NCBI GenBank assembly: GCA_028293025.1
Contig: JAQGLF010000191.1
Coordinates: 1 to 43,722, forward strand
Reading direction: 5' to 3'
DNA length: 43,722 nucleotides
Origin: Alphaproteobacteria bacterium
GTDB taxonomy: Bacteria > Pseudomonadota > Alphaproteobacteria > Sphingomonadales > Sphingomonadaceae
Under the pieces are notes generated by a model. It ran no database searches. It was not told the origin of the DNA and was given only the letters and a program-made list of their open reading frames with translations. How positions within the stretch are numbered: position 1 is the stretch's first letter; every line of letters starts with the position of its first letter. The position numbers and the translations under genes were made by a program. Below, in pieces: positions 1-43,722 of the stretch.

Positions 1-199
1 GGTCAGGTGATCTTCGGCGAGATTAGTCCAGACTGCATGCGTGTCCGCGGCAGCGCATCAGACGAGGGTGAGGCGCTGGATAAGGACAACTGGCGGTCCG
101 GCGGCGAAGCCGCAGACGTACTCGAGCGGTACAAGAGGCTTCATTCGATCGTGTTCGGGGAAGCCATGGATCGGCTCGCAGCTTGAGAGAGGTTTTGAC

Positions 200-514
200 A
201 TGCTGACGGTCAAGAATCGGAGTTCCAAGATTTCCCCCGGGGGAGTCGTTACGCTGCCGCTGAGCGCGAGGAAGGCGCTAGGGATGGAGCCGAAAATAGG
301 CGCCCGCGTCACGGTGGCGGTCGATAACCGAACCGTAGTCCTCCACCTGACGAGTGATCGAGCTGGCGCGCGCGTGTCTCCCCGCGGACAGATGGAGATG
401 ATCGGTGAGGCGCGACGGCTGCTTGAGGAGGGAGAGGCCCGGCACTTCTGGCTCGAAGCCGACGACGAACGCCGCGAGGTCGCACTGCACCCCTATAGGG
501 CGAGTGAGGCCTGA
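200..514 (+). CDS. AbrB/MazE-like (SpoVT-type) DNA-binding protein
   Basis: ORF track; ATG at 200 gives MLTVKNRSSKISPGGVVTLPLSARKALGMEPKIGARVTVAVDNRTVVL, a swapped-hairpin AbrB-like pattern; the listed start at 41 is probably too far upstream. Confidence 0.65.
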   Translation: MLTVKNRSSKISPGGVVTLPLSARKALGMEPKIGARVTVAVDNRTVVLHLTSDRAGARVSPRGQMEMIGEARRLLEEGEARHFWLEADDERREVALHPYRASEA

Positions 515-1164
515 AGCTACTCGCCCTCGACGGACATGACGCGGCCGGCAAGACGACCCTCGCCCGGCAGCTCGCCGATGCCGTGGGGGCACGGTACGTG
601 CGCCCTTTCGGGGGCCAACTTGGTGGCAGGCTGATCGCGGCGTACGAAGCTGGCCGGCATCTGGATACGCTCGCAATCGGGCGCCGCGCTATCCTGTCTC
701 ACTTGCAGGCCGCCGAGCGTGGGGAGCCCCTGATTCTCGACCGGGGCTGGGTGACGGTCGCGACTCTCGTGCCTCGCGAGGTCTTCGCCGCCGGTTGGGA
801 CCTGTGGATACCGTCGGCGCTGTTATGGTGCGACCAAGCGACCACTCTACGCCGACTGCAGTGCCGCGATCGCGGAGACACTGAGCCGGACGACTGGCAC
901 GCTTACTTCCTCTCGGCGTATCTCGACCGCTTCGATCTCCATCCGGGCGGGATTGTGCGGTCGGATCTTGTGGAGGAGCCGGCCTGCCTCGCGGAGCTCA
1001 AGAGGCTCTATGAGGAGGCGGCCCCATTCGAGATGCCGAGATCGCAGCCTGATCTCACATGCTCGTCTGACGAAACGCTGGAATCAACGTCGGATCGGGA
1101 GATCTTGAACGCAGCCGCTGCAGTAAGAACGGTGGAGGCTGATGGACCCGACCGCGCATCGTGA
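511..1164 (+). CDS. P-loop nucleoside/nucleotide (thymidylate) kinase-like protein; likely starts upstream of the listed ATG 583
   Basis: In-frame translation from CTG 511 gives LKLLALDGHDAAGKTTLARQLADAVGARYVRPF with Walker A GHDAAGKTT, upstream of the listed ATG; later LILDRGWVTV and RLQCRDRGD lid-like segment. Confidence 0.65.
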   Translation: MKLLALDGHDAAGKTTLARQLADAVGARYVRPFGGQLGGRLIAAYEAGRHLDTLAIGRRAILSHLQAAERGEPLILDRGWVTVATLVPREVFAAGWDLWIPSALLWCDQATTLRRLQCRDRGDTEPDDWHAYFLSAYLDRFDLHPGGIVRSDLVEEPACLAELKRLYEEAAPFEMPRSQPDLTCSSDETLESTSDREILNAAAAVRTVEADGPDRAS

Positions 1165-1270
1165 ACGGTACTACGCGGAGGTTGCAGCGGGCGTTGCCTT
1201 CCGCCACCCGAAAGCATCAGCGTGGTCATATTGCTGGATCCCCGCTGCATGTGCACGGGCTCGATCCTGA
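1142..1270 (+). CDS. Short, possibly truncated ORF overlapping the kinase 3' end (MDPTAHRERYYAEVAAGVAFRHPKASAWSYCWIPAACARARS)
   Basis: ATG 1142, 42 codons to TGA; overlaps the kinase stop; coding-like N-terminus then island-end DNA. Confidence 0.25.
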   Translation: MDPTAHRERYYAEVAAGVAFRHPKASAWSYCWIPAACARARS

Positions 1271-1429
1271 TCGCCGGCCTCCCCCTTGTAACGATGGCGG
1301 GGATACGACCTGCGGCATCAACCACGTCGAATCCTCGCCGGATTGTGTATTTTTCGCGAATGCGGTCCGAAATCCGCCGGCCCGCTATCGGCCACGAGCG
1401 GACGTCCCGAGCTGGCAAACTTCCGCTTG

Positions 1430-1608
1430 GGGCCACTTATTTTGGTCGCGGCGAGTTAGGCCAGAAGCCGGCCTTCCCGTGCGGACAAATGGTCTCTCGG
1501 CCTCAAATGGTGGGAAGGCCCCTGCAAGCCTCGGAAATGCGGCCGCTATTCCAACCCTATCGAAGAGACGTATAATCGCACATAAGTCATTGAAATCGCT
1601 GGCGCGCC
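1430..1608. repeat. att-like repeat copy A (island junction)
   Basis: Shares gtgcggacaaat.gtctctcgg, cctgcaagcctcggaaat and aagtcattgaaatcgct with the copies near 27.6 and 31.7 kb; ends aagtcattgaaatcgctggcgcgcc, identical over 25 nt to 31834-31858 at the tRNA-Arg 3' end. Confidence 0.75.
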
Positions 1609-1699
1609 ATGCAGTCTGGTGCGAACCCGTCTCTGGCGCGATTCCCTGATATGTGCTTCGGCGAGCGCGGTGCAGAAGCCTTAGGCGAACGCCTTCACC

Positions 1700-2106
1700 T
1701 CAGGCCATTCCGCGACCGGCGTGAGCGGCGCGACGGCATGTAAGGCCCTTCCCGCCGGTCAGAAGCGGGAAGCTTTCCAGCCCGATGGCCGCCAGGCCGT
1801 CGTACACGTCAAACGCCGTGCGCTTCACCTCATCGAAGCCGAGCCCTTCGTCGCGGTCCAGGTCGATCGAGATGCGGTCCGGCTTCTTGACATCGGGCAC
1901 GCGGCTACCCCATCCGTGAAATTCGACCCGTCTCGGCGGCGACGCAGGCGAGCATGTAGGCGACGGTCGCCAGGTTGGATCGCGATCTGCGTCCGGTAGC
2001 CGTCGTATTTGAGTTCGTGAATCCAACTCGCGCCCTCTGGCGCCTCGTCGGCGAGGCAGGGCTCCATCGGCGGTACGTAGGCCACGCGGGAGACGAGGGT
2101 CGTCAC
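1700..2106 (-). pseudogene. ATP-dependent DNA ligase LigD remnant (ligase-domain N-terminus joined to polymerase-domain piece)
   Basis: Minus-strand translations VPPMEPCLADEAPEGASWIHELKYDGYRTQIA (ligase KYDG motif) and PDRISIDLDRDEGLGFDEVKRTAFDVYDGLAAIGLESFPLLTGGKGL (LigD Pol domain) lie close together in different frames. Confidence 0.7.
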
Positions 2107-2183
2107 CGGACGGAATTGCTTCTGAGGCCGAGCGGTTCCTCGCGTCCGCCTTCTGTCAGCGAATCAAATGCACGAAGCCACCC

Positions 2184-2545
2184 TTAGACGTGGCACACGC
2201 GCGACTTCGGATCGCCCCTCACCGTAACGTGCGCCGCATTGATCAGCCTTCCCAGCCGCGCCCCCGCGAGACTGACGCGCTCCTTGGCCGTACTCGTGAC
2301 TCCGGAATGGTAAGCGGCGTCGAGTGTGAAGGGGCCGGCGCCATTGCCGATCGGTAGGCCATAAGCGACGCTTTGGGCAAACCTGGAGCTCTCACTCAGC
2401 CAAATGGCGGGGTCGGCATCGCCGGTCAACGCGGGCGGCACATTGGTCAACGCTGCGGCTGCCGTGATCGCTGATGCGGCGTCTTTCGCGCGGCCAAGGG
2501 CATCGTCCCAGACGGAGTGGAGATTGCCGCTCCGGGCGTCGATCC
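2184..2545 (-). pseudogene. S1/P1-type nuclease C-terminal fragment
   Basis: Minus translation NLHSVWDDALGRAKDA...LTGDADPAIWLSESSRFAQSVAYGLP...YTLDAAY-like...SLAGARLGRLINAAH resembles the S1/P1 nuclease C-terminus; no complete gene upstream. Confidence 0.5.
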
Positions 2546-2915
2546 CCATCAGACCGGCACCGCGCCTGACGGTTCCGCGACCGGAACGATCGTTATCACG
2601 CCTTCCGATCAGTACGGCAATCTCGTCGGCCCCGGCCGCGGCGATGGCCTGACCCTGACGGGCGGCGCCGGGACGACGATCACCGGCGATCCGGTCGACA
2701 ATGGCGACGGTACCTACACCGTCCCCGCGCAATGGGACCCGACGAGCGGCCCGGTCCTCATCGTCGGCCAGCCGGACCGGCCACCCGTCGTCGTCACACG
2801 CCCCGGAGGCGGCGAAGATCATGGGGGCGGGGGCCGGCGCTATTGCTGGTGGTGCTTCCTGCTGTGGCTCCTGCTCATCCTGGTGCTGATCTTCCTGCTT
2901 TTCCTCCGGCGGTAA
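2517..2915 (+). CDS. Bacterial Ig/invasin-like domain fragment with C-terminal transmembrane anchor
   Basis: ATGTIVITPSDQYGNLVGPG...TITGDPVDNGDGTYTVPAQWDP resembles Ig-like repeats; C-term CWWCFLLWLLLILVLIFLLFLRR hydrophobic + basic tail. Confidence 0.5.
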   Translation: MEIAAPGVDPHQTGTAPDGSATGTIVITPSDQYGNLVGPGRGDGLTLTGGAGTTITGDPVDNGDGTYTVPAQWDPTSGPVLIVGQPDRPPVVVTRPGGGEDHGGGGRRYCWWCFLLWLLLILVLIFLLFLRR

Positions 2916-3434
2916 GGGCTGAAGCGGCCCGCCTTTGCCTGGCGCGACGATGAACAGACCGATGCAGGCGCCGGCCATGCGCCGAGGCCGAGGTCGCGCG
3001 GGCTCAAAGTGCTGGTCGTGATCTGGTGCGAGCAGCACGGTCGAGCCGAGCGTACCGGTAAGGCGGGAGGCGAGCACCCAGGCGTCGTCCTCGTCCCAAC
3101 TCACCCCGAGACTCGTAGTGGCGAGCGCTCAGCGAGCTGCGAGCGGTGTCTGCCTTACCCCGGTGCGGGGCGGCGCCCCGTTTCATAAGGTCCGTTATCG
3201 ACTTTTACTTTTCGCGCTGAAGTTGGTGGAAGTCGGTTTCCGGACTCTTTTGGCGCCGGAGAATGAGGCTGGGGTTCGGCGCATTGTATCGGCCTGAGTG
3301 GATTTCTCGGAACCGCTGCGGCCGCTGCGAGAAGGGTTCGGTCCAGGTCAGCATAGGTTTCGACAAGTTTGCGGCACCGGACGTAGTTGCGTCGCAATCA
3401 ATTGCGAAGAGGCGGCTGGCGGTTTAGGGCCAAA

Positions 3435-5735
3435 TCAAAAGCCCGTTTTGAACGTCAGGCCAAACGTCCGCGGCGGACGAATATCTGCATAGAACAAGGT
3501 CGGATCTCCGGATGGTTCGTGGAACGAAAAGGGATATCGAAAGCCGCCGGTATAAATGACCGCGTTGGTAATATTCCGCATCCAGGCGCTGATTTCGAAC
3601 GGCCCATGCGCGAACGTCACGTTGGCGTCGAACGATGCATAGCCATCATCGCGCCCAGTCGAGATGAAGTCGGGACTGAGGAACATGGCTGAGGCGAAGC
3701 GCATGACTGCGCTGGGTATGATCCGATCCCCCTTGCCCAGCATGAATTCGCGGCGGTAGCTGACGGAGCCCGACCATCGCGGCGCATGGGGCAGCGGCTT
3801 GCCTGAGCAATCCACGGGCTGAGTGGTGACGACCGGGCTGAGCGTCGTGAATGGCCCCAAGGCGCAAGTCGTCGCGACGGCCGAATAACCGAGCCGCGCA
3901 AAGGGCCCGGCGTTCGCGACGACGTAGCTAAAGGCATCGTAGCGGGTGTGGAGATATTCGATGTTCGCGCGGAGCGTGCTCGCCCCGATCCGGCTAACGA
4001 CGTCGAGGTTTAGGCCATAGAGCGTAGCCTCGGCCGCATTTGTCGTAAGCAAATTTACTCCGCCGCTGGGCAGAGTGCCCAAAAAACGTTCCTGCTTGTT
4101 GTGATAACGATAGTAGAAGGCTTCGAGATTGACTTGCAGTCGGTTTGTCAGGAACGAGTTTCGCAATCCTAGGGACAAGGCGGTGATCGTCTCCGGCTTA
4201 AATGTGTTGTTGGGAAACGGGACGCTCGGGAAGAATCCGCCTGCTTTGTAGCCCGTTGCCAAGGTCCCGAAGAGCATGTGGCGGTTTGTAAGGTCGTGCT
4301 CGGCCCCAACTCTGAATGAAATATTATCGTCTGTGCGGCGGCCAAAATTGTTGATCGTTGCGGGAGCGGGAAGTGTAGCAATCGTGAGTCCGTCCTGCGT
4401 CTTGTTATCGTGCGAGTAGCGCAGCCCGCCGATTACGCGCCACGACTTGGCCAGGATCACACTCGCTTCTCCAAACAGGGCGTAACTGTTCGTTCCCAAG
4501 CGGGTGATTACATGGCTTTGCTGGATTGGCCGGGCGAGCGCAGTATAGTCCTGGGTCTGATCCTCCCTGAAATAATAGGCGCCGATAAGCCAATTTGGTC
4601 CCGTCCCTTCATGCGCAAGCCGCACTTCGTAGCTCTGTTGCTCCGCCGTCTCGATCGGCAGAAAATAGAAGCCCGGCTGATAGGTAAGGGTGGTTGGCCG
4701 GGTATTCCGATAGGCGGGAATGAAGGTCAGTGTCGCCTTGCCTAAATTGAGGTTCAGCTCGGCGCTCACAGCATAAATGTCGGTGTCCACGAATCCGTTA
4801 GTCAGGATGTCGTCTGGCCCGAGAATCGCGGCTTGTGGCGGCGGCGCCTGGCTCGGACCTGTCCATGCATCGGCAGGAACGGCTTGGCGTCTCGACCGGA
4901 AGGCGGCGGCCGAGCCCAGCCCCTCGGCATGGACAAATTCGCCGACCAGCAGCACCGACAGATCGGCGGCGGGAGCCCACAGGGCTGTCAGGCGCGCTGC
5001 AACATCGTCCTGGTCGTTATAGCCATCGGTCAGGTAACCCCGATGATTGATATATTGTGCCGCCGCGCGAATCGACAGCGTCTCGCCAAGCGGAACGGTC
5101 ATCGCGCCCGAGACCCTGATGAGATCGAAATTTCCAACGTCGACGGACATGTCTGTCGACAGGCGGCCATCCGGCCGACGGGTGATCAGGTTTATCGCGC
5201 CGCCGCTGGCGTTGCGGCCGTAAAGCGTACCCTGAGGGCCCTTGAGCACCTCGACCCTTGCCAGGTCGAAGAAAATCGGCCCGACGCCGTTCGGTCGAGA
5301 GATAAACACACCGTTGATGTTGTAGGCGATGGAGCTGTCTGCAGTAGCGTCGGTCGCAAGGCTGCCGACGCCGCGAATATAAGTTGAAATGTTCTGACCC
5401 GACGATGCCGAGCTCAGGCCGGGGACGAGGTTTTGCAGGTCCGCCACCCTGGTAACACCTGCTTCAGCAAGGGCGCTGCCATTGAGCACCTCGATTGCCA
5501 ACGAGGATCGTTGGACCGACTCAGGCCGGCGGTTGGCAGTAACGACGATGTCCTGCAACCCCTTGCTTGCTCTCGTTGAGGATGTCGCCGCCGGCGAGGC
5601 CCCGGCTTCGTCCCGTGAGGTGTCTGCGCCGGCGCTGTTGGTCTTTGCCGCGTCGCCCGCATGCTCTGCCGCGGCCGGCGCGACCAGGGCAACCGCGACT
5701 AGCGACGTCAATATGGCTGCAATACAGTGATTCAT
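3435..5735 (-). CDS. TonB-dependent outer-membrane receptor
   Basis: 766 aa; signal-like N-terminus, DIVVTANRRPESVQRSSLAIEVLNG TonB box/plug, RGVGS...GTLYGRNASGGAINLITRRP, C-terminal aromatic TFGLTFKTGF. Confidence 0.95.
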   Translation of the reverse strand: MNHCIAAILTSLVAVALVAPAAAEHAGDAAKTNSAGADTSRDEAGASPAATSSTRASKGLQDIVVTANRRPESVQRSSLAIEVLNGSALAEAGVTRVADLQNLVPGLSSASSGQNISTYIRGVGSLATDATADSSIAYNINGVFISRPNGVGPIFFDLARVEVLKGPQGTLYGRNASGGAINLITRRPDGRLSTDMSVDVGNFDLIRVSGAMTVPLGETLSIRAAAQYINHRGYLTDGYNDQDDVAARLTALWAPAADLSVLLVGEFVHAEGLGSAAAFRSRRQAVPADAWTGPSQAPPPQAAILGPDDILTNGFVDTDIYAVSAELNLNLGKATLTFIPAYRNTRPTTLTYQPGFYFLPIETAEQQSYEVRLAHEGTGPNWLIGAYYFREDQTQDYTALARPIQQSHVITRLGTNSYALFGEASVILAKSWRVIGGLRYSHDNKTQDGLTIATLPAPATINNFGRRTDDNISFRVGAEHDLTNRHMLFGTLATGYKAGGFFPSVPFPNNTFKPETITALSLGLRNSFLTNRLQVNLEAFYYRYHNKQERFLGTLPSGGVNLLTTNAAEATLYGLNLDVVSRIGASTLRANIEYLHTRYDAFSYVVANAGPFARLGYSAVATTCALGPFTTLSPVVTTQPVDCSGKPLPHAPRWSGSVSYRREFMLGKGDRIIPSAVMRFASAMFLSPDFISTGRDDGYASFDANVTFAHGPFEISAWMRNITNAVIYTGGFRYPFSFHEPSGDPTLFYADIRPPRTFGLTFKTGF

Positions 5736-5917
5736 GTGCTCCCCCCACGGACTATCTTACCTGTTTTTTTCCTCACCGTTCACTCTTTTTAGGGGCGGCG
5801 AACTCTATTCTTGTCAAATTATCTCCGCAACAGACATATTCCCTAGCCAACCTGGGAATAAAGGTTGATTGTGTGGAGTTATTTGCGTCAATTTCACGAG
5901 CCGAGCCGAGGAAATTG

Positions 5918-6847
5918 ATGTCGCTTTATGCCCTGATCAAGCCAGACGGTCCTTCGGGATTCGGCTACGGATCGACAGCCGAGGAGGTCACCGCCGGGCT
6001 GTCGTTGGCGGGGAGGCGCATCTTGATCACCGGCTGCAACTCCGGCCTGGGCCACGAATCCCTGCGGGTGCTGGCGTCGCGGGGATGTCATGTCGTCGGC
6101 ACCGCCCGAAGCCAAGAGGTGGCACGCAAGGCCTGCGCGCCGATGGAGGGCAGGGCTCTCGGACTGGCATGCGATCTTTCGGATCCTGAATCGATCCGGG
6201 CGTGCGTGGCTCGGCTGCAACGGCTTGAGCTCAAGCTCGACGCGATCGTCTGCAACGCCGGGATCATGGCCCTGCCCAGCCTGCAGCGGGTTTGCGGTTA
6301 CGAGAGCCAGTTCTTCATCAACCATATCGGCCACTTCATGCTCGTCACCGGATTGCTCGAGAATCTCGCGGAGGACGGCCGGGTCGTGGTCGTCAGCAGC
6401 GCCGCCTATCGGCTGGCGGGACTCAATGGCATCGATGTGGATAACTTACGCGGCGAGAACGGCTACCGGCCCGTGAAGGCCTACGGGCAGTCGAAGCTGG
6501 CCAACCTGCTGTTCGCCAAGGCGCTCGCCCGGCGATTCGAGGGGACTGAGCGAACGTCCAACGCCGTCCACCCGGGCATCAGCATGACCACCAACCTCAT
6601 TCGCAACGTCGCCGTACCGAATTTCTTGAAAGCCGCCATGACGGGTCTACTGACGCCGCTTGCGCTCAAGACCGTCTCACAGGCAGCGGCGACCCAATGC
6701 TACGCGACGGTGCATCCGGCGATGCGCGGTGTCTCGGGCAGCTACTTGGCGGATTGCAACATCGCCAGGTTGCACCCGGGCGCGAACGACGAGGCCGATT
6801 CGCTGCGTTTGTGGGAGGCGTCCGAACGAATTGTAGCTGGCATTTGA
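5918..6847 (+). CDS. Short-chain dehydrogenase/reductase (retinol dehydrogenase/WWOX-like)
   Basis: ILITGCNSGLGHESLRVLASRG Rossmann motif, VCNAGIM, SSAAYR...YGQSKLANLLF catalytic S-YxxxK; start ATG 5918 within listed 5567-6847 ORF. Confidence 0.9.
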   Translation: MSLYALIKPDGPSGFGYGSTAEEVTAGLSLAGRRILITGCNSGLGHESLRVLASRGCHVVGTARSQEVARKACAPMEGRALGLACDLSDPESIRACVARLQRLELKLDAIVCNAGIMALPSLQRVCGYESQFFINHIGHFMLVTGLLENLAEDGRVVVVSSAAYRLAGLNGIDVDNLRGENGYRPVKAYGQSKLANLLFAKALARRFEGTERTSNAVHPGISMTTNLIRNVAVPNFLKAAMTGLLTPLALKTVSQAAATQCYATVHPAMRGVSGSYLADCNIARLHPGANDEADSLRLWEASERIVAGI

Positions 6848-6962
6848 GCCATATCTTGCATCCTTCGGGCAGACGTGGGCTCGAGCTGAGCCGGTCCGCC
6901 CGATTGCGGATTTCACTGGCGCCGGAGCGAACGGCCCGGTTTGATTGGGGGAAGCGTGAACC

Positions 6963-8390
6963 ATGCGTGACTTCATTACGGCGCTCATCAGCTTCATTTG
7001 GGCCTTGCTGCTTTATTGTGTGCAGCGGATCGCCAAATTACTGGGCGGGCCGGGAGATCTGGTCGATCCCAAGAACCCGCCGCCTCCGGGCGCGGTGGGA
7101 CCTTGGCCGCGGTCACTGACCGGCCTTTTCTACCGATCCGGGAGGCGCCTTTTCGAAAGGCTGAGTGATCCGGCCGCAGTGCTCTTCCTCGCCCTGGACG
7201 AATGCCTAACCAAGCTGGCCGCGTGGGCCTTTCCGCTGCCGCCTGACTCGAGGCGCTATCGCCACGAGACGCCGAATCGGCTGTGGCACCAGCTGCAGCT
7301 CACCTATGCGGGGATCGGACCGCAGCGCAGGCTGAGCGTCCAGCAAGCGATGAACACCCGCCACATCTTCATTCTGGTCCGCAACAATCCCGACTTCCTG
7401 CGCATACCGAAGGAGGGCGAGTTAGATCTCGCGGAGTTGATCGAGCGGGCCTACCAGGTCAGCGAGTTCGAGAACATCTGGCGCGTGGAGGGACTCGGCC
7501 ATGTTTACACCCAGCGGACCTGGTCCTTGAAATGGGATGCGAGCGACAGCGCCCACGGCATCCTGACGGAAGGCCAGGCCGTCTGCCTGCCAGAAAAGTC
7601 GCTGACCATGATGCATGCCGGCCTCGGGCTGGGCTTCGCCGAGGCGTTGCTCAAGCGCGTGACTCCCGACACGCCCGTCAAGGAGATGGAGAGGGTGCTG
7701 GTCACCTTCCTCCGCTTGTGCCGGAACAACTCCCGTCCAGGCTATCTCGGTTGCGCGCTCGAATCCCTGGGCTTGGTGACCCGCTGCTTCAACTTTCAGG
7801 TGCTCAGCCTGGTCCAAACCGTCCTTGCCGACCTGGACCCGGTGGCGTGGGAATATTTCTGGAGGGGCGCTGGGCGAGGGACCTATTTCGCACCGGCGCA
7901 TCTGATCCCGCCGCTCTATTCCCCTTGGGTTGCCGCGGATCAGGAGGCGCCGAGCGATCGGGTGCACGAGATCCTCAAGGCCGCGATCGCCTGGCCGGCC
8001 AATATCGTGAACATGCAGACTCCGGAGATATTCCTGGCCTTCATCCGCCGTTACGGTGCCGTTCCTGAGAACAGGAGGGCGATCGCACAGGGCGTCGCCG
8101 CATCCACGACCATGGCCGCGGACATCACGCCGGGCCACAGCGTCATCAAGGCCTATCTGGAATATGTTCCCGACGCGGAGCCGGAGGTGCAGGAACTGTG
8201 GGCCATGCTGGTGCGGGAGCCCGCCGCCAAGGCGATGCACCGATATCAACCGGTCCTGAAGCGGCATGCGATGATGGATCAGGTGTTCCGCTACCAAGAT
8301 CTCGATGCGCTGGTCGACCAGCTAGACCCGCTCACCCCACCAGTGGATGGGCGCGCAGGTGTCGCAAGCGGCGAGGACAGGTCAAACTAG
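6963..8390 (+). CDS. Conserved protein, possibly DUF1702-like
   Basis: 475-aa intact ORF; LPEKSLTMMHAGLGLGFAEALL, CRNNSRPGYLGCALESLGLVTR and YFWRGAGRGTYFAPAHLIPP resemble DUF1702-type proteins by eye. Confidence 0.5.
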   Translation: MRDFITALISFIWALLLYCVQRIAKLLGGPGDLVDPKNPPPPGAVGPWPRSLTGLFYRSGRRLFERLSDPAAVLFLALDECLTKLAAWAFPLPPDSRRYRHETPNRLWHQLQLTYAGIGPQRRLSVQQAMNTRHIFILVRNNPDFLRIPKEGELDLAELIERAYQVSEFENIWRVEGLGHVYTQRTWSLKWDASDSAHGILTEGQAVCLPEKSLTMMHAGLGLGFAEALLKRVTPDTPVKEMERVLVTFLRLCRNNSRPGYLGCALESLGLVTRCFNFQVLSLVQTVLADLDPVAWEYFWRGAGRGTYFAPAHLIPPLYSPWVAADQEAPSDRVHEILKAAIAWPANIVNMQTPEIFLAFIRRYGAVPENRRAIAQGVAASTTMAADITPGHSVIKAYLEYVPDAEPEVQELWAMLVREPAAKAMHRYQPVLKRHAMMDQVFRYQDLDALVDQLDPLTPPVDGRAGVASGEDRSN

Positions 8391-8486
8391 CCCTTGATCA
8401 TCGGCGGCCACGCCAACAAAGTAAAGGGAACATTGGCGTGCACCGTCAGGTGGTCGATCGAAAAATGACGGCGAGGAGAGACGAAA

Positions 8487-8942
8487 ATGGAGGCGGCGCT
8501 GCTCTTTCTTTGTATCGGCTTCATGATTGCCGTGCTCTATATCGATTTATCCTTCGATGTCTCGGCGCTTCCTTTTCGCGGGCGCCCGGAACCGCTTCCT
8601 ACCGCCACGCTCAAGACCATCGAGGCCTATTATCGGCGGATCGCCAGCAACCCCTATCCGCTCATGCTTGTGATGGCGACGGCCGTCGCCTGCCTGGTGA
8701 CGCAGACCTATTATGGGTGGGTCCCGCGCTGGATAGGCTATGCTTCGCTCGGGCTGATGGCAGCCATAATCCTTTTCGCCATAGGCAAGGTCATCCCGAC
8801 GGCAAATGGCCTCGCTTCGAAATCGACGCCGATCGAAGAGCGGCGCGGAAAGGTTGAAGCCCTGCTAACTTACCATTTCGCGCTGCTGATCTCCGTTCTT
8901 GCGCTCGCCGGGGTCCAGCTTGTCGCCCTAGTGACGTCGTGA
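8487..8942 (+). CDS. Small integral membrane protein (four predicted TM segments)
   Basis: 151 aa with alternating hydrophobic stretches; in line with neighbouring + strand genes. Confidence 0.7.
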   Translation: MEAALLFLCIGFMIAVLYIDLSFDVSALPFRGRPEPLPTATLKTIEAYYRRIASNPYPLMLVMATAVACLVTQTYYGWVPRWIGYASLGLMAAIILFAIGKVIPTANGLASKSTPIEERRGKVEALLTYHFALLISVLALAGVQLVALVTS

Positions 8943-9021
8943 ACGGCTTAGAGCGCAGGCGAGTGCGAGGTCGGGGCCGTTCTCCCAGGAATCGCTTCAG
9001 AACATGATGAGGGAACATCCT

Positions 9022-10104
9022 ATGAAGCCGTCCACCTCTTCCCGCCCTGTCATCGCCGGCGGAGCCTCCCTCGACGATTGGGTGTGTCATATCGTCGATA
9101 TCCACTTCCATCCCGCGCACGGCGCACCCTTCTGGATCGAGCGCGCCAAGGCGCTCCGCATCGACGCGCGGCGCGACATACGGGGGTATCAGGATCTCTC
9201 GTTGCTCGGCTTCTTCCCGATCGATGCCCTGCGCACCGGCAACGTCCTCGATTTCCTGCCCGCCGGCGTAGCGGCGGATCCGTCGCAGCTGAGCGTCCAC
9301 GAAACCGGCGGGACCACCGGTGCGCCGGCGCGGATCGCGGCGCGAGAATTCTTCGAGCCGATCAATGCGTTCATGGACTGGTTCCTCGATGAAATCGTCG
9401 GCTTCCCGCGTGGCGGAAATTGGCTGTTCGTGGGCCCCACCGGGCCGCATGCGGTTGCCCAGAGCACGCGGCAGATCGCCCGGACGCGCGGCGGCATGTG
9501 CTATTTCGTCGATCTCGACCCGCGCTTCATCAGGATGCTGTTTCAGCGGCAGGACATGGCGACGGCGGCGCTGTATCTCGAGCATGTCCGGCGCCAGACC
9601 TTTGCCATCCTCGAAACACAGCCGATCGACGTGCTGGGGACGACGCCTGTGCTGATCCAGGCGCTGGCGCCGGCCCTGGTGGAACGCGGCCATCGCTTTT
9701 CCGGAATGATGTATGGCGGAACTCAGCTCGGCAAGGACCTCGTCCATTTGCTTCAAACCGAATTTTTCCCTGAGACCGTTCACACGGCCGTCTATGGAAA
9801 TACGTTGATGGGCGGAGCCTTTCTCGCGCCGGTGTCGAGGAGCCAGCCTGATATCGCATATTATTCAGTAGAGCCCTTGGTCAAGATCGACATCGTCGAC
9901 CCGGGCCGCCCGGAGATGCCGGTCGGGCTGGGTGAGACAGGCCAAGTCTGCGTCACCGTCCTTTCCGAGGAGCGCTTCCTGCCGCGCCTTCTCGAGCGCG
10001 ACCAGGCCGAGCGCTGGCCGGTGCACCCGGCCCTCGGCTGGGAGGGAGTGGCCAACGTGCGGCCGCTGGCCCAGGTCTCGGCCGAAGCGGAAGGGGTTTA
10101 TTGA
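9022..10104 (+). CDS. Adenylate-forming ligase, phenylacetate-CoA ligase/LuxE acyl-protein synthetase-like
   Basis: SVHETGGTTGAPARI AMP-binding motif; MMYGGTQLGKD, TAVYGNT, GETGQVCVTVLSEE; ATG 9022 preceded by gaggga. Confidence 0.75.
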   Translation: MKPSTSSRPVIAGGASLDDWVCHIVDIHFHPAHGAPFWIERAKALRIDARRDIRGYQDLSLLGFFPIDALRTGNVLDFLPAGVAADPSQLSVHETGGTTGAPARIAAREFFEPINAFMDWFLDEIVGFPRGGNWLFVGPTGPHAVAQSTRQIARTRGGMCYFVDLDPRFIRMLFQRQDMATAALYLEHVRRQTFAILETQPIDVLGTTPVLIQALAPALVERGHRFSGMMYGGTQLGKDLVHLLQTEFFPETVHTAVYGNTLMGGAFLAPVSRSQPDIAYYSVEPLVKIDIVDPGRPEMPVGLGETGQVCVTVLSEERFLPRLLERDQAERWPVHPALGWEGVANVRPLAQVSAEAEGVY

Positions 10105-11513
10105 GGGTGCTGATTCCCGCCCTGATCGGCCGAGGGCCGGCGGGTTATGCGACGTTGGACCGCCATCAACTGATCGGCCTCGATGGCACTCGCCTTGGCG
10201 AGGCATCCGTCACGCCTCCTGTGATCATACATGCTCTCGCGGAGCGGATGTCGACGGCCTTGCGCGACGTTCCGATCCGCACTTTGCTGGCGACCTTTGC
10301 CCGCGCGGCGGATATTTTCGCGGATGGCGAACCGGACGGCCTCACGCCCGAGGCCTTCGTGCGCAACGTGGCCTTGAGCTCAGGCCTGCCGCTCAGCGTC
10401 AGCCGCGATCGTACGCTCGGCTTCTTTCCCGATGCGATGCGGAGGATGGACCGGTTCCTCGATGTCCAGAGTCCGGCTGGGCTCGATCCATTCGATAGCA
10501 ATATGTGTACTATCGCCGGCGTCCCACTCGCGCTCATCCCGCGCGGCGGAAACGTCGGCTTCATCATGCCCGGCAACCACCCAGCCCCGCATTTCATGTG
10601 GCTCGGCGCTCTGGCGATGAAGGTGCCGGTCGTGCTGCGGCCGTCGATGGACGATCTGTTCACGCCCTACCGGCTGGTCCGCTCGCTGCTCGCGGCAGGG
10701 CTCCCCGACGACGTAATAGCCTTCGTGCCCGGTGGCCACGACTTGGTGGACTCCATCGTCCAGGCCTGTTCGAACTCCGTACTGTTCGGCGGTCAGCAGA
10801 TCGCCGACCGCTACGCCTCAAATGATCGCGTCCGCATTCACGGGCCCGGACGATCGAAGGTCGTGGTGCTGGCGAACGCTGATTTCGACAAGAGTGTGGC
10901 GCTCATTCAGCGCGCCGTCTTGGACGATGCCGGGCGGAGCTGCGTCAACGTTAGCGCGGTGATCGTGGAAGGCGATGCGCGGCGTTTGGCAGCGGCCGTC
11001 GCCGCTTCGCTCGATGAGGTCCCCATTGAAGCGCCGTTGTCCGCGCATGCCGTGCTCGGCGCGACCGCTTCTGCGCAGGCCGCCGTGTTCGGCGGGATCA
11101 TCGATCGACATCTCACAGGCGGTGCGCGCGAGCTCACTGCCGGTCGGAACAATCGAACCGTGACGGTCGAGGGGATGACGATCATGCGCCCGACCGTGAT
11201 AGAGCTTGCCAGCTTCGAGCATCCGCTATTCGGGATCGAGTTGCCATTCCCCTTCGTCGTCTTCGCCTCCGCCCCCCCCCAGCATCTGGTCAGGGCTGCA
11301 AGTGGCTCCCTGGCGGTGATTGTAGCAGGCGAGGATTCCGGGTTCACGCGCGAGCTGCTGCTCGACCCAACTATCGACAAAGTGCTGGCGCAGGATGCGG
11401 TCAGCACGCAATTTGACCCTCTGGAGCCTCACGAAGGGTTCCTCTTCGACTTTCTCTATATGAAGAAGACGTTTCGTCTTTGCCGTGCCTGCCCGGCGGG
11501 AGAGCGAAAATAG
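10101..11513 (+). CDS. Aldehyde dehydrogenase-superfamily acyl reductase, LuxC-like
   Basis: Coupled to the upstream ligase by TTGA overlap; IPRGGNVGFIMPGNHPAPHFMWLGALAMKVPVVLRPS, VLFGGQQIADRY, DDAGRSCVNVSAVIVEG catalytic Cys region. Confidence 0.75.
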   Translation: MRVLIPALIGRGPAGYATLDRHQLIGLDGTRLGEASVTPPVIIHALAERMSTALRDVPIRTLLATFARAADIFADGEPDGLTPEAFVRNVALSSGLPLSVSRDRTLGFFPDAMRRMDRFLDVQSPAGLDPFDSNMCTIAGVPLALIPRGGNVGFIMPGNHPAPHFMWLGALAMKVPVVLRPSMDDLFTPYRLVRSLLAAGLPDDVIAFVPGGHDLVDSIVQACSNSVLFGGQQIADRYASNDRVRIHGPGRSKVVVLANADFDKSVALIQRAVLDDAGRSCVNVSAVIVEGDARRLAAAVAASLDEVPIEAPLSAHAVLGATASAQAAVFGGIIDRHLTGGARELTAGRNNRTVTVEGMTIMRPTVIELASFEHPLFGIELPFPFVVFASAPPQHLVRAASGSLAVIVAGEDSGFTRELLLDPTIDKVLAQDAVSTQFDPLEPHEGFLFDFLYMKKTFRLCRACPAGERK

Positions 11514-11699
11514 TTTTGATAGCACGATTCATGTCCATTGTGTTACGATGAGGGGTGGGTGTATTTAGCTAATTAAGTGGTCCCAACTAGGCGCGTTGTC
11601 TGGTGTCCTGAATTATGGTCGCTGTTAGCGGTACAAGCCTGAGATTAGCTGGAATCTGGACCGGGTGCGGACCGGGCGCTGCCTAAGGAGTAGTTCACG

Positions 11700-12398
11700 A
11701 TGGCTACCATAGACGCAGGATATGACCTTTTTTCCGTGGTCCCGGGGTCGACGTTAATAAATCTAGATTCTATTTTTCCTGGAGCCGGGATAATTCGTTC
11801 GAACGGTGTTCCAATTGACCCGAAAAGACTTGGGAGTTTCAGCACGGGTCTGATCCGCAATGCGGCGCTCGAAAACGGGCAGTCCGGGGCGATTCCGATC
11901 ACCTGGTTCGCCGAACATTCTGTCAGTGCCAAACCGGTCAACCTTGCCCCTTTCGGGCTAGGCAAGGGCAGGGCTGACTATCACACGATCATCAACGCGG
12001 GCGGCGTCTTGCCGAATCTCCCCAATACGGATGGGTTGGTGCGTCCATCCGAAGGCGTAATGGTGATCAGGAGATCACGTGGCGGTGGCGGCAGATTTGA
12101 ATTCGCGGTAAACATAAACCCTCTCATCGTGCTCACCAAGGTGGGCGGACGCGTCTCCAACCTCGAAGACCCCGATATTATCAAAGTTATCGACGGCTCC
12201 GGATTGCTCAACCCCGTCGGCTCCATCGGAGGTCAGTGGGCCGAGGTGCGATATCGGGCGGGCACTCGGACGGCCGAAGCATTCCCGTCTGGCAGCAATT
12301 TCGCGGCGGGGCTCGATCGAAACTCGGCGGAGCCGGTCAAGATTGGGCTGACGTCGGGTGGCGTGGAAGCCGAGCGGGACATCGTGATCTGGGCATAG
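11700..12398 (+). CDS. Uncharacterised 232-aa protein
   Basis: Intact ORF, ATG 11700, Gly-rich middle; no recognised family. Confidence 0.6.
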   Translation: MATIDAGYDLFSVVPGSTLINLDSIFPGAGIIRSNGVPIDPKRLGSFSTGLIRNAALENGQSGAIPITWFAEHSVSAKPVNLAPFGLGKGRADYHTIINAGGVLPNLPNTDGLVRPSEGVMVIRRSRGGGGRFEFAVNINPLIVLTKVGGRVSNLEDPDIIKVIDGSGLLNPVGSIGGQWAEVRYRAGTRTAEAFPSGSNFAAGLDRNSAEPVKIGLTSGGVEAERDIVIWA

Positions 12399-12788
12399 CT
12401 CCCTGATTTCCATAGACTTTTAACCGGAGACCCCGCGGCCCCGACCGAGACCGTCGATCCTCACGGAACTGAAAAGAGAACCTTCGCGTGGCAGAGCAGG
12501 CAAATTGAGCTAGATCTTTTCCCAAGGGGTGGTCGCAGAATACACAACGCTCTTTCCGGTCGTAATTCCGCGGCGGGTTTCGAAAGAATGACCCCATATT
12601 CCTCGAAATTGAGTCTCGTCGTGCGCTGTTAGCCCCGCAACTGGTTACGTTGGTGTAGGTTTCGAAACCCGGTTTTCTGTGGGTCGTTTTGCGCTGGATC
12701 GACAATGCGATAGTTGATCAATATTGGCGTTGACAATGGTCGAAGCACGCGCAAGGATGCTCAACCTGCATGGTCTGGGAGGACGCTC

Positions 12789-13448
12789 ATGGCTGCCGTA
12801 ATGTCTATCAATCTCGACACGTCTACGCCCGGCGTAACGACACGTCGAACTGCGGTTGTCGGCGAGAGCTTCGTCATTCAGGTCATGATCGAGGATGATG
12901 GAACGGGTGTTTCTCCCTTGGTATTCGACACCATTGTCTTTGGCGTATATTTCAATGATCGGTCTCCCGATGTTCTCGGCGTCACCAAGACCCATTTTCC
13001 GCACGCCGGTGAGTTTCTGGAGCGTTTTCCTGGGACGGTCGACGCGTTCAGCCAACGCGGGATCGTCCCGCACATGGAATTGTCCCTCTGGCCGGTCGAG
13101 GATGAGCTTCCCGAGGGCTATCTTAGCCAAGCTGGCCGCGCGGGTTTCAGTAACCCCAAGAATCCGTTCACCCTCTATCCTGGACAAGGGCCGCAAGTCG
13201 TGGCGGCAGGGAAGCTGAACGCCGGCTTCAGGGCGCAGAACGTTGGCGTCAGCCAGATTCTGGCAAGCGCATCCGTCAATTCCGCCGAAATGCTGTTTCG
13301 CCGCAGGCCGATTTTTGCCAAGACCATTCCGAGTACGGTGACCGTCATTCCCGAGCGAGAGGATGGGCCGGTTCAGGATTTCGCCTCCTATTACCGCGAT
13401 GACCCTATGCCTCCGACAAAGAACATAAAGCGAAAAAAGGCGATCTGA
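12789..13448 (+). CDS. Uncharacterised cohesin-like-fold candidate, paralogue of 16912-17499
   Basis: ATG 12789 with gggagga upstream; VVGESFVIQVMIEDDG...LVFDTIVFGVYFNDR...AGRAGFSNPKNPFTLYPGQGPQVVAAGKLNAGFRAQNVGVSQI aligns with the minus-strand paralogue. Confidence 0.65.
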   Translation: MAAVMSINLDTSTPGVTTRRTAVVGESFVIQVMIEDDGTGVSPLVFDTIVFGVYFNDRSPDVLGVTKTHFPHAGEFLERFPGTVDAFSQRGIVPHMELSLWPVEDELPEGYLSQAGRAGFSNPKNPFTLYPGQGPQVVAAGKLNAGFRAQNVGVSQILASASVNSAEMLFRRRPIFAKTIPSTVTVIPEREDGPVQDFASYYRDDPMPPTKNIKRKKAI

Positions 13449-13777
13449 CTACCGAACCGCCGACTTTGTGCAGCGAGGATTGCGCCCAAGGCGACGGGCA
13501 GCCTCCTGATTGATCGTCCCCACTGACCGCGGCCGCAGTCGACGGACCGGGTCAACCCCACGATCCTGCGCCGACAAGCCTGTGCTGTTCGAGACCGTCC
13601 AGTCGCCTGCGAAGCGTGTAGTGGTCGGGCCGGGCGTCAAATAAGGGGCGGGCGCGGTATCGGCCGCGACCTGTCGGAAGCCCCCTTTACCGGGTTGATC
13701 CCGGCGAAGCAGCGTAAAGGCACCGGGGTCGAGCACTTTCGCCAGAGTAAGCAGCCTGCCCTCAACAGAAGACGCGC

Positions 13778-15928
13778 TTGCCTATATTGATCGTGGAGAT
13801 GACCCATAAGTCCGCCAGTAGTCCTGCCTATGCGCTTGGCTCCGCCCCGGTAGGAGATTGGAGCGGCATGCCGGCACTCACGCTTTACGACGTGCTGTCT
13901 TTCGCGGCGGCTCAGCTGTCGTCCAGTCGGCGCCGGATCGCTCGGTACATTTCCGGTTACCGGCCTCCGACCTACGCCCTTGGCCACGAGGTCCCGATCC
14001 AGACCTTCTATGACGGCATTCTCTTCGATCCGCTGAATGCTAGGGCCGGTCTCGAGCCGGTGGCGGGCGTGCCGCCTTACGGGCTGCCGGTGGGGATCGA
14101 GGATTTAGCTTGGCTGCCTAGGCTGCAGCGCGGCCTCTCCTTCGCGGTCGATCCGGCGCGGTCTTTCTTCGGCGACTGCATCAATGTCGTGAACGCACCC
14201 TGGGAAGCTCCGCTCGATCCGATGTTCCCGCCGTTCGGCTGGTCGGCCCGTTCTCTCATCGGGGGTAGCGCGATCACCTGCTCGTCATTGCACGGCACGA
14301 TCGCGGTGACGCTGGCGAAGCCGGCCGACGGGTTCGTCGAGATTGGCTTGGACCACGGTGCGGGGCTGCGCGGAGAGGACGGACGGCTGACCGCGCCTTC
14401 GGGTTATGGGATCCCGGTGCGCAACAATCACGTGTCGGACGCCGTGCCGGCGAGCCACGGCAAGATCGAGCTCGCTACCGGCCGCATCCACGATTTGCAT
14501 TACAACCTCGTCTTCTCCAACTCTGCGATCGACCTGCTCTGCGAGACAAACCTCGGGCTCAGCCCGCCGCCCTTGCTGTTTCCAGGCCTCCCTCACGCCG
14601 GCCATACGATGGCGTGGCTCGCCCTGGACCGCGCCGCCAACCGCCTGATTCTGTGCATCGTCGCCCAGCAATTTCTTCCCTTGGGAGCGGAGGTGGACGA
14701 CGTGCCGCTGCGCATGCCGGCCTCGCAGACGGCCGCGGGCCAGCAGGCGCCGTTCGAGGCCGCCTGCAGCGGCTTGCACCCATTCATTTTTATCGAGGCC
14801 GCAGCCCAGCTTGAAGAGACCGACCGGAATTTGTGGGCGGGCGCGCAAGCACGTCCTCCGGTCAGCTTTCGTCGGGAGGCCGCCCCTCCGGTGCCCGCTG
14901 GCCTCGAGTCGTTCAAGCGATACGAGAATCGCGTCGTATCGCTTACGTGCGATCCGGGGCTGTCCGATTTCGGTGATGATTTCTCCCTGAACAACGAATG
15001 TCTGGGCGGCGGTGCGGTCGCACGCAGTCCCTTGTTCGGCGGCCTTTGCATCCAGTTTGGGTCGACTGTCGCGAACAAGCTTCCGTTCACGATCGCGTTC
15101 GAAAGCCCCTGCGAGGCACTGCGCTCCAAGGTCGCGCGGCTGCTCACGCTGCTGCCGCCCGGGACCCAACCCGGGTTGTTCGGCATGCATGGGCTGCTCG
15201 CTTTTCCGAACCTCACTTACGAACAGCACGAACTCAGCCTCACCACCGATCCCTACAAGGTGTCGGTCGGGGTCATCGACGTGGAGACGGGCGCGTTCGA
15301 TAATGTCATCCTCCGGAAATATCTGTTCCAGAACGTCATGCGCCGCCTTTTGTTGGTCGAGCCGAGAACGCCGACCGACTCCTTTTGCTACGTTTGCGAC
15401 GGGCGCTTCGGATTCGAGGACGCCCATCTGGTCATGCGATTATATGGCGATTTCGTTATTCCCTATCCCGAAGGCTACGGATTTCCGCTGCCCAAGCGTG
15501 GACGGACCGTTGTCGGGCGGGGCTCTCATCTCCAGCCCTTCGTCAACCTGTATGCGGTCGAAGACGCGGCCTTCGCGTCCTGCGACCAGTCCCTGGCCTT
15601 CGAGGGCCGAAAGCATTTGCGCGGTCGATTCGGCGCCGGCACCACCTTGTCCGCCGGCCGCGACCGAGGCCGCCGGGTCGTCCGCCTTGCGCACGGGTCG
15701 TGGTCGGTGGAAGGCCGGCTGCTGGCGATGCGCGCCGCCCGGGTGGGGGCGACGGAGATATTCGAGCTTGAATTCGCCATGCCGGGCCCGGCACGTCGGG
15801 ATCGGGCCGAGCATGCCTATGCCGCACTGCTCCGCCGGGAAGACGTCGATGAGCTGCTGGTCGTCTCCGAGCAAGAAACGTTCGACGTCTGGCTGGAGGG
15901 CGCGCTTCGGGTCGACGCGGACGCCTGA
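13778..15928 (+). CDS. Large uncharacterised protein (716 aa)
   Basis: Single long ORF in a conserved + strand run; start may be a few codons later (ATG 13799). Confidence 0.7.
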   Translation: MPILIVEMTHKSASSPAYALGSAPVGDWSGMPALTLYDVLSFAAAQLSSSRRRIARYISGYRPPTYALGHEVPIQTFYDGILFDPLNARAGLEPVAGVPPYGLPVGIEDLAWLPRLQRGLSFAVDPARSFFGDCINVVNAPWEAPLDPMFPPFGWSARSLIGGSAITCSSLHGTIAVTLAKPADGFVEIGLDHGAGLRGEDGRLTAPSGYGIPVRNNHVSDAVPASHGKIELATGRIHDLHYNLVFSNSAIDLLCETNLGLSPPPLLFPGLPHAGHTMAWLALDRAANRLILCIVAQQFLPLGAEVDDVPLRMPASQTAAGQQAPFEAACSGLHPFIFIEAAAQLEETDRNLWAGAQARPPVSFRREAAPPVPAGLESFKRYENRVVSLTCDPGLSDFGDDFSLNNECLGGGAVARSPLFGGLCIQFGSTVANKLPFTIAFESPCEALRSKVARLLTLLPPGTQPGLFGMHGLLAFPNLTYEQHELSLTTDPYKVSVGVIDVETGAFDNVILRKYLFQNVMRRLLLVEPRTPTDSFCYVCDGRFGFEDAHLVMRLYGDFVIPYPEGYGFPLPKRGRTVVGRGSHLQPFVNLYAVEDAAFASCDQSLAFEGRKHLRGRFGAGTTLSAGRDRGRRVVRLAHGSWSVEGRLLAMRAARVGATEIFELEFAMPGPARRDRAEHAYAALLRREDVDELLVVSEQETFDVWLEGALRVDADA

Positions 15929-15931
15929 CAC

Positions 15932-16915
15932 ATGGACCGCAACTGGCAGGGCAGCGGCATCGCCGGGATTGCGCCCGATGAACTGGGCCGACGGTGCGAG
16001 CTTGCCATCGCACAGGGACTCCAGCTGCGGCAATGGATGGACACGCTCGATGAACGCGTGACGCCATTCGCCCTGGCGGTCGATCGAGGCGCGTACGGTC
16101 ATCGCGCCGAAGGCTTTTTCGGGGAGGTGGAGATCGACGGCCGTCGCCGCTCCCTGATGGGATGCCGGCAGCATCTGTCGGTCGGCGGTGATGCCGTGCC
16201 CCACACCGTCCAGGATCTGCGCGACCTCGCGTTCGCGGACCTGTTTGGGCGTGCATCCTGGGGCCGGGCAGACGGGCGTAGGGGCGGCTTCGGCGTGCGC
16301 GGGCTGATCGCCGCCGGCACGGGCCCCGACCCTGCGCTGCGGATCGTCGACCAAATCCACGACTGGCGCCGTCTCGGGACCAACTCCGCCTGGGCGGCGA
16401 TTTCGCTGGAGCTGCACGACTTCAGGCTGAAATTTGGGCGTCGCGGATTTCGCGTCCGGCAGATCGTCTACGTCGTCCAAGATCCGCGGTTCGTTCGCGA
16501 GACAGCTCGCCCTGACCGCGACGTGCTGCATCGCATCACCTTGGGATATCCGTTCGTGCCGTTCGCACCGCTGCGCAACCTATTCGGCTACGGCCCGGGA
16601 AAATTCGGGGCGGCGCTCAAGCAGTTCAGCTTTTCGCTAACAGTCGATCGTCGGCTCGACGTCGAGATGATCTTCGCGGCCGCGCCGCGATGTGAGAAAA
16701 TGTTGAACCTCGGTGGCTTCGACCCGGTCTATGCGACCTTGAACGCCGTGGAGAAACTCACGTTCGGCGCACTCGATGCGCAGCCGCTCAGAGATCGCCT
16801 CGAGACTGCGATGCTTCTGACGCATTGCGCGGTACACGCCGATTTTGTCGAAGGATTAGTGACGCAACGTATCCTTGGCCGGCAGCAGCATATCGGCCGG
16901 CAATGGCCGCGCTAA
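15932..16915 (+). CDS. Uncharacterised protein (327 aa), coupled to upstream gene
   Basis: Start ATG 15932 is 4 nt after the stop of the upstream ORF; coding-like throughout. Confidence 0.65.
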   Translation: MDRNWQGSGIAGIAPDELGRRCELAIAQGLQLRQWMDTLDERVTPFALAVDRGAYGHRAEGFFGEVEIDGRRRSLMGCRQHLSVGGDAVPHTVQDLRDLAFADLFGRASWGRADGRRGGFGVRGLIAAGTGPDPALRIVDQIHDWRRLGTNSAWAAISLELHDFRLKFGRRGFRVRQIVYVVQDPRFVRETARPDRDVLHRITLGYPFVPFAPLRNLFGYGPGKFGAALKQFSFSLTVDRRLDVEMIFAAAPRCEKMLNLGGFDPVYATLNAVEKLTFGALDAQPLRDRLETAMLLTHCAVHADFVEGLVTQRILGRQQHIGRQWPR

Positions 16916-17499
16916 TGAGGCCGAATTTTCAGGACGCTGGGAGTCGACAAAATCGGCACAGCCTCGAACCCGCGAAAGGCCAAACCCACCGGCAAGATCC
17001 TGGTTGTCCCCGCCGAGTTCGCCCGGAGGCCGGCGGTGGCCTTGCCGGCCGCCACCGAAACCGGCGCATCTCCCCGACGCAGGCGGAAGGGCTGCTTGAA
17101 GTTGGAAAGCCCAGCCCGTCCCGTGCGTCCCAGGTAAGGGCCTGCCGGCTCCGAAGACGCAAATCCAAACAACGAGAGCGGCGAAGCTTGGCGGAGCGAA
17201 GCCGCCGTAATTTCGGTCATCCCCCTGATGTCTCCGGGGCGAAAGAAGTCGCGTGACTGGCCGTATCGCGCCGCTAGTTCTCCGACCACGGGCCGATCGG
17301 TCGGGTCGACTCGAACGATGGCGTCGCCGGTATCGTTGAAAAGGACCTCGATTATCAGCGTGTCAAAAACAACGTCATCGTCCTTTCCCCCGCCATGTTC
17401 TGCGTAGATTACGATCGGAAATATGTCACCGATTGCGCAATCTCGCTTGGTGACGACGCCCTTTTCCTCAAGGTTAAGGTCTACCAACAATTTTATCAT
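16912..17499 (-). CDS. Uncharacterised cohesin-like-fold candidate, paralogue of 12789-13448
   Basis: MIKLLVDLNLEEKGVVTKRDCAIGDIFPIVIYAEHGGGKDDDVVFDTLIIEVLFNDTGD...LGRTGRAGLSNFKQPFRLRRGDAPVSVAAGKATAGLRANSAGTTRI. Confidence 0.65.
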   Translation of the reverse strand: MIKLLVDLNLEEKGVVTKRDCAIGDIFPIVIYAEHGGGKDDDVVFDTLIIEVLFNDTGDAIVRVDPTDRPVVGELAARYGQSRDFFRPGDIRGMTEITAASLRQASPLSLFGFASSEPAGPYLGRTGRAGLSNFKQPFRLRRGDAPVSVAAGKATAGLRANSAGTTRILPVGLAFRGFEAVPILSTPSVLKIRPH

Positions 17500-18037
17500 G
17501 TCCCTTCTCCGATATCTCACTGATGCGATCAAATCTAATTGAATCACAACACGAAAGGATAGATCCGACGGCCGTTAAATCTGCTGCCTAGGTTTGGCGC
17601 CCCTCCGCTCGTGACAATCATACTATTGACGCGGGACGCAGCACAGTCAACCTCTAGGTCTCTTGCAGGAAAGTCATACGCCCCCTCAACTGGGCCGGCG
17701 ATAGGAATGGCGCGTGAAAACAACCATGTCGTTGTAACCGGAATGGATCCGTCTCGGTTTGATCATCCCTCGCAGTGCCCCTACTCTTACCCCGAAGCAT
17801 GAAAAATAGCGCCCAAGCCAATTGGTCAGCATTGCGCGCGAAGCGCTGTCAACAGCATCTCTCGCATCATCCTCCCAGTTGCGTCCACGAACCGGTTATG
17901 ACCCTTGTTCCTGAAGTGTTGATACGCTCGTTAGCAAGCGAACCCGGAATACCGCGCTCGTCAGAGGCACGGTCAGGGCGCCCGGTCTGAATGCTGTGGG
18001 TTGGCATAAATGCCGTTATCGCACTTGGCTTTGCCCT

Positions 18038-18058
18038 CCTCGAGTTTGAAACTCGAGG
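18038..18058. promoter_or_regulatory. 21-nt palindrome CCTCGAGTTTGAAACTCGAGG downstream of the recombinase
   Basis: Perfect 10-bp arms around a single G. Confidence 0.5.
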
Positions 18059-18135
18059 GGACGTCGGCGTCGCGTTGGGGCGTACAAGCGGGAGGTGACG
18101 GGAGCGTCGATCTGCCGGCCTGGCGGTCCCGCAAG

Positions 18136-19044
18136 CTACTTCTTGCTCCCGCCAAGCCGGGACAACAACGCCGCGTTCGCCAACGCGGTCCGCAAACCCA
18201 CATCACCGACGTGCGCGTATATGGCGGTCGTGGCGATATTCTCATGGCCGAGAAGGCGTTGCAGGAATCTGAGATCCACGCCGTCTTCCAAAAGCAAGGT
18301 AGCGCAGGTGTGGCGTAACATGTGCGGGGTCAGGTGGACTTCGATGCCGGCTGCCTTCGCGAAAGAGCGGAGCGACCGCCTAACGGATTGCGTCGACCAA
18401 TCCTGCCCGTTCGGGCTCAGGAGAGATTTCGCATGCTCTCGGCCAGAGAGTTTCGCAAGCAATGTGCGAAGGCGGTCGTCGACCACGAAGACGCGGCGCT
18501 CGCGCCTTCCTTTCCCGCGGACGTGTAAGCCGCCTCCTTCCGCATCGAAGTCCGTAGGACGCAGTTGAACGAGTTCCGCTACACGCAAACCCGTAGAAAT
18601 CAGCAGCAGGACGGCGGCCGCGAAAGATTTTCGGGCCAAAGATAGCTTCCGATCGAGGCAGATCGACCAAGCCGCATCGGCCAATCGGGCTGCATCCGTG
18701 CGGGTCACGCCGCGCGGCAATGATTTCGCTCGTGGAAGCTGCATCTCCAAAGCAGCGAATGGCGACCGGTCCAATGAGCCGGTCCGCACCAATTCTTTGT
18801 AGAAACCACGCAGGCAAGCCATACGCCGCCGCAAAGTTCGCGGTGCCGCGGATCGTTCGGTTGCCAGGTGCCGAGCATAAGCGAGGATCGTATCCTCCCG
18901 TCCGGCGCAAAGCTGCGCTCGCGCGAGGAAGCCGACATAGTCCCGCAAGTCGCTGGTGTAGGCCCGCACAGTATGATCCGACGGATCGCGCATCGTTTTC
19001 ATTCGGCTGACATAGGCAGCCGTCATCGTCTCCGTGAGCAGCAC
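18136..19044 (-). CDS. XerC/D-like tyrosine recombinase/integrase
   Basis: 302 aa; SAM-like N-terminus; STGLRVAELVQLRPTDFD, GKGRRERRV, HMLRHTCATLLLEDGVDLRFLQRLLGHENIATTAIYAHV (R..K..HxxR..H..Y catalytic set). Confidence 0.95.
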   Translation of the reverse strand: MLLTETMTAAYVSRMKTMRDPSDHTVRAYTSDLRDYVGFLARAQLCAGREDTILAYARHLATERSAAPRTLRRRMACLRGFYKELVRTGSLDRSPFAALEMQLPRAKSLPRGVTRTDAARLADAAWSICLDRKLSLARKSFAAAVLLLISTGLRVAELVQLRPTDFDAEGGGLHVRGKGRRERRVFVVDDRLRTLLAKLSGREHAKSLLSPNGQDWSTQSVRRSLRSFAKAAGIEVHLTPHMLRHTCATLLLEDGVDLRFLQRLLGHENIATTAIYAHVGDVGLRTALANAALLSRLGGSKK

Positions 19045-19181
19045 GTAGTTCTCCCCTCAGCCCACGGCAGCCGCGCCCCTTTGCGTACGGCGAAGTCCGT
19101 CCATACCCGATATTGTTTTCCATTTGCTTGCGGCTTTCAGGGTGGCCACCATTGGGGTACGAGAGTGCTCCAGGATAGACG

Positions 19182-19199
19182 GATAACTCAGAATTATGG
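19182..19199. repeat. Left copy of perfect 18-bp inverted repeat GATAACTCAGAATTATGG
   Basis: Exact reverse complement of 25786-25803; contains ATAA-N7-TTAT dyad. Confidence 0.9.
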
Positions 19200-22100
19200 C
19201 CGGTAGGTCGCACTGGCGGATGTCGGATCCTCACGAGAGCCGAAGCCACTCCCACCTGTTCCAAACCCAGGTTAAACGATATCTGCTCCAGATGTTCGGT
19301 GCGGATGCCGTGGTGGACCCGTCAACGCCGAACAATGCTGCCGTTCCCTATGTCGGCAATGACGGCGGGCGTGACTATGAAGTGCACGCACCGCAGGACC
19401 GGCACTCGGAACTCTTCGGCGTTCGGCTCAGGCCAGGCGCACGTTGCCTTATAGAGGCTAAATATACTCGTGCCGGAGCGATCAATTTCGCCAGGGTGTC
19501 GTCAAATCTTGCTCGCATTCAAGACGCCGAAGCGGACCATATCTTCGTCGTGACCAACGCGCACTTCGCGCCGTCCTCCCAAGTGGACGTCCACGACAAA
19601 TTTCGTGGCCTGCGCGATCGACTGTATCTCGTCGAGGGACGAGCTTTTCGACATTGGTGCGAACTGCACGCGGTGCCATGGCCTGATGCCGTGGCGATCG
19701 TCGATCCGGCCAACGAGCGGGCAAGCCAGGACGGCAACATTCTGATCGAGGCCAATTCCATCGCGGTGCGCGAAACCGGCGGTCAAATCCAAATGTTTTC
19801 GATCGCATTTCGCAACTTGGATGCCGTACCGCGAACCGTGGTCGTCTTCGCCACGTCCGACATCGAATGGCGTTTCACGGATCGCAATCCGCTCGACGGG
19901 GCGGTGAATGATCTCTTCGAGCGCCATGGCGGCGACGAGCAGGTCCCGCGCAAGACGCTCGTTATCCCGCCCTGGGGAAGCCGCGCCCTTCGCCTGTCGG
20001 GGCGCTTCCTCAACGATCAAACGCAAAGCGGATTGAATCGTGCAATGATGCACGGCGACAAGCGGGACGGCGCTCGGATCGTTGCGGAAGTCGGTCGCGA
20101 GCATATTTCTTTGTTTGCCGGTCTGCGGCCCATCCGAATAGTCTTCCGGCCACGGTTCGTCGGGCGGCAGAACATTCTCCTGCGAGACGAACTGGCACCT
20201 CTGTTCCTGGGCATCGAGCGGGGCATTCGTCCGGCGCGGCTTCGACTCGTCCATATCCGAGGCGGCGCCGGTGTCGGCAAGAGCCGCCTTGTCGATGAAA
20301 TTCTTCCGCCGATCGGCGGGGCCAGTCACCTGGTCGTCCTCGAACATACGGTAAGTTCCGACGACGGCGACGAAAAGCTGTCCAGAGGCCATTGGACCAA
20401 CGTCCGGAAACTTCTGGCCCCCCATTGCGCGGTCCACGCCGGCATCTTGGACGACATCACCGACGTTGCCAGCCTCCTGGACGTGCTTTGCGGCTCGTTC
20501 CAGCAGGTGAGCACGCTGGCGAACTGGGGAGCGATCATCGTCGTCATCGAGGATCTTCACAATGCCGGGCCGGACATCTTCGAGGCGCTGGAGCGCCTTC
20601 AGCGGCAGGATCACGCGCTGAATGTGGGCATTTTCGTCGTGCTCACGGGACGGGAAGACGATTCGTATATCAATCCGGAATACCGCCGCTTTTCGATGGA
20701 GTTGCCGGCACGCCCCGTCGGAGGAGGCGTGGAAACGCCGGTGATACGATCCCTCGGCGAACTGACGACGGCCGAAGCGAAGATGATGATCGGCGATCTT
20801 GTGGAGGGAATCCAGGATAGCGGCATCGAGCGCATTTTCAGCCTCAGCAGCGCCGTGCCCCACCACATCGTGCAATGCGTCGAATATCTTCTCGACGCCT
20901 CCCTTGTCGCGATCACGCATCGGGACACTTTGTCGATCATAGACCCGCTCACCTTCGAAAAGCGGATCGCTTCGTTGCCACGCTCCATGAACGCATTGTT
21001 TGCGACCCGCTTCGAGGTCATCGGTCGATGGCGGGGAGAAATGGGATTGGCGGCGCAGAACGCCATTCTAGCAGCGACCGTGTTCGGCACCCGATTTCCC
21101 AGAGAAGTCGGCGGCCTGATCGACGGCGTTCCCGCCGACGAAATTGTCCAGGAGCTCGAAGACAGACGATTTTTCTCCAAAGCTTCGAGCGACGATCATA
21201 TCCTTCAATGGCATCACGAGAATCTGTTGCTCTTCTTCGACACCCATCGCAGGGCCAAGGCACAGCGGCTCTGCGCGGCGGAGTCCGCCGGCCCGATCGG
21301 CGACATGTTCGTCGATAACGCAAGGCTGATCCGCCGTTCCTCGGCGCTGTGGGAAAGGCTGACCATCGCGAGCCGGGGCGACATCGCCACCTTGCTCGAC
21401 GACATGCCGCTCGCTCGACGATGCTTTTCTGAAATCTGTGACAGCGCGCTCAAGATCAGCACATTCAACACGCTGGACGCCAAGCCTGTGCACTTCCAGC
21501 ATGTCGAATATGTCGTGGCGGCGTTGCGGGACGAAAGCCCCGAACGACGAGAGGCGCTAATCTGGCGATTGATCGTGCTCAAGGCGTTCATCGGCGCGTA
21601 CTACAGGGGCCTCCGTCACGAGATAGAAGCGTATGAATACGGCATGCGCGCGTTGCCCCTTCTGGGTCTATCGGTCCAGAACATGGAACGCGGGCGGCGC
21701 TGGCTGCTCACGATCGACGCTCAGGCCCATCTCGACAGCGGCTTCATCGGCGCGGCGTTGGATCGACTGTTGCGGCTTCAGCATCTGATACAGGTCGATA
21801 TGGCGCTGGGCGGCCAGACCGACTTCGATATTCAATTCGACCTGTACAACAGCCTGCGTCTCCTCTTCATCCACACCAACTTTGTCGAGCTCGCGGACTG
21901 CAATGGCAAGCTTGCCCACGAGTATCTGCGACTATCCGGTACAAGCCAATTGGAAGCCGTCGACCTGGGCGACCTCGCCCTCTTCTTCATGCTGACGGAT
22001 CGCCGTCGCTGCATTGCGCTGCTGGAGGAAGCCCTGCGGATTGACCCCTCCCGGAACACGATGCGCCATTCGTGGCATTGCGAATTCAGCCTGCTCGCCG

Positions 22101-22744
22101 CGCTGCTACCCGATCAGGTCGGCGATACGGCGGCGCTTCAGGCGGCGGATACTCGCGCCACGGAGATCTGGCGCGACTGCGAATCGGAAGGATATCGAAG
22201 TATTCTCCCGCGCATCTACCTGTTGCGCGCGGTCATCGCCTATCTCCTGGGACGCGGCTGTCACGATCCGGCCGATCTCGAAGCCCACATGGACGCCGCG
22301 CTGGCGATCGCCGACCAGGGGCTGAACGCCTGCGAAGCCTATTCGATCGGTCAGATCACTTGGCAGATCTACAACCTCAAAGCGATTATCCATGGCCGCC
22401 GGTCGGAATGGAAAACCGCGACGGATGAGATGAAATCGGCCATCGTCAGGATGGACAATGACGGCCTGACCTTCATGGGGCGCGATGGCCTGATCAGCGT
22501 CGCGCCGCAGATCTTCGCCAACTTTATCAAACTGGCCGATTCCCATGTGCCGGACCGGGAAGCTCTAAACCTGTTGTCGAAGTTGCACGGCTTCGAAAGA
22601 TATAAGTGGAACGATGCCGCCTATCTGCGTGAAGCGAAGGCACATGCCGCGAAATATCATCATATCGTACTAGGCTGCAAGCACTGGCCCGATTGGCTAC
22701 TACTCGATGAAGTTACCGGACTTTCCATAACCTGCTGGTTTTAA
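19196..22744 (+). CDS. STAND NTPase with N-terminal PD-(D/E)xK (Mrr-like) nuclease domain and C-terminal helical repeats; Avs-like candidate defence protein
   Basis: 1182 aa; N-term GNDGGRDYEVH...CLIEAKYT (D...ExK); central FVGRQNIL...VHIRGGAGVGKSRLVDEI Walker A, AIIVVIEDLHNAGPDIFEALERL Walker B; C-terminal TPR-like helices; alternative start ATG 19220. Confidence 0.8.
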   Translation: MAGRSHWRMSDPHESRSHSHLFQTQVKRYLLQMFGADAVVDPSTPNNAAVPYVGNDGGRDYEVHAPQDRHSELFGVRLRPGARCLIEAKYTRAGAINFARVSSNLARIQDAEADHIFVVTNAHFAPSSQVDVHDKFRGLRDRLYLVEGRAFRHWCELHAVPWPDAVAIVDPANERASQDGNILIEANSIAVRETGGQIQMFSIAFRNLDAVPRTVVVFATSDIEWRFTDRNPLDGAVNDLFERHGGDEQVPRKTLVIPPWGSRALRLSGRFLNDQTQSGLNRAMMHGDKRDGARIVAEVGREHISLFAGLRPIRIVFRPRFVGRQNILLRDELAPLFLGIERGIRPARLRLVHIRGGAGVGKSRLVDEILPPIGGASHLVVLEHTVSSDDGDEKLSRGHWTNVRKLLAPHCAVHAGILDDITDVASLLDVLCGSFQQVSTLANWGAIIVVIEDLHNAGPDIFEALERLQRQDHALNVGIFVVLTGREDDSYINPEYRRFSMELPARPVGGGVETPVIRSLGELTTAEAKMMIGDLVEGIQDSGIERIFSLSSAVPHHIVQCVEYLLDASLVAITHRDTLSIIDPLTFEKRIASLPRSMNALFATRFEVIGRWRGEMGLAAQNAILAATVFGTRFPREVGGLIDGVPADEIVQELEDRRFFSKASSDDHILQWHHENLLLFFDTHRRAKAQRLCAAESAGPIGDMFVDNARLIRRSSALWERLTIASRGDIATLLDDMPLARRCFSEICDSALKISTFNTLDAKPVHFQHVEYVVAALRDESPERREALIWRLIVLKAFIGAYYRGLRHEIEAYEYGMRALPLLGLSVQNMERGRRWLLTIDAQAHLDSGFIGAALDRLLRLQHLIQVDMALGGQTDFDIQFDLYNSLRLLFIHTNFVELADCNGKLAHEYLRLSGTSQLEAVDLGDLALFFMLTDRRRCIALLEEALRIDPSRNTMRHSWHCEFSLLAALLPDQVGDTAALQAADTRATEIWRDCESEGYRSILPRIYLLRAVIAYLLGRGCHDPADLEAHMDAALAIADQGLNACEAYSIGQITWQIYNLKAIIHGRRSEWKTATDEMKSAIVRMDNDGLTFMGRDGLISVAPQIFANFIKLADSHVPDREALNLLSKLHGFERYKWNDAAYLREAKAHAAKYHHIVLGCKHWPDWLLLDEVTGLSITCWF

Positions 22745-23727
22745 GCGTTCGTGTCGGCGTTTGACCACGGGGCGGCCACGCCTTCGGCCATCGGCACCGT
22801 ACGTGTGTGGAGGCGCCGCTTGTACTCGAAATCCTCCTTGCCAAGATCCAATTCCCGCAGACCTAGGCCAGACGCACTTTTCGCCATCTCGACCAGCATC
22901 AGCAAGCCAGGAGAATAGCGCGCGAACTCCCTGTCGTAGAACGTTGTCCAATAGTGCCAGACGGTCGCCGAACGCATTCCCAGATGCATCGCAATAGGGC
23001 GTCCCGCGCAGCGGAGCACGGTCAACAGCCCCGCGAAGTCTCTGTCGTTCGTATCCAGAAGGCCATGCATCAGGCATTGCTCCCAAGGCGCCGCGAACCG
23101 ATCCGGCCAACCACTTCGTGCCCATTGCGCCGCCTTTCCCGCAAGCATTTCATCAAGCAGGTCATGGTCGTGTTCATGGGGCGAAAAGGACAATAACCCC
23201 AATTCTCGTTCGATCTTGTTCCGCCTGCGTGCGAGATCGTCCAGCAGCCGATGCCCGTTGTCACGCATGAGCGATCGGTAAGCATCGAAGCCGTTGGAGA
23301 GATCGATGACCCAGGAGACTCCGCGCCGGTGCCAATATCTCGTCCACGGGGCCTGCATGGCGAGCAGGTGATCGAACGTGAAGCTCTCAAGATCGAGCCC
23401 ACGCAAGAGCCTCTCCACCTCCCAGTCGGTATCGGGCGCGATGAGGACGCCCTGATAGTCGTTGAAGATCGAGCCAACCGGCCGTGCCTGTGCGTGCTCG
23501 CCCAGCTCGAAGGGGAATATGCCTAAAAGCCGGCCATCGCCCCGAATGAGGCCGGCAAAGACTCCGTCGGCGCACGCGCCCACCAGCCGGCTATAGCCGG
23601 GCGAGAAGAACGGACTGGAGAATGCCGGGAAGGTCGAGATCAGGCGCCGCCATTCGGCGAGGTCCGCCTCTCCAACCTCGGCGATTGCCCGGGCCTCGTA
23701 GCTTAATGTGGAGGCCGAGGACCTCAT
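22741..23727 (-). CDS. GNAT/CelD (BcsL, FemAB-like) acetyltransferase
   Basis: GEADLAEWRRLISTFPAFSSPFFSPGYSRL...HYWTTFYDREFARYSPGLLMLVEMAKSASGLGLRELDLGKEDFEYKRRL typical of GNAT_6/CelD family. Confidence 0.8.
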   Translation of the reverse strand: MRSSASTLSYEARAIAEVGEADLAEWRRLISTFPAFSSPFFSPGYSRLVGACADGVFAGLIRGDGRLLGIFPFELGEHAQARPVGSIFNDYQGVLIAPDTDWEVERLLRGLDLESFTFDHLLAMQAPWTRYWHRRGVSWVIDLSNGFDAYRSLMRDNGHRLLDDLARRRNKIERELGLLSFSPHEHDHDLLDEMLAGKAAQWARSGWPDRFAAPWEQCLMHGLLDTNDRDFAGLLTVLRCAGRPIAMHLGMRSATVWHYWTTFYDREFARYSPGLLMLVEMAKSASGLGLRELDLGKEDFEYKRRLHTRTVPMAEGVAAPWSNADTNA

Positions 23728-23744
23728 GGCTTGCGTCCGAGCCG

Positions 23745-24470
23745 TCAGATCGCGGTATCGGGCAGCGGATGAAGGCGATTGTCGCAGGTCGCGCACTGAC
23801 CGCCGGCGGCATGGCGCTTTCCCTCCATCAACAAACGACGCAGGCGGCAGAACTCTTCGGAAAACCAAATATCACGCAGCGACTGCCTGCCGGCCCAGCC
23901 CATCACCCGCTGGGCCGCGGCATCCTCGTGACACAACACGACGGCGCCGTTCTGATGAATCATCAGCATTTCGTTGGGGCCATGGCACGCCAGGCTTCCG
24001 GCATCGGCAGGGCCCATCAGGCCGCCGCGGTTGGAGATCATGAAGTCTCCGGCAAGCTGCTGCTCCTGGAAGGGCCTTGTCGGCAGCGGCCTCCCGGAGT
24101 GCCGGGTGACGAGAAAATGATCGATGCCCCCATCCAGGAGCGTGCGGTAACGATCCTCGCCAAGGAAATCGCCATTGGTGTAGAGCACGAACCAGGCATT
24201 CGGCACGAGCGGGCGGGCTCGAGCCACGAGTGCGTCCAAGCGGGGATGAAGCAGCGGCTCGTTATAGGTGTGAAAAGACAGACGGCCTGCGAAGTCCATC
24301 ACGCCAAGTTCTTCGATGATGCAGTCGAACAAATCCTCGTCCATCAGCTCTTCGGGTTTGCGGAACCACGCGTATGATTGCGGGCAATAGGAACAGCGCC
24401 GGTTGCAGTGCCGATTGACCTCGATCTCCACGACCTGGAACAGGTCTTTTGCGGGGGCCGCGTCGGTCAT
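23745..24470 (-). CDS. Radical SAM/SPASM-domain protein (BtrN-like size)
   Basis: EVNRHCNRRCSYCPQS (CxxxCxxC), GGIDHFLVTRHSG, C-terminal CHEDAAAQRVMGW...SLRDIWFSEEFCRLRRLLMEGKR...CATCDNRL SPASM-like cysteines. Confidence 0.9.
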   Translation of the reverse strand: MTDAAPAKDLFQVVEIEVNRHCNRRCSYCPQSYAWFRKPEELMDEDLFDCIIEELGVMDFAGRLSFHTYNEPLLHPRLDALVARARPLVPNAWFVLYTNGDFLGEDRYRTLLDGGIDHFLVTRHSGRPLPTRPFQEQQLAGDFMISNRGGLMGPADAGSLACHGPNEMLMIHQNGAVVLCHEDAAAQRVMGWAGRQSLRDIWFSEEFCRLRRLLMEGKRHAAGGQCATCDNRLHPLPDTAI

Positions 24471-25789
24471 TTCGATTCGCGATCGAGAACCGCAAGGCGC
24501 GAAGCCTGCGCGCGAAGTTTTTCAATCCCGGCCGCGATGGCGTCGACTTCCGGCAGGCCGCCGAGCAGGCATTCGTGGGGAAGCGCGATGCAGCGGCCCC
24601 ATGCCGCCACGGCATTCGGCAGTTGAAAGCGCTGCGGGTCGACGTGGTCCGCCAAGCCGGGCGTCCGAGCGATCAAGGGGCTTGTCAGCGGCTGGTACAG
24701 CGGGTTGCGGTCCAGAGGCAGGTCCAGGGGTGCGATGGGCAGATTCAGCTCAGCGCTCAGAGCGCGGCTGACCAGGACCGGTCCGAGACGCAGGAGCGCC
24801 TCGTCATCCATACTTAGCGGGATCTTGTAGAAGGTGCCTCCGTCCGGCTCCGCGAGGTCATCGCGGACGATCGCCATTCCGCCTATCGCATCCAGGCGGG
24901 ATGACAGTTCGCCGGCCATGGTTGCGCGATGCCTGTTCTCGCTATCCAGTCGCTGTACCCCCTCGAGCAAGATGGCAGCGTGGAACTCGGACATGCAGAG
25001 ATTGCGTCCCATGACTCCGCCGATGTCCGACAGATCGTAAAAGCCGCCGTCGAGCGGCGCGTCGCTGTAGATGCGTCCGTCGGCCCTGAATTTCTGCAGT
25101 TTATCGAAAAGCCCGGGGTCATCGGTCACGGCGATGCCGCCCTCGCCGGCCGCCAGGAGCTTGGTCTGCTGGAAGCTGAAGATCGAGATGACGCCGAAGC
25201 TGCCGATAACCCCTTCCGACAGCGATCCGCCGTGAGCCTGGGAAGCATCCTCGATCAGCAGCAGGCCGCGCTCGTCGCAAATATTCTGCAGTCGTCCGAC
25301 GTCCACTCGCGACGCATACATGTGCACTGCGAGAACAGCCCTAGTCGCCGGTGTGATGGCCGCCTCTACCGCTTCCGGCGCCATGCACAGCGATGTCGGG
25401 CAGATGTCCGCCAACACGGGAACGGCGCCGAGGTGCGCGACGGCGCTTGCGCAGGCCACCCATGTCAGGCCGGGGACGATAACCTCATCGCCGGGTCCGA
25501 TCCCGACGGCCTGCAGAGCGATCGTCAGGGCGGCGGATCCAGAGCTGCACGGCACGCCGAACGCGCGCCTTACGCTATGGGCGAACGCAGTACCGAACCG
25601 TCTTTCGTAGCTGTCTGGGTGGCGGCTGCGGGCGGTTATCGTCCATCGGGAGGAATGGAGGATCTCCAATATCGTCCTCTGCGCTAATACTCCGGCCCGG
25701 GGCCAAGCAGGCCACTGCTTTTCATGAACCGGATCACCCCCCAGAAGTGCGAGCGCAGAAGCCTCGGCACCTTCGTTCCCCATGCCCAT
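24467..25789 (-). CDS. DegT/DnrJ/EryC1/StrS-family aminotransferase
   Basis: VPCSSGSAALTIALQAVGIGPGDEVIVPGLTWVACASAV, LIEDASQAHGG, FSFQQTKLLAAGEGG (PLP lysine); ATGA overlap with the radical SAM gene. Confidence 0.92.
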   Translation of the reverse strand: MGMGNEGAEASALALLGGDPVHEKQWPAWPRAGVLAQRTILEILHSSRWTITARSRHPDSYERRFGTAFAHSVRRAFGVPCSSGSAALTIALQAVGIGPGDEVIVPGLTWVACASAVAHLGAVPVLADICPTSLCMAPEAVEAAITPATRAVLAVHMYASRVDVGRLQNICDERGLLLIEDASQAHGGSLSEGVIGSFGVISIFSFQQTKLLAAGEGGIAVTDDPGLFDKLQKFRADGRIYSDAPLDGGFYDLSDIGGVMGRNLCMSEFHAAILLEGVQRLDSENRHRATMAGELSSRLDAIGGMAIVRDDLAEPDGGTFYKIPLSMDDEALLRLGPVLVSRALSAELNLPIAPLDLPLDRNPLYQPLTSPLIARTPGLADHVDPQRFQLPNAVAAWGRCIALPHECLLGGLPEVDAIAAGIEKLRAQASRLAVLDRESK

Positions 25790-25803
25790 AATTCTGAGTT
25801 ATC
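25786..25803. repeat. Right copy of perfect 18-bp inverted repeat CCATAATTCTGAGTTATC
   Basis: Reverse complement of 19182-19199; overlaps the aminotransferase start codon. Confidence 0.9.
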
Positions 25804-25981
25804 GTTCGGTCGGCCTCGGCCGCCGCGGGCGGGTATGTGATTCTCTGGAGGCGAATGTGGCGCCGCCGGTAGCGGCGATTCGGCTAAGCCTCTGTACGTC
25901 CATACCTGTCGCTGATCTGGGCTGGACGGTTCCTCGATCGATCGACATCTTCCCGCGAGGGAAGCAAAGGGGACGAACTCA

Positions 25982-27170
25982 ATGGCTAGAACGCGAACAG
26001 CTGCTTGGCCGTCTTCCAGCGCCGCCCCTGGGGACGCTCCGGACTGGTATGTCGACGAAGTCTTCCGCAATGCCCTCCGCCGAGTCATCGCGGTCCTCAA
26101 CCGCAGGGAAGTGAGCGTGCGCGCGGATCGACCTCAGTCGAGCCGACGCCGAGGTCGCGGCGGCCTTCGAGCGCGGCGGGCTCGACGCGGAGCTGATTCA
26201 ATTCAACATCGAGGGCTATGACGTCTTCGCCCGTTCGGCCGAGCGTCTCGCCGAGCATCATTTCTATACCAACGCCCGCTTCGTCACGCGCGACGGCCGT
26301 CGGGTAGCCGTGTTCAAGGTTCCGCGCGTGTTCCTGGACTGGGGGTATCACAGTCTGCAGCGGCCTGCCGCGGATCCGCTCGTTCAGGGCGACTTCCCGC
26401 GCGGGCAGAACGATCCAGCGTATGTGAAGCATTGCGCGACCAACTATCTGGTCAAGAACTTCTGGCACAATTTCGTGCACGGTGAGATCCAGGGAATCGA
26501 TCAGAATAGTTACGGAGCCTTCAGGGGGCTGCCGCGCGAAGACTCCGATTTCGAGGCGGACCACGTCGCTAACCTTCTCACGCTCGCGAGCTACGGGATC
26601 CCGATCCGTTATCAGGGCCGTCCCAATGAGGAGTATGGTCCTCGCGTCGAGGCCATCTTCACGCGAAATCGCTGCAATCAGGTCTTCGCCAGGCGTGCCC
26701 GGCACCGCCCAGCAGATTGGGCTTCCGCGACCGCCGAAGAGCGCTGGGCGGATTTCGAATGGCGCTTCTGTCGCGGCGTTGGCAATCGGGTCAGCACCAC
26801 CCTGATCGCCGCCCGCCTCGCCTCCCCTTCGGTCAAAATATTCCTGGGAGGGGATGTCCGATTCTCGCCGGCGCGGGGGACGCGATGGCGCCATGGCAAC
26901 GTCCTGGTGGAAGTGGCCGGCCGGCGGCTCGCCACCCCTTATGCCGCCTATGTGCCCGACGACGAATGGCGGGCCTACCGCGACGGCACACAGGTACCCC
27001 CGGAACGGGTGAGTGTCATTCGGCGCCGAAGGGCGGAGCGGGAGGCGGAAATCGCCGGCTGGGTTCGCGGCGCGTACGGCGGGCTGATCAAGGGCAGCGC
27101 GACGTTGCGCAAGAGCATCGGCCTGCAGCTCCAGGCGCTGGAAACTCGAATCGCCGTGGACCTACTCTAG
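25982..27170 (+). pseudogene. Uncharacterised about 395-aa protein gene with an apparent frameshift near 26112-26126
   Basis: ATG 25982 frame reads DWYVDEVFRNALRRVIAVLNRREVSV; the downstream frame reads ARIDLSRADAEVAAAFERGGLDAELIQFNIEGYDVFARSAERLAEHHFYTNARFVTRDGRRVAVFKVPRVFLDWGY... to 27170. Confidence 0.6.
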
Positions 27171-27599
27171 CGGGGCCCCGTACGAAGCGGCGGCCAATCG
27201 GCGCAAAAACTATGATTGAATGTCCTTGCTCGTCATCTTGAAGACGACCGAACGTGCCTGCAGCTGGAGAGGCAAACCCCAAGAGTTTCAAAGATGGGAC
27301 TCGAACTCTGCGGACGCTTTCTCGATTAGCCGTTTCCCAGTACGTGTACCCGTAGGGCAAAGACTGATAATCCCTGATTATCGCTCATCAGGCCTCGCCG
27401 ACGGCAGGTCAGGGGGCACAGGGCGTTAGCGGCACGACATATCGCCGTTACGACCTCGGCGTGCCCTGGATGCCTCATTAATGCATCCATTCTATGAGGC
27501 ACGCACGCGGCAGCGTTGGCTAATCGAGGCCCGCTCGGCAGGAGCAGAAGAGCTGCTTGCGGCCACGAGCGAACGCTCCCAAGTTCGTGAAAATCGGTT

Positions 27600-27760
27600 T
27601 GGGGACATTTATTTGGCCGCGGAGAATTAGGCCAGGAAGCCGCCCTTCCTGTGCGGACAAATCGTCTCTCGGTTACAAGTCGCGGCGACTGCGCCTGCAA
27701 GCCTCGGAAATCGTGCTAAGTCATTGAAATCGCTAGCGCCTCGAACAGGATTCGAACTCG
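27600..27760. repeat. att-like repeat copy B with degenerate tRNA 3'-end similarity
   Basis: gtgcggacaaatcgtctctcgg...gcctgcaagcctcggaaat...aagtcattgaaatcgctagcgcctcgaacaggattcgaactcgcgac; matches copy A and the tRNA-Arg 3' region. Confidence 0.75.
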
Positions 27761-28141
27761 CGACACCAACAAATAATGCGCTCCAAATAACGACGATATT
27801 TCAAAGACTTGCCCGGGCTGATACGGCTGGGAGGCCCCTCGGAGACGAGTTCGCACCTGACTGCGCGCGCCTCGGCCTCCTCAAGAACAACCTGTTGAGG
27901 CTCCACATCTAGCCGTCATGCCCCAGCCGGTGGCTTGCGGGCTCGGCGGAAGGCAGAATGTTCCAGCGTAGGAGATCCCGGGCGCGCGCATATGCTAGTG
28001 CTTTTGATCCTGGCGGGTATCCCGCTCCCGCCGCCGAACGTCGGCACAGCGATCTCCGGGAGTGGACACCGTCCGAAGGGCGATGGCTTCCCGAATCGCT
28101 CAGGCTGGTTGATAGCTTAGCGCTGACCACGGGAGCAGCCA

Positions 28142-29272
28142 GTGCCCACAACAGTCTCAGCGACGCGCGATACGGGCGTTCCCGAGGCGGAAGCGATGCT
28201 CGCCGACCTAGAGGGGCTAGATGCCGCCGCTGACGTCGGAGATGCTGGTGTCGAGCTCCTCCTGCCCTCGCAATCGACCGCTATTCTTGCAGACGCGTGG
28301 CTGGGCATCGCGACCGGCTCCTGCGCCGCGACCAGGCCGACTGCAGTGGTTGCCCGAGGTTTTCTACATTTAGACGCCATGAGCCAGTTCTTTTCGACAC
28401 CAGCGGGCCTTGCCGCGCTTCAGACTGCCCGCTCGATCGTGCCCGAAGGTGCCAAAAGCGATCCTGTCGACGCCGACCGACTCGTGATGCAGCTGATCGC
28501 GCGCGACGCTGGACTAGTGGAGACCCGGGGCGGCGGACAGATCCTATTCGAGGCCGACCCCGACTTCCCGGTGGCTTCGATCCTGCGAGCCTCGACGCCG
28601 ATCGCGAATGAACCGGCCGAGCGGCGGCGCATGTTCACGCAGCTGGTCCTGAACCTCCGGCGCAGGGTTGAGATCGGTGCGCTCCGACGCATGATCGATC
28701 CGGTTTCCGAAGGGCCTGGAGGAGCAGTCGGACGCTTCCTCTTCGAGCTCCACGAAAACGGACTCGAGCACGGCAGCCGCGACGGTCAGGGTCGTAAGAT
28801 CCGGGGCACGCGAATGCTGCGTCTCCGTAAGCACGTGTCTAACCGGCCAGATGAATTAATCGCACGTCATGGTGGTGTAGCCGAGCTGAAGGCGTATCTA
28901 GAGCGACTGAACACTACGGCCCTTGTCGAAGCGTCCATTTCAGACTTCGGCCTCGGCGTGGTCGACGGCTTCTTAGCGTCGCCTGCCGGATTGAGTCATG
29001 CCGGACGGGACCGCCGCGAGTTGCTGGACTCGCTGCTGTTCGAGCGGCTTAGTTCGAAGGGTACTGACCGAGCATCAGGCGTCGGGATCCAGCGGGCGCT
29101 TAGAGCCGCCGCGCAAATGCAGGCGTTCGTGTCGGTGCGCACCGCCGAATTCTGGCTGGTTGCATCCTACTTCGACGGCGGTCGCGCGTTCCGAATGGGC
29201 GACGTCTCGGGTCCGGAGCGACGCGCTAAAATCCGGGGGACGCACTGGCAAATCCTATGGCCGCAGCCATGA
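28142..29272 (+). CDS. GHKL (histidine-kinase-like) ATPase-domain protein
   Basis: GTG start with gggagc upstream; N-box FLFELHENGLEHGSRDG, G1-like ISDFGLGVVDGF, G2-like SSKGTDRASGVGIQRALRAA. Confidence 0.75.
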   Translation: MPTTVSATRDTGVPEAEAMLADLEGLDAAADVGDAGVELLLPSQSTAILADAWLGIATGSCAATRPTAVVARGFLHLDAMSQFFSTPAGLAALQTARSIVPEGAKSDPVDADRLVMQLIARDAGLVETRGGGQILFEADPDFPVASILRASTPIANEPAERRRMFTQLVLNLRRRVEIGALRRMIDPVSEGPGGAVGRFLFELHENGLEHGSRDGQGRKIRGTRMLRLRKHVSNRPDELIARHGGVAELKAYLERLNTTALVEASISDFGLGVVDGFLASPAGLSHAGRDRRELLDSLLFERLSSKGTDRASGVGIQRALRAAAQMQAFVSVRTAEFWLVASYFDGGRAFRMGDVSGPERRAKIRGTHWQILWPQP

Positions 29273-29289
29273 GCGCCAGATCCTAGTCG

Positions 29290-31638
29290 ATGCATGTGTT
29301 CACCGCCGACTTGCAGGCTGGCGACGGGACCATTCCGGTCCTCGTCGCGCAACACTCCGCGGGCCAATCGCTGGAAGCGTTGTTCGAAGCGCTCTATACC
29401 GATTACGCGGAGGCCCGGCTCGGAGCTGCATGGGTGGTCCTCAGGCCCGACGTGCGCGACCGCTTCCCTGCCAGTTCCATCACGTCGGCGATCGCACCGA
29501 CCGACGACTCGGACCTGTCCGACAGCCCATTCTTGACAGCCTTGCGTGAAGCGCGAGCCGACCCGGAGATCGCCTTCGCGCGCCTTCTAGACACCCCGGT
29601 GGTAGTCCTGCACGCCGATGGCGACGAGCTGCGCGTCTCCGGCAATGTCAACCCCGCCGCCCCAGATGTGTCTTTCGCCGAGAGAGGGGTGGACGAGGGG
29701 GCGATCCTCTCGGCGCTTCGCGCCAAAGAGATGTCCTGCCTAGTCGAGCGCTCGCGCGCCCTCCTCCCGGTCATACCGGGAAGCTTTTACCGCGCGCCCT
29801 CCAATCGTCTCGCTCGCGCCTTCCTCAGAGTTGGTAACATCCAGTACTCGCGGCACGCCATTGACGCAGTCTGCTTCTGGCTGCTGCCCTACACGCACGG
29901 GTGCGAAGCGGTTCTGGTCGACACTTGGTCTATCTCGTCAATAGCTTTTGACTTGGCGAGCCTGATGGCTGCGCTGCGCGGAGGCTCGCCGATACCGGTT
30001 GAGATGCTCAGCCAATACCAGGACCGGTCTCCTGAGCGCATGGCGCTCGCGGCCGAGGCGCTCGATCGGATTTCGGCCGAGTTGGGTGCCGGGGCGAGCG
30101 CAGCCGAGGACGGACCTCCGGTGAAGGTCGCCTGTATCCTTAGCGCAACCCATTCAGGGTCGCTTGTAGAGGTCCTTCAGGGGTTGGTCGAGATGAGCGA
30201 GTTCGGACTCGAACTCTCGTTCGTGGCCCTATTTCAGATGGGCACCGACCTTGGAATTCCGTCGCTGAGCGACATATCCGACACGCCAGAGTTCCGGCCG
30301 CTCACGCCGGGAGAGGAGGAGAGTCGGACGGTTGTTGACATTGATCCGCGATCCTACTTTCCGCTTAGTCACGCCGACGTAGAACTATGCGTCCGTGTCC
30401 GCCACGCGCAGGCGGCCAAGGCGTTCATGGACGTCTTCAGCGGCAAGGACGTAATCTCGGTGCATCGCGACCACAAGACAGACGGTCCAACCCGGCACCA
30501 AGCATTCCATGTCGATACGGAGCGCCTCGTCGCCACTGACGCGTTCCGCGAGGGCACGGCGGCGAAGCTCCTGGCTTTGGTCCCGCACCCGTCCCTGATT
30601 GTGACGCCCGCTCATGCTGCGGCGCACGCGCTTGGCGCCTTCGCGTCCGCCGTGCTGAGCGGCAACGGTCCCGTTCCCCATTACGAGCACTCGACGCTAT
30701 CGCTGAGGGGCACCGAGCCCGAGCGAGCCTCGGATGAGGCGCTGCGCGCGATGCTGCTCGAACTTGGACCAGAGGACGCAATCCTGGTTTTGGACGACGC
30801 CTTCATCACCGGGTCCCGGCTCAGTGGGTACCAAAATCGGCTGCGCGCCATGAGCTGCCGCGCGCGAGTGCACTACCACGTCGCTGTCGCCAGGCCGAGC
30901 GATCCGGCTGCTTGGAACCAGGCGAGGAGCATGTTGAGCTGGCGGGGGCCCGCGGATCGAAGCTCTTTCCCAACTAACACTGTGGATGCGACCTTCGAGA
31001 TCTGCTTGCCGAATTGGCAGGAGCGTGAGTGCCCATGGTGCGCGGAGCAGCGACTTTACGACGCGATCGTCGCCCGGGGACAGGTGCTACCATCGTTCTT
31101 CGCGGCCCGCAGAGCTCGCTTGGTGGAAGGCCGCGAGCGCGGCCTGACCATGGACGCCGCGCTGCAGGACGGCTGCACGCCTCCGATGCGCCTCGAACGC
31201 TCCTCGATTTTCGCGCCAGAAGGCGCCAGTCAGGCCGAAACGTTTGCCGCCCTTGCCTCAGCGTTCCAGATTATGCGCACGGTTGAGGAGGCCGATCTGC
31301 CGCGATTGGGTCCGCGTCGGCACCCGCTCTCGACCGTGCTGAAATCGACGGAGTACCTCCGAGACACCTACACCGATTCCATCTTGCGCGCCGCATTCCT
31401 CCGCGGAGCCGCGCCGGACGAACTCGTCTACGCCGACGCAGCGCATGATTGGGAGCGGCAATCGTTGGTGCACGCGATCGTATCGGACCAAGCCGCGCAC
31501 GTAAGCGATGTCGCTCACGAGCTCGTCTTGGCCGCGGCACTCGGTAAAGGTGATCTGTCCGAGGCAGCTCTTGAGGCGTTAAACCAACACACCGGCCGGC
31601 GGGAGGCAGTCGCAGTCTTGGGCGTCACGCGACGCTGA
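29290..31638 (+). CDS. Large phosphoribosyltransferase-domain protein
   Basis: 782 aa; DAILVLDDAFITGSRLSGYQNRLRAMSCRARVHYHVAVARPS resembles the PRPP-binding loop; upstream LIVTPAHAAAHALGAFASAVLSG; CPWCAEQRLYDAIVARG CxxC. Confidence 0.7.
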   Translation: MHVFTADLQAGDGTIPVLVAQHSAGQSLEALFEALYTDYAEARLGAAWVVLRPDVRDRFPASSITSAIAPTDDSDLSDSPFLTALREARADPEIAFARLLDTPVVVLHADGDELRVSGNVNPAAPDVSFAERGVDEGAILSALRAKEMSCLVERSRALLPVIPGSFYRAPSNRLARAFLRVGNIQYSRHAIDAVCFWLLPYTHGCEAVLVDTWSISSIAFDLASLMAALRGGSPIPVEMLSQYQDRSPERMALAAEALDRISAELGAGASAAEDGPPVKVACILSATHSGSLVEVLQGLVEMSEFGLELSFVALFQMGTDLGIPSLSDISDTPEFRPLTPGEEESRTVVDIDPRSYFPLSHADVELCVRVRHAQAAKAFMDVFSGKDVISVHRDHKTDGPTRHQAFHVDTERLVATDAFREGTAAKLLALVPHPSLIVTPAHAAAHALGAFASAVLSGNGPVPHYEHSTLSLRGTEPERASDEALRAMLLELGPEDAILVLDDAFITGSRLSGYQNRLRAMSCRARVHYHVAVARPSDPAAWNQARSMLSWRGPADRSSFPTNTVDATFEICLPNWQERECPWCAEQRLYDAIVARGQVLPSFFAARRARLVEGRERGLTMDAALQDGCTPPMRLERSSIFAPEGASQAETFAALASAFQIMRTVEEADLPRLGPRRHPLSTVLKSTEYLRDTYTDSILRAAFLRGAAPDELVYADAAHDWERQSLVHAIVSDQAAHVSDVAHELVLAAALGKGDLSEAALEALNQHTGRREAVAVLGVTRR

Positions 31639-31675
31639 TGCCAGTTACGGCGACGGGCTTAGCTGCCCTTCATGG

Positions 31676-31859
31676 CTTTGGGGACACTTTTGGCAGGCGG
31701 AGATTCTGCGCCTCAAAGCGCCTCGGCGGTGCGGATAGATAGTCTCCTGGTCCCAAGCGGTCAGGACAGCGCCTGCAAGCCGCGGAAATGTGGGCGCTAT
31801 TTCGGCCCTATCGGAGAGACCAAGAAACCTGCCAAGTCATTGAAATCGCTGGCGCGCCC
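31676..31859. repeat. att-like repeat copy C adjoining tRNA-Arg 3' end
   Basis: gcgcctgcaagccgcggaaat...gcgctatttcggccctatcggagagac...aagtcattgaaatcgctggcgcgcc, similar to copies A and B. Confidence 0.75.
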
Positions 31860-31926
31860 GGCAGGATTCGAACCTGCGACCCCAAGCTTAGAAGGCTCGT
31901 GCTCTGTCCAACTGAGCTACGGGCGC
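31850..31926 (-). tRNA. tRNA-Arg (anticodon TCT), CCA encoded
   Basis: Reverse complement GCGCCCGTAGCTCAGTTGGACAGAGCACGAGCCTTCTAAGCTTGGGGTCGCAGGTTCGAATCCTGCCGGGCGCGCCA folds as cloverleaf; 7-bp acceptor GCGCCCG/CGGGCGC, anticodon loop CTTCTAA. Confidence 0.95.
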
Positions 31927-32015
31927 CCGTAGCGGCTCTAGCCCGCTTTGGGCGCGAGCGGAACAGCTGGCGGCGCGGCCTTTCCCCGCGCCGCCGCCTC
32001 GGCTAGGCCAGTCGT

Positions 32016-32753
32016 ATGGAGGGGGAGGAGCCACCGAAACCGGTCGACGCCGCCGCGCTGGCGGGCGCGCATTTGCGCTATTTCGACTTCGTGATGGCGG
32101 CGTTCGTCACCATCCTCCTGCTCTCGAACGTGATCGGCGCGGGCAAGGTGGCGGTGATCGACCTGCCCGGCATCGGCCCCTGGCCGTTCGGCGCCGGCAT
32201 CCTCTTCTTCCCAATCTCCTACGTGCTCGGCGACGTGCTGACCGAAGTCTACGGCTATGCCCGCGCCCGGCGCTGCATCTGGGCGGGCTTCGCGGCGATG
32301 CTGTTCATGGCCCTGATGAGCTTCGTCGTCGTCGCCTTGCCGCCGGCCGCGACCTGGCACGGCCAGGAAGCCTATGAGGCGGTGTTCGGCCAGGTGCCGC
32401 GCATCGTCATGGCCTCGATCTGCGCCTTCTGGGCGGGCGAGTTCGCCAACAGCTACGTCCTCGCCAGGATGAAGATCCTGACCCGCGGCCGCCATCTCTG
32501 GACCCGCACGATCGGCTCGACGATCGTTGGCCAGGCGGTCGACAGCCTGATCTTCTACCCGCTCGCTTTCTACGGGCTGTGGGACAATCGCACCCTGCTG
32601 ATCGTGCTTCTCACCCAATGGGCGCTGAAGGTGGGCTGGGAGGCTTTGCTCACCCCCGCCACCTATGCCGTTGTCGGCTTCCTGAAGCGGCGCGAGGGGA
32701 TCGACGTCTACGATACCGGCACCGACTTCACGCCTTTTCGGGCGAAAGTCTAA
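32016..32753 (+). CDS. yhhQ: Queuosine precursor transporter (YhhQ/VUT family)
   Basis: FFPISYVLGDVLTEVYGYARARRCIWAGF, GSTIVGQAVDSLIFYPLAF signatures. Confidence 0.92.
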   Translation: MEGEEPPKPVDAAALAGAHLRYFDFVMAAFVTILLLSNVIGAGKVAVIDLPGIGPWPFGAGILFFPISYVLGDVLTEVYGYARARRCIWAGFAAMLFMALMSFVVVALPPAATWHGQEAYEAVFGQVPRIVMASICAFWAGEFANSYVLARMKILTRGRHLWTRTIGSTIVGQAVDSLIFYPLAFYGLWDNRTLLIVLLTQWALKVGWEALLTPATYAVVGFLKRREGIDVYDTGTDFTPFRAKV

Positions 32754-32769
32754 GCCGGAAGGGGGCTCG

Positions 32770-33744
32770 ATGAACATGCTCGGGCGCATCGCGCCGCCTT
32801 TGGTCCTGCTCATCCTCGCGCCGCTCGTCGCGGAATATCTGCTCGGGGATTTGAGCTGGGGCCAGATCGGCGCCCTGGTCGCGCTCGCGCCGCTCTACGG
32901 CGGCGGCGCCGTCTTGATCCGGGAGGCGGTGCGCCGTGTCCGCCGGGGCTGGCCGAGCTTCCTGCTGCTCGCGCTCGCTTACGCGATCATGGAAGAAGGG
33001 CTGCTCACCCAATCCCTGTTCAACCCGAATTACCTGCATCTGCGTCTGCTCGATTGCGGCTTCGTGCCGGCTCTGGGCACGTCGCCGCCCTGGGCGATCT
33101 ACGTGATCGGCATCCACGTGATCTGGAGCCTCGCGGTGCCGATCGGCCTCGCCGAGGCCCTGTTCCCGGAGCGGCGGTCCGAGCCCTGGCTAGGCGCGAT
33201 CGGCCTCGGCCTCTTCGCCCTTTTGTTCGCGGCGGGGATGTTCGCGGTGTCGCATTTCTCGCTCGGCCAGACCGCTTTCCGCGCGTCGTCGGTGCAGCTC
33301 GCATTGTGCGCTGCCCTCATCGCCGCGCTTGCCGTCGGCGCCTTCATCCTCCGCCCCGGACCCACGACCGGAGCGAAGTCGCCGATCCGGCCCCTGATCA
33401 TCGGCGCGAGCTGCTTCGCCGCCGGCTCCGCTTTCCTGTGCAGCTACGCGCTCGGCCGGTCGCATTGGCCCTGGCCGCTGACCGCCGCGGCCGATGCCGC
33501 CGTCGCAGCAGCCCTCTGCGTCTTCTTCGCCTGGGCCGTCCGCGATCGTTTATGGGGCGCGGTCCAGACCTTCGCCGCCGCGGCGGGCGGCCTGCTTTGC
33601 TATGCCTGGTTCGGCTATTTCATCGACCGCTCCATGCACGGCAGCGGCAATCTCGCCGGCCACAGCCTGTTCGTGCTGATCGTGCTCGCGATTGCCGCCT
33701 GGGCGGGCTTTCGCGCTGCCCGGTTTCGGCACGTGCGGGCCTAG
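32770..33744 (+). CDS. Multi-spanning membrane protein of unknown function
   Basis: 324 aa, many hydrophobic helices, follows yhhQ by 16 nt. Confidence 0.75.
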
Positions 33745-34406
33745 CCGATCGCCTCCAGCAGGCCTTCGAACAGCCGCCGGCCGTCGGCGCCGCCATGGGC
33801 CGGCTCGACCATCCGTTCGGGATGGGGCATCATGCCGAGCACGTTGCCGGCCTCGCCGACGATGCCGGCGATGTCGCGGGCCGAGCCGTTGCACGCGCCG
33901 GCATAGCGGAAGGCGATCCGGCCTTCGCCCTCGAGCCGGTCGAGCGTGTCGGGATCGGCCTGATAATTGCCGTCATGATGGGCGACCGGGATCAGGATCT
34001 CCTCCCCCGCATCGTAGCGGCAGGTGAAGGCCGTCTGGCTGTTCTCGACCCTCAGCGGCACGTCCCGGCAGACGAAGTGGAGCCCGGCATTGCGCATCAG
34101 CGCGCCGGGGAGGAGGCCCGCCTCGGTCAGGATCTGGAAGCCGTTGCAGACACCGAGGATCGAGACGCCGCGGCCGGCCGCCTCGACCACGGCGCGCATC
34201 ACCGGCGAGCGCGCGGCCATGGCGCCGGAGCGGAGATAGTCGCCATAGGAGAAGCCGCCCGGGACGGCGACGAGATCGAGGCTGTCGGGCAGCTCGGCCT
34301 CGCGGTGCCAGACCATCAACGGCTTGCGGCCGCTCACCTGCTCGAGCACGACCGCCATGTCGCGGTCGCAGTTCGAGCCGGGAAAGACGATGACGGCGCT
34401 CTTCAC
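33741..34406 (-). CDS. purQ: Phosphoribosylformylglycinamidine synthase subunit PurQ
   Basis: [70 protein letters not shown] start 34406. Confidence 0.96.
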
Positions 34407-34654
34407 GCGCCCTCCTCCGTCGGCGCCTCGCGCTCGATGCGGAAATTCTCGATCACGATATTGGCGAGGAGCTTGCGGCACATCGCCTCGACCTCGGCCT
34501 CGCCGACGCCCGGATCGAGGTCCAGCTCGATCAGCTTGCCGGCGCGCACCTCGTTGACGCCGGCAAAGCCGAGGCCTTCTAGCGCATGGTGGATCGCCTT
34601 GCCCTGCGGGTCGAGAACCCCCTTCTTCAAGGTGACGTAGACTCGGGTCTTCAT
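34403..34654 (-). CDS. purS: Phosphoribosylformylglycinamidine synthase subunit PurS
   Basis: [30 protein letters not shown]...[16 protein letters not shown]; overlaps purQ. Confidence 0.94.
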
Positions 34655-34775
34655 GGGCGCTCGCCTGGCCGGGGAGGGTGCCCGCCCTATGGACAAAGGC
34701 GCTTCCGGCGACAAGCGTTTACGAGGCGTTAACCCTTCGCGGCGATGATCGGGCCGTGATTTTGGGAGATGCCCG

Positions 34776-34925
34776 ATGACTGGGCTGGCGTTGATCATGT
34801 TCATCGGCCTGTTCGCCTTCGGCGGACGGATGCTCGGCTGGGCCGATTATGACGGTCACGTCCAGCTCGGCCTGTTCATGGCCTTCCTGTTCGGCATCAT
34901 CTGCGGCTACCGGACGAAAGGCTGA
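34776..34925 (+). CDS. 49-aa small membrane protein
   Basis: ATG 34776 preceded by gggagat; MTGLALIMFIGLFAFGGRMLGWADYDGHVQLGLFMAFLFGIICGYRTKG; too short for the supplied ORF track. Confidence 0.5.
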   Translation: MTGLALIMFIGLFAFGGRMLGWADYDGHVQLGLFMAFLFGIICGYRTKG

Positions 34926-34936
34926 GCCGGCGTCGC

Positions 34937-34963
34937 GCGAAAAGGTGGGTACCGGCTTTTCGC
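34937..34963. repeat. Short palindromic repeat GCGAAAAGGTGGGTACCGGCTTTTCGC
   Basis: Imperfect dyad; related copy at 36365-36390. Confidence 0.7.
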
Positions 34964-35028
34964 AATAGCGATGCGGCCACAAATATCCTGAGCTTGCCGC
35001 TCCGGCGGCGCGTCCCTATCTCCCTCTC

Positions 35029-35364
35029 ATGAGCGAAGCGCCCGATATCGCCCTGACCCCGGCCGCCGCGGCGCGCGTCGCCTGGATCGCCGAGCGGCAG
35101 GGCAGGAAGCCGATCCTGCGCCTCTCGGTCGAAGGCGGCGGCTGCGCCGGCTTCAGCTACCGCTTCGGCCTCGCCGAGGACGTCGAGGCGGACGATCTCG
35201 TCGCTAGCGAAGGCGGCGTCACCCTCGTCGTCGATCCGATGACCAACGATCTGGTCAAGGGCGGCGCGGTCGATTTCGTCGACAATCTCGGCGGCGCCAG
35301 CTTCCAGGTCACCAATCCCAACGCCCAGTCCGGCTGCGGCTGCGGAAGCAGCTTCAGCGTCTAG
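35029..35364 (+). CDS. erpA: Iron-sulfur cluster insertion protein, ErpA/IscA/HesB family
   Basis: LRLSVEGGGCAGFSYRFGL, VDPMTNDLVKGGAVDFVDNLGGASFQVTNPNAQSGCGCGSSF (three conserved Cys). Confidence 0.93.
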   Translation: MSEAPDIALTPAAAARVAWIAERQGRKPILRLSVEGGGCAGFSYRFGLAEDVEADDLVASEGGVTLVVDPMTNDLVKGGAVDFVDNLGGASFQVTNPNAQSGCGCGSSFSV

Positions 35365-35436
35365 TGTGGCGATTTGGAAATTCGCCTGATCGGATGGAGG
35401 GCTCGGAGCGAATTTCCGAATCTTCAGCCACACTAG
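35361..35436. repeat. 76-bp palindromic (REP/MITE-like) element, copy 1
   Basis: CTAGTGTGGC...GAAATTCGC...GCGAATTTC...GCCACACTAG terminal and internal inverted arms. Confidence 0.8.
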
Positions 35437-35449
35437 CAAACCAATGAAT

Positions 35450-35525
35450 CTAGCGTGCTTTTTGAATTTGAAGTTCGCTCCGAGCGCGATCCGATAACAG
35501 GGCGAACTTCAATTCAGCACACTAG
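35450..35525. repeat. 76-bp palindromic (REP/MITE-like) element, copy 2, inverted relative to copy 1
   Basis: CTAGCGTGCT...GAAGTTCGC...GCGAACTTC...AGCACACTAG; aligns with the reverse complement of copy 1. Confidence 0.8.
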
Positions 35526-35570
35526 CGCATTTCCGCTGGACCCCGGCCTTCGCCGGATTACTGAAGCGGA

Positions 35571-36353
35571 ATGAAGATCGTCACCTACAATCTGAACGGC
35601 ATCCGGGCGCGGCTGCCGCGGCTGGTCGAATATCTCGAGGAGCAGAAGCCGGACCTGCTCTGCCTGCAGGAGATCAAATGCGCCGACGAGGTCTTCCCGA
35701 TCGATGACCTGCGCGCCGCCGGCTATGACGGCCATTGGCACGGGCAGAAGGGCTTTAACGGCGTCGCTTTGCTGGCGCCGCAGGGCCGCGACCTCAGCCT
35801 CCGCCGCGTCGGCCTGCCGGGCGATCCCGACGACAGCCACAGCCGCTATATCGAGGGCGCGCTCGACGGAATCATCGTCGGCTCGCTCTATCTTCCCAAC
35901 GGGAATCCGGTCGGCACCGAGAAATTCGCCTACAAGCTCGCCTGGATGGATCGCCTCCGCGCCCATGCGATGGAGCTGCTCGCCGAGGAAAAACCGGCCG
36001 TGCTCGCCGGCGACTGGAACGTCATCCCGACCGACAGCCATGACGACGTCTTCTCGGTCCGCGCCATGCAGCATGACGCCCTGATGCAGCCGGAAAGCCG
36101 CGCCGCGTTCCGGACCATCCTCCATTTGGGCTGGACCGACGCGATCCGCGCCCGTCATCCGGAAGGCGCCGTCTACACCTTCTGGGACTATACGGCCGGC
36201 TGCTGGCAGCGCGACGCGGGCTTCCGCATCGACCATCTGCTGCTGAGTCCGCAGGCGGCCGACCGGCTGCTCGATGCCGGCGTCGACAAGGATTATCGCG
36301 GCCGCGAGAAAGCCTCCGACCACGCCCCGACCTGGGTGTCGCTGGAAGACTGA
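35571..36353 (+). CDS. xth: Exodeoxyribonuclease III
   Basis: MKIVTYNLNGIRARLPRLVEYLEEQKPDLLCLQEIKCAD, GDWNVIPTD, FRIDHLLLS, SDHAPTWV. Confidence 0.97.
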   Translation: MKIVTYNLNGIRARLPRLVEYLEEQKPDLLCLQEIKCADEVFPIDDLRAAGYDGHWHGQKGFNGVALLAPQGRDLSLRRVGLPGDPDDSHSRYIEGALDGIIVGSLYLPNGNPVGTEKFAYKLAWMDRLRAHAMELLAEEKPAVLAGDWNVIPTDSHDDVFSVRAMQHDALMQPESRAAFRTILHLGWTDAIRARHPEGAVYTFWDYTAGCWQRDAGFRIDHLLLSPQAADRLLDAGVDKDYRGREKASDHAPTWVSLED

Positions 36354-36364
36354 CCAAGCGTCAC

Positions 36365-36390
36365 GCGAAAAGTGGATGCCGGATTTTCGC
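36365..36390. repeat. Short palindromic repeat GCGAAAAGTGGATGCCGGATTTTCGC
   Basis: Related to 34937-34963. Confidence 0.7.
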
Positions 36391-36420
36391 GCCGGCGACG
36401 CGGCGACAGGGACTCCCGCC

Positions 36421-37353
36421 TCAGCGCCCTTGCGGCAGGCCGGCGAGATGGCGGGCGACGGCGCGCGCGATCGGCTGGCCGGTATTCGCCTCGAAATAGG
36501 AGAAAGCCGGCTGCGGATTGACCTCGAAGCAATAATATTCGTCCGCCGCGGTCCGCATCAGGTCGATGCCGGCGAAATCGAGGCCGAGCGCCCTGGCCAG
36601 CGACACGCAGCGCGCCCGCAGCGCACGGGGGAGGGTGAGGGCGCTGAGCGTCGTTTCGCCGCCATGCCGCTTGGCGTAGCGATAGTCGATATGGGTGCTG
36701 ACGATCTCGGTCGCATGCACCTCCTTGCCGATTACGTGGACGCGGATGTTGGTGCCGTCGATCGCCTTCTGGAACTGGACCGGGCACCAGCGGATCCGCT
36801 CAAGCCGCTCGAGATCCTCCTCCTCGAGCGAGGCGACGATCGAGCGGATGCCGCTCATCGACTTGTAGATGATCCGGCCATGCTCCTTGCGGAAGGCGAG
36901 CACCGCTTCCGGATCGTTGGTGATCAGGGTCGGCGGCGGCGCGAAGCCGTGGGCGGCGATCAGCTGCGCCTGGAACGGCTTGGAGCCGTTCGAGCCCTGC
37001 GGCTCGGCGCGGTTGACCACCCGGGCCGGCGCGACCTCGCTCCAGCGCAGCAGCGCCTCGTGGAAGCCGCGGGCATGACGGCGGGCGGGGTCCGCATCGT
37101 CGAGGCCGTCCAGCTCCGGCAGCAGCTGGTCGTCCATCAGCCGCATGTAGACTCCTTCCACCTTCGCCAGGTCAATCTCCTCGTCGCCGAGGGAAAGCAT
37201 CCCGGTCACCGCGCCGCCCGCGACCCGCCACTGGATGCGGCAGGAGGCGACGTCGCGCTGGTGGAACATGCGAAAGGGCTGCTTCAGCGCCGCCAGCGCC
37301 TGCGCGACCATCGCCAGCGGCGATTCGCTGCGGATGCCGCAGAGCAGGATCAT
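36421..37353 (-). CDS. RimK-like ATP-grasp ligase
   Basis: ATG 37353; RIIYKSMSGIRSIVASL, CPVQFQKAIDGTNIRVHVIGKEVHATEI, ARALGLDFAGIDLMRTAADEYYCFEVNPQPAFSYFE (metal-binding E-N). Confidence 0.85.
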   Translation of the reverse strand: MILLCGIRSESPLAMVAQALAALKQPFRMFHQRDVASCRIQWRVAGGAVTGMLSLGDEEIDLAKVEGVYMRLMDDQLLPELDGLDDADPARRHARGFHEALLRWSEVAPARVVNRAEPQGSNGSKPFQAQLIAAHGFAPPPTLITNDPEAVLAFRKEHGRIIYKSMSGIRSIVASLEEEDLERLERIRWCPVQFQKAIDGTNIRVHVIGKEVHATEIVSTHIDYRYAKRHGGETTLSALTLPRALRARCVSLARALGLDFAGIDLMRTAADEYYCFEVNPQPAFSYFEANTGQPIARAVARHLAGLPQGR

Positions 37354-38063
37354 GACAAAGCCCGGGCGAGGGCGTCCGCCAGCGGCGCCCCCCCGAGCAT
37401 CAGATCGGGGACGGGCATCGCGCCGCTCATCAGCCAGCCTTCGCCGTCGCGGACGAAGGCGATGCCGAGCAAGGCGGTGCCGGCGAGCGCCGCGAGCGCC
37501 AGGCAGGGCCCGGCCAGGTCGCCCGCCAGCACCGGGGGCAGGACGGCCTCGCCGGCGACCGCATAGGCGATCGCTTCGCCCGGCGGCGCCATCCACGCGC
37601 TCTCCGGCGTGTCGGCGCTGCTCTGCTCCCACGGCAGCGCGGGAAGCCCCGCGCGCGCGGCCAGCAATGCCCATTGCGAGGGGTGTCGATAGCTTCCGGC
37701 GAGCCCCTGCGGCGAGGGACGATTGACGACGGCGGCCGGCCAGGCATGCAGCCAGCTGAGGTACAAGGCGTAAAGCTCCTGGACGGCATAGCCGTAATCG
37801 GCGCCGGCCGTGGCCCGCAGCTCCGCCGTCGGCACGAAGGAGAGCCGGTTCAGGATCGGCACCGGCGCCGCGCTCGACAGGATACGGCCGTCGCCGAGGG
37901 TGATGCTCACCTCCGCCGAATGCGCGTCCACCCGATGCTCCCAGCGGATTGCGGCGCCGAGCGCGGAGCCGAACAGGATCTCCGCGTCATGCCCACGTTG
38001 CCGGAGCTCGTCCGCCGCCCATAGGGCGGAGACGTCGCCGGGTTCGCACAGGATCAGGATCCT
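37350..38063 (-). CDS. Uncharacterised protein partnered with the ATP-grasp (start uncertain)
   Basis: Listed ORF starts at GTG 37931, but coding-like RILILCEPGDVSALWAADELRQRGHDAEILFGSALGAAIRWEHR extends upstream to about 38063; overlaps the ATP-grasp start by 4 nt. Confidence 0.6.
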   Translation of the reverse strand, partial: RILILCEPGDVSALWAADELRQRGHDAEILFGSALGAAIRWEHRVDAHSAEVSITLGDGRILSSAAPVPILNRLSFVPTAELRATAGADYGYAVQELYALYLSWLHAWPAAVVNRPSPQGLAGSYRHPSQWALLAARAGLPALPWEQSSADTPESAWMAPPGEAIAYAVAGEAVLPPVLAGDLAGPCLALAALAGTALLGIAFVRDGEGWLMSGAMPVPDLMLGGAPLADALARALS

Positions 38064-38077
38064 CTGCGAACCCGGCG
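38036..38077. promoter_or_regulatory. Strong hairpin, 13-bp perfect arms CGCCGGGTTCGCA / TGCGAACCCGGCG
   Basis: Arms 38036-38048 and 38065-38077 with a 16-nt loop, 24 nt after the stop of the repeat-peptide gene. Confidence 0.7.
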
Positions 38078-38100
38078 CCGCCGCCCCCGGAGGCGGCCGG

Positions 38101-38580
38101 TCAGCCGCGATCTTCTTCGCCCGAAAGCGCGCCCCCGCTCAGGTCCGGCCGCTTCTCGGGATCGATGAAATGCGCTGCAGTGCCTTGGCCGGCCGCGCCG
38201 ACGCCCTGGTGGATCGCCGGATCGCCGAGGTCGCCGGGATTCCCTTCGACCAGCTCCTTGCCGTCCTTCTCCTTGCCCAGCCGCTTGTCGACCTCCTGGA
38301 GCTCCTTATGCTCGATCTTGCCGAGGTCCTTGGCGAATTCCTTATGCTCGATCTTCTCGTTCTTATGGTCCTTATGCTCCTTGGCCTCGTTCTTCTCGAG
38401 CTTCTCGATCTTGGCGTCCTTATGCTCCTTGAACTCGTTCTTCTCGAGCTTCTCGATCTTGTGATCCTTATGCTCCTTGGCTTCGTTCTTTTCGACCTTC
38501 TCGAACTTGAAGTCCTTATGTTCCTTGCTCTCGATCTTTTCGATCTTCAGCTCTTTGATCTCTTTCGGTGCTTTGGCCAT
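38101..38580 (-). CDS. Lys/Glu/His/Asp-rich repeat peptide (candidate modification substrate)
   Basis: MAKAPKEIKELKIEKIESKEHKDFKFEKVEKNEAKEHKDHKIEKLEKNEFKEHKDAKIEKLEKNEAKEHKDHKNEKIEHKE; about 16-aa repeats; same strand as the ATP-grasp operon. Confidence 0.7.
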   Translation of the reverse strand: MAKAPKEIKELKIEKIESKEHKDFKFEKVEKNEAKEHKDHKIEKLEKNEFKEHKDAKIEKLEKNEAKEHKDHKNEKIEHKEFAKDLGKIEHKELQEVDKRLGKEKDGKELVEGNPGDLGDPAIHQGVGAAGQGTAAHFIDPEKRPDLSGGALSGEEDRG

Positions 38581-38929
38581 CTCTTCACTCCCTCCGGTCA
38601 CAGTCGAACAAAATCAATGGCATGAGCAGTCACGCCCAGCCGAAATCCATGTTTCGAACAGGTCTGGCAGAAGAAGGAAATGCCTTCTTCGCGACTCTAG
38701 CGACTCGCGAATATACTGGAATGGACGGGTCGAGTCTAAGGCAACAAAGCGAAAGAGAACTAACGGCCTATTTAGCACCATTTCGGAAGTAAATAGATCA
38801 AGCGGATCATGGAGATATTCGATTGAGGCGCAATTAGGCCTGCTCTCGCGGCGCACCTTGCCGGCAGTTCCAGCGCCGCGCGGCCATCATGGGCAAGCTG
38901 CCGCGGCCTCGCTCGCCTGGCGGCCGCCT

Positions 38930-40492
38930 CTACTGCGGGGGTGAAAGCGGCGTCGGCGGCTGGTTCGGGCCGGCGCCCGCCTCGATCAGGGCGTCGCCGC
39001 CGAGCGTCCGATACAGATCGGCGAGGTTCGTCGCGCGCGCCAGGCGCGTGCGGATCAGCGACTGTTGCGAGGAATATAGAGTGCGCTGCGCGACCAGGGT
39101 GTTGAGGAACTCGTCGATGCCGATCCGGTATCGTTCCTGCTCGAGATTGTAGGCATCGAGCGCATGGGCGACGAAATCGCTTTGCGCCGCCACCTGGGCC
39201 TCGATCGTGCCGCGACGGGCAAGCGCGTCGGCCACTTCGCGAAAGGCGGTCTGGATCGCCCGCTCATATTGGGCGAGGAACAACTCCCGCTGGGCGCGCG
39301 CGAAGGCAAGATTGCCGCGATTGGCGCCGCCGTCGAAGATCGGCACCGAGGCATTGGCGCCCGCGCGGAAGTTGAATGCATTGGCGGAGAACAGGCCGGT
39401 GAGGGTGCTGCTGGCAAGGCCGAGCAGGCCGGTGAGGCTGATCGACGGGAAGAAGGCGGCGCGCGCGGCGCCGATCCGCGCATTGGCCGCGCGCAGCTGA
39501 TATTCGGCCTCGACGACGTCGGGCCGCCTGAGCAGGACGGCCGAGCTGAGGCCGGCGGGCAGCTCGGACACCAAAGTGTTGGCGCTGTCGATCGATGCCG
39601 GGACGAGGTCGTCCGAGATCGGAGCGCCGACCAGCAATTGCAGTGCGTTGCGGTCCTGCGCGGCCAGGGTGGTCTGGCTGGCGACGTCGCTGCGCGCCTG
39701 GTCGAGCACGGTCTGCGCGTCGCGAAGATCGATACGCGAGGAGACGCCGCCGACCAGCCGCGCATTGGTGAGGGTCACCGCGCGCTGGGCGTTGGCCGCC
39801 GTCGCTTGGGCGACGGCGAGCAGGCTGTTGTCCGCCGCCAGCGTGAAATAGGTGGTCGCGATCTCGCCGACCAGCGACAATCGGGTCGCGCGCGCTGCGG
39901 CTTCCGTCGCGAAATACTGGTCGAGCGCCGAATGGCTGAGGCTGCGGACGCGGCCGAACAGGTCGAGCTCGAACGATGTCACGCCGACGTCGACGCTGTA
40001 ATTCTGGCTGGTTCCGAAGCCGCCGGGGGTGGTGATGACGGTGACGCCCGTCGTGCTCCCGGTTCCCCCGGTTCCTCCCGAGCCGCCGCTGCCGGTGCCG
40101 CCGGTTCCGGTGCCGCCCGTGCCGGTGCCGACGATGGCCGTGCCGGGGCTGCGATGCGCGCCGCTGATCCCCGCATTCGCGCTGGCGCCGACCTGCGGGA
40201 AGAGCTGGGCGTGCTGGATTCTGTATTGCGCCTGGGCCGAGGCGATATTGGCGGCGGCGATCCGGAGGTCGCGATTGTTGACCAGGGCCTGTTCGATCAG
40301 CGTCCGGAGCTTCGGATCGCGGAAGATGTCGCGATAGCTGACGCTCGGCAGCGCCGCCTCGCTCCGGCGGAGATAGGCGTCGCCGACCGGCCAGCTCGGC
40401 GGCACCGGCGGCTCCGGCCGCTGGTAATGCGGCTCGAGGCTGCAGCCGGCGAGCGACGCCGCGAGCAGCAGCGGGAGAGCGGTTTTCCGCAT
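38930..40492 (-). CDS. RND efflux outer-membrane lipoprotein, NodT/OprM family
   Basis: MRKTALPLLLAASLAGCSLEPHYQRPEPPVPPSWP lipobox; LVGEIATTYFTLAA; LLRRPDVVEAEYQLRAANARIGAARAAFFPSISLTG. Confidence 0.94.
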   Translation of the reverse strand: MRKTALPLLLAASLAGCSLEPHYQRPEPPVPPSWPVGDAYLRRSEAALPSVSYRDIFRDPKLRTLIEQALVNNRDLRIAAANIASAQAQYRIQHAQLFPQVGASANAGISGAHRSPGTAIVGTGTGGTGTGGTGSGGSGGTGGTGSTTGVTVITTPGGFGTSQNYSVDVGVTSFELDLFGRVRSLSHSALDQYFATEAAARATRLSLVGEIATTYFTLAADNSLLAVAQATAANAQRAVTLTNARLVGGVSSRIDLRDAQTVLDQARSDVASQTTLAAQDRNALQLLVGAPISDDLVPASIDSANTLVSELPAGLSSAVLLRRPDVVEAEYQLRAANARIGAARAAFFPSISLTGLLGLASSTLTGLFSANAFNFRAGANASVPIFDGGANRGNLAFARAQRELFLAQYERAIQTAFREVADALARRGTIEAQVAAQSDFVAHALDAYNLEQERYRIGIDEFLNTLVAQRTLYSSQQSLIRTRLARATNLADLYRTLGGDALIEAGAGPNQPPTPLSPPQ

Positions 40493-43400
40493 CAGACGGG
40501 CACCTCCGACGGCGCGGCGTCCGGGGCGGGGTCGCGGCGATGGCGGCCGCGGAACAGGCGGCGCACCAGGACGAAGAAGAGCGGCACGAAGAAAATGGCG
40601 AGGATCGTCGCGGTGATCATGCCGCCCATAACCGCGGTGCCGATGGCGACGCGGCTCCTGGCGCCGGCGCCGGTCGAGATGGCGAGCGGCAGCACGCCGA
40701 AGATGAAGGCGAGACTGGTCATCAGGATCGGCCGCAGGCGCAGGCGCGCCGCTTCGAGGGCGGATTCGACGAGGTCCATCCCGCGCCGCTCGGCCTGCTC
40801 CGCGAATTCGACGATGAGGATCGCGTTCTTGGCGGACAGCCCCATCGTCGTCAGCAGCCCGACCTGGAAATAGACGTCGTTCTCGAGCCCGCGCAACGAC
40901 ACCGCCAAAGCCGCGCCGAGCAGGCCCAGCGGGATGACGAGCAGCACCGAAAACGGGATCGACCAGCTTTCGTAGAGGGCGGCGAGGCAGAGGAAGACGA
41001 CGAGCAGCGACAAGGCATAGAGATAGGGCGCCTGGCCGCCCGACAAGCGCTCCTGGTAGGAAAGGCCGCTCCAGTCGACCGAGACGCCCTGCTCCTGGCC
41101 CGCCAGAGCGGCGATCCGCGTCATCGCATCGCCCGAGCTCTTGCCCTCGGCCGCCTGGCCCTGGAATTCATAGGAGGGCACGCCGTTGTAACGGCTGAGC
41201 GTCGAGGGCGCCTGGCCCCAGCTGGTGCTGGCGAAGGCGGAGAAGGGCGCCATCGTGCCCGTCCCGGTGCGCACGAACCAGCTGCCGAGATCCTCCGGCC
41301 GGCTGCGATAGGGCGCGTCGCCCTGGACGTAGACTCGCTTCACCCGGCCGCGGTCGATGAAGTCGTTGACGTAATTGCCGCCCCAGGCGGCGCTGAGGGT
41401 GGAATCGACGTCCGCCTGGGCGATGCCGAGCGCGCCGATCTTGGCCTGGTCCTCGTTGACGTCGAGCGTCGGATTGTCCTCGAGCGTGCTGAGGCGCACG
41501 GAGGAGAGGAGGGGGTCGCGATTGGCGGCGGCATAGATGCGGTCGCGCGCCGCCTTGAAATCCTGGCGGGAAAGGGAGCCGGTGTTGAGCAGCTCCATGG
41601 TGAAGCCGGTCGACTGGCCGAGGCCGCGCACCGGCGGCGGGTTCAGCGCGAAGAACTGGACGTCGCGAAGCTGGCCGCCGAGCGAGCGGGTGGCGCGCTG
41701 GGTGATCGTCTGGGCGTTGTTCTCGTTTCCCTTGCGCTCGTCCCAGGGCGCCAGCGACAGGAAGCCCCGGCCGGCATTCTGGCCCGATCCCGCCTGGTTG
41801 CCGCCGACGACGGTGAACATCGCGCCGATATTCTTCTTCTCGCGTCCGAGGAAATAACGCTCGATCGCCTTGGCGGCCTCCAGCGTCCGGGTCTGGGTGG
41901 CGCCGGGCGGCAGGGTGAACTGGATCTGGGCGAAGCCCTGATCCTCGGTGGGAAGGAAGCTGGTCGGCAGGCGGAAGAAAAGGAATCCGAGCATGACCGC
42001 GAGCACGGCATAGCCGGCCATCATCGGCCAGCGCCGCTCGATCGTCCAGGCGACGCCGCGGCGATAGCGGACGAGGGCGCCGGCGTAGCGGGCGTTGAAC
42101 CCTTCGCCGAGCCGGCGGAACCAGGCGCCGACGCCGGCGGCGGGTCCGCGACGCCTCGAATCCTCCCGATCCCGCGCCGGCGGCTTCAGCAGGGTTGCGG
42201 TCAGGGCCGGGGAGAGGACCAGCGCCACGATCACCGACAGCACCATCGAGGAGACGATGGTGATCGAGAACTGGCGGTAGATGACCCCGGTCGAGCCGCC
42301 GAAAAAGGCCATGGGCAGGAAGACGGCGGAGAGGACGAGGGCGATGGCGATCAACGCCATCTGGATCTCGCCCATCGACTTCACCGTGGCGTCGTGGGGG
42401 CTCAAGCCCTCCTCGTCCATCAGCCGCTCGACATTCTCGACGACGACGATCGCGTCGTCGACGAGCAGGCCGATCGAGAGGACGAGGCCGAACAGGGTGA
42501 GGGTGTTGATCGAGAAGCCGGCAACGGTGAGGATTCCGAACGTGCCGAGCAGCACGACCGGGACCGCGATCGCAGGGATCAGCGTCGCCCGCCAGCTCTG
42601 CAGGAAGACGAACATGACGATGACGACGAGGATGATCGCCTCGATCAGGGTCTTCACCACCTCCCGGATCGACAGCTTGATGAACAGGGTGCTGTCATTG
42701 GGATAGGCGTAGCGGAAGCTGGGGGGGAAGGATTTCGCCTGCGCGTCGACCTCGGCGCGGACCAGCTTCGCGGTCTTGAGCGCGTCGGCGCCCGGGGCGA
42801 GCTGGATGGCGATGCCGGCGCCCGGATGGCCGTTGAGGCGGCTCATCGCGCCGTAGCTTTCGCTGCCGAGCTCGACCCGCGCCACGTCCTGGAGCAGCAC
42901 CTGCGATCCGTCGGGCTGGGTCTTGAGGATGATGTGGCGGAACTGGTCGGGCGTCGACAGGCGCGAGCGGGCGGTGACGGTCGCGTTCAGCATCTGTGTC
43001 GTCGGCGCCGGCTGGCCGCCGATCTGGCCGGCGGCGACCTGGGTGTTCTGGGCCTGGATCGCCTGGATGACGTCGCGCGGGATCAGCGAGAAGCCGGAGA
43101 GCTTGTAGGGATCGAGCCAGATCCGCATCGCATATTGGGCGCCGAAGACGTTGATGTCGCCGACGCCCTGGACGCGGCCGAGCGGATCCTGGAGGTTCGA
43201 GACGAGATAGTCGGAGACGTCGGCCGAGCTGATGCTGTCGGTCGCGTCGTAGACCGACACCACCATCAGGAAGTCCTGGTTGGACTTGGTGACGACGAGG
43301 CCCTGCTGCTGGACCTGCTGCGGCAGCCGGGGAAGGGCCTGCTGGACCTTGTTCTGCACCTGGACCTGGGCGATGTCCGGATCGACCCCCTTGTCGAAGG

Positions 43401-43680
43401 TGGCGGTGATGCCGACGCTGCCGCTCGAGCTCGAATTGGCCGAAAAATAGAGCAGGCCGCTGAGGCCGGTGAGCTGCTGCTCGATCACCTGGGTGACGCT
43501 GCTCTCGACCGTCTCCGCCGAGGCGCCCGGATAATTGGCGCGGATGTTGACCGAGGGCGGGGCGATGTCGGGATATTGCTCGACCGGCAGCGACAAGATG
43601 CCGCCGATGCCGCCGAGCATGATCACGATGGCGATCACCCAGGCGAAGATCGGACGATCGATGAAGATGCGGGAAATCAT
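40492..43680 (-). CDS. RND multidrug efflux permease, HAE1 (AcrB-like) family
   Basis: MISRIFIDRPIFAWVIAIVIMLGGIGGILSLPVEQYPDIAPPSVNIRANYPGASAETVESSVTQVIEQ; GLLVDDAIVVVENVER; ATGA overlap with the outer-membrane gene. Confidence 0.97.
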   Translation of the reverse strand: MISRIFIDRPIFAWVIAIVIMLGGIGGILSLPVEQYPDIAPPSVNIRANYPGASAETVESSVTQVIEQQLTGLSGLLYFSANSSSSGSVGITATFDKGVDPDIAQVQVQNKVQQALPRLPQQVQQQGLVVTKSNQDFLMVVSVYDATDSISSADVSDYLVSNLQDPLGRVQGVGDINVFGAQYAMRIWLDPYKLSGFSLIPRDVIQAIQAQNTQVAAGQIGGQPAPTTQMLNATVTARSRLSTPDQFRHIILKTQPDGSQVLLQDVARVELGSESYGAMSRLNGHPGAGIAIQLAPGADALKTAKLVRAEVDAQAKSFPPSFRYAYPNDSTLFIKLSIREVVKTLIEAIILVVIVMFVFLQSWRATLIPAIAVPVVLLGTFGILTVAGFSINTLTLFGLVLSIGLLVDDAIVVVENVERLMDEEGLSPHDATVKSMGEIQMALIAIALVLSAVFLPMAFFGGSTGVIYRQFSITIVSSMVLSVIVALVLSPALTATLLKPPARDREDSRRRGPAAGVGAWFRRLGEGFNARYAGALVRYRRGVAWTIERRWPMMAGYAVLAVMLGFLFFRLPTSFLPTEDQGFAQIQFTLPPGATQTRTLEAAKAIERYFLGREKKNIGAMFTVVGGNQAGSGQNAGRGFLSLAPWDERKGNENNAQTITQRATRSLGGQLRDVQFFALNPPPVRGLGQSTGFTMELLNTGSLSRQDFKAARDRIYAAANRDPLLSSVRLSTLEDNPTLDVNEDQAKIGALGIAQADVDSTLSAAWGGNYVNDFIDRGRVKRVYVQGDAPYRSRPEDLGSWFVRTGTGTMAPFSAFASTSWGQAPSTLSRYNGVPSYEFQGQAAEGKSSGDAMTRIAALAGQEQGVSVDWSGLSYQERLSGGQAPYLYALSLLVVFLCLAALYESWSIPFSVLLVIPLGLLGAALAVSLRGLENDVYFQVGLLTTMGLSAKNAILIVEFAEQAERRGMDLVESALEAARLRLRPILMTSLAFIFGVLPLAISTGAGARSRVAIGTAVMGGMITATILAIFFVPLFFVLVRRLFRGRHRRDPAPDAAPSEVPV

Positions 43681-43722
43681 CGGCCGGTCAGTAGCCCGAT
43701 CCGCCGGCCGCGCGGCCGCTCC

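Follow-up and report, generated by a model that had tools for sequence, protein, structure and literature searches.

The question raised by this locus is whether two short inverted sequences bounding a 6.6-kb block of genes are recombination sites, through which a neighbouring recombinase flips or exchanges the block. In the window (the whole 43,722-nt stretch of DNA analysed here), GATAACTCAGAATTATGG occupies positions 19182-19199 on the plus strand and recurs as an exact inverted copy at 25786-25803 on the minus strand, with two opposed gene units between them. The exact 18-bp inverted repeat of the original prediction is real and also unique in the genome, as no third copy was found, even at two mismatches, in its 389 contigs (3.36 Mb, about 88% complete). 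Dinucleotide shuffles gave an expectation of 0.01 matches at up to three mismatches, and none of 100 shuffles contained two. At two mismatches, the 18-mer matched three other genomes as single sites, which we took as chance; a 17-mer search of viral contigs returned 13 single matches, about the chance number for so large a collection by our estimate. As had been proposed, each copy overlaps the start codon of an inward-facing gene, and both do so in the same register, with positions 15-17 forming the ATG at 19196 of a STAND NTPase and the ATG at 25789 of a DegT-family enzyme, respectively. In the latter, a second ATG two codons on is a possible start.

The left copy is separated by 137 bp from the GTG start codon (at 19044) of a gene encoding a 302-aa Xer-like tyrosine recombinase (18136-19044, minus strand), which reads away from the cassette and contains a Phage_integrase domain (6.4e-34) and a SAM-like domain. 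A tyrosine recombinase thus lies just outside the left copy, where a XerC/D-like enzyme had been noted. Its scores fall below the NCBIfam cut-offs for XerC (182.1 bits, cut-off 335.15), XerD (165.7 bits, cut-off 329.6) and the integron integrase TIGR02249 (107.9, cut-off 265). The suggested likeness of the repeat to dif sites stood in part: the inner ATAA and TTAT are common to both, whereas the spacer is 7 bp rather than 6 bp long and the XerD-type outer arm is missing, so the site is dif-like but not dif. The two copies are treated here as candidate recombination sites (core GATAA-CTCAGAA-TTAT), and sites of this kind are conserved in relatives. The first 16 bp of the 18-mer probably make up the functional core: in the Sphingomonad relatives, one end of a cassette frequently disagrees with the other at bases 17-18, and no conservation of outer arms was seen beyond these 16 bp. 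The divergent intergenic region at 19045-19181 forms the recombinase-side flank and is presumed, by its position, to drive the proximal unit. A promoter scan found no sigma-70-like promoter in this left flank and one weak candidate, directed outwards, at the right site.

Between the sites, the left unit encodes the STAND-type NTPase (19196-22744, plus strand; 1182 aa), whose AAA_16 match (1.6e-6) is below the Pfam cut-off and whose N-terminal GGRD...EAK motif, noted by eye, suggests a PD-(D/E)XK-like nuclease domain. The right unit consists, in order, of a DegT/DnrJ/EryC1 aminotransferase (24467-25789, minus strand; 440 aa, DegT_DnrJ_EryC1 1.8e-69), a radical SAM/SPASM enzyme (23745-24470, minus strand; 241 aa, Radical_SAM 2.9e-12, SPASM 3.5e-10) and a GNAT acetyltransferase (22741-23868, minus strand; Acetyltransf_6 4.3e-32), and it converges on the left unit with a 4-bp overlap at 22741-22744. 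When listed from a TTG, the GNAT open reading frame shares 124 nt with the radical SAM gene, and its true start is probably an internal ATG. The description of this block as a defence module was not supported, since PADLOC gave no family match for the STAND protein; the radical SAM protein obtained only weak partial viperin-like matches. No relatives of the STAND protein were found by peptide patterns in the genome collection, a search of 300 genomes of the order gave a single weak 112-aa match, and PDB sequence searches with its N-terminus and with the 320-aa partner protein of a related cassette (see below) returned nothing useful. Because such relatives are scarce, the window cargo gave no comparative signal, which came instead from the recombinase. 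Just to the right of the cassette lies a long open frame (26115-27250, plus strand), in which a 286-aa open reading frame (26310-27170) has no Pfam or NCBIfam match. Further on, two adjacent open reading frames of 376 and 782 aa (28142-31638) match the PADLOC candidate pair PDC-M65A/B (2.9e-4 and 2.9e-13); they adjoin a tRNA-Arg gene (31850-31926, minus strand) and may belong to a second accessory island.

A close homologue of the recombinase was present in one of 300 other genomes of the family (G381, 63% identity). Beside it, GATAACTCGGGATTATCG and its inverted partner GATAACTCGGGATTATGG lie 1.7 kb apart and enclose a methyltransferase and a 320-aa protein, which are convergent and each start at their own site. 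A scan of the genome collection with both recombinases yielded four more Sphingomonad-type loci (L027-L030, 55-70%) as well as beta- and gammaproteobacterial and Caldithrix loci (33-39%), and all these groups share the consensus GATAACTNNNNATTAT beside the recombinase, mostly as inverted pairs. Plasmid searches added loci from Methylobacterium, Phaeobacter, Ruegeria, Paenibacillus and Streptococcus, whose inverted repeats of 17-39 bp are built on an ATAA-N7-TTAT core. A recombinase adjoining two convergent genes with an inverted site at either end was thus the layout found in Sphingomonas, Betaproteobacteria, alphaproteobacterial plasmids, Paenibacillus and Streptococcus, with GATAACTNNNNATTAT, in which 7 bp separate ATAA from TTAT, as the site in most relatives. 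In total, modules bounded by inversely oriented sites were found in the window and at 20 other loci. Of 16 cassettes checked, 15 have two convergent genes whose starts each fall no more than about 30 nt from the first base of the site, L178 being the less clear case. In most betaproteobacterial members, the site contains the TAA stop codon of the recombinase, which places the proximal gene immediately behind the recombinase gene. An alignment of the flanks of the Sphingomonad loci showed little conserved sequence.

Relatives carrying such sites around other gene sets beside the same recombinase family, named in the original prediction as a check, therefore exist. The opposite outcome, in which the 18-mer would be merely an operator before unrelated genes, was not what we found: genomes of the order without the recombinase hold lone matches at chance level. 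Across 401 genomes of the order, the motif gave scattered single matches outside the recombinase carriers, at about the rate of a reversed control, and close inverted pairs were confined to two recombinase carriers, G000 and G250 (the G250 coordinates are those of the record behind L028). Searches for relatives of the recombinase found none in phages or in IMG/VR, and a family-wide search around Paraburkholderia added no new species. On the recombinase tree, the site-bearing members cluster, with 4 site-label changes compared with a mean of 16 after shuffling. The Streptococcus and Paenibacillus recombinases form long branches whose placement is unsure; what ties them to the family is the core of their sites, their layout and the cassette types they have in common with it. 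The constant linkage of recombinase and sites, together with the clade pattern of the site label, points to the adjacent recombinase as the likely catalyst of flips. Evidence on the other side is that some recombinases of the same clade, namely L039 and those of Bradyrhizobium, Yoonia, Marinovum and Roseobacter (L183 and L192-L194), have no detectable site nearby, and that Sphingomonas L029 has a single site; apart from L039, these may be either decayed loci or loci with diverged sites.

Strand exchange by tyrosine recombinases demands identity over the overlap region, and the spacers followed this rule. The eight cassettes of the Sphingomonad group carry seven different 7-bp spacers, yet the spacer is identical at both ends in all eight, an agreement reached in 10 of 200,000 permutations (p ~5e-5). 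Between cassettes, the spacers differ beside the same recombinase family, even within one genome. Measurements on pdif sites have likewise shown that recombining partners have identical or nearly identical spacers (PMC13141974).

The original prediction also held that recombination between the inverted sites would flip the segment, and this was supported in relatives: one plasmid record shows it directly, and four assemblies give indirect evidence. The record of the Streptococcus equinus FDAARGOS_251 plasmid (CP020439.2) still includes about 51 kb of circular overlap that was left untrimmed, in which positions 1-51,259 equal 185,363-236,564. Apart from a cassette of 2,069 bp, the two copies run in the same order; the cassette is reversed in one relative to the other, and the two crossovers fall within the 39-bp repeat. 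The untrimmed overlap has thus preserved both orientations of the cassette, which means that one culture held both forms. In addition, the assemblies of four isolates (Pseudothauera nasutitermitis, Paraburkholderia solisilvae, Burkholderia sp. WAC0059 and Ralstonia sp. A12) are broken exactly at the sites: the cassette forms a separate contig of 3.4-3.5 kb bounded by the site, and each flank contig stops there or overshoots it by roughly one k-mer. Since a repeat of about 20 bp should not otherwise break an assembly, these contigs indicate that both joins were probably present. Opposite orientations were also seen between loci. The methyltransferase is proximal to the recombinase in L023 and L028 and distal in L030 (57-70% identity), and among orthologous cassettes the ATP-grasp ligase is proximal in L034 and L182 and distal in L191. 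Three near-identical Phaeobacter plasmids share one and the same orientation. The window contig contains a single orientation, and inversion in its organism is predicted from the behaviour of these relatives.

Cassettes were also found to be replaced, which, like the cassette-specific spacer, goes beyond what had been predicted. The megaplasmids of S. salivarius and S. equinus have this recombinase locus in common, and its flanks are 97-99% identical as far as the site, but between these flanks lie three different cassettes: a polyprenyl synthetase with a 330-aa protein in NU10 and FDAARGOS_251, an aminotransferase with a STAND/TPR protein in ICDC2, and a methyltransferase with a 327-aa protein in SALI-10 and LAB813. 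The route of replacement may be either site-specific or homologous recombination, and the window member is presumably open to such replacement as well. Two cassettes stand in a row in L027 and L030. Direct adjacency to the recombinase is not required of a cassette, since L028 has a second one (17885-19557; a CDP-alcohol phosphatidyltransferase-like and a membrane-like protein) at a distance of 7 kb downstream.

Across the relatives, one gene of the pair usually encodes an enzyme, including methyltransferases, spermidine-synthase-like proteins, CDP-alcohol phosphatidyltransferases, ATP-grasp/D-Ala-D-Ala-ligase-like proteins, glycosyltransferases and aminotransferases, and its partner is a STAND/TPR ATPase or a protein of no assigned function. 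The SALI-10 cassette of Streptococcus (L200, 3159-4852) is homologous to the Sphingomonad methyltransferase cassette (L023, L028 and L030), with 33% and 23% identity for the two proteins (E values 1e-36 and 6e-17), indicating that this cassette type crossed phyla as a pair. Judged by this homology, the methyltransferase and its 320-aa partner may form an old, functionally coupled pair. PADLOC returned two weak partial matches for the relatives' cargo; because the STAND proteins matched no family beyond one weak partial hit, a defence role of the cassettes is only a guess.

Taken together, these data make it very probable that the two 18-mers of the window serve the dedicated recombinase beside them as paired core sites; this enzyme would flip or exchange the 6.6-kb cassette and thereby swap the pairing of units and flanks. 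The recombinase would bind the near-palindromic arms GATAA...TTAT around the asymmetric 7-bp spacer (CTCAGAA in the window), and strand exchange over the matching spacers of the two inverted cores would flip the cassette. Because the ATG lies inside the site, each flip would leave both reading frames intact. The unit behind the recombinase-side flank would change between the STAND NTPase and the DegT-radical SAM-GNAT operon, with the other unit placed behind the opposite flank, and flipping would thus be expected to alter expression by promoter swapping. Exchange at both sites with compatible sites would replace the cassette by another, a natural cassette exchange, and such exchange through an inverted pair would make the locus a docking place for two-gene cartridges. 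We infer that the system of the window is active.

An alternative that we consider possible, though not the probable one, is that the sites mainly serve to capture and exchange gene pairs, in an integron- or pdif-like manner, with inversion as a by-product of little regulatory effect because both flanks transcribe. The replaced S. salivarius cassettes between constant flanks, the tandem cassettes and the cassette types common to different phyla all fit this reading, as do the -10-like sequences directed toward the cassette, seen by eye in both S. salivarius flanks. However, replacement could also stem from homologous recombination in the flanks, and the betaproteobacterial arrangement, with the proximal gene directly after the recombinase, makes it unlikely that the two positions are equivalent. 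Far less credible is that the 18-mer is a shared operator, or a promoter or leaderless-start element, co-regulating both units without recombination: each copy is near-palindromic and keeps the same register at the start codon, but the genome has no further copies, both orientations occur in CP020439.2, and the centre is identical within a cassette and differs between cassettes even in one genome, a pair specificity that a shared operator would not give. We see next to no chance that the segment is a transposon-like unit or the repeat a chance match, for despite perfect terminal inverted repeats around a cargo block there is no target duplication outside them (...AGACG versus ...CGAAC) and no transposase inside the window cassette, 0.01 matches were expected by chance, and relatives have the same site around unrelated cargo. 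The operator, transposon and chance readings were accordingly rejected on the pair-specific spacers, the two orientations in a relative and the comparative data.

Inverted sites worked by their own recombinase would constitute a platform that both flips and swaps whole gene pairs, and its cargo resembles enzyme-plus-sensor units kept together across phyla. Flipping would account for the assembly breaks that recur at such loci, and its effect is directly testable in the Streptococcus, Paraburkholderia and Ralstonia isolates that already show the platform. Engineered recombinase-mediated cassette exchange would have its natural counterpart in such a system, in which one small recombinase works on short inverted sites addressed by their spacers. 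The platform is apparently widespread and undescribed: our literature search found no description of such a system, which is weak evidence because preprints and most subscription journals lay outside its coverage.

Several known systems share parts of this behaviour. In the invertible G segment of phage Mu, the serine recombinase Gin acts on fixed tail-fibre cargo, the gene sets are opposed with the site at the starts of their reading frames, and flipping chooses what joins an outside expression signal. The window cassette is similar in holding two opposed gene sets with sites at their starts, whereas its family uses a tyrosine recombinase and widely varying, exchangeable cargo. In integrons, the tyrosine recombinase IntI lies beside exchangeable cassettes, at times in tandem arrays, each as a rule comprising one gene flanked by attC sites in direct repeat; the present family likewise has a tyrosine recombinase beside exchangeable cassettes, but its inverted sites bound convergent pairs and its recombinase falls below the IntI cut-off. 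The chromosomal XerC/XerD system acts on a 28-bp dif with 11-bp arms and a 6-bp spacer, unlike the ATAA-7 bp-TTAT sites described here. The pdif (dif) modules of Acinetobacter plasmids are also bounded by inversely oriented Xer-type sites with inner ATAA/TTAT, and in both systems the spacers of recombining sites are identical or nearly so (PMC13141974). However, pdif sites have 11-bp XerC and XerD arms and a 6-bp spacer and are served by the host XerCD (PMC13141974), whereas in the window family the recombinase is a dedicated one encoded next to the sites, the spacer measures 7 bp, the core is shorter with different arms, and the sites lie at the start codons of convergent pairs. In Firmicutes, tyrosine recombinases acting on inverted repeats generate mixed populations by shuffling gene parts, as in hsdS shuffling by PsrA (PMC7096588), or by flipping a short control element, as in the CwpV switch (PMC2784873); in the present family, by contrast, whole two-unit cassettes flip and are replaced. 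The family thus acts like a DNA-inversion switch and like pdif modules, but for each of the XerCD-dif, pdif and integron systems it lacks defining features that were tested. There is a reasonable likelihood that a separate class is warranted, and we tentatively propose, at a little under even confidence, that a dedicated Xer-like recombinase, occurring in Pseudomonadota, Bacillota and probably Calditrichota, maintains convergent gene pairs as cartridges, in the typical case an enzyme with a STAND or uncharacterised partner, and inverts and trades them through inverted sites that carry or abut start codons and whose spacers would serve as the address deciding which sites can recombine.
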